Part shown: positions 1-46,667 of the stretch, piece by piece
Layout of the letters: each line of letters opens with the position of its first letter
Numbering within the stretch: position 1 is the first letter of the stretch
From: Microcaldota archaeon
Lineage (GTDB): Archaea; Micrarchaeota; Micrarchaeia; Norongarragalinales; UBA8480
DNA length: 46,667 nt
NCBI GenBank assembly: GCA_021812145.1
Contig: JAKAOM010000001.1
Span: 85,898-132,564, forward strand
Reading direction: 5' to 3'
Notes under the pieces: model-generated
The model's database searches: none
The model's input: only the letters and a program-made list of their open reading frames with translations
Told to the model about the DNA's origin: nothing
Position numbers and translations under genes: made by a program

Positions 1-245
1 TTGGAAGCCGCAATCCCTTTGAGCGGGGCGATGAGTTGAATAGAGGTTGTTCGTCATCAGTTTTTCAGCTCCCGTTGAACCGTAGACGTTTTGCCTTGCG
101 TTACGGACGTGGTTATGAACCGGGCCAGGTCGGAAGAAGCAACTCTAAGTAATCGCTTTCGTGCTCGCAAGTCTACAAAGCTGAGGCGAGGCGGGTTTGC
201 TGTCGCTGGTGGCGGCATTCGACTTTCAACCTCCTGAGAACCGTT
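1..245 (+). ncRNA. Archaeal SRP (7S) RNA; 5' end may lie outside the window
   Basis: SRP54-binding helix 8 motif GAACCGGGCCAGGTCGGAAGAAGCAACTCTAAG (about 118-150), enclosed by GTAGAC...GTCTAC and CTTGCG...CGCAAG pairings. Confidence 0.85.
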
Positions 246-255
246 AGATTATGTT

Positions 256-1101
256 TTGGTGATTTGGTTTTTGGACAAGACTGTTTTTGCTTTGCTTGCA
301 GTGGTTGTTTTTCTTTCTTTTATTTTAGGGTATGATTCAACCACTTCGGGAGTTCAAGTGCCTTCGGTTCAAGCAGTTTCAAATCAAACTTGTTCCTTCA
401 ATTCTTCAGCGGTTAAGGTTGTTTTAAATTCTTCGTGCAATTCTAATGATTTTTCTAATTCCCTGGTTGTTCCTCTAGTAGCTGTTTCAAGTTCAGGTGG
501 TGGCGAGGTTGTTAATTTGACAATAGTGGAAAAGCCTGGTTTTGGCAGGAGTTTTTTCCAGTTTGGTCTTTCCTCTCCTATGATTGCTAATGAGACTCAG
601 GTTTCATTTTCTGACGCGGTGGAAGTGGCGAGAAATTTTGACGCTCAAACTCTGGCTGCTTCAAATAATGTTGATCTTTACTATTTTTTTGATTCTAATG
701 TTAGCGGGGTGGATGGGGATAGCGCAGGCCTTGGAGCGGCGGTTGGAACCGTTCTTTTGCTTAAGAATGAGTCTTTTAGAAGTGGGGTTGGCGTTACCGG
801 TGGAGTTTTTTTGAACGGGAGTGTTATTCAGGTCGGCGGTGTTTTGGACAAGGCTGAAGCGTTGAAGAGCGCTGGGTTCTCCGAGTTTGTTGTTCCTGTT
901 GGGGAGAGTGTGGTTAACGTTACTGAAAACTCGTCTGTTCAGAATTGCAGTCAGACTATTATTAACGGCCAGGTTTTTAACGAGTGCAGTCCAGTTGTTT
1001 CTTACAACGTGGTTCCTGAAAGCGTGGAGAGCGTTGTCGGCATTAATGTTGTTGAGGTTAGTGATGTTAGGCAGGCTTACGCTCAGCTTGTTGGTTCTTG
1101 A
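256..1101 (+). CDS. Membrane-anchored/secreted ATPase-less Lon-like (peptidase S16) protein
   Basis: N-terminal hydrophobic anchor; C-terminal S16-like domain with GVDGDSAG (Ser) and GGVLDKAEAL (Lys). Start is TTG 256 or GTG 259. Confidence 0.75.
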   Translation: MVIWFLDKTVFALLAVVVFLSFILGYDSTTSGVQVPSVQAVSNQTCSFNSSAVKVVLNSSCNSNDFSNSLVVPLVAVSSSGGGEVVNLTIVEKPGFGRSFFQFGLSSPMIANETQVSFSDAVEVARNFDAQTLAASNNVDLYYFFDSNVSGVDGDSAGLGAAVGTVLLLKNESFRSGVGVTGGVFLNGSVIQVGGVLDKAEALKSAGFSEFVVPVGESVVNVTENSSVQNCSQTIINGQVFNECSPVVSYNVVPESVESVVGINVVEVSDVRQAYAQLVGS

Positions 1102-1115
1102 ATTTGGGTGTTTTT

Positions 1116-1721
1116 ATGAATTGGAAGGTTTTTTTGGTTTTGGTTTTTGCTTTGGCGGTTTTGAGCTTTTGGGAGGGGTACTTTTCTTCTCCTTCCGGAT
1201 CGGTTACTTTTTTCGCTCCTGCTATAACTTCAGGCAATGCTGGAGAGTTGGTGCCTTTCTCTCTTGCGGTTAAACCTGGTTTTGGCAGGGTTTTTGTTAA
1301 TGTTGAAAATTCAGAATTTGCTTCAAGCGTTCAGCAGTCTTTTCTTTTAGCAAGGGAGGAGGCTGAAACCATTCTTGGAGTTGATTTCCATAATTATGAT
1401 TTTTATCTAACTGTTGACGCTTCAGGGGGTAGTGTGAGCGGGGAGAGCGCGGGAGCTTTGTTTACAAGCGCGATTGTTAGCGTTTTCACTGGAAAGCCAT
1501 TGAATTCAAGCGTTGAAGTGAGTGCTATGCTTGCAGACAATGGTTCGTTGTTGCCTGTTGATGGAATTGACGAGAAGATTCTTGCTGCTTATACTGCCGG
1601 AAAAAATGTTTTCGTGGTTTCGTCCCAGCAGGTCATTCCTTATGAAAGTTCGCTTCCCTCAGGGGTTAGGATAGTTCGCGTTGATAATGTAAGCTCAGCG
1701 GTTGGAATGATGCTTTCTTAA
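1116..1721 (+). CDS. Second membrane-anchored Lon-like (S16) protein, tandem paralog
   Basis: MNWKVFLVLVFALAVLSF anchor; GESAG and VDGIDEKILAA motifs. ATG 1116 preferred over the track start at 1098. Confidence 0.75.
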   Translation: MNWKVFLVLVFALAVLSFWEGYFSSPSGSVTFFAPAITSGNAGELVPFSLAVKPGFGRVFVNVENSEFASSVQQSFLLAREEAETILGVDFHNYDFYLTVDASGGSVSGESAGALFTSAIVSVFTGKPLNSSVEVSAMLADNGSLLPVDGIDEKILAAYTAGKNVFVVSSQQVIPYESSLPSGVRIVRVDNVSSAVGMMLS

Positions 1722-1773
1722 TTCATTATCTGCATATTACTGATTTTTAGTTAGTTTAGTGGTGTTGGAGTAG

Positions 1774-1894
1774 CGCGGAGGGCGGGATTCGAACCCGCGC
1801 GGCGCGAACGCACCAATAGCTTTCGGCATATTCCTAGTTTAGCAGGCTTGCGGATTTTTATAGTTTACCGCCATGGCCACTAGGCGACCTCCGC
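1774..1894 (-). tRNA. tRNA-Ser(GCT) with two 18-nt introns
   Basis: Acceptor GCGGAGG/CCTCCGC, T-arm GCGGG-TTCGAAT-CCCGC, long variable arm, discriminator G. Removing 1848-1865 (29/30) and 1822-1839 (37/38) gives anticodon arm GTAGC-CTGCTAA-GCTAT and an 85-nt mature tRNA. Confidence 0.88.
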
Positions 1895-1924
1895 ATTGAA
1901 GTGGTTTTTGGTTGTGAAAAGTTT

Positions 1925-3085
1925 TTAACCTCTTCCCTTGTTTTGACTTGCTCGTTTACTTGGTTTGAGGTGTTTTAAAACAGTGGTGGCGTAGCTTCCT
2001 GGTGGCAGTGAGAAGGTTATCTTGTCGCCTTCTTTTTTTATTTTGACGAATATGGTTAGAGGTCTAGTGCTACCCCTGCTTGAAAGCTCCGGCATTGATT
2101 TGAGGTTGAATTTTTCTTTTTCTATGGCTTCATTTTTTAGTATCTCTTTTTCAGTTTTGTTGAGCAGAGTGTTGCTTCCTATTATATTTCCTACAACGAA
2201 CGCTTCTCCCTTTTTAGCTTTTTTTTCAGACGCTCTGATTTTTTGCATGTTTGGAAACCCCTGCTCGTCGGCTCCGCAATAGTATTCGTTTTTGTTTTTT
2301 TTGAAGTTGTTTCTTTTTTCTATTTCTTCGTTGAATAATTTAGCCTGGTACGCGTGTATGAATAGAAGCTGCAGTGTTCTGGGGAGTTTTCTTATTGCTC
2401 CCACGTAGTCGTTAGGATGTTGCGAGAGGTGTTCTATCATAAGCCGCTCGTATCTTAAGAATTTTGGAAAGTATTCTAGCGCTTTTTTATAGTTTTTGTC
2501 TTTTTTTAGTTTTTGTCTTTGTTTTTTTGACTCGTCGCTTCCTTCGCACAGATAACTTTCAACCGCTTTTTTGAACTCGCCCTTTATCATAAATTTTCCT
2601 ATTTTCGCGGTGTTTTTTCTCATGGAACCGAACCTTTGTGGTCCGAACTCGTTTGGAATTACTACCTCTTTTGGCGGATTTTTTTTGAATTTTATTGTGA
2701 ACCTGTTTCCTTTCAGTTTTCCCATTGCTATTTTATCTTTTGAATTCCACGCTCCGTTTATTTGAATGTCTTTTATCTTCAGATTCATGAGTTCTTCTGG
2801 CTTAACGTTGTACACGCTGCATAGTTGAGTGGTTATTGCATTCCTGTCTTTGTTTCCAGCGCTTGAGAGACTTTTTTTTGATTTGCCTAGCGCTTTTGCA
2901 ACCGCGTTTAGCGCTTGTATGGTGTTCCAGTTTTTTTTTTGAAGCACGAATTGCGTGAATTCCCCTTCTTTATTTTCTCTTTTCTCCTTTTCATCGATTT
3001 TCAAAACCCTGCCGGTGTAGTCTATCTCTTCGACTATGAAGTCCTCTGGTTTTGTTCTTTCTCTTTTCATTTTAAAACTTCCCAA
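1925..3085 (-). CDS. truD: tRNA pseudouridine synthase TruD family
   Basis: AGNKDRNAITTQ motif; N-terminal KPEDFIVEEI; family-typical length. Confidence 0.9.
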   Translation of the reverse strand: MGSFKMKRERTKPEDFIVEEIDYTGRVLKIDEKEKRENKEGEFTQFVLQKKNWNTIQALNAVAKALGKSKKSLSSAGNKDRNAITTQLCSVYNVKPEELMNLKIKDIQINGAWNSKDKIAMGKLKGNRFTIKFKKNPPKEVVIPNEFGPQRFGSMRKNTAKIGKFMIKGEFKKAVESYLCEGSDESKKQRQKLKKDKNYKKALEYFPKFLRYERLMIEHLSQHPNDYVGAIRKLPRTLQLLFIHAYQAKLFNEEIEKRNNFKKNKNEYYCGADEQGFPNMQKIRASEKKAKKGEAFVVGNIIGSNTLLNKTEKEILKNEAIEKEKFNLKSMPELSSRGSTRPLTIFVKIKKEGDKITFSLPPGSYATTVLKHLKPSKRASQNKGRG

Positions 3086-3112
3086 TTTTGCTTTAATTGT
3101 TTACGGTTTGCG

Positions 3113-3571
3113 TTAATTCCATATTTTGTCCGCAAGCATTCTTCCGTATATTGAATAGTTTATAATATCCTCTAGAGTGTCTTTTATCGTCTCATTAAAT
3201 TCGTCTATTTTCGTTTTGTTTTTTTCATTTTCAAGCAGGTTTTTTATTCTGGCGTACTTGTCGCTTAGTCTTACTATAAGCCCTTTTTCCTTGAAGCGAA
3301 GTATGTTGTCCGCGCCGTATGCTTCGTTTTTTTTCAATCCTATTTCACAGCATTTTTTCAGTATTTCTGACGGCTGCATAAAGTATTTATTTATCATTAT
3401 TGATAGTGCGAGAGCCTCGCTTTCTTCAAATATTTTAGCTGCCGGGTTTTTGTCGAATGCTTTTTTGAGTTTTTCCATCATTTTTTCTATTTTTGTATTT
3501 ACTTCGTTTTCATGGATTTTTTCTGTTTTAGTTTTTTTAAAAGCGTATTCTATGAAGTTTTCTTTCCACAT
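3113..3571 (-). CDS. DUF1599-like (nucleotide modification associated domain) protein
   Basis: C-terminal VRLSDKYARIKNLLEN...IKDTLEDIINYSIYGRML resembles the DUF1599 pattern. Confidence 0.5.
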   Translation of the reverse strand: MWKENFIEYAFKKTKTEKIHENEVNTKIEKMMEKLKKAFDKNPAAKIFEESEALALSIMINKYFMQPSEILKKCCEIGLKKNEAYGADNILRFKEKGLIVRLSDKYARIKNLLENEKNKTKIDEFNETIKDTLEDIINYSIYGRMLADKIWN

Positions 3572-3612
3572 GTTTTTCTATTTAAGTGTTATTATTTTAA
3601 AAAGCGTTCGAT

Positions 3613-4797
3613 TTATTGGTATATTATTCTTCTTGTCATTGCGCCAATGCCGTGGAACATTTCGCTGAATTGAGCGCCTTCCTGCGTTTCGGTTGATATG
3701 GGTATTACCTCGCCGCCTTGCTCCTCTGTTTTTTTGATCATTTCCTCAAGAATGTCTTCTTCTTTTTCTATTTTAGTTTCTCCCCCGCACTCGCATTTGT
3801 AGTTTGGATTGTATTTTTCGTATTTTTTTCCGCAGTTTGGACAGTATATGGTGTATTTTTTGAGTTTAAATCCTTCGGTGACCAGAAGTTTTGAAACATT
3901 CTTCTGTTCTAGGTTTTTGATTATCTCGTTTACCCCGTATGCAGCGGTTCCGTTTTTTACTATCTCTTTCATGAATTCGTCTACTATTTTTTTTTCCTGA
4001 ACCATTTCCTGCCCTGAGATAAGATCCGCGCTTTTGTCTATTAACTCTTTTAATCCTGACTCGTCCGCGTAGCCTATGTCCACAGTCCCAATTATTTTCA
4101 ACTGGTAGTTGTAGTATTTTCCCTTTACGAAGTCTTCTTTGGTTGGTCCTGGCCCTCCTACTATAACCCCTTTGAAGTTTTTAATGCCTAGCAGAGCGTT
4201 CATCGCTTCGCCTATTCTTTGGTAGTATTTTTCGACTGTTTCCTCATGTATTCTTTGGAATCTTCCAGCGCTCTGCCCTCCTTTGTGGAATTTTTGATGC
4301 GCGGTGCTGTGTAGTTTTTTTAGTATTTTTATTGTTTTACCTTTGAGTAATCCTACTGTTGCGTCTCTGCCGTCCATGGCCACTATCCCGTAAGAGTCGG
4401 TGTTGTCAGTTATTTCAAGAAGTGGGTCTAGCACGAATTTGCTTTCGCATCGGTAAAATTGGACCTGGAGAGGTTGTGGGGGGATCACCGTGAATAGCTG
4501 TATGTCCGGCTTTCCCTCTGTTTCTGATATGTTGCCGCAGAATATTGCAACCCCATTTTCTGGTGGGGTGGGCATTTTTTTTAGAAAACTCATTATTTTT
4601 TCTATTGCAGCCTGGACGTTTTTTTGAGTTGTTTTGCTTTTTATGTTTGATGCTTGCCCGTATTCGTCCCTCAATTTTCCAGTTATCTCACTCACTGGAT
4701 AGTTCGGGGTTATGTATACGCTTATCAGTTCTGTTCCCCTTCCTGAATATTGGGACATTTCTTCCAGTTTTTTCTTGAATTCGTAGTTGCTTTCCAT
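3613..4797 (-). CDS. prf1: Peptide chain release factor aRF1
   Basis: NIKSKTT and GGQSAGRFQRI motifs; C-terminal Zn-binding CPNCG...CECGG. Confidence 0.97.
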   Translation of the reverse strand: MESNYEFKKKLEEMSQYSGRGTELISVYITPNYPVSEITGKLRDEYGQASNIKSKTTQKNVQAAIEKIMSFLKKMPTPPENGVAIFCGNISETEGKPDIQLFTVIPPQPLQVQFYRCESKFVLDPLLEITDNTDSYGIVAMDGRDATVGLLKGKTIKILKKLHSTAHQKFHKGGQSAGRFQRIHEETVEKYYQRIGEAMNALLGIKNFKGVIVGGPGPTKEDFVKGKYYNYQLKIIGTVDIGYADESGLKELIDKSADLISGQEMVQEKKIVDEFMKEIVKNGTAAYGVNEIIKNLEQKNVSKLLVTEGFKLKKYTIYCPNCGKKYEKYNPNYKCECGGETKIEKEEDILEEMIKKTEEQGGEVIPISTETQEGAQFSEMFHGIGAMTRRIIYQ

Positions 4798-4816
4798 TTT
4801 AATCTCTCAATTCCTT

Positions 4817-5419
4817 TTATTTAAGAAGCTCGCTTCTGGCTTGTTCCAGTTGTATTCGGATCACGTCTTGTTTTTTCCTGAGCATTCCTGTTAGGGATGA
4901 TGAGTATTTTATTGTTGAAATGTTTTCGTATATTTCTTCCATTTTTTTGAATGTTTCTTCGGCTTTTTTAGTCTCTTTGTTTTTAAGGTGTATTTGTATC
5001 TCCCTTCTTAGCTCTCCAACACAGTCGGCGAGCCCTTGCGCGTAGCTGAGTGGATCGCAGTGTATTTCTGAAGGGTATGGGATTTCCTTTTTTTCCATTA
5101 TCGCCCTTAGGCTTGTCAGTTCTGCATATTCTTGCATGGCAATGCTCTTTATTTGATCGAAGCCTTTTATTTTTTCTATTTCCTCGACCTTGTCTCCAGT
5201 CTGCTTTATTTCATCTTCAGTTATTTTCTCGTTTTGATGTATTTTTTTTATCATTTTTGAGCATTCTCTCACTATCTCCCTTGAGAGTTTAAGCGATTTG
5301 TCCTGCTCTTTTTCTTTCTCGCTTAGTTCCGCGTCGAGTTTTTTTATTATCTCTTCTATTCTGGATTCTTGTTTTTTCATGTAGTGTTTATTGTACGCTC
5401 TTATTTTTAACGTTTTCAC
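4817..5419 (-). CDS. Translin-family protein
   Basis: Helical protein with YAQGLADCVGELRREIQIHL, typical of archaeal translin-like proteins. Confidence 0.75.
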   Translation of the reverse strand: MKTLKIRAYNKHYMKKQESRIEEIIKKLDAELSEKEKEQDKSLKLSREIVRECSKMIKKIHQNEKITEDEIKQTGDKVEEIEKIKGFDQIKSIAMQEYAELTSLRAIMEKKEIPYPSEIHCDPLSYAQGLADCVGELRREIQIHLKNKETKKAEETFKKMEEIYENISTIKYSSSLTGMLRKKQDVIRIQLEQARSELLK

Positions 5420-5464
5420 TCGGGTTGTTTTTCAGCGGTCGCGTTGGCTGAGTTTTGTGTTTTT

Positions 5465-6019
5465 TTATTGTTTGTTTTTAAGCGTTTTTACTATTTCGTT
5501 TATTTTTTCTTCCAGTTTTTCCTTTGTCGAGTCGTTTATTATTTTTGTTTTAGCCAGGCTCATGGCGCCTTTGATGTTTTGGTTGCTGCTTTCCCATTCT
5601 TTTTGCTCTGATTTTCTGAATTCCTCAAACGTTTGCTTTTCTTCGTTTGCTCTTTTCCTTTTCATTGTTCTTTCATATCTTGTTTCTATTGTAGAGTCTA
5701 TTGATATTAGCGTGAAGTTTTTCATCTTTTCAAGTTCCCACACCTCTTCAGGCGATCTTATCCCATCTATAACCGCGTTTTTAGGTTTTTCTTTTTCTAT
5801 TTTTTTCCTCACTCTCTCAGCCAGAACTTGTGGCCCGTAGTTTTCCCTTAGCTCGTTTGCAATGTTGTATAAGTTTTTTCTTTCTGGCGTCATTCCTCTT
5901 TTTTCGCATTCATCCCTGACTTCCTCGCTTAGACTGTAATAAATAAATCCGCTTTTCTGAAGTATTTGCGCCACAAGACTCTTTCCTGAGGCGAATGTTC
6001 CGGTTAATCCTATCTTCAT
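5465..6019 (-). CDS. P-loop kinase, UPF0200/dephospho-CoA kinase-like
   Basis: GLTGTFASGKS Walker A; VIDGIRSPEEV motif. Confidence 0.7.
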   Translation of the reverse strand: MKIGLTGTFASGKSLVAQILQKSGFIYYSLSEEVRDECEKRGMTPERKNLYNIANELRENYGPQVLAERVRKKIEKEKPKNAVIDGIRSPEEVWELEKMKNFTLISIDSTIETRYERTMKRKRANEEKQTFEEFRKSEQKEWESSNQNIKGAMSLAKTKIINDSTKEKLEEKINEIVKTLKNKQ

Positions 6020-6165
6020 GTTTTTTAATTAGCGCTTTTCTTTAAAAAATGTTTCTATTTTTTTAATAACATTTGTTTAAATCTTTTGTTGTGCGAGTAG
6101 CTCTGCACTAATTTTGCTTTTATTTGAAAAGCATTTATATTTTTTCGCTGTTAATTCTAACACAG

Positions 6166-6236
6166 GCGGCTGTAGTCTAGTGGTATGATACGAGCTTCCC
6201 AAGCTCGAGGTTCGGGTCCGATTCCCGGCAGCCGCA
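6166..6236 (+). tRNA. tRNA-Gly(CCC)
   Basis: Acceptor GCGGCTG/CAGCCGC; anticodon arm CGAGC-TTCCCAA-GCTCG; A/T-rich box A-like upstream element (tttatat). Confidence 0.95.
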
Positions 6237-6245
6237 TTATCCGTG

Positions 6246-7904
6246 TCACATTTTTTCAAGCGCATCGATTCCAAGGGTTTCAAGGCATTCCTTTAGCGTT
6301 TCCTCTGTTTTTTTGACTAGCTGAAGCCTGAATTCGCTACCTGTTTTTATTACCGGGCTGGTGGCGTAGAACGTGTTGAAGAGGTGAGCGGTTTTGAGAG
6401 CGTATTCTGCGATTATGTGCGGACTGAGCTCTTTTTCTGCTTGTTTAAGAGTTGGGAGGTAGAATGCTATCTGGCAGGCTAGTCTTTTCTCGTCTTCGTT
6501 TAATTCAAAGGTTTGCTCTGTTGGCGTTTGTTTTGATTCCGCCGCTTTTTTTATTATGCTTGTTATTCTGGCATGGGTGTATTGAAGATATGCGCCTGTG
6601 TCCCCTTCAAAATTGACGCTTTGTTTAGGGTTGAATGAAATGTTTTTTTCGTTCCTTACTCTTAGAACGGTAAATTTAAGCGCTGCAACGCCTACTTTCT
6701 GTGATATTTCGTTTTTTTCCTTTTCTCCATATCTTTTTCCGTTTTTTTCAATTTCTTTTAAAGCTTCCTCTTTGCTTTCATTCAGCATGTCTTCAAGTAA
6801 AAGGGTGTTTCCGCTTCTTGTGGCTAGTGTTTTGCCCTGAAATGTCATGAAACCGTAGCTTACGTGGTTTAGCGTTTTCACGTAGTTCCTTCCAAGCAAT
6901 TCTATTATTTTGAAGAGCTGCTGGAAGTGGGTGTTTTGCCTTGAGTCTGTAACATACACGCTGACGTCGGGGTGGTATTTTTCGTTTTTGTAGTCCGCCC
7001 ATGCAAGGTCTCTTGTTATATACACTGTTGTTCCATTGGATCTCATTAGAATTGTGTTTGGCAGTCCTTCCTTTTCAAGTTTTACTACCACCGCCCCGTC
7101 TTCCAGATTGGTTATTCCTTTTTTTTCGCATTCTTTTGCTATTTTGACTCCGCTTTCTATGAATTGGCTTTCTCCTCTGACGTCATCGAATTTAACGTTC
7201 AGGAGCGAGTACGCTTTTTCGAATATTTTCATTGAGTGATCTGTTATTTTTTTTATTGTTTCCAGGGTTTCAACGTCCCCCTTTTCTATTTTTTCAGTTA
7301 TTTCCTCCACTTTTTTTTTAAGTTCCTCACTTTCCTCCACTTCCTTATTTATTTGAACGTAGGTCTCAAGCAGTTGCCTTTCGTTTTCTATTTCATTCAT
7401 TTTGAGTTTTTTCATTGCTAGTATCATTAGCGCCACTTGCCTTCCACTGTCTCCCGGATAGTTGACGCTGTACGCTTTCCAGCCTGTTTTTTCCATTATC
7501 CTTCTTATGCTATCCCCAAGTATGGTTGATCGAATGTGGCCTACGTGCAGAGGTTTTCCTATGTTTGGCGACGAGAATTCCACTACTGCCGTTTTGCCAT
7601 TCCACTCCCCTTTTTGCTTTTTTTGTGACAGGTTTTTTTCGTGGAATTTCCTTGTAAATTCAAGGTTTAGATAGTTGTTTTCAGCGCTTTTTATTTTGAT
7701 TGATTCGGCTAGCTTTTTGTCTTCAGATAGTTTTTTCACTATCTCGTCTTTTTTTCCCTTTTGAATTGCTTCAAACAGGTGTATTGCCAGATCGCCGCGT
7801 CCTTCTTCCGCTCTTGCCGGCTTGGTTTTCAACCCTTCTTTTTCAAGGATTTGGGTTATTTCTTCAATTGTTTTTTCAGCTTCTGATTGCTGCATTTTCT
7901 TCAC
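6246..7904 (-). CDS. argS: Arginyl-tRNA synthetase
   Basis: EFSSPNIGKPLHVGHIRSTILGDSIRRI (HIGH-like); C-terminal DALRD-type domain. Confidence 0.96.
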   Translation of the reverse strand: MKKMQQSEAEKTIEEITQILEKEGLKTKPARAEEGRGDLAIHLFEAIQKGKKDEIVKKLSEDKKLAESIKIKSAENNYLNLEFTRKFHEKNLSQKKQKGEWNGKTAVVEFSSPNIGKPLHVGHIRSTILGDSIRRIMEKTGWKAYSVNYPGDSGRQVALMILAMKKLKMNEIENERQLLETYVQINKEVEESEELKKKVEEITEKIEKGDVETLETIKKITDHSMKIFEKAYSLLNVKFDDVRGESQFIESGVKIAKECEKKGITNLEDGAVVVKLEKEGLPNTILMRSNGTTVYITRDLAWADYKNEKYHPDVSVYVTDSRQNTHFQQLFKIIELLGRNYVKTLNHVSYGFMTFQGKTLATRSGNTLLLEDMLNESKEEALKEIEKNGKRYGEKEKNEISQKVGVAALKFTVLRVRNEKNISFNPKQSVNFEGDTGAYLQYTHARITSIIKKAAESKQTPTEQTFELNEDEKRLACQIAFYLPTLKQAEKELSPHIIAEYALKTAHLFNTFYATSPVIKTGSEFRLQLVKKTEETLKECLETLGIDALEKM

Positions 7905-7921
7905 TTTTAGTTTTTGATGAT

Positions 7922-8713
7922 TTAAACTATCACTTGCTCTCTTGGGTATATTTCTACTCCTTTGTTTGTTATTTTGAAGGGGTGCATTGAAGTGTCGTGG
8001 CTTGTCTGTCTCATTTTAAGTATTTCTATTGCCCTTTGCCTTCCCTGCTTTATGAGTATGTTGTGTAGTAGAATAACTCCATCTACTACGAATTCTTCAA
8101 CGCCGTACCTTCCTACCAGATTTATTGATTCTGGAGTTTCAGATATGAAGAAGGTGGTTATTCCCATTGTTTTTAGCCTCTTGTTTAGGTCATTCATTAA
8201 TCTTCTTAACTCGTAGGGGTTTTCAAGGGAACCTCCTAGGTAGGTTATGCTGTCCATAGCTAGTCTTTTTGCGTTCATGTCCTTTATCTTGTAATATAAT
8301 TCTCCTGAAAGACTGGTGGCGAAGTTTTTTACTTCGTATGGGTCTTTTGATATTATCGCCAGCTTGTTTTCTTTTTCGTATTTTTCTATGTCCATTCCGA
8401 AGCTTTTTGCAGTGTTTCTTATGCTTTCGGAGTTTTCTTCGAATGAAATGTATATTCCAGGCTCGTTGAATTTGACCACGCCTTCGTAGAGAATTTGGAG
8501 GGAAAGGTTTGTTTTTCCAGAACCGCTTGAACCGTTTATTAGTATTGAAGAGCCTCTTGGAATGCCTTCAGGCATAAGCTCGTCCAGGCCTTCAACCCCT
8601 GTTTTCATTCTTCCAAAGTCTAGTTTCTTCTGGTTTTTTTCTTCTATTCCCGCTATTGGAGCGAATACTGCGTCTTTTTCCCCTTTGTTTTCAGCAGCGC
8701 TTTTTTTGGCCAT
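7922..8713 (-). CDS. KaiC-like RecA-superfamily ATPase
   Basis: GLDELMPEGIPRGSSILINGSSGSGKTNLSLQIL; YISFEE; LAMDSITYLGG. Confidence 0.85.
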   Translation of the reverse strand: MAKKSAAENKGEKDAVFAPIAGIEEKNQKKLDFGRMKTGVEGLDELMPEGIPRGSSILINGSSGSGKTNLSLQILYEGVVKFNEPGIYISFEENSESIRNTAKSFGMDIEKYEKENKLAIISKDPYEVKNFATSLSGELYYKIKDMNAKRLAMDSITYLGGSLENPYELRRLMNDLNKRLKTMGITTFFISETPESINLVGRYGVEEFVVDGVILLHNILIKQGRQRAIEILKMRQTSHDTSMHPFKITNKGVEIYPREQVIV

Positions 8714-8921
8714 GATTGTTTTTTTAACCGCTCTGGTTTAAATTCCTTGCTTTTGATTGTTTGCCTTTTTTTACCTTTGGAAGCGAGCTGGCTTTGGTTC
8801 TTTTCGGTGGTTAGGCTTTGCAATTTTTAATTTTTTGTTTTTTTGGTTTTTATAGCAAGTTTTTTAACTGTTTGTTTCAGAATATTAATAAGCTTTAAAA
8901 TGTGTTTAAGGTAGTTAGATA

Positions 8922-9464
8922 ATGATTGCGAAAACAATTACAAAAGAGATTAAGACTCTTAAACAGCCTTTTTCAACTATCATTATAACTAACTCTTCTG
9001 ATTTTAATGATGTGGTTGTTGATTTGATGAAGTCTGTGGGTAGCGATGCGACCGCGGTTATGGTTTCCTTCAACAAGCCGTCAAGCTCTTTTGAGGCTAT
9101 TTTCAAGGGCAAGTTGAAGTGCGATGTTTTTTATATTGATTTGGTAACGCAGGTGGCCACTGGAGAGCCTCAGAAAAAAGACAACGTGGTTTTTCTGGCA
9201 AGCCAGCGCAACCTTACTGATTTGAGCATAACTTTAAGCGAGGTTTTAAACAGGCTTGAAGGAAAGAAGTTTGTTATTCTTGACTCTCTAACCACAATGC
9301 TTTTGTACAATGATTCAGGCACAACAACACAGTTTCTTCAGTTTTTAGCAAACCGGTTGAGGTTGTGGAACACAAGCAGCTACATTCTTACTATGGAAGG
9401 GAAGAACGAGGACGAGGTTATACGGGTTGTTAGCCAAGTGGTTGACAAGACTATTAAAACTTGA
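8922..9464 (+). CDS. Degenerate RecA/KaiC-fold-like protein, no Walker A seen
   Basis: KKFVILDSLTTMLLYND resembles a KaiC Walker B region, but no GxxxxGK[ST] is present. Confidence 0.5.
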   Translation: MIAKTITKEIKTLKQPFSTIIITNSSDFNDVVVDLMKSVGSDATAVMVSFNKPSSSFEAIFKGKLKCDVFYIDLVTQVATGEPQKKDNVVFLASQRNLTDLSITLSEVLNRLEGKKFVILDSLTTMLLYNDSGTTTQFLQFLANRLRLWNTSSYILTMEGKNEDEVIRVVSQVVDKTIKT

Positions 9465-9476
9465 TTTTTTCTCTTT

Positions 9477-10478
9477 TTATTTTATGAATCCCTGTATTAG
9501 TATTTGAAGCGTTTGCTGGGTTACCAGGAATATTGTAACTGATATTATAAGCAGTATTGGAACATATCCCACCCCTCTTGATGCTTTACCGTATCTTATC
9601 TGCCCTATTATAAATCCTGCCAGAAAGTTTGTTGCTATTATGCTTTCAAGTGCGAAGTCGAATATGTCGTTTGGGTTTATTGAGTTTGCCTGCCCCCCGC
9701 CTACGAAAGGTATGTTTTGAAGCAGGGTTCCGGTGTTTCCGTTTGCGGTGGTGGTCATTAAACTTTGACTTATCTTTGAGTAGGTGGTTGAGATTGAAAA
9801 CAGCAGTGGTGCCATGATGGTTGCCGCGAATATTATGAAAAGGGTGTAGGTTACGGTGGAGGTGGATATTTGATTTTTAAGGGTTTGTGTGTTTCTGGTG
9901 TCCTCGGCTACTTCCTCCAGCAGTTTTGACATTTCTCCCCCCAACCTTATTCCTTCCTGTATGAGTTGAACCGCTCTTTTTATCACCTCTGACCTTACTC
10001 TTTTTGACATTTTTTCAAGGTTTTCTTCTATCGGCTTTCCTCCAAAGGTGTCTGCGCTTATTTTTTTGATTTCGTCTCTTAGCGGTCCGAATTCAGGCCT
10101 TGCGGAAAGCCATATGGCGTTCTCAAGTGTCATTCCCGCCCTGATGTTAGCCGCTATTATGTCAAGGGCGTCTGGCAGCAGCTCTTCTATTTTCCTAGCC
10201 CTGTTGTCTGCAGTCATCATTATTAACATGTAAAGCAGCCCGGGTATTGCTATCAAAACGATAGCCGGTATTATAATGCGAAGATTTGGGTTTGGGAATA
10301 TTATCTGCGTAAGGAATACTGCCGCCAGGGTTGCGAAGAAGGTTAGGTACATTGTGAATCCGATGAATATCCTGGGCTGAAGGGTGAACCCGCCCTGTTC
10401 CATAAGCGTGGATATTGATTCAACAGTCTTTTTAGGCGCGAACATTGATATTTTCAAGTAAAGTTTGTTGAAGTCCAT
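9477..10478 (-). CDS. Type II secretion F-domain (TadC/GspF-like) membrane protein
   Basis: RARKIEELLPDALDIIAANIRAGMTLENAIWL...IQEGIRLGGEMSKLLEEVAEDTR; multiple TM segments. Confidence 0.85.
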   Translation of the reverse strand: MDFNKLYLKISMFAPKKTVESISTLMEQGGFTLQPRIFIGFTMYLTFFATLAAVFLTQIIFPNPNLRIIIPAIVLIAIPGLLYMLIMMTADNRARKIEELLPDALDIIAANIRAGMTLENAIWLSARPEFGPLRDEIKKISADTFGGKPIEENLEKMSKRVRSEVIKRAVQLIQEGIRLGGEMSKLLEEVAEDTRNTQTLKNQISTSTVTYTLFIIFAATIMAPLLFSISTTYSKISQSLMTTTANGNTGTLLQNIPFVGGGQANSINPNDIFDFALESIIATNFLAGFIIGQIRYGKASRGVGYVPILLIISVTIFLVTQQTLQILIQGFIK

Positions 10479-10484
10479 TTTTGT

Positions 10485-11363
10485 TTACACTCTCGGCCTT
10501 CTGGTTTTAATAAGATTCAGGAAAACCAGTTGGAAAACTATTAAGAATATTATTATTAGCGGGAATATAATTGACGTTATTGGAACGTTTATTATTGATA
10601 TTATAACTATAAGTATGGTTATTCCAAGGCTTGGAACTATAACTGCCATCATCATGTATATCATCGTCCATGGTGAGAGTTCATGCGCGTATTTTTCTAT
10701 GTCGTCCATTTTGTCTTTTGTTAGCCCGTCTATTGTTGTTTCAAGAGCGGTTCCAACGTCGCTTCCTACTTTTAGCGCGTTGGATATTTGCCATAGAATT
10801 CTTCTTAGCTTGAATGACGGGCTTTGCTTGCTGGCTTCGGATATTGCGTCAAGTTCTGAAACTCCTCCGTTTATTCTGCTTACTATTTTTTTGAATTCCT
10901 CGCTAACCTCCCCGTAGCTTGTTGAAATGCTTATCATGGCGTTGAATAGTGGAACGCCGCTTTTAACTTCAATGTAAAGCTGTCGTGATGCGGGTATTAG
11001 ATTATCCTCTATCAACCTCATTTTTTTGGTGGCCACAAGTTGAGGGTAGTATATTATTGTTGCAAAAGTGGATAGGAATATTATGATTGCGATGAGGGAT
11101 GCTAGAAACAGCATGTTTGTTTCTGAAAGATAGCCTATTCCGACTATAAGCGCGAATAGGAATAAAGCGTTTAGAATTGATGCCGTTCCTGCTATGGCGG
11201 CGTATTCTCTGGCGTCGTACTCGTAATCGGATTGCGCTAACTCATCTTCGAGGCCCGGGAAGAATTCCGAGATGAAGTTTCCAACTCCTTTTATTCTTTT
11301 TGCTATTGCAGCGGTTAGAGGGTAGGGTACTAGAGAGAATGGTATTGTTTTCACTTCAACCAC
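10485..11363 (-). CDS. Second type II secretion F-domain (TadB/TadC-like) membrane protein
   Basis: EDNLIPASRQLYIEVKSGVPLFNAMISIS...ALKVGSDVGTALETTID; multiple TM segments. Confidence 0.85.
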   Translation of the reverse strand: MVEVKTIPFSLVPYPLTAAIAKRIKGVGNFISEFFPGLEDELAQSDYEYDAREYAAIAGTASILNALFLFALIVGIGYLSETNMLFLASLIAIIIFLSTFATIIYYPQLVATKKMRLIEDNLIPASRQLYIEVKSGVPLFNAMISISTSYGEVSEEFKKIVSRINGGVSELDAISEASKQSPSFKLRRILWQISNALKVGSDVGTALETTIDGLTKDKMDDIEKYAHELSPWTMIYMMMAVIVPSLGITILIVIISIINVPITSIIFPLIIIFLIVFQLVFLNLIKTRRPRV

Positions 11364-13384
11364 TCGGGCACTTTATTTTTTGATATTTCATCCATAAGCT
11401 CGCTTCTGTTTTTGTAGTACTCCGCTATCAGCGAGCCTATACTGTTTACTTTGTCTATTTTATGTTCCAGGGCGAAGTCAAGAATTTGCTTTTTCTCGCT
11501 TATGTCTGTTTCTATTTCATTTATCGTCATTCCAGTGTGCATTGTCAGCTCGTCTACGAGTCTTACGAAGTTACCGACTCTTTCAAGTTTGTCATCTCTG
11601 GCGTTCCACTTGTATATCACGTTAAGATTCATTTTATTTTCTTCCGGAGTTATTTCAGCTACCTCGTACGTTCTTCTTATTCCTGTTCTTCTTTGCCTGT
11701 ACTGGACTATTATCAGTTGAAGAGCGCCCAGCACTTCTTCCGGCAGGCTGATTGGAGGGTTTGTCAATCTGTTTTTGACTTGCAGTACCTCGTCTGCGTG
11801 GACTGTTGAGTATACCGAGTGCCCGGTGTGCATTGCCTCAAACAGCACTTCAGCTTCTTCTTTTCTCCTTACTTCTCCTAGAACTATCCTGTCCGGTCTC
11901 ATCCTGAGAGAGTTGACCACTAAATCCAGCATGGTTATCTCCCCCTTGCCTTCTGGGTTGGGCTCTCTTGTCACTAGTGGTATCCAGTGCATGAAATCCG
12001 GAAGTACCAACTCTCTTGTATTGTGCACTACTGTGTTTTCGCATACGAAGTTTTCGTACATTGGAACTGTAAGGTCGTAGACGCTTCCATCGTAAAAGGT
12101 TTTGTTTATTTCCGTTATCTTTGCGGTTTCGGCTTGTGTTTCCCCCTGAATTTTCATCTGTATAGCGCCGTTCATGGAAAGGTTTTCGCTTGTGAGTACT
12201 GCAATGCATATCTCGTCGCCCTTTTCAAGCTCGCCTGCCCTTACAGGGATTAGCGTTCCATCCATTTTGAATACCGAGTGGTCTTCAGTCACGTTTATAG
12301 TTGTTTTTTCTGTTTTTATTTCCACCATGTTTTTTGATATCTTGTGCTTGATGAAGGCGGTTGGCTGGGCTATGACTATCTTTCCGTCTTTGGTGGAGGA
12401 AAATATTTTTATCTCGTCTGTGTTTAGTGCTACCTCTGTTCCGTCTTCAAGAATTGTTTTGTCTTTAGCAAGCTGGCTTTCTACAAGATCGCTTATCTTT
12501 TTCTCGTAGAAAACGTCTTTTTTCTGGAATATTATTTTTTCACTTCCTTTCACGCTGTCCTCTATTGAGACGACTCTGTTGTTTGCTGGCACGAACGGCA
12601 GTATGGCGTTTAGGAAGCTTGTTTTTCCGGATGCGGTTCCCCCTCCCACGAGGATGCTCATTTCGTATTGCATTGATGTCCAAAGCAGCGCGGCCACCTC
12701 GCTGGTTATTGTTTTGTATTCCGGGTTTATGAGGTTGATTATGGTCCAGGGATCTTTGGAAAACTTTCTTATTGTAAGTGAGTTTCCCTTGTTGCTTATG
12801 GGGAAGAGTATTGCGTTGACCCTGCTTCCGTTTAGCAGGTGCGCGTCCATCATTGGCTGCAGGTTTGTCACTTGCTTCCCTATTTTTCTGGCTATTATTG
12901 ACGAGTAGTTGTATATCTGTTCTTCGGAGCTTATTGTTATGTTGGTGGTAAGCCATCCTTGTTTTTTGTGGTATACTTTGACTGGCTCGTGCGAAGAGTT
13001 TATAACCACCTCTTCAAGATTGTCGTCGTTAAGTATTAACTCCAAGTCTCCGAGCCCGGTCATGTCGTTTATTATTTTTCCAACCAGTATTTTTTTCTCT
13101 TCTTCGGAAACTCCAGGTAGTTGCTGTTCTATAAGGGTTGAAGCTCTATCTGCCAGTTTTATTTTTACTTTTTCGTTTTCTCTTGGGTCTAGTATTTCCG
13201 AGGTTTTTATGTCTATGCTTTCTATTATTTTTTCCTTTAGGTGTTCAAGGACTGCTTCTGTTGCTGGTTTTATTTTAACATGCTTCAGGTAGTATTTGTT
13301 TGTGAATTCTTTCTCTTCTTGTGTGATTTCTATTTCAGCCATTACCCCCTCGCTTTCAACCACGTATTTTTCAAGTGTTTTCAT
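11351..13384 (-). CDS. Type II/IV secretion ATPase (TadA/VirB11/GspE superfamily) containing a mini-intein
   Basis: VGGGTASGKTSFLNAIL Walker A; SIED//TREL split by insert; RMRPDRIVLGEVR; STVHAD. Confidence 0.93.
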   Translation of the reverse strand: MKTLEKYVVESEGVMAEIEITQEEKEFTNKYYLKHVKIKPATEAVLEHLKEKIIESIDIKTSEILDPRENEKVKIKLADRASTLIEQQLPGVSEEEKKILVGKIINDMTGLGDLELILNDDNLEEVVINSSHEPVKVYHKKQGWLTTNITISSEEQIYNYSSIIARKIGKQVTNLQPMMDAHLLNGSRVNAILFPISNKGNSLTIRKFSKDPWTIINLINPEYKTITSEVAALLWTSMQYEMSILVGGGTASGKTSFLNAILPFVPANNRVVSIEDSVKGSEKIIFQKKDVFYEKKISDLVESQLAKDKTILEDGTEVALNTDEIKIFSSTKDGKIVIAQPTAFIKHKISKNMVEIKTEKTTINVTEDHSVFKMDGTLIPVRAGELEKGDEICIAVLTSENLSMNGAIQMKIQGETQAETAKITEINKTFYDGSVYDLTVPMYENFVCENTVVHNTRELVLPDFMHWIPLVTREPNPEGKGEITMLDLVVNSLRMRPDRIVLGEVRRKEEAEVLFEAMHTGHSVYSTVHADEVLQVKNRLTNPPISLPEEVLGALQLIIVQYRQRRTGIRRTYEVAEITPEENKMNLNVIYKWNARDDKLERVGNFVRLVDELTMHTGMTINEIETDISEKKQILDFALEHKIDKVNSIGSLIAEYYKNRSELMDEISKNKVPEWLK
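12020..12556 (-). other. Mini-intein (179 aa), no homing endonuclease domain evident
   Basis: Insert between SIED and TREL starts at Ser; block B-like VTEDHSVF; block F/G-like VYDLTVPMYENFVCENTVVHN followed by Thr. Confidence 0.92.
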
Positions 13385-14529
13385 TTTACAGCGCCTTTTT
13401 TCCTGTTTATTTCTTTCAGCTTGAAGAACCTCCCGTTTTTAATCCAGGCTTCAATCCAAACCCCGTTCCTTTTGAACTTGATTGTTTTTGTTTTTACTTT
13501 TGTTTTTTCCCTTTTTTTCATTGCGATTACTGTTCGAACGACCTGTTTTGTCGCCTTCTTGCCCGCGTGTGTTTTTCTTTCTTTCTTTTTCTTTATTTTC
13601 CTCTCTTCCTTAGTTTTTTCCTTAACTGCCTTTTCTTTCTTTTCTTTTTTGATTTGTTTTGTTTTTTCTACTTCCTTTTCGATTTTTTTTATTTTTTCTT
13701 TTTCAGGGTTTTCTTTGTTTTTGGTTTTTTCTAGTTTTTTCTTTTCGGCTCTGATTTGAGCTATCTTTTCAAATTTTTCTCTAGGTATTTCTATTTTTGC
13801 ATTGTTTTTTCCTTGTTCGACTGGTTTCGTTTCTAGGGGTTGTATTTTTCTTTCTTCGAGCTTTCTCTCCATAATTTTGGCTTTCTCCTTCATTTCGTTT
13901 GCTTCTTCAACCTCACTTTCGGGTATTATTTCAGTTTTTCTTTTCATTCTAAATAGATTTTTTATCCGGTCAATCAAAGATGGTTTTCTAACCTCCAATT
14001 TTTTGATGTTTTCCCTGAATGTTTGAAGTTGCTGGTCGAAAAGGTATACTTTCTTGTAGAGTTCGTTGACTCTGTTTTCCATTATGTGAACTTCCTCTAT
14101 TATTTTTTGCATTTCTTTTTCTGTTTTTTCCACTTCCTCTTTCGGAACGTTGGCCTGCTGCGATAGTTTTTTGAGGTTATTTTGGGCTATGTTTATTCTT
14201 TTGTTTAAGTCGGTTTCTATGAATTCGAATATGCTTTCAGTATCGTAGACCTGTTTTTCTATTTTTTTGCCTTCTTCCGCAGTCAGCGGTTTGGATTGCG
14301 GGGCCAGGGTTGCTTTTTGAACTATTTTCTTTTTTGCGGTGAGTATTGTGTTTGTAAGTTCGTATCTTATTGAAATCAGGCCGCTTTCAGCGAGCATTTC
14401 ACCTAACTTTTCCACCTCGTCGGGGTTCATTGCGAGGACTTTGGCCGCGTTTGTTACGCTCACGCTTTCATTGGCGTTTATGTATTCAACCAGCCGGTCT
14501 ATGGAAGTGTCGAGGTTTTCCTTTATCAT
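13381..14529 (-). CDS. N-terminal winged-helix-like plus coiled-coil, Lys/Glu-rich protein; overlaps the secretion ATPase gene start
   Basis: Long ORF with 4-nt overlap to the ATPase; HTH-like N-terminus (VTNAAKVLAMNPDEVEKLGEMLAESGLI). Confidence 0.65.
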   Translation of the reverse strand: MIKENLDTSIDRLVEYINANESVSVTNAAKVLAMNPDEVEKLGEMLAESGLISIRYELTNTILTAKKKIVQKATLAPQSKPLTAEEGKKIEKQVYDTESIFEFIETDLNKRINIAQNNLKKLSQQANVPKEEVEKTEKEMQKIIEEVHIMENRVNELYKKVYLFDQQLQTFRENIKKLEVRKPSLIDRIKNLFRMKRKTEIIPESEVEEANEMKEKAKIMERKLEERKIQPLETKPVEQGKNNAKIEIPREKFEKIAQIRAEKKKLEKTKNKENPEKEKIKKIEKEVEKTKQIKKEKKEKAVKEKTKEERKIKKKKERKTHAGKKATKQVVRTVIAMKKREKTKVKTKTIKFKRNGVWIEAWIKNGRFFKLKEINRKKGAVK

Positions 14530-14593
14530 CGAAAAATACTTTTCCGTGTTTTTGTTTTTAACGTTTTCGCCCTTTTGTTTTTTCCCTTATCTT

Positions 14594-15154
14594 TTATATT
14601 CTCTTTGTGACTAGGTATGCTATTATGACTGCTGATATGGATATTAGAAGATTGTCGTCCAGGTCTAAATCTATTGTTTCTATCATTCCGAGTGCGAAAG
14701 CGTACGCGATTCCTTCAAAACCTAGAAACGAGAAGGCGGGAATTGAGCTGAAGACTACAAATGAAACGAAGCCGTACCATGTTTTGTTGTCGTTCCACGG
14801 TAGTTTTACTTCCGCGTTTCTTCCTATCAGCGTTGAAAATCCGTCCCCTACCGCAAGTATTGAGATAAGCGTTATAGCGTATAAAGGAGTTGTTAACGTT
14901 AGGATTAGTATCATACCCGCGAACATTGTTATCGCTCCTTTGCCAGGTATTTTTGCTCCTCTTTCTATTTTTTCAAGTATCCCGTCTATTAACGGGTTTT
15001 CGAATCCCAGCGCTTTTGCGTTTGAAATCATCACTCCTGCCATTAGAATTAAAACAAGCAATCCTACCGTGCTTGGAACTCCTATTAGATAAACTAAGCT
15101 TATTGTCACTAAACCTATTGCGATGTGTATCGTCTGTCTTAATTCTTCATTCAT
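14594..15154 (-). CDS. Dolichol kinase/CDP-archaeol synthase-like polytopic membrane protein
   Basis: ISILAVGDGFSTLIGR...KTWYGF, characteristic of DGK/SEC59-type proteins. Confidence 0.65.
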   Translation of the reverse strand: MNEELRQTIHIAIGLVTISLVYLIGVPSTVGLLVLILMAGVMISNAKALGFENPLIDGILEKIERGAKIPGKGAITMFAGMILILTLTTPLYAITLISILAVGDGFSTLIGRNAEVKLPWNDNKTWYGFVSFVVFSSIPAFSFLGFEGIAYAFALGMIETIDLDLDDNLLISISAVIIAYLVTKRI

Positions 15155-15554
15155 CTATAATCCATCCTAACTCTTCTATTTTGTTTATTATCGTCTCTCC
15201 TATGAAAGGGGTTATTATTCCTATTGAAACCCCTGCTCCCAGCATGGTTATTGATGGAGCGGATAGCATGATTATTATTGATATTATGATAAGCGGGTAG
15301 AACGCTTGGCTGGCGAAGAAGGTCATTGTTATAGTTAAAGGTATTGCAATTTCTATTGCAGCAAGCCCGTTTGTGTTTGTCGCTATTGTTGCCGCTAAAA
15401 TTGCGACAAGTATGATCAGTGATGCTATGAGCGTTTTTCTTCTTTTTGAGAATAAAATTGAGATTATTATCAAAAATGCTATTATGATTAAGCTGTTTTG
15501 GCTTACAATGTTTGAAAAGGATGTTATTGTTTGAGCTAGGTTTTCTGCAGCCAT
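15147..15554 (-). CDS. Small polytopic membrane protein
   Basis: Hydrophobic ORF overlapping the upstream end of the dolichol-kinase-like gene. Confidence 0.5.
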   Translation of the reverse strand: MAAENLAQTITSFSNIVSQNSLIIIAFLIIISILFSKRRKTLIASLIILVAILAATIATNTNGLAAIEIAIPLTITMTFFASQAFYPLIIISIIIMLSAPSITMLGAGVSIGIITPFIGETIINKIEELGWIIDE

Positions 15555-15609
15555 GTTTATTTTCTCTTGCGTTGGGTTTATTAAATTTTTTGAGAATAAT
15601 TTTCAGCGT

Positions 15610-15747
15610 GCCGCAGTAGCTCAGCTGGTTAGAGCGCCAGTTTTTCTTGGATTTGCCTTGAAATAGGGCGTGACTCATAAATTCTAACTCAGGATTTGAC
15701 TGGATTGGGCTATCTGGAGGTGGGGGGTTCAACTCCCCCCTGCGGCA
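15610..15747 (+). tRNA. Elongator-type tRNA-Met(CAT) with two 32-nt introns
   Basis: Acceptor GCCGCAG/CTGCGGC; D-arm GCTCAGCTGGTTAGAGC; T-arm GGGGG-TTCAACT-CCCCC. Removing 15641-15672 (30/31) and 15680-15711 (37/38) gives CCAGA-CTCATAA-TCTGG. Confidence 0.9.
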
Positions 15748-15748
15748 T

Positions 15749-17653
15749 TTATTTTAGGGTTGCTTTTATTCTCCTTACTCCTGCGCTTACTGCTTCTTCC
15801 TTTATTATTTTGAACTCTCCTAGCTCGGAAGTGTTTTTGACGTGCGGTCCGGTGCATACTTCCAGGCTGTAATTTCCTATTTTGTACACGCTTACTCTGT
15901 CTCCGTATTTTTCCGTGAACAGCGCTTGCGCACCCAGTTTTTTGGCTTCGTCCACGTTCATTTCGCTTCTTTCGACGTTCAATCCTTTTTTGATTTGGTT
16001 GTTGACTTCGTCTTCCACTTTTTTTATTTCTTCAGGTGTTAGTTTTCTTTCGAGGTTGAAGTCGAACCTGAGCCTTTCCGGCGTTATGTTGCTTCCTTTT
16101 TGTTTTATGTTTTTGTCTATTATTTTTCTAAGCGCTTCGTTCAGCAGGTGGGTGGCGGTGTGCAGTTTTGTTGTTTGTTCTGAAGTGTCTGCAAGCCCTG
16201 ATTTGAATTTTTTTTCAGCTCCTACTCTTGAAGTTTCCTGGTGTTTTTCAAGTTCTTTTGCGTATTCTGCCCTGTGGAACAGCAGGTTTTTTTCTGTTGC
16301 TATTTCTATTATAAGCTCTTCTGGAAAGCCGTATGATTGGTAGAGCAGGAATCCTTCTTTGCCTGTGATTGTGGCTTTGTCTATTTCGCTTTCGGTTATT
16401 TCAGCTTCTTTTATTTCGTAGGCCTTCCCTTGGCTTTTTCTAGTCCATATTTCCTCAATTGTCTGCTCGTGGTTTGGTGCTTGCATTAGCTTGGCGTATT
16501 TTTCTGCGGGTATTGGTGTTTTTTCCTTGAACACTGTTTCAGCTGCTTTTATACCGTCGCTTATGACTTTTTTGAACCTATCCTCCTCTTCTTCAAATTG
16601 AGAGAGTATGAATTTTTTGTTTTTGCTCAGTTCTTCATAGTCCTTTTCGTATATTTCTATTATTTTTTCGGATATTTCTGCTGTGAAGTTTTCTTTTATT
16701 CCCATCTCCCTTCCGTGTCTTATAGCTCTTCTTATGAGCCTTCTTAGAATATAGCCTTGCTCAACGTTGCTTGGAATTATTCTTTTGTCGTCTCCCAGGA
16801 TGAACGTGGCTGCTTTAAGGTGGTCTGCTATTATCCTAGCGCTTCTATCTTCGTATTTTTCTGAAATGTTTTTTATTTTTTCCAGTATTGGTTTGAATAG
16901 TTCCGTGTCGTAGATTGATTTTTTACCCTGAAGCATGGCGGTGGTTCTTTCCAACCCCATTCCCGTGTCCACGTTTTTCTGTTTTAGCATTTCGTATTTT
17001 CCTTCTTTGGTTTTGTTGTACGCCATGAAAACGTCGTTCCAGATTTCAACCCATCTTTTGTCTTTTGTGTCGAATTCCTTCGGGGTGTTTTCGCCTTTCC
17101 AGTAGAACATTTCGCTGCATGGCCCGCACGGGCCTGTTTGTCCCGCTGGACCCCAGAAGTTGTCTTCTTTCGGGAGGAACCTTATCCTTTCAGAAGGTAT
17201 TCCCAGCTTCATCCATATTTCAGCCGACTCTTCATCTCTTGGCGCGTCGCTGTTTCCTTCAAAGCAGGTTACGGCCAATTTTTCTATTGGAATTCCCAGC
17301 CATTTTTCGCTTGTAAGGAATTCGAAGCTCCATTCTATAGCTTCTTTTTTGAAGTAGTCTCCCAGCGACCAGTTGCCTAGCATTTCGAAAAAGGTTAGGT
17401 GAGTGTCGTCTCCCACGCTGTCGATGTCTCCTGTTCTAACGCATTTTTGAGCGTCTGCTATTCTTTTTCCCATGGGGTGCGGCTGGCCCAGTATGAAGGG
17501 AACCAAGGGGTGCATTCCGGCGGTTGTGAAGAGAACTGTTGGGTCGTGCTCTGGAATTAGAGATTCTGATTTTATTATTTTGTGTCCTTTTTCCCTGAAG
17601 AATTCAAAGTATTTTTTTTTAATTTCGCCCGCGGTTATATTCTCTGGTTTCAT
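15749..17653 (-). CDS. alaS: Alanyl-tRNA synthetase, short form
   Basis: GMHPLVPFILGQPHPMGKRIADAQKCVRTGDID; HTATHLLNEALR editing motif; ends soon after CTGPHVKNTSELG. Confidence 0.94.
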   Translation of the reverse strand: MKPENITAGEIKKKYFEFFREKGHKIIKSESLIPEHDPTVLFTTAGMHPLVPFILGQPHPMGKRIADAQKCVRTGDIDSVGDDTHLTFFEMLGNWSLGDYFKKEAIEWSFEFLTSEKWLGIPIEKLAVTCFEGNSDAPRDEESAEIWMKLGIPSERIRFLPKEDNFWGPAGQTGPCGPCSEMFYWKGENTPKEFDTKDKRWVEIWNDVFMAYNKTKEGKYEMLKQKNVDTGMGLERTTAMLQGKKSIYDTELFKPILEKIKNISEKYEDRSARIIADHLKAATFILGDDKRIIPSNVEQGYILRRLIRRAIRHGREMGIKENFTAEISEKIIEIYEKDYEELSKNKKFILSQFEEEEDRFKKVISDGIKAAETVFKEKTPIPAEKYAKLMQAPNHEQTIEEIWTRKSQGKAYEIKEAEITESEIDKATITGKEGFLLYQSYGFPEELIIEIATEKNLLFHRAEYAKELEKHQETSRVGAEKKFKSGLADTSEQTTKLHTATHLLNEALRKIIDKNIKQKGSNITPERLRFDFNLERKLTPEEIKKVEDEVNNQIKKGLNVERSEMNVDEAKKLGAQALFTEKYGDRVSVYKIGNYSLEVCTGPHVKNTSELGEFKIIKEEAVSAGVRRIKATLK

Positions 17654-17722
17654 GTTTTAATCTTATAGAGCGATTGTTTTTTAAACATTTTTCCTGCTTT
17701 GCTTTTTAACGAATGGTTTGTT

Positions 17723-18010
17723 GAGTGTGAGGGCGGTACCCCGCCTTTTGTTGTACGAAAAACACCGCGTGTTTTTCTTTTGGCAGCATTAATCTAAGCG
17801 GCTTTAAAAAAGCCTTGCGCCATACGGTGGGGCTCGTTTCACTTCGCTCGCGCGTTAAAGCATCGTTTTTGTCATTTGCTGAAAAACGCCGATCGAATGT
17901 CGTTTCTGCTCCCCACCCCTGCCTTAAGCAGGGAAGGTTTTGCCTTCTGTTTGATTTTTGGTGGGCGGAAGTTCCTCCCTATGAAGGGTAAGCTGCCCGC
18001 CTTCACGCTC
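17723..18010 (-). ncRNA. rnpB: Archaeal RNase P RNA
   Basis: On the minus strand: GGGAGGAACTTCCGCCC (CR-I), TTAGATTAATGCTGCC (CR-IV), ACAAAAGGCGGGGTACCGCCC (CR-V); terminal P1-like pairing GAGCGTGA/TCACACTC. Confidence 0.85.
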
Positions 18011-18073
18011 TATTCTTTTTGAGTTGTTTTCACTTTTAAGCGTTTTGTTTATCTTTTAAAATGTTGTTGCTAT

Positions 18074-19081
18074 TTAGCATTCTTTAAGCAGTTTCTGCAT
18101 TATTTTAGGGTGTTTTTCAATTGGTATTGTCTTGAATTGTTTTTTTATGTCGCCTAAAGCGTAGGCGTCGTTTTTCTTGTAGTATTCTGACATTTTTTTC
18201 CAGAAGTTTTTTTTGTCCTTTTTGTAAATTTCTATTGCAACCTCTCTGGTTTTTGAAAGGTTCAGGCTCACTTTGTGTTTGCTTCCTAAAAATTCTTTGA
18301 TTTTATTTTGACTTTCAAGTTTTGAATTAACCGAAGCATTCCAGAACAGGCCGTGCCCTTCAAGTTTTTTAATCATGGCTTCAGGCGTTAATGATGAGTA
18401 TCTATATATTGGGTTTTCAAGATTTATGAATTGAACTCGGTATGTATCTGTGAATCCTATTTTAACTAATGTCATAACAATCATTGAAAAGAGTTTTTTT
18501 AATTCACTTGGTTTGTTAAAATTAGATATGATTTGTTTTATAAAAAATGCCATTGTGATGTTGAATCGATTCATATAATTTTTGTATGAGTACCCTAGCG
18601 TCCAAGCGTCTTGAATAACGTTTACGTATCTTATGTTTTTTGCAAACCTTGTGCGGTATTCTGTATGGTCTAGCATATTTATGCCGAAAATTATATAGAA
18701 TGGTAAGTTGAAGAGTTCAGTTGTCGGATAGATTTCAGGAAGTTTTTTTATTTCTTGTATTGATTTTTCATGGATTATTTCATTTGCTTGTACATAGAGA
18801 ATATAATCACCTTTACATTTTTTTTTCACTTTGTTTGCTGAGTCAGCTAATGAGAGTTGAGGTGTTTTTTTGTCTAAAATCCATTTTTCGCGGTATATTT
18901 TTATTTTTGTGTGTTTTTTTTGTAGTTTCAACAGTTCTTCCCAAGTCCCGTCTGTTGAAAACCCGTCTGAAATCAAAAATTCATCACATGCAGGCAACGC
19001 AGATTCTATTGCTTCAATGAAAGGGTATCCTTGTGATTTTACGTTCCAAACATTCATAAATCCAGATATGCTGTATGTCAT
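18074..19081 (-). CDS. Glycosyltransferase family 2-like protein
   Basis: AIESALPACDEFLISDGFSTDGTWEEL; GDYILYVQANEIIHE in a DxD-like position. Confidence 0.75.
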   Translation of the reverse strand: MTYSISGFMNVWNVKSQGYPFIEAIESALPACDEFLISDGFSTDGTWEELLKLQKKHTKIKIYREKWILDKKTPQLSLADSANKVKKKCKGDYILYVQANEIIHEKSIQEIKKLPEIYPTTELFNLPFYIIFGINMLDHTEYRTRFAKNIRYVNVIQDAWTLGYSYKNYMNRFNITMAFFIKQIISNFNKPSELKKLFSMIVMTLVKIGFTDTYRVQFINLENPIYRYSSLTPEAMIKKLEGHGLFWNASVNSKLESQNKIKEFLGSKHKVSLNLSKTREVAIEIYKKDKKNFWKKMSEYYKKNDAYALGDIKKQFKTIPIEKHPKIMQKLLKEC

Positions 19082-19170
19082 TTCTAATCTCTTTAAATGT
19101 TTGCGGCGAAAGTATTAAAAGTATTGAGCTTTAACATTTTTACACTTTTAGTTGTATTGATTATTGGTGG

Positions 19171-22100
19171 TTGAATTTGATTCTGGAGTTGCTTGCAATT
19201 GTAATAATCGCTTTGCTCGTTTCAGTTCCAGGAGTTATTTTCACATTCGCTTTGCTTAAAGGGGTTGATTTGAATCGCTTTGAAAAAACTCTTATTGGCA
19301 TTTTGCTTGGCTTGTTCATTCCTCCTTTGATGAGTTTTTTCGAATTCGTACTGTTTGGCTGGCTTTTCAACGCTTGGATTTTCATTTTAAACACAATTGT
19401 TTTTCTTGCTTTTTCTATCATTCTTTTTTACACTCAAAAAATAGGTTTCAGTTTTAATTTTGATTTAGGTTCTTTGAATTCCGAAGGCTTTGCTGATTTC
19501 CTTAAGAAGAACAAGGTTTGGGTTATTCTTGCTATTTTGATGATTGTAGGGTTTTACGCACGCTCTGCTTCTCCTTCAACTAATTTTTTCGAGTTTGACC
19601 CTTACTATTACATGAGGGTTACTGAACAGCTTGTTAATTTCGGGGTTCCATTGCTTCATAGTATGGACGTTTACTATCCTTTAGGTTCTAACTATAGAGA
19701 GTTTCCTTTGGTTTCATACATGACTGGAGGCTGGTTTTCGCTTTATTCTCTTTTCACCAACGCTGCTTTTAATCCAAATGTTTTTAACTTCAATTTTGGA
19801 TCTATTAATTTGAATAATTTGATTTTGATTTCCAATGTTTACCCTCCTTTGTTTGGAGCTTTGATGGCTTTCTTTGCTTTTCTTTTAGTGAAAGAGGAGT
19901 ATGGAAGCAGGGCGGGTTTGTTTGCGGCTGGAATAACCGCTTTCATGCCTCAGCTTATTGAAAAATTTGCTTTTGGCGAGGCTTTGCTTGAACCTATGGG
20001 AATTTTTATAGCGATAGCTCTTTTCGCCTTGTACGCGCTGGCTGTCAAACGCAAGAGTTTAAGGTTGGGTTTGATTGCGGCTTTTATGTTTTCAGCTACC
20101 CTTCTGGCTTCTGCAGAGTATGTTTGGCCTTTCATGGTTATTGCGGTTTACATGCTTATTCAGTCTTTTATTGATTTTTGGAACGGGGATTTGGATGACA
20201 GGATGGCTGCGATTAACATTTTGATGGGAGTTGGAGCTTTGATTGCCTACGCTGCAAGTTTTATTTATGGCATTCTAAGAGCGCCTTCTAATTCTATGGT
20301 CTTAACTTTTTTTGCAATCGCGCCTTCCCTGCTGTTTTTTGTAATTAATAAGTTGAAGCTTGCTGAAAACAAGGAGAGGAAGAAAATTGTTTTCGGCGCC
20401 ATAGCTGTTTTCGTTGTTTTGGTTATGTTTGTAACACCTATCGGATACAAGCTTTATGAGTATACTAATGGTCTTGCTGGTTTTGCTTCTAATTCTAATT
20501 TTGTCAGCAAGACTGTTGCTGAGCAGGCGCCGACAACTGCTGGTGTTTTTCCGTCTTCTATGGGCGTTATTGATCCTAATGTTGTTTTGCTTTTAGCTAC
20601 TATTGTTATGATTGTTTCGGCTTCTTTTGTGATTTACAAGAAAAACAAAAGAGAGGGTTTGGCTGCCGGAGTCATTGCTTTTGTTCTGCTTATTTTCCAT
20701 GATTATCTCGACCCAGTCGCTTCTTGGCTTTTCGCTAGCGGAACTTCCTCAAGCAGTCTCGTGCATTTCATGATTGAGAGTTCTATTTTCTGGTATATGG
20801 CCATATTGATTGTGTTGTTCATTCTTGTTCAGTTTTACGAGCCCAGCAAGCATAGGCTTCAACTGCTTTTTGTTGTTTCAATATTTCCAGTTGCGTATAT
20901 TGGTTTAAGTATTATGAAGTATTTGGTTCATTTGGGGGCTGTTTTGGCCGTTGCTGGAGGGGTTTTGTTCGGCGAGGTGGTGCAGACTATTGATGGTTTT
21001 GTTGATTATTTCAAGTGGGGGGTTGATTACAAAAAAATTGTTTTAAGTTTGATGACGGTTATTTCCGCTATTTTGGTTCTTTTGCTTGTAACCGGCGTTC
21101 CTTTGTCCTTTTATCCAGCTCCTTCTGTTGGATTTTTTGATTCTTGTGCTGGAGGCGCTACGAGCGTGATGTGTCAGCTTCAGGTTTCCCGCATTTCTCA
21201 GGATTGGCTTGACGCTATGAGTTGGATGAGCAATAATACAAACATGTTTAACGCTTCAATTCAGCAGAATTGCATTTCTACTTACGGTTACACTTGCAGG
21301 GTGATAAGTTGGTGGGATTATGGTCATTGGACTACTTTCTTAGGAAATACTCAGAGTGTGCTTGATCCTTTTAACCGTTATGAGTTCATGGATCAGGAGG
21401 TTGCTAACGATTTTGTTGGAAGCAATGAGAGCAATCTTGTTAATTCCATGCTTTATTTCCATGCTTCTCAAGTTGAGGTTGATTTTGAACTTATTCAAAA
21501 ATGGGGTGCGCTAGCATATCTTGCTGGGACTTGCACTTACAACAACACTGCTGCTGGAGGGGTGTCGTTGGGTTGTCCGGATCAGTTGAGGATAACTAAC
21601 TGGCAGGTTGGACCTGGGCAGAGTATTTGGGAGTTTCTTCATTATCCTGAATACTTGCAGGTGGTTGGCCAGTGTCCTTTATCCTCTTCAATGTATGCGG
21701 TTAAAAGCAATTTTGACAGTTCTTCCACTCCTTACGATTACTGCATGAGCCAGACTGAGTTGGTTCCTGTTGTTAACAATAATCTTAATCTTGCTGGGGC
21801 GAAGCCGCTTGTTCTTGTTAATTTGATGAGTCCTGTGACTAGTTTAAACAACAATACAGTCTATCTTCTTCCTGTTCAGCAGGGTGTTTTTGTTAACGCA
21901 AATCCTCAAATTCAGTCAAGTTACGGTTCGAACGAGTTTTTTAACTCTGTGTTTGCCAGGCTTTACTTTTTCTCCAATCTTCCAGGCTTTACTTTGTCCT
22001 ACGTTTCTCCTAATGGCGAGGTTAAAATTTTCTCGCTTAACTACACTGCCTATCTTAATTACCTTAATTCTGCTTCTTCGAATTCTTCTGTTGTAAATGC

Positions 22101-22197
22101 GCCTATGATCCCTGCTAACCTTTCGATTAATTCTTCTTTGAATTCGTCAGTTAATCCAGCTATAAATTCAACTTCCTCTAACTCGTCAAACTCCTGA
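19171..22197 (+). CDS. aglB: Archaeal oligosaccharyltransferase AglB/STT3
   Basis: WWDYGHW motif; FEFDPYYYMR loop; about 12 N-terminal TM segments; 1008 aa. Confidence 0.95.
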   Translation: MNLILELLAIVIIALLVSVPGVIFTFALLKGVDLNRFEKTLIGILLGLFIPPLMSFFEFVLFGWLFNAWIFILNTIVFLAFSIILFYTQKIGFSFNFDLGSLNSEGFADFLKKNKVWVILAILMIVGFYARSASPSTNFFEFDPYYYMRVTEQLVNFGVPLLHSMDVYYPLGSNYREFPLVSYMTGGWFSLYSLFTNAAFNPNVFNFNFGSINLNNLILISNVYPPLFGALMAFFAFLLVKEEYGSRAGLFAAGITAFMPQLIEKFAFGEALLEPMGIFIAIALFALYALAVKRKSLRLGLIAAFMFSATLLASAEYVWPFMVIAVYMLIQSFIDFWNGDLDDRMAAINILMGVGALIAYAASFIYGILRAPSNSMVLTFFAIAPSLLFFVINKLKLAENKERKKIVFGAIAVFVVLVMFVTPIGYKLYEYTNGLAGFASNSNFVSKTVAEQAPTTAGVFPSSMGVIDPNVVLLLATIVMIVSASFVIYKKNKREGLAAGVIAFVLLIFHDYLDPVASWLFASGTSSSSLVHFMIESSIFWYMAILIVLFILVQFYEPSKHRLQLLFVVSIFPVAYIGLSIMKYLVHLGAVLAVAGGVLFGEVVQTIDGFVDYFKWGVDYKKIVLSLMTVISAILVLLLVTGVPLSFYPAPSVGFFDSCAGGATSVMCQLQVSRISQDWLDAMSWMSNNTNMFNASIQQNCISTYGYTCRVISWWDYGHWTTFLGNTQSVLDPFNRYEFMDQEVANDFVGSNESNLVNSMLYFHASQVEVDFELIQKWGALAYLAGTCTYNNTAAGGVSLGCPDQLRITNWQVGPGQSIWEFLHYPEYLQVVGQCPLSSSMYAVKSNFDSSSTPYDYCMSQTELVPVVNNNLNLAGAKPLVLVNLMSPVTSLNNNTVYLLPVQQGVFVNANPQIQSSYGSNEFFNSVFARLYFFSNLPGFTLSYVSPNGEVKIFSLNYTAYLNYLNSASSNSSVVNAPMIPANLSINSSLNSSVNPAINSTSSNSSNS

Positions 22198-22207
22198 TTT
22201 TACGGTT

Positions 22208-22549
22208 TTATTTCCACCAAATTTTGTCCCCTTTTTTAATCCCGTATTTTTTTACGCTTCCCTGCGGTGCTTCTATTAGGTACAGGCTTGGTGGGGGAGT
22301 AACATTAAGCGTGAATGGTTTTACAGTTATTGCTTGAACAACCTTTTTTCCTTCGTCCAAAAATATTGCGTCGAATGTAACAAAGCAGAATAAAGAGTGG
22401 ATTGAATTTTCAAGGCTGGCTTTTTTGGAGAAAAAGAACAGCATGGGGTTTTCAAGTTTTTTCTTGAACATTATTCCCTTAAGCTTTTCATTGAAGCTTC
22501 TAGCTTCATCATGCTTCTTCCACAGTGTTTTTTTTCCAATTCCGATCAT
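22208..22549 (-). CDS. DUF192 family protein
   Basis: GIMFKKKLENPMLFFF...DAIFLDEGKKVVQ...YLIEAPQGSVKKYGIKKGDKI. Confidence 0.85.
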   Translation of the reverse strand: MIGIGKKTLWKKHDEARSFNEKLKGIMFKKKLENPMLFFFSKKASLENSIHSLFCFVTFDAIFLDEGKKVVQAITVKPFTLNVTPPPSLYLIEAPQGSVKKYGIKKGDKIWWK

Positions 22550-22640
22550 TTAAAATCATTTTTTTTAGTGTTTAGCAGAATATTTTAAAACATTTAGCTT
22601 TTTAATATTATTCGTTTTAAATTGTATTGGTGTTTGTGAC

Positions 22641-23333
22641 TTGCTTAATAGTGTTGGGATTATTCCAGATGGGAACAGGAGGTTCGCAAAAAAAGTCGGC
22701 ATTGACTTCAGCCGGGCTTATCTGAAGGGCTTTGAGAAGGTTCGCGACGTTGTGGAATGGGCTTCTGAGAAGAAGGTAAGGGAAGTTTACTTTTGGGCGT
22801 TGTCTTTTGAGAATTTTTCAAAGAGGTCCAAGGCTGAACTTTCTGTTTTGTTTGGGCTTATGAGAAAATACGTGGATACTGCTTTGAGCGAGAATACTTT
22901 TGTTGATTTGGATTGCAAGGTAAACTTCTTTGGAAATAGAAGTGTTTTGCCTCAATCTGTTTTGTCGAGAATACACGAAATCGAGGTTCAAACCGAAAAT
23001 TGTTCTTCCTATAAAATAGGTGTTGGGATTGCTTACAGCGGACGCGAGGAGATTCTGACCGCTTCAAAAAGAGTGGCGGAGGATGTTCTTGAAGGCAAGT
23101 TTAAAGTTGATGATATTGACGAGGGTTTGTTGTCGAAGTATTTGTACACCTCCTCTTCTCCCGATCTTGTTATTAGAACAGGAGGCGTTTCAAGGCTTAG
23201 CGGTTTCATGCCTTGGCAGGCGGTTTACAGCGAGCTTTACTTTTCAAGAAAGCTTTGGCCAGAATTTGAGAAGAGGGATTTTTTCAAGGCGGTTGATTTT
23301 TTCAATTCTACCGAGCGAAGGTTTGGCAAGTGA
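22641..23333 (+). CDS. uppS: cis-Prenyltransferase (undecaprenyl/polyprenyl diphosphate synthase)
   Basis: IIPDGNRRFAKKVG; LVIRTGGVSRLSGFMPWQAVYSELYF. Confidence 0.95.
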   Translation: MLNSVGIIPDGNRRFAKKVGIDFSRAYLKGFEKVRDVVEWASEKKVREVYFWALSFENFSKRSKAELSVLFGLMRKYVDTALSENTFVDLDCKVNFFGNRSVLPQSVLSRIHEIEVQTENCSSYKIGVGIAYSGREEILTASKRVAEDVLEGKFKVDDIDEGLLSKYLYTSSSPDLVIRTGGVSRLSGFMPWQAVYSELYFSRKLWPEFEKRDFFKAVDFFNSTERRFGK

Positions 23334-23338
23334 TTTTT

Positions 23339-24370
23339 TTATTTAAAAATAAAATCCATGTCCCCTATTTTTTCAAGTATTTTGTTGAATCCTAAGTTTG
23401 AGCTAAGAATTGCCGCGTCTGTGAAATTGTTGTCCATTTTGTCAAGTATTTTTCTTACAAGCAGGTGCTTTTTTAGGGTTTTTTCTTTCATCCATTCCTT
23501 TTCATAATTTTCCAGCTTTTCAATAGCAGTTATAGCCCCCAGGCTTCCGAACACTATTCCTCCCCCAGTTGTTGGTTTGGTCTGCCCCGCCGCATCTCCA
23601 ATTAGTAGAATGTTGTTTTTTTGTATTCTTTCCCTTTCTTGCATCGGTATGAACGCGTGGAATTGTTTTTTGAGATTTTTGAATTTTTTGATTTCGCTTC
23701 TTTGCAGGAATTTTCCTTGAAGCTCTCTTATTTTTTTGATTTCGGTGGTTCCGAACCCTGTTTTTGTTTCACTTCCGGCAGGAACGATCCATCCAAAGAA
23801 TCCAGGGTAAGCTTCGCTGTCCAAGTAAACGTGCACCATTTTTTCATCGTTTCTGCCTTTAAATTCTGCTTCATAGCAGAGCACTTTTTCTTTTATCTCA
23901 GGAAATCCCGCTGTTTTTGCGGTGGTGGATGAAAATCCATCCGCTCCAACAAGCCAGTTGAATTCTATGGTTTGCCTGTTTGTTTGTATATTGGCTTCAT
24001 TTATTTTTTCAAGTTTTGTTCTAAGCTTTATTTTAGCCCCCTCCGCTTCAGCCTCTGCTATAGCCTCCTCATCAAGTTTTTGTCTGTCTAGAACCACCGC
24101 AACAGGGGTTTTTTTTACAACGCTGAAGTTGAAATGTTTTGAGTGTATCACCGCCCCGTAGATTTCGTTCATCACCGCATTTTCGTATTTCAAGCCTATT
24201 TTTTTCAATCCGCTTGTTGACACGAGCGCTGTGCATTTTCCTTGTTTTCCAACGTAGCTGTGTTCTTCTATTAGCGTTGTTTTGAAGCCTTTTTTTGCGC
24301 TTTCCCTGGCGGCAACTCCGCCTGTTATGCTTCCTCCTACTATAAGAATTTCACTTGATTTTGATTCCAT
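23339..24370 (-). CDS. Geranylgeranyl reductase family FAD-dependent oxidoreductase
   Basis: ILIVGGSITGGVAARESAKKG; LIGDAAGQTKPTTGGGI. Confidence 0.88.
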   Translation of the reverse strand: MESKSSEILIVGGSITGGVAARESAKKGFKTTLIEEHSYVGKQGKCTALVSTSGLKKIGLKYENAVMNEIYGAVIHSKHFNFSVVKKTPVAVVLDRQKLDEEAIAEAEAEGAKIKLRTKLEKINEANIQTNRQTIEFNWLVGADGFSSTTAKTAGFPEIKEKVLCYEAEFKGRNDEKMVHVYLDSEAYPGFFGWIVPAGSETKTGFGTTEIKKIRELQGKFLQRSEIKKFKNLKKQFHAFIPMQERERIQKNNILLIGDAAGQTKPTTGGGIVFGSLGAITAIEKLENYEKEWMKEKTLKKHLLVRKILDKMDNNFTDAAILSSNLGFNKILEKIGDMDFIFK

Positions 24371-25757
24371 ATTCTGCTAGTTTTTGGTTGAATATTTTCA
24401 CTATTTTTTGTTTTTCGCCTTCTGTTTTCCCTTCAACTCTTACAACTATCATTGGCTGCGTGTTTGACGCTCTTATCAGCCCCCAACCGTTCTTGAATTC
24501 GACCCTTCCTCCGTCCAGCGTGATTACTTTGTATTTTTTCTTTAGTTCATTGACTGTTTTTTTGACTATTTCGAATTTTTGTTTTTCATTGCATTCTATT
24601 CTTAATTCTGGAGTTGAGTGGTATTTTGGAAGTTCCTGTGTTAGTTGAGAAAGTTTTTTGTTTGTTTTGCTCAGGATTTCAGCCAGCCTGCACGCTGCGT
24701 AGATTCCGTCGTCGAATCCGTAATACTTATCGTAGAAATAATAATGACCGCTTACCTCCCCTGCTATTACCGCATGCAGCTCCCTGCTTTTCTCTTCTGT
24801 AAGAGAATGCCCTGTTTTCCACATGAATGGTTTTCCCTTGCTTTTCTTCACAACTTCTCCCACCATTCTAGACGTTTTAACGTCAAAAACCACATATCCT
24901 TTTTTTTGTTTGAGCGCGTCTTCAGCGAACAAGGCCAGCAGTTCGTCTCCTCTCAGCAGTTTTCCCTTTTCGTCTACGCAGCCCATCCTGTCCGCGTCCA
25001 CGTCAAATCCAACGCCAGCGTCTGCCTTTGTTTCTATTACTTTTTTTGATAGGTCTTTCATGTTTTCTTCAACGCTTGGGTCTGGATGATGGTGCGGGTA
25101 GCGCCCGTCCGGATTGCAATACAGTTTAATAACGTTGCAGCCTATTTTTTCAAGTATTTTTGCAGCCACCCCCCCGACTCCGTTGCCAGCGTCAACTACT
25201 ATTTTTATTTTTTTTTCGGTTTTTTCGGTTTTTTCAATTCTTTGAACGTATTTTTCTAATATATTTTTCTTGGTTGTTTTTCCCTTTCCTTTTTTGAATT
25301 TCCCGTTTTCTATTATTTTTCTTATTTCCTGAACTTTCTTACCGTAGAGAGAGCTTGTTCCAACGCACATTTTGAATCCGTTGTTGTCCGCTGGATTGTG
25401 ACTCGCGGTTACCATCACCCCTGCCGTCTTTTGCAGATGAAGGGAGAAGTAGAATGCAGGGGTAGGGAGCGTGCCTATATCATCGACTTTGCAGCCGGTT
25501 GATACTATCCCTTTAATGAGCGCTTTTGAGAGCTTTGGAGTTGAGAGCCGGTTGTCTTTTCCGACGGTTATTTTTGAGTATCCTTTTTTTTGCGCGTAGG
25601 TTCCGAAAGCCTTCCCTACAAACTCGCTAATCTTTTCTGTTACTTCGCTTTCAGCCACTCCCCTTATATCGTATTCTTTGAATATGTCCTTGAATTCTTC
25701 AGATCCTATTTTTGGTTCAGCGTCTTCCGCGGCCTCTTCTTTGATTCTTGCTTTCAT
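24351..25757 (-). CDS. Phosphomannomutase/phosphoglucomutase
   Basis: VTASHNPADNNGFK; DVDADRMG metal loop; GEVSGHYYF. Confidence 0.94.
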   Translation of the reverse strand: MKARIKEEAAEDAEPKIGSEEFKDIFKEYDIRGVAESEVTEKISEFVGKAFGTYAQKKGYSKITVGKDNRLSTPKLSKALIKGIVSTGCKVDDIGTLPTPAFYFSLHLQKTAGVMVTASHNPADNNGFKMCVGTSSLYGKKVQEIRKIIENGKFKKGKGKTTKKNILEKYVQRIEKTEKTEKKIKIVVDAGNGVGGVAAKILEKIGCNVIKLYCNPDGRYPHHHPDPSVEENMKDLSKKVIETKADAGVGFDVDADRMGCVDEKGKLLRGDELLALFAEDALKQKKGYVVFDVKTSRMVGEVVKKSKGKPFMWKTGHSLTEEKSRELHAVIAGEVSGHYYFYDKYYGFDDGIYAACRLAEILSKTNKKLSQLTQELPKYHSTPELRIECNEKQKFEIVKKTVNELKKKYKVITLDGGRVEFKNGWGLIRASNTQPMIVVRVEGKTEGEKQKIVKIFNQKLAEYGIKIK

Positions 25758-25931
25758 TTTTCATCTTTTTTTTGAATTTTTTTCTCATTCTCCTCCAATT
25801 GAATCTTTTTCCCTTGCTTCGGGGGTTTTTCTTTTCCGCCATTTTTTTCACAACACCTTTTTTTGAATTTTTTTTTAATTATTTGAGTTTCTTTAATCTT
25901 TTCGTGTTTTTATCGTTTTTGCCTTGGTTTT

Positions 25932-26633
25932 CTAGTCTTTAAGCGCCTCCCATAGTATTTCCTCCTTGTAGTTTACGCTTAAACCATTGTCGTTTATTGT
26001 TACCGGATGGATTGTTGTTGAATTGTTTGTGCCTCTCATCTTTCTTACGTATATAAAGTGGTGGGGAGGTATGAAGTACAGGTCTATAACCCCGTCCACT
26101 AGAAATTCCTCCACCCCGTATCTGGAAAGGTCGTTTTTTCTCCCGGTGGTCTCGCTTGTTAAAATAGTTGTGCAGTTTAATTTTCTCAATTCTTCAATCA
26201 GAACGTATATTGCGTATCTTATTTTTGCCGTGCTGTCAAGCCAGAATGAAAGGGCTGTGACCGAGTCTATAACCATTCTTTTAGCCCCCATTTCTCTGGC
26301 TTTTTCCACTATTCTTTTTGTTTCGGATTCCAGATTTTCTGAAAAGTCGGCGCTTGGCTCGAATTTTAGTATTTTCATTAGATTGTCCTTTTCCAGAGAA
26401 AGCAAATCCCATTTGAATCGTTGCATGTTCCACCATATGTTTTGCGGTCCTTCTTCAAGCGTTATGTAAATTCCCGGCTCGTTGTATATTTTTGCCCCGT
26501 TGTATAAGTATTCAAGCGATAGAATGCTTTTTCCTACTCCCGGCCCCCCGCTTGCAAGTATGCTTGACCCTTCAGGAAATCCTCCTTCTATAAGTTCGTC
26601 TAAGCCTGGAACTCCTGTTTTTACTCGGTTCAT
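25932..26633 (-). CDS. KaiC-like RecA-superfamily ATPase
   Basis: GLDELIEGGFPEGSSILASGGPGVGKSILSLEYLY; YITLEEGPQ; MVIDSVTAL. Confidence 0.87.
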   Translation of the reverse strand: MNRVKTGVPGLDELIEGGFPEGSSILASGGPGVGKSILSLEYLYNGAKIYNEPGIYITLEEGPQNIWWNMQRFKWDLLSLEKDNLMKILKFEPSADFSENLESETKRIVEKAREMGAKRMVIDSVTALSFWLDSTAKIRYAIYVLIEELRKLNCTTILTSETTGRKNDLSRYGVEEFLVDGVIDLYFIPPHHFIYVRKMRGTNNSTTIHPVTINDNGLSVNYKEEILWEALKD

Positions 26634-26788
26634 CCTATTTTTTTTGTCGGCTATGTTTTTTAAGCTTTGTTGATTCTTTTTTTATTCTGCCTTTCTTTTT
26701 TCAGTTCTTTTTTTACCCTATTAACCTTAATTTTTTTAAGAAAGATTTATTAATAATGTTAATTTAAAATGTTGCAAGTGGTGTTTTT

Positions 26789-27517
26789 ATGATAATTGAA
26801 ATTAAGGAAACGAAGAAGTTGGATTTTAAGAAGCCTGTTTTGATAGAAGGCTTTCCAGGGGTTGGAATGATTGGGACTATTTCAACGTTTTACCTTGTTG
26901 AAAAGCTGGGTTTGGAGTTGATAGGCGAGATTGTCAGCAGCCATTTTCCTCCCGTAACTTCCATTCATAATTTCAAGCCGTTGTCGCCTGCGAGAATATA
27001 TGGAAGCGCGGACAAGGATGTTATTGTTTTGTTTTCCGAGTTTGTCATACCTGCGGAGATAGTTTACTCATTGACAAACGCTATAATCGATTACGCGGAT
27101 TCAAAGAAAGTCAGGACCATCTACTCCTTTGCAGGCATTGGAGTTGAAAACCCACCTGATACGATATACGGGATTGCAAGCACTGACTCTATTGGAGAGG
27201 AGTTGAAGAAGAGCGGTGTTTCTTTGATAAAGGAAGGCGCGACTCAGGGAGTCAGTGGTGTGTTGATTTCCCAGTGCGCTTTAAGGAATTTTCCTGCGGC
27301 AAACCTGCTGATTCCAACGGACAAGCTTTTGGACCCGCGTTCCAGCGCTAGACTTTTGGATTCTGTAAAGAAAATGCTTGGTTTTGATCTTAACACTGAC
27401 GATCTTGTAAAGGAAGCTGATGAAGTTGAGAAGAAAATAAAGGGAACTTTCGACAAGATGAAAAGCATGAATCAGGATTACAAGAATTTTCAGGAGCAGC
27501 AGGCGATTTACGATTGA
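26789..27517 (+). CDS. PAC2 family (proteasome assembly chaperone-like) protein
   Basis: LIEGFPGVGMIGTISTFYLVEKLGLELIGEI. Confidence 0.9.
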   Translation: MIIEIKETKKLDFKKPVLIEGFPGVGMIGTISTFYLVEKLGLELIGEIVSSHFPPVTSIHNFKPLSPARIYGSADKDVIVLFSEFVIPAEIVYSLTNAIIDYADSKKVRTIYSFAGIGVENPPDTIYGIASTDSIGEELKKSGVSLIKEGATQGVSGVLISQCALRNFPAANLLIPTDKLLDPRSSARLLDSVKKMLGFDLNTDDLVKEADEVEKKIKGTFDKMKSMNQDYKNFQEQQAIYD

Positions 27518-27526
27518 TTTTTCAGT

Positions 27527-27654
27527 GCAGGGGTGGCAGAGTCTGGTCAAATGCGCAAGGCTTAGGCCTTTTTGGTGTTTTCAAAAAGTAGGAAACCTTG
27601 TACCTTAGCGGTTGCCTGGGTTCAAAACAATATGTGAAAATCCCAGCCCCTGCA
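27527..27654 (+). tRNA. tRNA-Leu(TAG) with introns at 37/38 (28 nt) and 59/60 (14 nt)
   Basis: Acceptor GCAGGGG/CCCCTGC; mature anticodon arm CAAGG-CTTAGGA-CCTTG after removing 27567-27594; T-arm CTGGG-TTCAAAT-CCCAG after removing 27627-27640. Confidence 0.92.
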
Positions 27655-27706
27655 TTTTTTATGCTTTATAAAAAGTTTTTTAAACCTCGACGCCTTTTAT
27701 TTTTCA

Positions 27707-28030
27707 ATGAACCTTTCAACAGATTTTATTGACGTGGTTGAAGACCTGCTTATTGTCATTCTTTCAATCGTTTTTCTTTATCTATTGTATTTTAACTTAA
27801 AGGGAAAAAATCCTGCGCCCAAGGCTGCTGAGGAGGGAGGCCAGCGGCTTTTTGAGGTTGACATGGAAGAGGAAGGTTTGAAGGAAAGGAAGAAGGAAAT
27901 AGAGAAAAGCATTGAGATGAAGAAGAGGGATTACTTGCAGGGAAAAGTGGACAAAGACGAGTACAATCGTTTTTTGAGAAGGCAGCATGCTATTCTTGTT
28001 TCGGTTAATTCCAAGCTTAGAAAAAGCTGA
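27707..28030 (+). CDS. Small protein with N-terminal TM segment and charged C-terminal region
   Basis: ORF with TM (LLIVILSIVFLYLLYFNL) followed by a Lys/Glu-rich helix. Confidence 0.55.
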   Translation: MNLSTDFIDVVEDLLIVILSIVFLYLLYFNLKGKNPAPKAAEEGGQRLFEVDMEEEGLKERKKEIEKSIEMKKRDYLQGKVDKDEYNRFLRRQHAILVSVNSKLRKS

Positions 28031-28149
28031 TTTTTCTATACTTTGTAGGCAACTGCCGCAAATTGAGTTTGCTTGAGCTTTGATAGGTAGTTTAAGATTG
28101 AATATTGTTTTGTGAATAGTTTTTTAAATAAGATTAGCTTTAATTTTTA

Positions 28150-31100
28150 GTGATGAAAAAACTGTTTTTTGAGTTTTTTTTTGTTATTGTCTTAGCTGGC
28201 TTTTTGAGAGCTGCTTCTTGCGGTAATATAGGTTCATCCACTACTTTTACCGGTAATGTGGTCGCTTCTGGAAACTGTTTTAACTTGACTGCAAGCAACG
28301 TGGTTATAAACTGCAATGGTTATTCACTCACTGGAAGCGGAAGCGGCGACGGTTTTGACGTAAACAATGTTAGCAATGTTTCGATTTTGAATTGTCTTGT
28401 AACCGGCTTCACAGCTGGAGTTAACGCCTCTGAGTTTAACAACCTCACCATAGCTTATTCTAATTTTACGGGAAATGTTTATTCCATAAACACCTGGACT
28501 CCCTCTTATAGATATTCGAATGGGGTCAGCTGGGTTTACACTGCACCGCCGGTTGGCTTTATTTATTCCTATGGCTTGAATCTTTTCAATAATAATTTTT
28601 CAGATCAATTTACTTTAAACAACAACCCTTACTCCTGCAACGTGATTTACAATGCTACAATAGAGAATAATTTGATAAGCGGCAATTTTGCAGGTCATCA
28701 TCTGAGCAATTCAACGATTTCTTTCAATAATTTTACGGGCAATGGCAATACGCTTGGATGGAATTCGTCCACCGCTTTCTATAACGGAACTTCGGTTTCA
28801 TCACCTTCGTGGGCTATCAATTATTTTTATCAGTATGGAAGTAACCTTAATTTAGGCAGTTATGATAATGTGACAAGTAACAATTTTTCCAATGGAAACT
28901 CAACTCTTTTTTTCATTTCCCCCTGCAGTTATAACCATTTTTTAAGCAACAATCTTTCGGGATCGGCGTTCACTGGCCAGTTTTGGTGCGATAATAATGT
29001 TCAAGCGTGTGTTTCAAATGGCGCGTGGTCGATTGATGCCAGTACTGGGAACAATACTTTTGACTATAATAATTTTACAAGAAACAGTACTGAATCCCCG
29101 TTCATTGGCTTTTTCAATTATCGCAACAACGTGAATTACCTTTTTGAGAATGTTACTGTTAATAATTGGATTGATGGTAAGTCTGTTTTGTATTATTCTC
29201 CTTGGTCTAATAGTGTTTGTCCTAGTAATACGGTTATGCATTTTGGTGTTAATCAGTATGGTTTTGTAGGACTGGTTAATTGTTCTAGTGTAACTGTTGA
29301 TGGTGTTTTTTATACTGGTTTGGGGGTTGGTTTGACAAACAACTCACTTTTCAGCAGCTCAAACGTTAGCGGCACTTCAAGCATGGGTTTGGCTTTTTTA
29401 AGCTCTAACAATGACGTTGTCCAAAACAGCAATCTAACCGGAAACGCGGTTATGCTCGCCACCACCAGTTTGAAAAATTGGTTTAACAGTTACAACGATT
29501 ATTATGGAGTAGGTCTTGCTGCTGGAATGGGGAATGCTTTTAGCATTAATAACGTTTCTAATTTTTCAATAAATAATGTTTATGCTAGCAATTTTACTGT
29601 GGGGGTTGAGTTTTCGCAGTTTACCAATCTTACAGTAAATAATTCAAATTTCATTGGAAACAACGTTTCCATGCTCCAATGGAACTCCCCAATAGGATTT
29701 AATGATCCTCTAGAAAATACTCACTCTTTCGTTCTTTCAACCGGATTGAGCGTTTTCAATAATACTTTTGCTGATCCAACCACCTTAAAATTCAATCCAT
29801 ACCAGTGTGAAGCTATCCGGTATGGCAATTTCGTAAACAACACGATTTCAGGCACTTTTTTTGGGCATCACGTATATAATTCGAGTTTTTCAAACAACAG
29901 CATAATAAATAACAATTATGGCTTAATCACTTTGGGAGGAGACTTTAATGTTGGCAGTTTCAACAATTTAATAAACAATTATTTCGGCAATTCTAGTTAT
30001 GAGGGAAGCATTACCGTGTCTTTTTGCAGTAACAACTATTTTTACAACAACACTTTTTTGGGAGGAATTTTTGCTGGAATGCCTTGGTGCAGCTATAACG
30101 TATCAACCTGCATAGGTATGGGCGGGTGGGGTGGTGGTCCAACTGGAAACAATACTTTTGACTATAACAATTTCACAAGGACCAACGTTGGCAGCCCTTT
30201 TCTAAACCTGCTGACCTACGCAGGTAATGGGGGGAATTATTTTTTTGAAAATGCCACTGTCAATAATTGGATTGATGGTAAGTCTGTTTTGTATTATTCT
30301 CCTTGGTCTAATAGTGTTTGTCCTAGTAATACGGTTATGCATTTTGGTGTTAATCAGTATGGTTTTGTAGCGCTTGTTAACTGCTCTAATATAACCGTTG
30401 ATGGTGTTTTTTACACTGGTTTGGGAGTCTATTTAACGAATAACTCTTTGTTTAACAATTGCAATGTTAGCAGAACTGACACTCTAGGGCTGTTTTTAGA
30501 TAATTCAAACAACAACACACTTCAAAGCAGCAATATTACAACTGTTGGCGCTCCAGCATTGTGGTTTTACAATGCAAATTACAATAATATACTAAACGAT
30601 TTGATTTTACAAACTGCTTCCGCCTCGTACTCGCTTGGCGTAGGAAACAGTGACTACAACCTTTTTGCAAACTCGTATGTTTACGGTCTTAATTCAGTTT
30701 ATCTTTATTCTGGCAGTAACGGGAATGTTTTCAACAATTTTACAATAAATACCACTTCGAGCTACAGCATAGGAGAGGGAGGTTTTTATTCCGGAATAGC
30801 TTATAATAATACTTTTGAAAACTCGTTTTTGAATTTAAATGTTCCAACCCGCCCTTTCACTCTTTTCAATTCTACTTTGATTCTTTTTAACACTGCCTTG
30901 AATGCGTCAACCACTGGTCTTTTGAACGTTTCATCTTTTTACGAATCTACCAACAGCACCGTGCCTTTCTTTAACATTGTTGATTCCAACAGCAGCGTTT
31001 TGATTCAGTGGTTTTTGAACGCCTTGGTTGAGGATGCTGACGGTAATGCTGTGTACAATGTAAGCGTTAACGTTACTAACAGTTCTGGTATTATCGTGCA

Positions 31101-31716
31101 GAATCTAACCAACAGTTATGGATATACTGGCTGGAATGTTTTAAGTCAGGAGTTTTTGACTAATCTAAGCAGCGTTTTTTTCACTCCCTACACTGCTGCA
31201 GCGAGCGTTTCTGGGTGCGTTAACGGAGTTTACTCCGCTTCCACCACCCTAACCTCATCTCAAATTGTTATTATAAAATTCCGGAAATTGTTTAGGACTC
31301 TCCAGCTTTTGAGCGTAAGCCCTTCAACTTATACCCTATACAACCCTAACCAGAATCTTTCTTTGGTTTTCGAAGTTTTTAATCCAGGTTGCCTTTCAAC
31401 AGATTTTAACGTTACTGTTTACGCTCCTCAGGGTTCTTTTAATTGCAACTCAAACACCGGCGGTTTTGCTACTGTTTACGTCCCGTGTGGTTTTGTTAAC
31501 CTGACTTCTTATGCAAACAGCGTTAACGTGAGTTTGATTCCGCTTTCAGCTGGTTGGAGTTCCACGCCAATGCAGCAATTCATGTTCTACACTTCTATTT
31601 CAAACAACGTGGTGGTTTCTGATTCCAACGTTTGGCTGATTCTGGGTTTGGTCTTACTTGCCTTCTTTGCTTTAAGAAATAAACTTGGCAATGGTTTAAA
31701 GAGAAAGAACTCCTAA
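28150..31716 (+). CDS. Secreted parallel beta-helix repeat surface protein with C-terminal TM anchor
   Basis: Signal peptide; NosD-like Asn-rich repeats (NNxFxxN); C-terminal LILGLVLLAFFALRNKLGNGLKRK; many N-x-S/T sequons. Confidence 0.85.
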   Translation: MMKKLFFEFFFVIVLAGFLRAASCGNIGSSTTFTGNVVASGNCFNLTASNVVINCNGYSLTGSGSGDGFDVNNVSNVSILNCLVTGFTAGVNASEFNNLTIAYSNFTGNVYSINTWTPSYRYSNGVSWVYTAPPVGFIYSYGLNLFNNNFSDQFTLNNNPYSCNVIYNATIENNLISGNFAGHHLSNSTISFNNFTGNGNTLGWNSSTAFYNGTSVSSPSWAINYFYQYGSNLNLGSYDNVTSNNFSNGNSTLFFISPCSYNHFLSNNLSGSAFTGQFWCDNNVQACVSNGAWSIDASTGNNTFDYNNFTRNSTESPFIGFFNYRNNVNYLFENVTVNNWIDGKSVLYYSPWSNSVCPSNTVMHFGVNQYGFVGLVNCSSVTVDGVFYTGLGVGLTNNSLFSSSNVSGTSSMGLAFLSSNNDVVQNSNLTGNAVMLATTSLKNWFNSYNDYYGVGLAAGMGNAFSINNVSNFSINNVYASNFTVGVEFSQFTNLTVNNSNFIGNNVSMLQWNSPIGFNDPLENTHSFVLSTGLSVFNNTFADPTTLKFNPYQCEAIRYGNFVNNTISGTFFGHHVYNSSFSNNSIINNNYGLITLGGDFNVGSFNNLINNYFGNSSYEGSITVSFCSNNYFYNNTFLGGIFAGMPWCSYNVSTCIGMGGWGGGPTGNNTFDYNNFTRTNVGSPFLNLLTYAGNGGNYFFENATVNNWIDGKSVLYYSPWSNSVCPSNTVMHFGVNQYGFVALVNCSNITVDGVFYTGLGVYLTNNSLFNNCNVSRTDTLGLFLDNSNNNTLQSSNITTVGAPALWFYNANYNNILNDLILQTASASYSLGVGNSDYNLFANSYVYGLNSVYLYSGSNGNVFNNFTINTTSSYSIGEGGFYSGIAYNNTFENSFLNLNVPTRPFTLFNSTLILFNTALNASTTGLLNVSSFYESTNSTVPFFNIVDSNSSVLIQWFLNALVEDADGNAVYNVSVNVTNSSGIIVQNLTNSYGYTGWNVLSQEFLTNLSSVFFTPYTAAASVSGCVNGVYSASTTLTSSQIVIIKFRKLFRTLQLLSVSPSTYTLYNPNQNLSLVFEVFNPGCLSTDFNVTVYAPQGSFNCNSNTGGFATVYVPCGFVNLTSYANSVNVSLIPLSAGWSSTPMQQFMFYTSISNNVVVSDSNVWLILGLVLLAFFALRNKLGNGLKRKNS
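29161..29269 (+). repeat. 109-bp exact direct repeat, copy 1
   Basis: Identical to 30262-30370 (offset 1101 bp). Confidence 0.95.
30262..30370 (+). repeat. 109-bp exact direct repeat, copy 2
   Basis: Identical to 29161-29269. Confidence 0.95.
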
Positions 31717-31724
31717 TTTGGATT

Positions 31725-32477
31725 TTATCTTATCATTGAGCACGCGTTTGTCATAGTGTTTATGAAATCGTCAAACGTTAGCTCGTTCCAACTGTAGGTA
31801 GTGAAATTGTAGTAATTCATGTTGCTGAAGCTTGACTGCACAATATAATTCACTCCAAGCGAAGAGTTGGAATAACATGGAAAACTTATTTGATAAGCCG
31901 GTGATGCCGAGTTAGCATTTTGAACTGCATAGGTTATTGCGTACCCGTTTGCGTTTTTTGTTTTAGGGTATACCGTTTGGTTTTCCCCGCCAGGCATTGA
32001 CGGAAAAACTTCAAGATAAAAATTGTTTGTGAAGTGGTTTGTAACCGCTCCAATATTCGGGTCGTAAGGATTGTACGCTTTAAGAGAGTCTGGCGTTTGA
32101 TAATCTGTTTGTTCTCCGGGGTTTTTCTGAATCGTAACATTGAATGGGTTTAGCGTAACTGTGTTTCCCATTGACATTGTAGGGGCTAGAAAGGCATTCA
32201 TTGCCCCCTGGATAACCGAAGCCACTGTTTCGGTTTCTGCAAGCAAGGCGTTTGTAGAAGTGGGCTGTGGGTTTGCGTTGGATAGGTTTGCCGGTGGTAG
32301 GGTGGAGTTCGTCTGGATTGGTGGTGTGTTGTTTTGGGATGGTTGAACTTGACTTTGAGTGTGGTTTACCGCGCTGGCCGATGAGGTGTTGTTTAAAGAT
32401 GAAAAGAGCAGAAATAACCCTAATACTATTATCATAAATCCGATTACTAAAACAATCAGACCGTCTGTGGCGTCCAT
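31725..32477 (-). CDS. Membrane-anchored extracellular protein of unknown function
   Basis: N-terminal TM (LIVLVIGFMIIVLGLFLLF) followed by a Ser/Thr/Asn/Pro-rich linker. Confidence 0.6.
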   Translation of the reverse strand: MDATDGLIVLVIGFMIIVLGLFLLFSSLNNTSSASAVNHTQSQVQPSQNNTPPIQTNSTLPPANLSNANPQPTSTNALLAETETVASVIQGAMNAFLAPTMSMGNTVTLNPFNVTIQKNPGEQTDYQTPDSLKAYNPYDPNIGAVTNHFTNNFYLEVFPSMPGGENQTVYPKTKNANGYAITYAVQNANSASPAYQISFPCYSNSSLGVNYIVQSSFSNMNYYNFTTYSWNELTFDDFINTMTNACSMIR

Positions 32478-32662
32478 TTCTCTTTTTTTATTGTAATCGT
32501 TTTTTTTAATACTTTCGTTTAATCTCTTTTTCCCCTCTTGTTTTTTTTGATCAAGAGTTATGCTCTATTTTTGTTTTATCCGTCCCCTTTATTTGTGCGA
32601 AAGTTTTATTAAAATAGAATGGCAGAACTAATTGAATTGTGTGAGCAGTATGGTGGTTCAAG

Positions 32663-33496
32663 GTGAATGATAGTTTTTTCGATTCCGGCAAAAGCTTTGA
32701 AGAATGCAGGGTTGCGGTTGTTCCAGTTCCTTACGACGGCACTGTTTTCTTTGGAAAAGGTTGCCGGGATGGGCCTGAGGCTATTTTGAAGGCTTCAAAA
32801 TTTTTGGAAAGTTTTGATTTGGAGTGCGGTTTTGACATTAGCGAGAAAGTTGGATTTTTCACGCTTCCTGAAGTGGAGCCTGTTGTCAGCGGGCCTGAGA
32901 AAATGATTGAAAGCGTTGAAAATGCGGTTAAGGAAGTTGTGAATAAAGGAAAGTTTCCTCTTGTTTTCGGAGGAGAGCATTCCATTTCACTTGGTGCGGT
33001 AAGGTGTTTCGACAAAAAGGTTTCAGTTCTTGTCTTTGACGCTCATTTAGATTTCAGGGATGATTTTGAGGGAAGCAAGTTCAGCCACGCGTGCGTTGTG
33101 AAGAGGTTGAAGGACGAGGGTTTCAACGTTGTAGTTGTAGGTGTAAGAAGTTGTTTTGATAATATAAGTCAGGAAGAGCTTCGCTTTTTCAGGAATTTAA
33201 GCGACGTGGAGGGTGTGCTGAATTCCCTTGGAAATGAAGTCTACGTTAGTTTTGATTTTGACGCTTTGGACCCTTCTATAATGCCGAGCACTGGCGCTCC
33301 AGAGCCTGACGGCCTTTTATGGAGAGAGGTTGTTTCTTTTTTGAGAGTTTTGTCTTCAAGGAAAAAAATTGTTGGAATGGACTTTGTTGAGCTAGCGCCT
33401 ATTCCTGGTTTTGAAGCTCCCAACGTTTTGGCTGCAAAGCTGGTTTATGAATCAGTTGGTTTTGCTTTCAGAAATAAGGTTTATCCTGATTTTTAG
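32663..33496 (+). CDS. speB: Agmatinase/ureohydrolase family
   Basis: FGGEHSIS, FDAHLDFRDD, SFDFDALDPSIMPSTGAPEPDGL metal-binding motifs. Confidence 0.92.
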   Translation: MNDSFFDSGKSFEECRVAVVPVPYDGTVFFGKGCRDGPEAILKASKFLESFDLECGFDISEKVGFFTLPEVEPVVSGPEKMIESVENAVKEVVNKGKFPLVFGGEHSISLGAVRCFDKKVSVLVFDAHLDFRDDFEGSKFSHACVVKRLKDEGFNVVVVGVRSCFDNISQEELRFFRNLSDVEGVLNSLGNEVYVSFDFDALDPSIMPSTGAPEPDGLLWREVVSFLRVLSSRKKIVGMDFVELAPIPGFEAPNVLAAKLVYESVGFAFRNKVYPDF

Positions 33497-33520
33497 GTAT
33501 TATTTATAATATTACTTATT

Positions 33521-33544
33521 AGTATACTTTATAGTAAACTTTAA
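33521..33544 (+). promoter_or_regulatory. Candidate operator/promoter: tandem 12-nt direct repeat upstream of VapBC-like pair 1
   Basis: AGTATACTTTAT immediately followed by AGTAAACTTTAA (10/12 identical), overlapping an A/T-rich TATA-like element. Confidence 0.4.
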
Positions 33545-33569
33545 AAGCTTAGATGTTGTAATATTGTGT

Positions 33570-33794
33570 ATGGGTTATGTAACAATTTCTTTAAAGATTC
33601 CTGAGGATTTAAGAGGTAGAATGCAGCAGCTTAATTTCAAGCCTTCTGATGTAAGGTTTTTGATAGAAAGAGAAACGAGGGCTAAAGAGCTTGAGTCTCT
33701 AGGTAAACGAGTCGATAAGTTGAAAAGTGCTTTTGACAAGATATCTGAAACGGAGGTAGTTAAATTATTAAGAGAGGACAGGGATTCAAGATGA
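33570..33794 (+). CDS. Antitoxin-like protein (VapB-type), pair 1
   Basis: Short ORF with ribbon-like N-terminus (YVTISLKIPEDLRGRM), overlapping a PIN gene. Confidence 0.65.
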   Translation: MGYVTISLKIPEDLRGRMQQLNFKPSDVRFLIERETRAKELESLGKRVDKLKSAFDKISETEVVKLLREDRDSR

Positions 33795-34195
33795 AATACG
33801 TTTTTGACTCTTCTAGTATTTTCATACTTGCTGAAAAAAAGCAGTTTAAATACTTCACAGATGGTTTTACGCTTTCTCTTGCCAAGTACGAGATTGGAAA
33901 TATCCTGTGGAAAGAGCATCATTTGTTTCATCGTATAACAGCAAAAGAGCTTGAGGAAATGATATCAATATATGAAGATGTTTTTAGGAATATGAACGTT
34001 TTTGATGTCGGAGGTCATTTAGGTTACATATCTAAAATGGCGTCAAGACTTGGAATAAGTTTCTATGACGCGTCTTACGTCTATTTTGCTTCTAAAGAAG
34101 GGTGTTTTTTGATAACAGCGGATATAGGCTTAGCTAAAAGAGCGCATCAGGAGATAAAAGTTTTGCGTCCAGATGATTTGATTAATGGAGTTTGA
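33791..34195 (+). CDS. PIN-domain toxin (VapC-like), pair 1
   Basis: MKYVFDSSSIF; ISFYDASYVYFA; FLITADIGLAKRA acidic PIN motifs. Confidence 0.8.
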   Translation: MKYVFDSSSIFILAEKKQFKYFTDGFTLSLAKYEIGNILWKEHHLFHRITAKELEEMISIYEDVFRNMNVFDVGGHLGYISKMASRLGISFYDASYVYFASKEGCFLITADIGLAKRAHQEIKVLRPDDLINGV

Positions 34196-34252
34196 GTTGG
34201 TTGCGCAAAGTCTTTTTAAGATTGCTGTTTAAAGTAATTTTGGTGTTTTTAA

Positions 34253-34471
34253 TTGAAGAAGGATTTGTACGAGGCTTTTGAGGTTTTGGACTCAAAAACC
34301 GATGATTTGGAGAAGAAGTTCCAGGATCTGAAGGGTGCGGACGAAAGAGTGGATCGGATTGTGGAGAAAAGGCTTTCCGAATTGAAGATGGTTTTGTACT
34401 TCAACCTGATAATCTCCGTTGTTTTGCTGTTTTTCGTTATAGGGTGGCTTGCAAGGGCTTTCGGTTTTTGA
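34253..34471 (+). CDS. Small coiled-coil protein with C-terminal TM
   Basis: Charged helix then LYFNLIISVVLLFFVIGWL. Confidence 0.5.
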   Translation: MKKDLYEAFEVLDSKTDDLEKKFQDLKGADERVDRIVEKRLSELKMVLYFNLIISVVLLFFVIGWLARAFGF

Positions 34472-34479
34472 TTTTGTTT

Positions 34480-34509
34480 ACTTTTTGTAATTTTAAGTAT
34501 ACAAAAAGT
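34480..34509. promoter_or_regulatory. Perfect 10-bp inverted repeat upstream of VapBC-like pair 2 (candidate operator)
   Basis: ACTTTTTGTA - 10 nt - TACAAAAAGT, abutting tttataaat (TATA-like). Confidence 0.5.
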
Positions 34510-34521
34510 TTATAAATTTGA

Positions 34522-34782
34522 ATGTTTAAACTTGTTAGCATGAATCAAAACAATTCTATTGTTATAAGCTTTAGGCTTGACAGGAGAGTAAGGAATATTC
34601 TTGAAAAAGAGAATCTGGAGCCAGCAAAAGAGGCTAGAATTGCTCTCGAGGATTTGGCCAAAAGGGTGGAGTTCAAGAAGGCTATGACTGAGCTGACTTC
34701 TTTTATTGAAAGAAGAGTGAAGCCATCCAAGAAAGGTTTTGCGGTCAGTGTTGTTAGAAGTGACAGAAATGAAATGCATTGA
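34522..34782 (+). CDS. Antitoxin-like protein (VapB-type), pair 2
   Basis: NNSIVISFRLDRRVRNILEKENLEP; overlaps the downstream PIN gene. ATG 34540 is an alternative start. Confidence 0.65.
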   Translation: MFKLVSMNQNNSIVISFRLDRRVRNILEKENLEPAKEARIALEDLAKRVEFKKAMTELTSFIERRVKPSKKGFAVSVVRSDRNEMH

Positions 34783-35158
34783 TTCTTCAGCGATCGTAAA
34801 ATACCTTTCAAGGGAGGAAGGTTGGGAGGCTTTAAGAGACGACCTTCTGGATTCGACGACGATTGAACTTGCTGTCAAGGAGTTGAGCAATGCATTTTGG
34901 GTTAAGGTTAGAAAAAAAGATGTGGAGTTTAAGGACGCGCTGCATATAATAAGCGAGTTTAATAATAACGCCGTGCTTGTCAGTCAGAGTGAGTTTCTGC
35001 CAACGGCTTTTAAAATATCCGTAGAACATGGCATTACAGTTTATGATTCATTGTTTATAGCAGTGGCTGTTGTAAAGGAGTGCGAGCTAGTGACCTGCGA
35101 CGCGAAGCAGGCTGAGGTAGCAAAAAAGGTTGGAGTAGCAGTTAAATTTTATAAATGA
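34769..35158 (+). CDS. PIN-domain toxin (VapC-like), pair 2
   Basis: MKCIDSSAIVKYL; ITVYDSLFIAVA; LVTCDAKQAEVAKKVG. Internal ATG 34769 preferred over 34739. Confidence 0.85.
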   Translation: MKCIDSSAIVKYLSREEGWEALRDDLLDSTTIELAVKELSNAFWVKVRKKDVEFKDALHIISEFNNNAVLVSQSEFLPTAFKISVEHGITVYDSLFIAVAVVKECELVTCDAKQAEVAKKVGVAVKFYK

Positions 35159-35273
35159 TGTTAAATTTTTTATTGTGATTCGATTAAAAAGGCTGTTTTT
35201 TTTAAAAGAAAGTTTTTTATTCTTATTCATGACAATTATAAAGAAAAGCTTTGCCAATCTATGGTGTTTTCAT

Positions 35274-35409
35274 GCCGGGATGGCAGAGTGGTAATGCGCA
35301 CGCCTGGAATTTTTTCTTCAGCTTTCAGTTGAAGTTATTGCTCGTGAGCGTGTGGCCGAAAGGCCTCCTGAGTTCGAAATTCGATTGTTCGAAAATCTCA
35401 GTCCCGGCG
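35274..35409 (+). tRNA. tRNA-Ser(GGA) with introns at 37/38 (37 nt) and 59/60 (17 nt)
   Basis: Acceptor GCCGGGA/TCCCGGC, discriminator G. Anticodon arm CACGC-CTGGAAA-GCGTG after removing 35310-35346; T-arm CTGAG-TTCGAAT-CTCAG after removing 35379-35395. Confidence 0.9.
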
Positions 35410-35444
35410 TTTTTGTTTTAAAGAAAAAAGGTTGTTATTTAAAA

Positions 35445-35978
35445 TTGGAAAAAGTTAAGAAAGATAATAAGAAGTTTGAAAAACCGGCAAGGCCGGAAGT
35501 CAAGAGCGAGAACAGAAAGGGAGTAGTCAGACTATGCGGTGTTGACGTAGTAGGAAGCGTTCCTGTTAAAACCGCTCTCATGAAGGTTAAGGGTGTTGGA
35601 TTCAGTCTGGGCGGTGCTATCTGCAACGAGCTTAAGAAGCTCGGAGTCGACGGAGATTTGCTTGTGGAGAATCTAAACGAAAGCCAGATTGACTTGATTG
35701 AAAAGGCGGTTGCCAACCCGGCAAGCATTGGCGTTAAGAGTTTTCTTTTAAACAGACGCGGCAGGGAGGGAAGCTTGTACGGAAGCGAGTTGTTTATAAC
35801 TGTCAGGCAGGATATTTCAAGAGAAAAAGAGTTGAAAACCTACAGGGGCTGGAGGCACATGCTGAACCAGAAAGTAAGAGGGCAGCACACCAGAAGCACT
35901 GGAAGAAGCGGTGCTACAGTGGGAGTTTCAAAGAAGGCTTTGAAGCCTACTCAGAAGAAAGAAGAGGAGAAGAAGTAA
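35445..35978 (+). CDS. rps13: Ribosomal protein uS13
   Basis: VVRLCGVDVVGSVPVKTALMKVKGVGFSLG; HMLNQKVRGQHTRSTGRSG. Track start at 35352 lies inside the tRNA; TTG 35445 preferred. Confidence 0.93.
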   Translation: MEKVKKDNKKFEKPARPEVKSENRKGVVRLCGVDVVGSVPVKTALMKVKGVGFSLGGAICNELKKLGVDGDLLVENLNESQIDLIEKAVANPASIGVKSFLLNRRGREGSLYGSELFITVRQDISREKELKTYRGWRHMLNQKVRGQHTRSTGRSGATVGVSKKALKPTQKKEEEKK

Positions 35979-35979
35979 A

Positions 35980-36444
35980 ATGGGAGACCCTAAAAAACTA
36001 AGAAAACAGTACGAGACCCCAAGGAAAGTTTGGGACAAGGCTAGAATCGCAGAAGAGAGAAAGCTTTTGGTCGACTACGGTTTGAAGAACATGAGAGAGT
36101 TATGGGTTGCTAAAACCGTTTTGAGAAAGATTAGAAGAGAAGCGAGAATGCTTTTGGCCGAGGAAGGAAAGGGAGTGGCGTTAAGAAAGGAAAATTTAAT
36201 GAAAAGGGCTGAAAAATATTTCTTAAACAAGGGATCGGGTTTTGATGACCTGCTCAACCTGGACGTTTCAAGCGTTTTAGACAGAAGGTTGGAAAGCGTT
36301 GCGTTTAGAAAAGGTTTGGGCAGAACCATGCTCGAGGCCAGGCAGGGCATTGTGCACGGCCGTGTTTTTGTAGGAGGGAGAAAATGCAGTTCACCTTCAA
36401 TGCTTGTCAGTTTTGAAGAGGAAGGTTCGGTGGAGAAAATATGA
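35980..36444 (+). CDS. rps4: Ribosomal protein uS4
   Basis: [24 protein letters not shown]4-domain segment [33 protein letters not shown]. Confidence 0.96.
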
Positions 36445-36953
36445 GCGATGTAGTAGAAGCTAAAAGCGAAGTTAAAGAGAATAAACCTGAAGTGAAAACA
36501 GAGCAGGGAACCGGTTTTTCTTCACAGGGAAAGCGCGAGTTCAGACCTAGAAGAGAGGTTGTAATTCACGAGGGAAAGTGGGGGGTTGCCCATATATTTT
36601 CATCAAAAAACGACACTATTATAACCATAACCGATTTAAGCGGTGCTGAAACAATTGCAGTGGCGAGCGGTGGAATGATAGTTAAGGCAGACAGGGAGGA
36701 AGGCGGTGCCTACGCTTCAATGCAGGCCACCTTCAAGGCTGCTGAAAAGGCAAAGCTTAGAGGGGTTGAAGGTGTTCATGTTAGAATTAGAGCTCCAGGC
36801 GGGCACGGCAACAGAAATCCTGGTGTTGGAGCTCAGTCAGCCATCAGAGCTTTAGTTAGAAGTGGTTTAAGAGTTGGAAAGATTGAAGACGTTACCCCAA
36901 TTCCAACCGACACTACCAAAAGACCTGGAGGAAAAAGAGGGAGGAGAGTTTGA
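36441..36953 (+). CDS. rps11: Ribosomal protein uS11
   Basis: [50 protein letters not shown]. Confidence 0.97.
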
Positions 36954-37639
36954 AGTCTGATCTAATTGAAAAGAACGGGAACAGGGCTTTCTTTCACGTT
37001 AAGGATTCTAGCTTCGCAGAGGTAAACTCTCTGAGGAGGTTTATCTTAACAGGACTTCCAAGCTTTGCCATAGACGAGGTTACCTTTCACGAGAATTCAA
37101 GCAGTTTATTCAACGAGTTCATTGCAGCTAGACTTGGATTGGTTCCATTGACTTTTGATGACGTTGATTACGAGGTTGGGTTTTCACTTGACTTCAAAGG
37201 GCCTGGAGTTGTCTACAGTAGGGATTTGAAAAGTTCGGACAAGAAAATAAAGGTTTTCAGCGAGGATATTCCATTGATTGAGTTGGATGCAGGGCAGAGT
37301 TTAAGGTTTGACGCGGTTGCCAGAAAGGGTTTTGGAAAGGACCACGCCAAGTTTCAGAATGCTTTTGCAGGCTACAATTCATACCCTGAAGTGAAGGGAA
37401 AGGTCAAAAACAAGGAGGAGGCTGCAAAGCTTTGCGTTAAAGGAGCCTTGAATTCAGACCTTGATTTGGTAAAACCTCAATTGTGCGATTTCTGCGGTGC
37501 TTGCGAAGCTGCGGGCCTTAAGGTTTCCACAATAGAAGGCGAGTTTGCGTTTTTCGTCGAAAGCTTCAACAATGTTTCTCCCGAGGATATTTTTGAGCTT
37601 GCGGTTAAAAGTTTAAAAAAGAAAAAGGGCGGTGATTGA
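36950..37639 (+). CDS. rpoD: RNA polymerase subunit D (Rpo3)
   Basis: [46 protein letters not shown]. Confidence 0.96.
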
Positions 37640-37651
37640 AATAATGGTTAC

Positions 37652-37751
37652 GCAGGGGTGGCAGAGTCTGGTCAAATGCGCATGGCTAAGGACCATGTAC
37701 CGTAGAGGTTGCCTGGGTTCAAAACCACTGGTGGAAATCCCAGCCCCTGCA
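37652..37751 (+). tRNA. tRNA-Leu with anticodon AAG and a 14-nt T-loop intron
   Basis: Body near-identical to tRNA-Leu(TAG); anticodon arm CATGG-CTAAGGA-CCATG; T-arm CTGGG-TTCAAAT-CCCAG after removing 37724-37737. Confidence 0.92.
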
Positions 37752-37778
37752 TTTTTTGCTTTCAAAGGTGTTTTTTAA

Positions 37779-38126
37779 ATGATTATTGGTAGCGACAATC
37801 CTGAATTCCTTAGGCTTTTGGCTTTTCTTGAAAGAAAAGGAAGAAAGGAAAAAAGCGGTTTTTGGCTTCGAGTGGTGGAGCTTTTGAAAAAACCCAGAAG
37901 AAGGAGGGTGGAAGTTAATCTTTACAAGATCGGAAAATTCGACTCAGACTTTATAGTGGTGCCTGGAAAAGTTTTGGGAGTAGGCAATGTTGGAAAGAAA
38001 ACAATCGGCGCCTTGAGCTTTTCTGCAACCGCAAAAAAAAGGATAGAGGAGAGCGGCGGAAAGGCTTTGAGCTTGATGGATTTCGCCGAGAAGGTAAAAC
38101 AGGAAGGAGTTATGATTGTTGTTTAA
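37779..38126 (+). CDS. rpl18e: Ribosomal protein eL18
   Basis: VEVNLYKIGKFDSDFIVVPGKVLGVGNVGKKTIGALSFSATAKKRI, in the conserved operon position. Confidence 0.93.
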   Translation: MIIGSDNPEFLRLLAFLERKGRKEKSGFWLRVVELLKKPRRRRVEVNLYKIGKFDSDFIVVPGKVLGVGNVGKKTIGALSFSATAKKRIEESGGKALSLMDFAEKVKQEGVMIVV

Positions 38127-38145
38127 TTTGGTGATTTGAATTACT

Positions 38146-38547
38146 ATGGATTTGGATGCGGATGGAATGATTGTTGGACGACTTGCGGCTTTCTGCGCAA
38201 AACAGGCGTTGAAAGGAGAGGTTGTAAATGTATTTAACGTTGAGAAGAGCGTTTTCAGCGCTACAAGCGAGAAGGTTTTATTCACAAAATATTTGAAAAG
38301 AAGGGGAATACAGAACAAGGCCGACCCTGAGAAAAGCGCGAAGTGGCCAAGAAGACCTGATTTTTTCTTCAAAAAAATCGTAAGCGGAATGCTTCCGGAT
38401 GGAAGAAGAGGCAAGGACGCGCTTAAGAGAATTAAAGTTTTTCTTACTAGCGGAGGGGTAAAACCTGAATTGAAGAATTCCAATTCCCTGAAAGTCAAGA
38501 CTGTTACATTGAAGGAGTTGTGCGCAAAGTTGGGGTGGAATGAATGA
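38146..38547 (+). CDS. rpl13: Ribosomal protein uL13
   Basis: DLDADGMIVGRLAAFCAKQALKGEVVNVFNVEK; GMLPDGRRGKDALKRIKVF. Confidence 0.95.
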   Translation: MDLDADGMIVGRLAAFCAKQALKGEVVNVFNVEKSVFSATSEKVLFTKYLKRRGIQNKADPEKSAKWPRRPDFFFKKIVSGMLPDGRRGKDALKRIKVFLTSGGVKPELKNSNSLKVKTVTLKELCAKLGWNE

Positions 38548-38987
38548 GCAAGAAAACAGATAAAACTGCTAAAAATGATAAAGCCAAGTCAAAGGCAAAA
38601 AAAACCGACGTTCTATACGCAAGAGGTAAGAGGAAGGAAAGCATTGCAAGGGTTACCGCGAAGCCGGGCGAAGGCTTGGTTTGGGTGAACGGAGGCCTTT
38701 TGGTAGGCAATGATTCAAGGCTTATCAGTTTGCAGGAGGTTTTTTCACTTGTTCCTGAAGTAAAGCTAAACTTTTTCGCGATTGTTTCAGGCGGCGGAGT
38801 GGAAGGTCAGGGCCAGGCTTTGAAAACAGGTGTGGCGAGAATACTAGCAAAAGTCGGGGGGGAAGAGATAAAGAAAAAATTTATGGATTTCGACAGGTCT
38901 CTTTTAGTTGAAGACGTTAGAAGAGTGGAGCCTAAAAAGTTCAAGGGGCCAAAAGCCAGGGCGAGATTCACCAAGAGTTACAGGTGA
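38544..38987 (+). CDS. rps9: Ribosomal protein uS9
   Basis: YARGKRKESIARVTAKPGEGLVWVNG; C-terminal KGPKARARFTKSYR. Confidence 0.96.
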   Translation: MSKKTDKTAKNDKAKSKAKKTDVLYARGKRKESIARVTAKPGEGLVWVNGGLLVGNDSRLISLQEVFSLVPEVKLNFFAIVSGGGVEGQGQALKTGVARILAKVGGEEIKKKFMDFDRSLLVEDVRRVEPKKFKGPKARARFTKSYR

Positions 38988-39021
38988 TTTGAGTTATGAA
39001 AACAATATTAGGTGTTTTTTC

Positions 39022-39219
39022 ATGCTGATTCCAGTAAGATGCTTCAGTTGCAACAACCCTGTTTCAGAGAAGTGGGGCGAGTTTCAGGAGCGTGTTTCCA
39101 AGGGAGAGGACGCCGGCAGGGTTTTGAACGAGCTCGGAGTTGACAGAATCTGCTGCAGGAGAATGTTCTTGGGCAACGTCGACTTGATTGAGGAAGTCAA
39201 AAGCTACAGACGCTACTAG
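39022..39219 (+). CDS. rpoN: RNA polymerase subunit N (Rpo10)
   Basis: MLIPVRCFSCNNPVSEKW...DRICCRRMFLGNVDLIEEVKSY. The track's longer start (38908) overlaps rps9. Confidence 0.96.
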   Translation: MLIPVRCFSCNNPVSEKWGEFQERVSKGEDAGRVLNELGVDRICCRRMFLGNVDLIEEVKSYRRY

Positions 39220-39238
39220 ATTTTTTCATTTATAAATT

Positions 39239-40360
39239 TTATTCTTTTACTGAGTAGATTTTGTTGATGAAGCCGCGTTTGCTTCCTTTATCTTCTCTTT
39301 GCTTTTTTATCAATCCGTCTTTAAGCATTTCCTTCAGCAGGTTGTAGGCTTTTGTTTCGTTCAAACCTATTTCTTCTTCAATTTCTTTTTTAGGCGCGCT
39401 TCCATCTCTAAGCATTTCCATTATTCTATTTTTTATCAATTCATTCTTTGCTTTTTTGGCTTGGATTTTCAGTTTTTTTCTTTCCAGTGACTTGGTCTTT
39501 TTTTGAAGTTCGTAACCCCCATTTTCTATTTCGCTTGTTTTTTCCATTATTTTATTTATTATTTTACCCTTGTTTTTGAGTTTTTTCGTTTGTTTTTCCA
39601 TTTCCCAGAATAGGGCGGGCAGTCCTTTTTCTTCTTGGAGTGCTTTCTCTTTTTTTTGGCTGCTTTTGATTTCGAATTTTTTCTGCATTTCTAGAAGTTT
39701 TTCGCCAACCTCGCTTACTTCGCTTGTTTTTATTCTTCGTTTTTTTATCAGCTCTTTTAGTATTTTGAAGGTGTATGCCGGATCGGTTTGCATTGCTTTT
39801 GCTTTGCTGTTTGTCGCTTCTATTTGATTTTTAAGTTCGGGGAGCTCTTCTACAGCGTAAGGGCTTATTCTTATGAACTGGGTTGGGTTGACTCCTTTTT
39901 CTGAAATTGTTTTTGCGTGGATTATCATTTCGTTGAGTTGGCTTTCATTCAAAATTAACCTCTTCTTGCTTTTGTAGTATTTCGAGTTGTTTTCGATCTT
40001 GCTATTTTCAAGAATAGCGTCAAGTGCGAAGAAGGGGTCTGAGTGTTTTTTGATTGAGTTTGCGAGTTCAACAGCATTTTTGAGTGTTTGAGGGCTTGTT
40101 TTTTTAGCAATTTCTTTTATTATTCTAACCTGCATTTCAATGTTGTGGTCCTGGTTTCTGTGAATTTCAGCTATTTGCGATATTAAGTTTGGTTCAAGCA
40201 TTTCTTCACGGTATTTGCCCTCCCTTCCGACAGTTATTTTTTTGATGTTGTTTATTATTTTTTTATCATTGTTTAAACCAAGGTCCGCTAGTGTTTTTTT
40301 GATTTTATACTCCGCTTCGCTTTCACTAAACCTTTTACTGTTTTCCTCTTTTCTTTCCAT
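39239..40360 (-). CDS. Coiled-coil protein with C-terminal winged-helix-like domain
   Basis: RIMEMLRDGSAPKKEIEEEIGLNETKAYNLLKEMLKDGLIKKQRE resembles a winged HTH; Lys/Glu-rich helices upstream. Confidence 0.6.
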   Translation of the reverse strand: MERKEENSKRFSESEAEYKIKKTLADLGLNNDKKIINNIKKITVGREGKYREEMLEPNLISQIAEIHRNQDHNIEMQVRIIKEIAKKTSPQTLKNAVELANSIKKHSDPFFALDAILENSKIENNSKYYKSKKRLILNESQLNEMIIHAKTISEKGVNPTQFIRISPYAVEELPELKNQIEATNSKAKAMQTDPAYTFKILKELIKKRRIKTSEVSEVGEKLLEMQKKFEIKSSQKKEKALQEEKGLPALFWEMEKQTKKLKNKGKIINKIMEKTSEIENGGYELQKKTKSLERKKLKIQAKKAKNELIKNRIMEMLRDGSAPKKEIEEEIGLNETKAYNLLKEMLKDGLIKKQREDKGSKRGFINKIYSVKE

Positions 40361-40501
40361 TGTTTTTTTTAGTTGCAGTTCATTTTAATTAATCTTTTGG
40401 ATTGTTTGGTTGGTTTTTTCTAGATTTTTTGTTTTGGGTTTTTCATATCTGGTTTTTTTCGTGGAAAGTGTTTTTAACTTTCTTTTCCTTTTTTCTGCTC
40501 A

Positions 40502-40575
40502 GGGGTTGTGGGACAACTTGGTCAGCCTATCAGCTTAGGGAGCTGAAGATCCGAGTTCAAATCTCGGCAACCCCA
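40502..40575 (+). tRNA. tRNA-Pro with anticodon AGG, no intron
   Basis: Acceptor GGGGTTG/CAACCCC; anticodon arm TCAGC-TTAGGGA-GCTGA; T-arm CCGAG-TTCAAAT-CTCGG. Confidence 0.92.
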
Positions 40576-40681
40576 TCTCAAATTGTTAATAGAAATATGT
40601 AAGTTATGTTTTCTTTGTGTTGTATATTCAAATGGTTTGAATAAAAGGTTTTTAAATATTGCCTTTCTTATTTTAATGTCA

Positions 40682-40743
40682 ATGAGCTTGCAGGATTCAT
40701 ATTATAGTTTTATTTCTAATACTCCTTTGAAGGGTGTGGCGAT
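40682..40743 (+). repeat. 62-bp exact repeat at start of surface-protein gene, copy 1
   Basis: Identical to 46307-46368, beginning exactly at ATG. Confidence 0.95.
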
Positions 40744-43700
40744 GGCTATTGAGAATGCGGGAATTCCAAGCTTTCCTGTTTTTATTATATTAGCTCTTTT
40801 GATTGTCGGAGGGTTGGGCTTTATTGTTTTTTCCAGTTTTTCAGGAGTTCAGCAGGGTTATTCTGTCAATGTTTTAAGTTCTTCCGGCCCTGTAAGCGGG
40901 GCTATGGTCACTGTCTCTTATCAGGGAAAGGTTTTGACAAATTATACTGACGACAGTGGGAACGCTGTTTTTTCAGGAGTTCCTTCAAACGCTCTTCCCA
41001 GCGTTTCTGTAAACGCCAGCGGGTTTTCTTTTGTTTCCAAGCAGGGTCTTTCTTCAGGAAGTCCTATTAATCTTCAAACCGTCCCTGCCAGCGTGACTTT
41101 AAGCGTTCAAAGCACTGGCAGCGCGCCTATCAGCAATGCAAACGTTCTGTATCAGGTTGGCGGCGGTGCAATTCAGTCAACTGTGACTGACGGTAACGGT
41201 AACGCTGTTTTGACTGTTGCTTTAAACTCTCAGGTTTCAGGAACAGTTTCAGCCAGCGGTTATCAAACTGGCAATTTTTCATTCACTGTTTCGCAGCAGT
41301 CTATAAGCGAGAGCGTGGTTTTGAATGCAATTACAACAACCACAAATAATCAGGCTTTGATGATGACTGCTCAGGATCAAAATGTTATTTCAAGTCCTGA
41401 CACCAACACTTCTGCTTATAATATAGACTCTAACAATAATTTCGCAAGCAACGCTAGCGTTTACGTGACTGTATCTGATTTGAACGGCAATCCTCTCAAC
41501 GCAACTGTTGATCTTTTCTTGAACGGCTCTTCAAACTCTTTCGCTTCCATTCTTGCAAGCAACGGAACAGCTGTTTTTTCTGTTGGCGTTGGAAGCAGCG
41601 TTTACGCCACAGCTTCTCTTGACGGGTACGCTTCTTCATCCTCAGCAGCGGATGTTGTTTCAGCCAGCGGTTTGAACTTGGCTGTTTCTTTAACGCCAGT
41701 TAATTATCAGAACACTACAAACGTTACTGTTAGCGTTTTCGCTAACTCTTCCAATGGAACGATTCCTGTTTCTGGAAGTATTTATTTATGGACCTATCCA
41801 TTACAAAACGTGGTTTACGAGAGTTCTTCTTATGAAAGCGGAGCTGTGATAAACGTTCCGGTTGGAGTTGGTTTTAGAGTAGGTGTTTTTTCAGCTGGTT
41901 ATTTAGCCCAAATTTCTCCTCTTGAGTTCGCTTTAAACTCTTCTCCTCTTGAAGTTAATTTTTCAATGGTCAACGCCACTCTTCAAAACTCTTTCACTTT
42001 GAATGTTTCAACTGTTGATTTCTACAACAACCCTGTTTCCGGAGCCTATGTAAGCGTTTATGATAAGGGAGTTGTTTTCCCTCTTGATATTCAGAATTTT
42101 CAAACTGATTTTAACGGGAATATTTCAATTCCAGGCCTTCCTCTTCCGATAAACGGTTTCAGCGTTTCTGCTGTTTCAAGCGCTTACTCTGGAAAAACTT
42201 TGCTTAACGCAAATTCTTCAATTAACGGGACTGTTTCAGCAACTGTTGTTCTCCTTCCACCTATAACCACCGTCAGTGTTGAAGCTTATGGTTTCGACGG
42301 AACTCCTTTGAACGCTACTTTTTCAAGCTATTTTGTTGATTCTAACAATCAGCCTCAACTGATAGATTCTTGCTCTTCTCAAGCTCCCTCCACCTGTAGC
42401 CTTAAAGTTTTTACTGGCGTTTCTCTTGTATTGCAGGCTTCAAGCAATCAAACTCCCGGCTATCTTCCAGCGGTTTACTCAAGCCAGTTCAATCCTAAAG
42501 ATTCTTATTTTGAGAATTTCACTCTTTACCCTACCAACTCTCCTTTGCTTGGAAGCTTCAATGTTTTCGGTCCCTGCAATTGGAATGACTCCTACTCTTC
42601 ATGCTCTAACGACACTTCTCTTTCTCCTTCTTTGTTTAACGCAAGCAACGGCAGTCTTACTGTTGGAATGAAGTATTACGCTGTTTTCAAAATCAACGTT
42701 AACACCACTGCCGATCATTACGGCGTTTATTTCTTGACTGGCAATTCAAGCGGTGATGTTTTAAGCGACAACGCTGCTTTGATGAAATTCCCTGTTGACA
42801 TGCTTACCTATAGTTCAAGCGATGTTTTCAATCCTGCCTATTTCAACGATAGCGGTGACACTGGGTTTAACAGCGGTTGCGGTTCAACTATTTTAAACAC
42901 TTCATTAGGTTTTTACAAGTGGGTTGAATCAGTATCTCAAATTCCTTCAAGCGCTTCTTCTTCAAGTGTTGCAACTTATACTGTTCAAATTCCTTTCATG
43001 ATAACCGCTTCTTCTCCAGAAGGTTTGAATGTTTTCTACAGGGTTTTTGAAACTTCCAACAATTCTTACATTCGCGATCCTTTCGACTCGAGGCTTAACG
43101 TTTCGGCTTCAGCGCCTGGAGTTCAGGAGTGCAACGCGGCGGTTTATACTCAGCGCTTCCATGTTTTTCAGGATAATAATAGTGAAACGCTTTGCAGCGA
43201 TCAGGCTTGCTTGAAGGTTTATTGCGAAGTGCCTGGAGTTTCAAGCCAAGCTCGCTGCTACAATGTTAACGTTCCTGCCTTCAGCTATCAAGGCAATGTT
43301 TTGAATGTTTTCTACAATATTTTAGACATGAATCCCGACAGTTTTGCCGGAACTCCTCTTTCAATAGGCTCTTCCGCCATCTCTCCTTTTGACAGCAATT
43401 ATCTAACCTTGGCTTACGCCAACCTAACTCCTGCCGGGAGTTACTTTAATAACATTGTAAACCAGACTATTTTCAACTCTACTGGGAGCGGGGTTTTGAA
43501 TTTAACCAATAATGGGAACGCTTCTGTTCAAAACATTGTTTTCACTTATGGTTCAAAGCTTTCCTTCACCACCAGCGTGAATTTAAGCAGCGCTCCGCAG
43601 CCAGTCTCTCTTCTTCCAGCCCTTCCGAGTGGCTATATAGTTAACTATAATCAAAGCGCGGGTAATTTAAGCCTTGACTTTTTGAATGGTTCTTCTTCTT

Positions 43701-46234
43701 CAGGCATTCAGTTTTATTCAGACCCTATAATGCCTGCCGACGCTGTCTTTCTTGTTTTGAATCAATCTTCTGTCAGCTGTGGTCAGGGAATGCAGGTTCA
43801 CTTAACCAACCTAACTGACCAGTGCGTTACAATCAACAGCATTCAGAACGATCCTGTTCTTTCTGGCTTGTCTTCTTACTTGAAGGCTTGGGGTGGCAGT
43901 GTTTACGTTTTAAGGTACGATCCAACCAACCCTCAATGCAGCGCTTTCTCAATAAACCCTAACGTGGTGAATAACTTCAACTCGAATGGTTTAAGCGTGG
44001 GAAATATATGCAATGGGGTTTACGCTAACTTTTCAATACAAGCTAACTCTACTAAACCCACTTCCTGCTCTCAAACCGGTTCAAGCAGCAACGGCTACTG
44101 CGCTGTAACTGAAAAGCAAGCGTGGAGCGAGTCTGCAATGTCCACTTCCGTAAACCCGGCAGGCAAAACAAACACTGTTGGCGTTTTGATTAACAACAGG
44201 GTTTACTCGCAGAGCGGAACGGTTCCGTTGAACAACACCAACGGCGGGGCTTTCAACAACCCTCAAATCAGCGTTCAGCAGCAGATAACCCTTCAAGACC
44301 AGGGCGGTTTTTTCACTATTTCAAGCATGAACAATTCAATTCCAACTCCTTTGATTAACGTTTCCGGTTCAACAACAATCCCTGCTCCTGCTTTTGACCC
44401 TATGGGTTATGGCGGCACTTCTCAAATTCCTGCCGACAGTTCAAGCGATTTCGCAGACTTGGTGGAGCTTTCAAATTCTTCATTCTACGGCAGCGCTTTG
44501 GCTGTTTTGAACAACACTGCTTTTAGAAGAAGTTTGCCGAACAGTTTCGGAACTCCTATTCAGCTTTCATCTTTCCCTTACAGCGCTTTCGCTTCTGTCA
44601 ATAATACTAACATTTCATTTGCTTTCGGCGCTGACTGGCTTGGAAAGAGCGGTTCTGGAAGCGTTGACTTCAGTTTTGCAGGCGTCAACACTCCAAGCAA
44701 TTGTACAACGCAGAATCAGAGAGGGGTTTACGGCTTGACTTTGACTTACTCTCCTTCCAACGGAACGGTGAGCATTCAGGCGAACCCGTTGAGTTTTGGA
44801 ATGCAGAACGACTTCGCGCACCTTCAAAACTTGAACGTTCAAATGTGCGGTACGATGAGCTTCAACCCTGCAACTCAGAACTTCCAGAACACCGGCGACG
44901 GGTGGTATTATTCTGCTTATCCAGGGACAGGAGGCACTTTAAGCGACGGTCATTCTTTCAACGTGAACATGGTTCACCCTGCTTACAATGCTGTAGCTTT
45001 CGTAGGTCAGTCGGTTGTAAACGCCGGCAAGGCTTTCGCTTCTTGTGGAGTTTCAGATCTTGCCGCTTACGGCGCTTGCACGGTAGCATTCAACATTGCT
45101 TTGGCTGCATCCTGTTCAACTTATTGTTCACCATCGGCTAGCGTGCCTTATGCTGGTTTTGCAACTTATGCTGCTTGTGATTCTTCTTGTATAGGTGCTG
45201 GCGGTAATGGTCCTGGAGGTGCTACTGCTAATCTTGCAGGAATAGCTGCTTTTCAAGGCAGTTTTTCAGCCGCGACGGCTGCTTTCGATGCTGCTCTCAA
45301 AAACATTCATATTGACGTAACTCCAGGTGATGTTTATGATGCTTCAAGCTTTTTAGGCACTCTTAACACCATTTGTCAGGTTGCAAGTCCTGTTGCAAAT
45401 ACTGTCAACAGCATTGTAACTAGTTACAAGGCAACAGAGCTTGTTTCTAAGGAGGCGTCTACAGATCAGGGAAGTTTGTGTGGAGAATATGCAAGTCAGA
45501 CTTTTGATTCTAGCTGCGCTTGTGGTACTGCTGTTTTTGGTTCCACATCCTCAAGTGCATTGTCAGTTTCAGGCTGTTGGATTGAGAAGGGACTGCTTGC
45601 TGCGTACTCTAGTAATTCTATTCAAACTGCTAGCTATAATACTAAAACTGCTATTGATGATACTAAAACTGCTTCTGAAAAGGCTGATGCTACTCTACAA
45701 ACTGCTGGAGCTGCATCTCCATTCAGTCAGAGTGCATATGACAAGGCATTAGTTGCAGATGAAGAAGCTGCAGGAAAACTTGAAAGCGCAAATGCCTTAG
45801 ATAACGTATTGAATAAACCAGATAGCAAGGTTGGCTGGCTTGACGAGTCTACTAGTGTGATTAATGGATTATGCACCTACCCCTACATGGTTTTGGGAGC
45901 TATTCAAACACTAGGAGCGTTCGGAGGAAACAAGCCGGCATATGTTGGAATTGGAATCAGTGGAAGCGGTTCAAGCTCCTGGCTTACGGCTTTTGAAACG
46001 GTTTTCGGAAGCACTGTTCAGAAGGGAAATGTGGATTGCTCAAACGCTTTTAACTTCGACCCATCACAGAAAACTTTTGCCTGGAATAATTTCGACCTTG
46101 TAAGCCTTAGGGCGTTTGAAGGAATGAATGGGCAGTGTTATTCTGCAAATAATATAAAGACCTACGTTCCTTCTGGAGACTTAAACCCTGGAAGTCAGAC
46201 TGCAACATTCTACATTTCAAGCAAGATTCAATAA
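40682..46234 (+). CDS. Giant N-terminally anchored surface protein with Ig-like/carboxypeptidase-regulatory-like repeats
   Basis: MSLQDSYYSFISNTPLKGVA...FPVFIILALLIVGGLGFIVFSSF anchor, then repeated beta-rich segments (VSGAMVTVSYQGKVLTNYTDDSGNAVFSGVP). Start set at ATG 40682 from the paralog at 46307. Confidence 0.85.
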   Translation: MSLQDSYYSFISNTPLKGVAMAIENAGIPSFPVFIILALLIVGGLGFIVFSSFSGVQQGYSVNVLSSSGPVSGAMVTVSYQGKVLTNYTDDSGNAVFSGVPSNALPSVSVNASGFSFVSKQGLSSGSPINLQTVPASVTLSVQSTGSAPISNANVLYQVGGGAIQSTVTDGNGNAVLTVALNSQVSGTVSASGYQTGNFSFTVSQQSISESVVLNAITTTTNNQALMMTAQDQNVISSPDTNTSAYNIDSNNNFASNASVYVTVSDLNGNPLNATVDLFLNGSSNSFASILASNGTAVFSVGVGSSVYATASLDGYASSSSAADVVSASGLNLAVSLTPVNYQNTTNVTVSVFANSSNGTIPVSGSIYLWTYPLQNVVYESSSYESGAVINVPVGVGFRVGVFSAGYLAQISPLEFALNSSPLEVNFSMVNATLQNSFTLNVSTVDFYNNPVSGAYVSVYDKGVVFPLDIQNFQTDFNGNISIPGLPLPINGFSVSAVSSAYSGKTLLNANSSINGTVSATVVLLPPITTVSVEAYGFDGTPLNATFSSYFVDSNNQPQLIDSCSSQAPSTCSLKVFTGVSLVLQASSNQTPGYLPAVYSSQFNPKDSYFENFTLYPTNSPLLGSFNVFGPCNWNDSYSSCSNDTSLSPSLFNASNGSLTVGMKYYAVFKINVNTTADHYGVYFLTGNSSGDVLSDNAALMKFPVDMLTYSSSDVFNPAYFNDSGDTGFNSGCGSTILNTSLGFYKWVESVSQIPSSASSSSVATYTVQIPFMITASSPEGLNVFYRVFETSNNSYIRDPFDSRLNVSASAPGVQECNAAVYTQRFHVFQDNNSETLCSDQACLKVYCEVPGVSSQARCYNVNVPAFSYQGNVLNVFYNILDMNPDSFAGTPLSIGSSAISPFDSNYLTLAYANLTPAGSYFNNIVNQTIFNSTGSGVLNLTNNGNASVQNIVFTYGSKLSFTTSVNLSSAPQPVSLLPALPSGYIVNYNQSAGNLSLDFLNGSSSSGIQFYSDPIMPADAVFLVLNQSSVSCGQGMQVHLTNLTDQCVTINSIQNDPVLSGLSSYLKAWGGSVYVLRYDPTNPQCSAFSINPNVVNNFNSNGLSVGNICNGVYANFSIQANSTKPTSCSQTGSSSNGYCAVTEKQAWSESAMSTSVNPAGKTNTVGVLINNRVYSQSGTVPLNNTNGGAFNNPQISVQQQITLQDQGGFFTISSMNNSIPTPLINVSGSTTIPAPAFDPMGYGGTSQIPADSSSDFADLVELSNSSFYGSALAVLNNTAFRRSLPNSFGTPIQLSSFPYSAFASVNNTNISFAFGADWLGKSGSGSVDFSFAGVNTPSNCTTQNQRGVYGLTLTYSPSNGTVSIQANPLSFGMQNDFAHLQNLNVQMCGTMSFNPATQNFQNTGDGWYYSAYPGTGGTLSDGHSFNVNMVHPAYNAVAFVGQSVVNAGKAFASCGVSDLAAYGACTVAFNIALAASCSTYCSPSASVPYAGFATYAACDSSCIGAGGNGPGGATANLAGIAAFQGSFSAATAAFDAALKNIHIDVTPGDVYDASSFLGTLNTICQVASPVANTVNSIVTSYKATELVSKEASTDQGSLCGEYASQTFDSSCACGTAVFGSTSSSALSVSGCWIEKGLLAAYSSNSIQTASYNTKTAIDDTKTASEKADATLQTAGAASPFSQSAYDKALVADEEAAGKLESANALDNVLNKPDSKVGWLDESTSVINGLCTYPYMVLGAIQTLGAFGGNKPAYVGIGISGSGSSSWLTAFETVFGSTVQKGNVDCSNAFNFDPSQKTFAWNNFDLVSLRAFEGMNGQCYSANNIKTYVPSGDLNPGSQTATFYISSKIQ

Positions 46235-46306
46235 TCTTTTTTCAAGTCTTGTTAAGGAAGATTAATCAATAGTTTTTTATTTGTTTAGTATTTTATTTTA
46301 GTTTTG

Positions 46307-46368
46307 ATGAGCTTGCAGGATTCATATTATAGTTTTATTTCTAATACTCCTTTGAAGGGTGTGGCGAT
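46307..46368 (+). repeat. 62-bp exact repeat at start of surface-protein gene, copy 2
   Basis: Identical to 40682-40743. Confidence 0.95.
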
Positions 46369-46667
46369 TGCAATTGAAAAAAAGGGGATTCCCAGCTTTC
46401 CTGTTTTCATTGTGGTAGTGCTTCTGATTGTGGCTGGTTTGGGCTTTCTGGTTTTTTCTTTTGTTCAAAAGCCTGTTTCAAGCCAGAGTTTTGTGGTTTC
46501 TGTTCTTAGCGGGGGCGTTCCCGTAGCTAATGCAAGCGTAAGATTTTTAGGAGCTAATGGAGTTTTTTTAGGCAGCGGTTTAACTGACGCGAGCGGAACA
46601 GCTGTTTTTAACGGCAGTGGTGTTTTGACTGTTTATGTTGAGAAGAATGGTTTTCAGAGCGTTCAAG
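46307..46667 (+). CDS. Partial paralog of the giant surface protein (runs off the window)
   Basis: MSLQDSYYSFISNTPLKGVAIAIEKKGIPSFPVFIVVVLLIVAGLGFLVFSF; open to the window end. Confidence 0.9.
   Translation, partial: MSLQDSYYSFISNTPLKGVAIAIEKKGIPSFPVFIVVVLLIVAGLGFLVFSFVQKPVSSQSFVVSVLSGGVPVANASVRFLGANGVFLGSGLTDASGTAVFNGSGVLTVYVEKNGFQSVQ

What the first reader, a model, noticed from the sequence alone, without database searches (positions are those of the whole stretch)
40528..40545. Second A34 tRNA: tRNA-Pro with anticodon AGG
Sequence: TCAGC-TTAGGGA-GCTGA gives anticodon AGG in an otherwise standard, intron-less tRNA-Pro. Two independent A34 tRNAs in four-codon boxes within 46 kb argue against sequencing error and for a lineage-level decoding change. 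CTT and CCT codons look common by eye in the window's genes.
Basis: partly seen in the sequence, partly recalled or inferred. Interest (0 to 1): 0.7.

Follow-up and report, generated by a model that had tools for sequence, protein, structure and literature searches.

The report
Archaeal proline tRNA with anticodon AGG
A small symbiont-like archaeon and several of its relatives read the proline codons CCU and CCC with a tRNA whose anticodon starts with A, a type that published surveys say archaea essentially lack, and several of them appear to have no enzyme that would convert that A to inosine.

Summary
Window 40502-40575 (+) is a clean, intronless tRNA-Pro with anticodon AGG, in an archaeal MAG (757 kb, 78% complete). 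It is not a sequencing error: the same gene, 96% identical, lies at the matching place in a sister species whose flanking DNA is only 71-77% identical. In the sister genus the syntenic gene beside rpoN is a normal Pro(GGG) with an intron, so A34 is derived. The tRNA is a mosaic: GGG-type body, Pro(UGG)-type anticodon arm. Across 302 genomes of the phylum (Micrarchaeota), intronless Pro(AGG) occurs in 9 genomes, 4 genera, 3 families. One is the complete 952,257-bp chromosome of Mia14, where AGG, UGG and CGG are the only Pro tRNAs. Four A34 genomes, one 94% complete, have no deaminase of the TadA superfamily. Likeliest mechanism: unmodified A34 reading CCU and CCC, as published in vivo work on proline A34 anticodons allows. 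Sporadic archaeal A34 gains are known, but I found no published Pro(AGG), nor a conserved, recurrent replacement of G34.

The parts
40502..40575 (+). tRNA-Pro(AGG), intronless, with discriminator A73 at 40575
   Evidence: ARAGORN and Rfam RF00005, 56.6 bits
40530..40546 (+). anticodon arm TCAGC-TTAGGGA-GCTGA; anticodon AGG at 40537-40539; U33 and G37 as in other Pro tRNAs
   Evidence: sequence; identical except position 34 to the anticodon arm of tRNA-Pro(UGG) of the same genome
40464..40477 (+). probable archaeal promoter: BRE-like GAAAGT and TATA-like TTTTTAA, about 25-38 nt upstream of the tRNA
   Evidence: sequence; the block is conserved upstream of the orthologous tRNA in the sister species G017; promoter role inferred
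38908..39219 (+). rpoN (RNA polymerase subunit N); the syntenic anchor that also flanks the intron-bearing Pro(GGG) gene of the sister genus
   Evidence: Pfam PF01194, E 9e-27; rpoN next to tRNA-Pro(GGG) in L061/L062
39239..40360 (-). winged-helix protein gene between rpoN and the tRNA
   Evidence: weak TrmB/MarR match below the Pfam cut-offs

Best explanation
The tRNA is the functional replacement of the standard archaeal tRNA-Pro(GGG). In an ancestor of this genus the intron-bearing Pro(GGG) gene beside rpoN acquired an intronless anticodon arm of the Pro(UGG) type, probably by gene conversion, and position 34 became A. The product is charged with proline as before (G1-C72, A73, G35 and G36 kept). 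It reads CCU by Watson-Crick pairing and CCC by A34.C wobble, without deamination to inosine, while Pro(UGG) and Pro(CGG) read CCA and CCG. [quoted passage not shown] Shown: the gene, its conservation, its orthology to GGG, the absence of GGG where it can be tested, and the lack of a TadA-like protein in most carriers. Inferred: expression, charging, the gene conversion, and the chemical state of A34.
For: Gene and structure. Conserved at 96% in G017 with a shared upstream block while flanking DNA is 71-77% identical. The orthologous locus in G021 and G022 is Pro(GGG) with an intron. Mosaic pattern against G022 GGG: D region 3/21 differences, anticodon arm 7/21; against G021 UGG: D region 7/21, anticodon arm 1/21, which is position 34 itself. 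Pro set AGG/CGG/UGG in G000 and in the complete chromosome G287, with no GGG by Infernal, ARAGORN or an intron-tolerant scan that found all three positive controls. Recurrence in 9 of 302 genomes, 4 genera, 3 families. No PF00383 protein in G246 (94% complete), G289, G097 or G098. Authentic A34 proline anticodons barely discriminate CCU from CCC in E. coli, and the same was reported for a Salmonella mutant tRNA: PMC11066159.
Against: No RNA data exist: expression, charging and the state of A34 were not measured. G000 is 78% complete, so a Pro(GGG) could lie in the missing part; the complete relative argues against this only by analogy. G000 and Mia14 share a deaminase-fold protein whose substrate is inferred, not tested. 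The A34.C reading rests on experiments in bacteria with other tRNA bodies. CCC is not obviously avoided in G000 or G287.
Confidence: 0.62

Rival explanations
1. A34 is deaminated to inosine by an archaeal deaminase not recognised as TadA, for example the dCMP-deaminase-like protein of G000 (C5:7879-8256) that has a homologue in Mia14. Inosine then reads CCU, CCC and CCA as in eukaryotes and some bacteria.
For: A PF00383 protein is present in G000 and a 36%-identical homologue in G287. Everywhere A34-to-inosine is known it uses this fold.
Against: The G000 protein's best family and structure matches are ComEB and dCMP deaminases, and it carries the HAE motif and extra Cys pair typical of dCMP deaminases. 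It is absent from G246 (94% complete), G289 (same genus as G287), G097 and G098, all with A34-Pro. The TadA-resembling proteins of the family sit in GGG genomes and match guanine/guanosine deaminases best.
Confidence: 0.17
2. The AGG tRNA reads only CCU, and CCC is read by Pro(UGG) through U34 superwobble, so the loss of GGG was tolerated by UGG rather than by A34.
For: Superwobbling is known in reduced genomes (PMC8879553). Pro(UGG) is present in G000 and G287.
Against: Direct tests of proline A34 anticodons show near-equal use of CCU and CCC (PMC11066159). Pro(CGG) is retained, so U34 need not be promiscuous.
Confidence: 0.14
3. The AGG gene is an extra, non-essential or pseudogenised copy and a normal Pro(GGG) does the work.
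For: G000 is 78% complete. In the sister genus and in G015 a normal GGG gene exists.
Against: The AGG gene occupies the GGG locus and is conserved at 96% over strong divergence. No GGG gene is in the complete Mia14 chromosome, nor in the 757 kb of G000.
Confidence: 0.06
4. Assembly error, contamination or eukaryotic DNA.
For: The genome is a MAG.
Against: The gene is on a 133-kb contig next to archaeal ribosomal and RNA polymerase genes, has an archaeal-type D arm shared with orthologues, and is present in independent assemblies; the same type occurs in the complete Mia14 chromosome.
Confidence: 0.01

Closest known systems
Species-specific A34 tRNA gains in archaea (Leu-AAG Ferroplasma, Val-AAC Methanohalobium, Gly-ACC Natrinema, Arg-ACG Halalkalicoccus and Methanobrevibacter; PMC6000648)
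   Same: An archaeal gene predicted to carry an A34 anticodon; where traceable, derived from other anticodons by mutation.
   Different: Those are sporadic cases among 167 genomes, at least one (Methanobrevibacter Arg-ACG) flagged as atypical in PMC8450103. Here the box is Pro, the gene is conserved in a genus, replaces Pro(GGG), and recurs in three families.
Unmodified A34 tRNA-Thr(AGU) of Mycoplasma and tRNA-Arg(ACG) of yeast mitochondria (as reviewed in PMC11066159)
   Same: A34 in a four-codon box of a reduced genome, apparently without inosine.
   Different: Bacterial or organellar; here archaeal, with UGG and CGG isoacceptors kept.
Inosine-34 tRNA-Pro(IGG) of eukaryotes and expanded I34 sets of some bacteria
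   Same: Encoded anticodon AGG replacing GGG.
   Different: Those depend on ADAT2/3 or TadA; no such enzyme was found here.
Salmonella mutant tRNA-Pro with A34 (Chen et al. 2002, cited in PMC11066159)
   Same: Unmodified A34 in tRNA-Pro reading CCU and CCC.
   Different: A laboratory mutant, not a natural replacement.

Membership tests
tRNA-Pro | Cloverleaf with anticodon NGG, U33, and proline identity bases G35, G36, A73, G1-C72 | tested here: met
   Sequence and covariance score; identity bases from general knowledge of archaeal ProRS
tRNA-Pro | Charged with proline in the cell | not testable with these tools
   Needs RNA or enzyme assay
Archaeal-type decoding (G34, U34, C34 in four-codon boxes) | G34 tRNA reads the U- and C-ending codons of the proline box | tested here: not met
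   Pro set is AGG, UGG, CGG in G000 and in complete G287; no GGG. Other boxes (Thr, Ala, Val) do meet it
Inosine-34 (A-to-I) tRNA | TadA or ADAT-type deaminase in the same genome | tested here: not met
   No TadA found in G000 or G017 (both incomplete); no PF00383 protein in G246, G289, G097, G098
Inosine-34 (A-to-I) tRNA | Inosine at position 34 | not testable with these tools
   Needs mass spectrometry or tRNA sequencing
   Thr GGU, Ala GGC, Val GAC keep G34; Leu(AAG) calls are intron-placement artefacts by my reading

The most novel reading that the evidence does not exclude
Micrarchaeota have repeatedly replaced G34 by A34 in the proline box. Either they use genuinely unmodified A34 as the only dedicated reader of CCU and CCC, the first natural conserved case in archaea, or they have an undescribed archaeal A34-modifying enzyme. 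Either outcome breaks the rule that archaea have no functional A34 tRNA.
Probability: 0.6. Interest if true: 0.72.

Novelty: new variant of a known kind. Interest (0 to 1): 0.6.

Why it matters
Reviews state that archaea lack all A34 anticodons and A34 deaminases (PMC8007984, PMC11066159). A conserved, recurrent Pro(AGG) that has displaced Pro(GGG), in several carriers without any TadA-fold enzyme, gives a natural test of why unmodified A34 is avoided elsewhere and of the idea that strong first and second codon pairs free the wobble position. Because one carrier, Mia14, has been grown in co-culture (PMC5498576), position 34 can be examined directly.

Tried and rejected
Sequencing error or a chance tRNA: rejected by the sister species and by complete Mia14. 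A second A34 tRNA in the window: the gene at 1774-1894 (-) reads as Ser(GCU) with two introns (GTA^..^GC-CTGCTAA^..^GCTAT) and the one at 15610-15747 as Met(CAU) with two introns (CCAG^..^ACTCATAA^..^TCTGG). Leu(AAG) called by ARAGORN at C26:38554 and 40055: CAGG^16 nt^A-CTTAAGA-TCCTG gives a perfect Leu(UAA) arm. Ser(AGA) called at C3: reads as Gly(UCC) with an intron. Pattern hit in G034: no tRNA. Intronless Pro(GGG) with the matching pattern exists in only 1 of 302 genomes (G162); since the pattern needs a purine at 38 and excludes intron-bearing genes, I draw no strong conclusion. A codon-usage shift due to A34 could not be shown: CCC/(CCC+CCU) is 0.24 in G000, within the range of other boxes.

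Full report
What is there. Window 40502-40575 (+) is a tRNA-Pro with anticodon AGG, found by ARAGORN and Rfam (56.6 bits). The anticodon loop is TTAGGGA (40535-40541) on a perfect five-pair stem; there is no intron. The D stem has an A12.C23 mismatch, which the orthologues share. A BRE/TATA-like block lies about 25-38 nt upstream and is conserved in the sister species.

Where it is. The window lies on a 133-kb contig of a 757-kb archaeal MAG, 77.7% complete. Neighbours are ribosomal protein S13, other ribosomal genes, the RNA polymerase D subunit and rpoN. One relative in the same phylum, G287, has a single contig of 952,257 bp and 39.3% GC. That is exactly the published length, and matches the published GC, of the closed circular chromosome of Mia14, an ARMAN-2-related archaeon (PMC5498576), so the phylum is Micrarchaeota.

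Not an error. The only other same-genus genome held, G017, has the same gene with three differences, none in the anticodon arm. The flanking protein-coding DNA of the two genomes is 71-77% identical, against 96% for the tRNA. This is what selection to keep A34 would give.

Origin. In the sister genus (G021, G022) the tRNA gene next to rpoN is Pro(GGG) with an intron after the anticodon. In the window one winged-helix gene lies between rpoN and the tRNA, and the tRNA shares the GGG-type D arm and T arm. Its anticodon arm, however, equals that of Pro(UGG) except at position 34. Differences to G022 GGG are 3/21 in the D region and 7/21 in the anticodon region; to G021 UGG they are 7/21 and 1/21. 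A gene-conversion-like swap of the anticodon arm, removing the intron, followed by a change at position 34, fits this; it is an inference.

Is GGG really gone? In G000 the Pro tRNAs are AGG, CGG and UGG. I fetched all 757,482 bases and ran an intron-tolerant scan for acceptor stem, T arm and UGGG: no Pro(GGG). The scan found the intron-bearing Pro(GGG) genes of G015, G021 and G022, used as controls. It would miss a gene with an intron inside the acceptor stem, as it misses Pro(UGG) of G000. In Mia14 the full chromosome gives the same answer: AGG, UGG, CGG, no GGG. Other boxes there keep G34, for example Thr, Val, Arg and Gly.

How widespread. A pattern for intronless A34-Pro over 302 Micrarchaeota genomes finds nine true genes, in 4 genera and 3 families: G000 and G017; G097 and G098; G246 and G247; G287, G288 and G289. 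All nine were read as tRNA-Pro(AGG) by ARAGORN. The count is a lower bound, since intron-bearing genes and those with a pyrimidine at 38 are missed. In G289 the AGG gene is almost identical to the CGG gene of the same genome, so it arose from a different isoacceptor than in G000. At least three origins are likely by family, two by sequence; no tree was built.

Deaminase. TadA and ADAT belong to the PF00383 superfamily. G246 (94% complete), G289, G097 and G098 have no PF00383 protein. G247 has a standard cytidine deaminase. G000 has a dCMP-deaminase-like protein, with a 36%-identical homologue in G287; the G288 match was not classified. Proteins nearer to TadA occur in the GGG-bearing family members, but the best solved relatives of the one tested are guanosine and guanine deaminases. 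A34 and TadA are thus not associated.

Decoding. G000 uses CCU 14.7, CCC 4.5, CCA 10.3 and CCG 6.2 per thousand codons; Mia14 uses 12.7, 4.4, 13.1 and 4.7 (from a simple ORF caller). CCC must be read by something. Authentic A34 proline anticodons in E. coli decode CCU and CCC almost equally (PMC11066159), so unmodified A34 suffices in principle. That is my preferred mechanism; inosine by an unknown enzyme and U34 superwobble are the rivals.

Novelty. Surveys report all archaeal ANN anticodons as missing (PMC8007984) or as rare species-specific gains, none for proline (PMC6000648). The Mia14 genome paper was searched for 'tRNA' and 'codon' and nothing on this turned up. I found no report of Pro(AGG) in archaea in the searched library, which omits most subscription papers. 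I rate this a new variant of a known kind.

Limits. There is no RNA evidence. The genome carrying the window is incomplete.

Noticed in passing
G000:C4:9715-9785 (L024/L060), L052 (G017), L053 (G022): tRNA-Pro(UGG) lacks a contiguous 5' acceptor strand; the missing Gs lie about 30-40 nt upstream, so the gene probably has an intron inside the acceptor stem (about position 3/4).
   Followed up: partly
window 15610-15747 (+): tRNA-Met(CAU) apparently with two introns in the anticodon arm (30/31 and 38/39).
   Followed up: partly
window 1774-1894 (-): tRNA-Ser(GCU) apparently with two introns (29/30 and 38/39).
   Followed up: partly
G000:C26:38554-38655 and 40055-40156: Two near-identical Leu(UAA) genes 1.5 kb apart, each with a 16-nt intron at 30/31; automatic tools misread them as Leu(AAG).
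   Followed up: partly
window 11351-13384 (-): Secretion/archaellum-type ATPase (T2SSE) interrupted by an intein (PF14890, E 3e-18).
   Followed up: no
window 17725-18008 (-): Archaeal RNase P RNA gene (RF00373, 96 bits).
   Followed up: no
L032 (G017:C43), about 640-1390: Gene resembling an ISXO2-type transposase (by eye) between the ribosomal cluster and the tRNA-Pro(AGG) gene; similar DNA occurs on G000:C8.
   Followed up: no
L185 (Aenigmatarchaeota UBA10154), near 7237-7265 (-): Interrupted tRNA gene with a possible AGG anticodon loop but an Asp/Glu/Gly-like D arm; identity unresolved.
   Followed up: partly
Micrarchaeota, 302 genomes: Intronless Pro(GGG) fitting the search pattern was found in only one genome (G162); three Pro(GGG) genes read elsewhere all carry an intron after the anticodon, whereas all nine A34 genes are intronless (the pattern only finds intronless ones).
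   Followed up: partly
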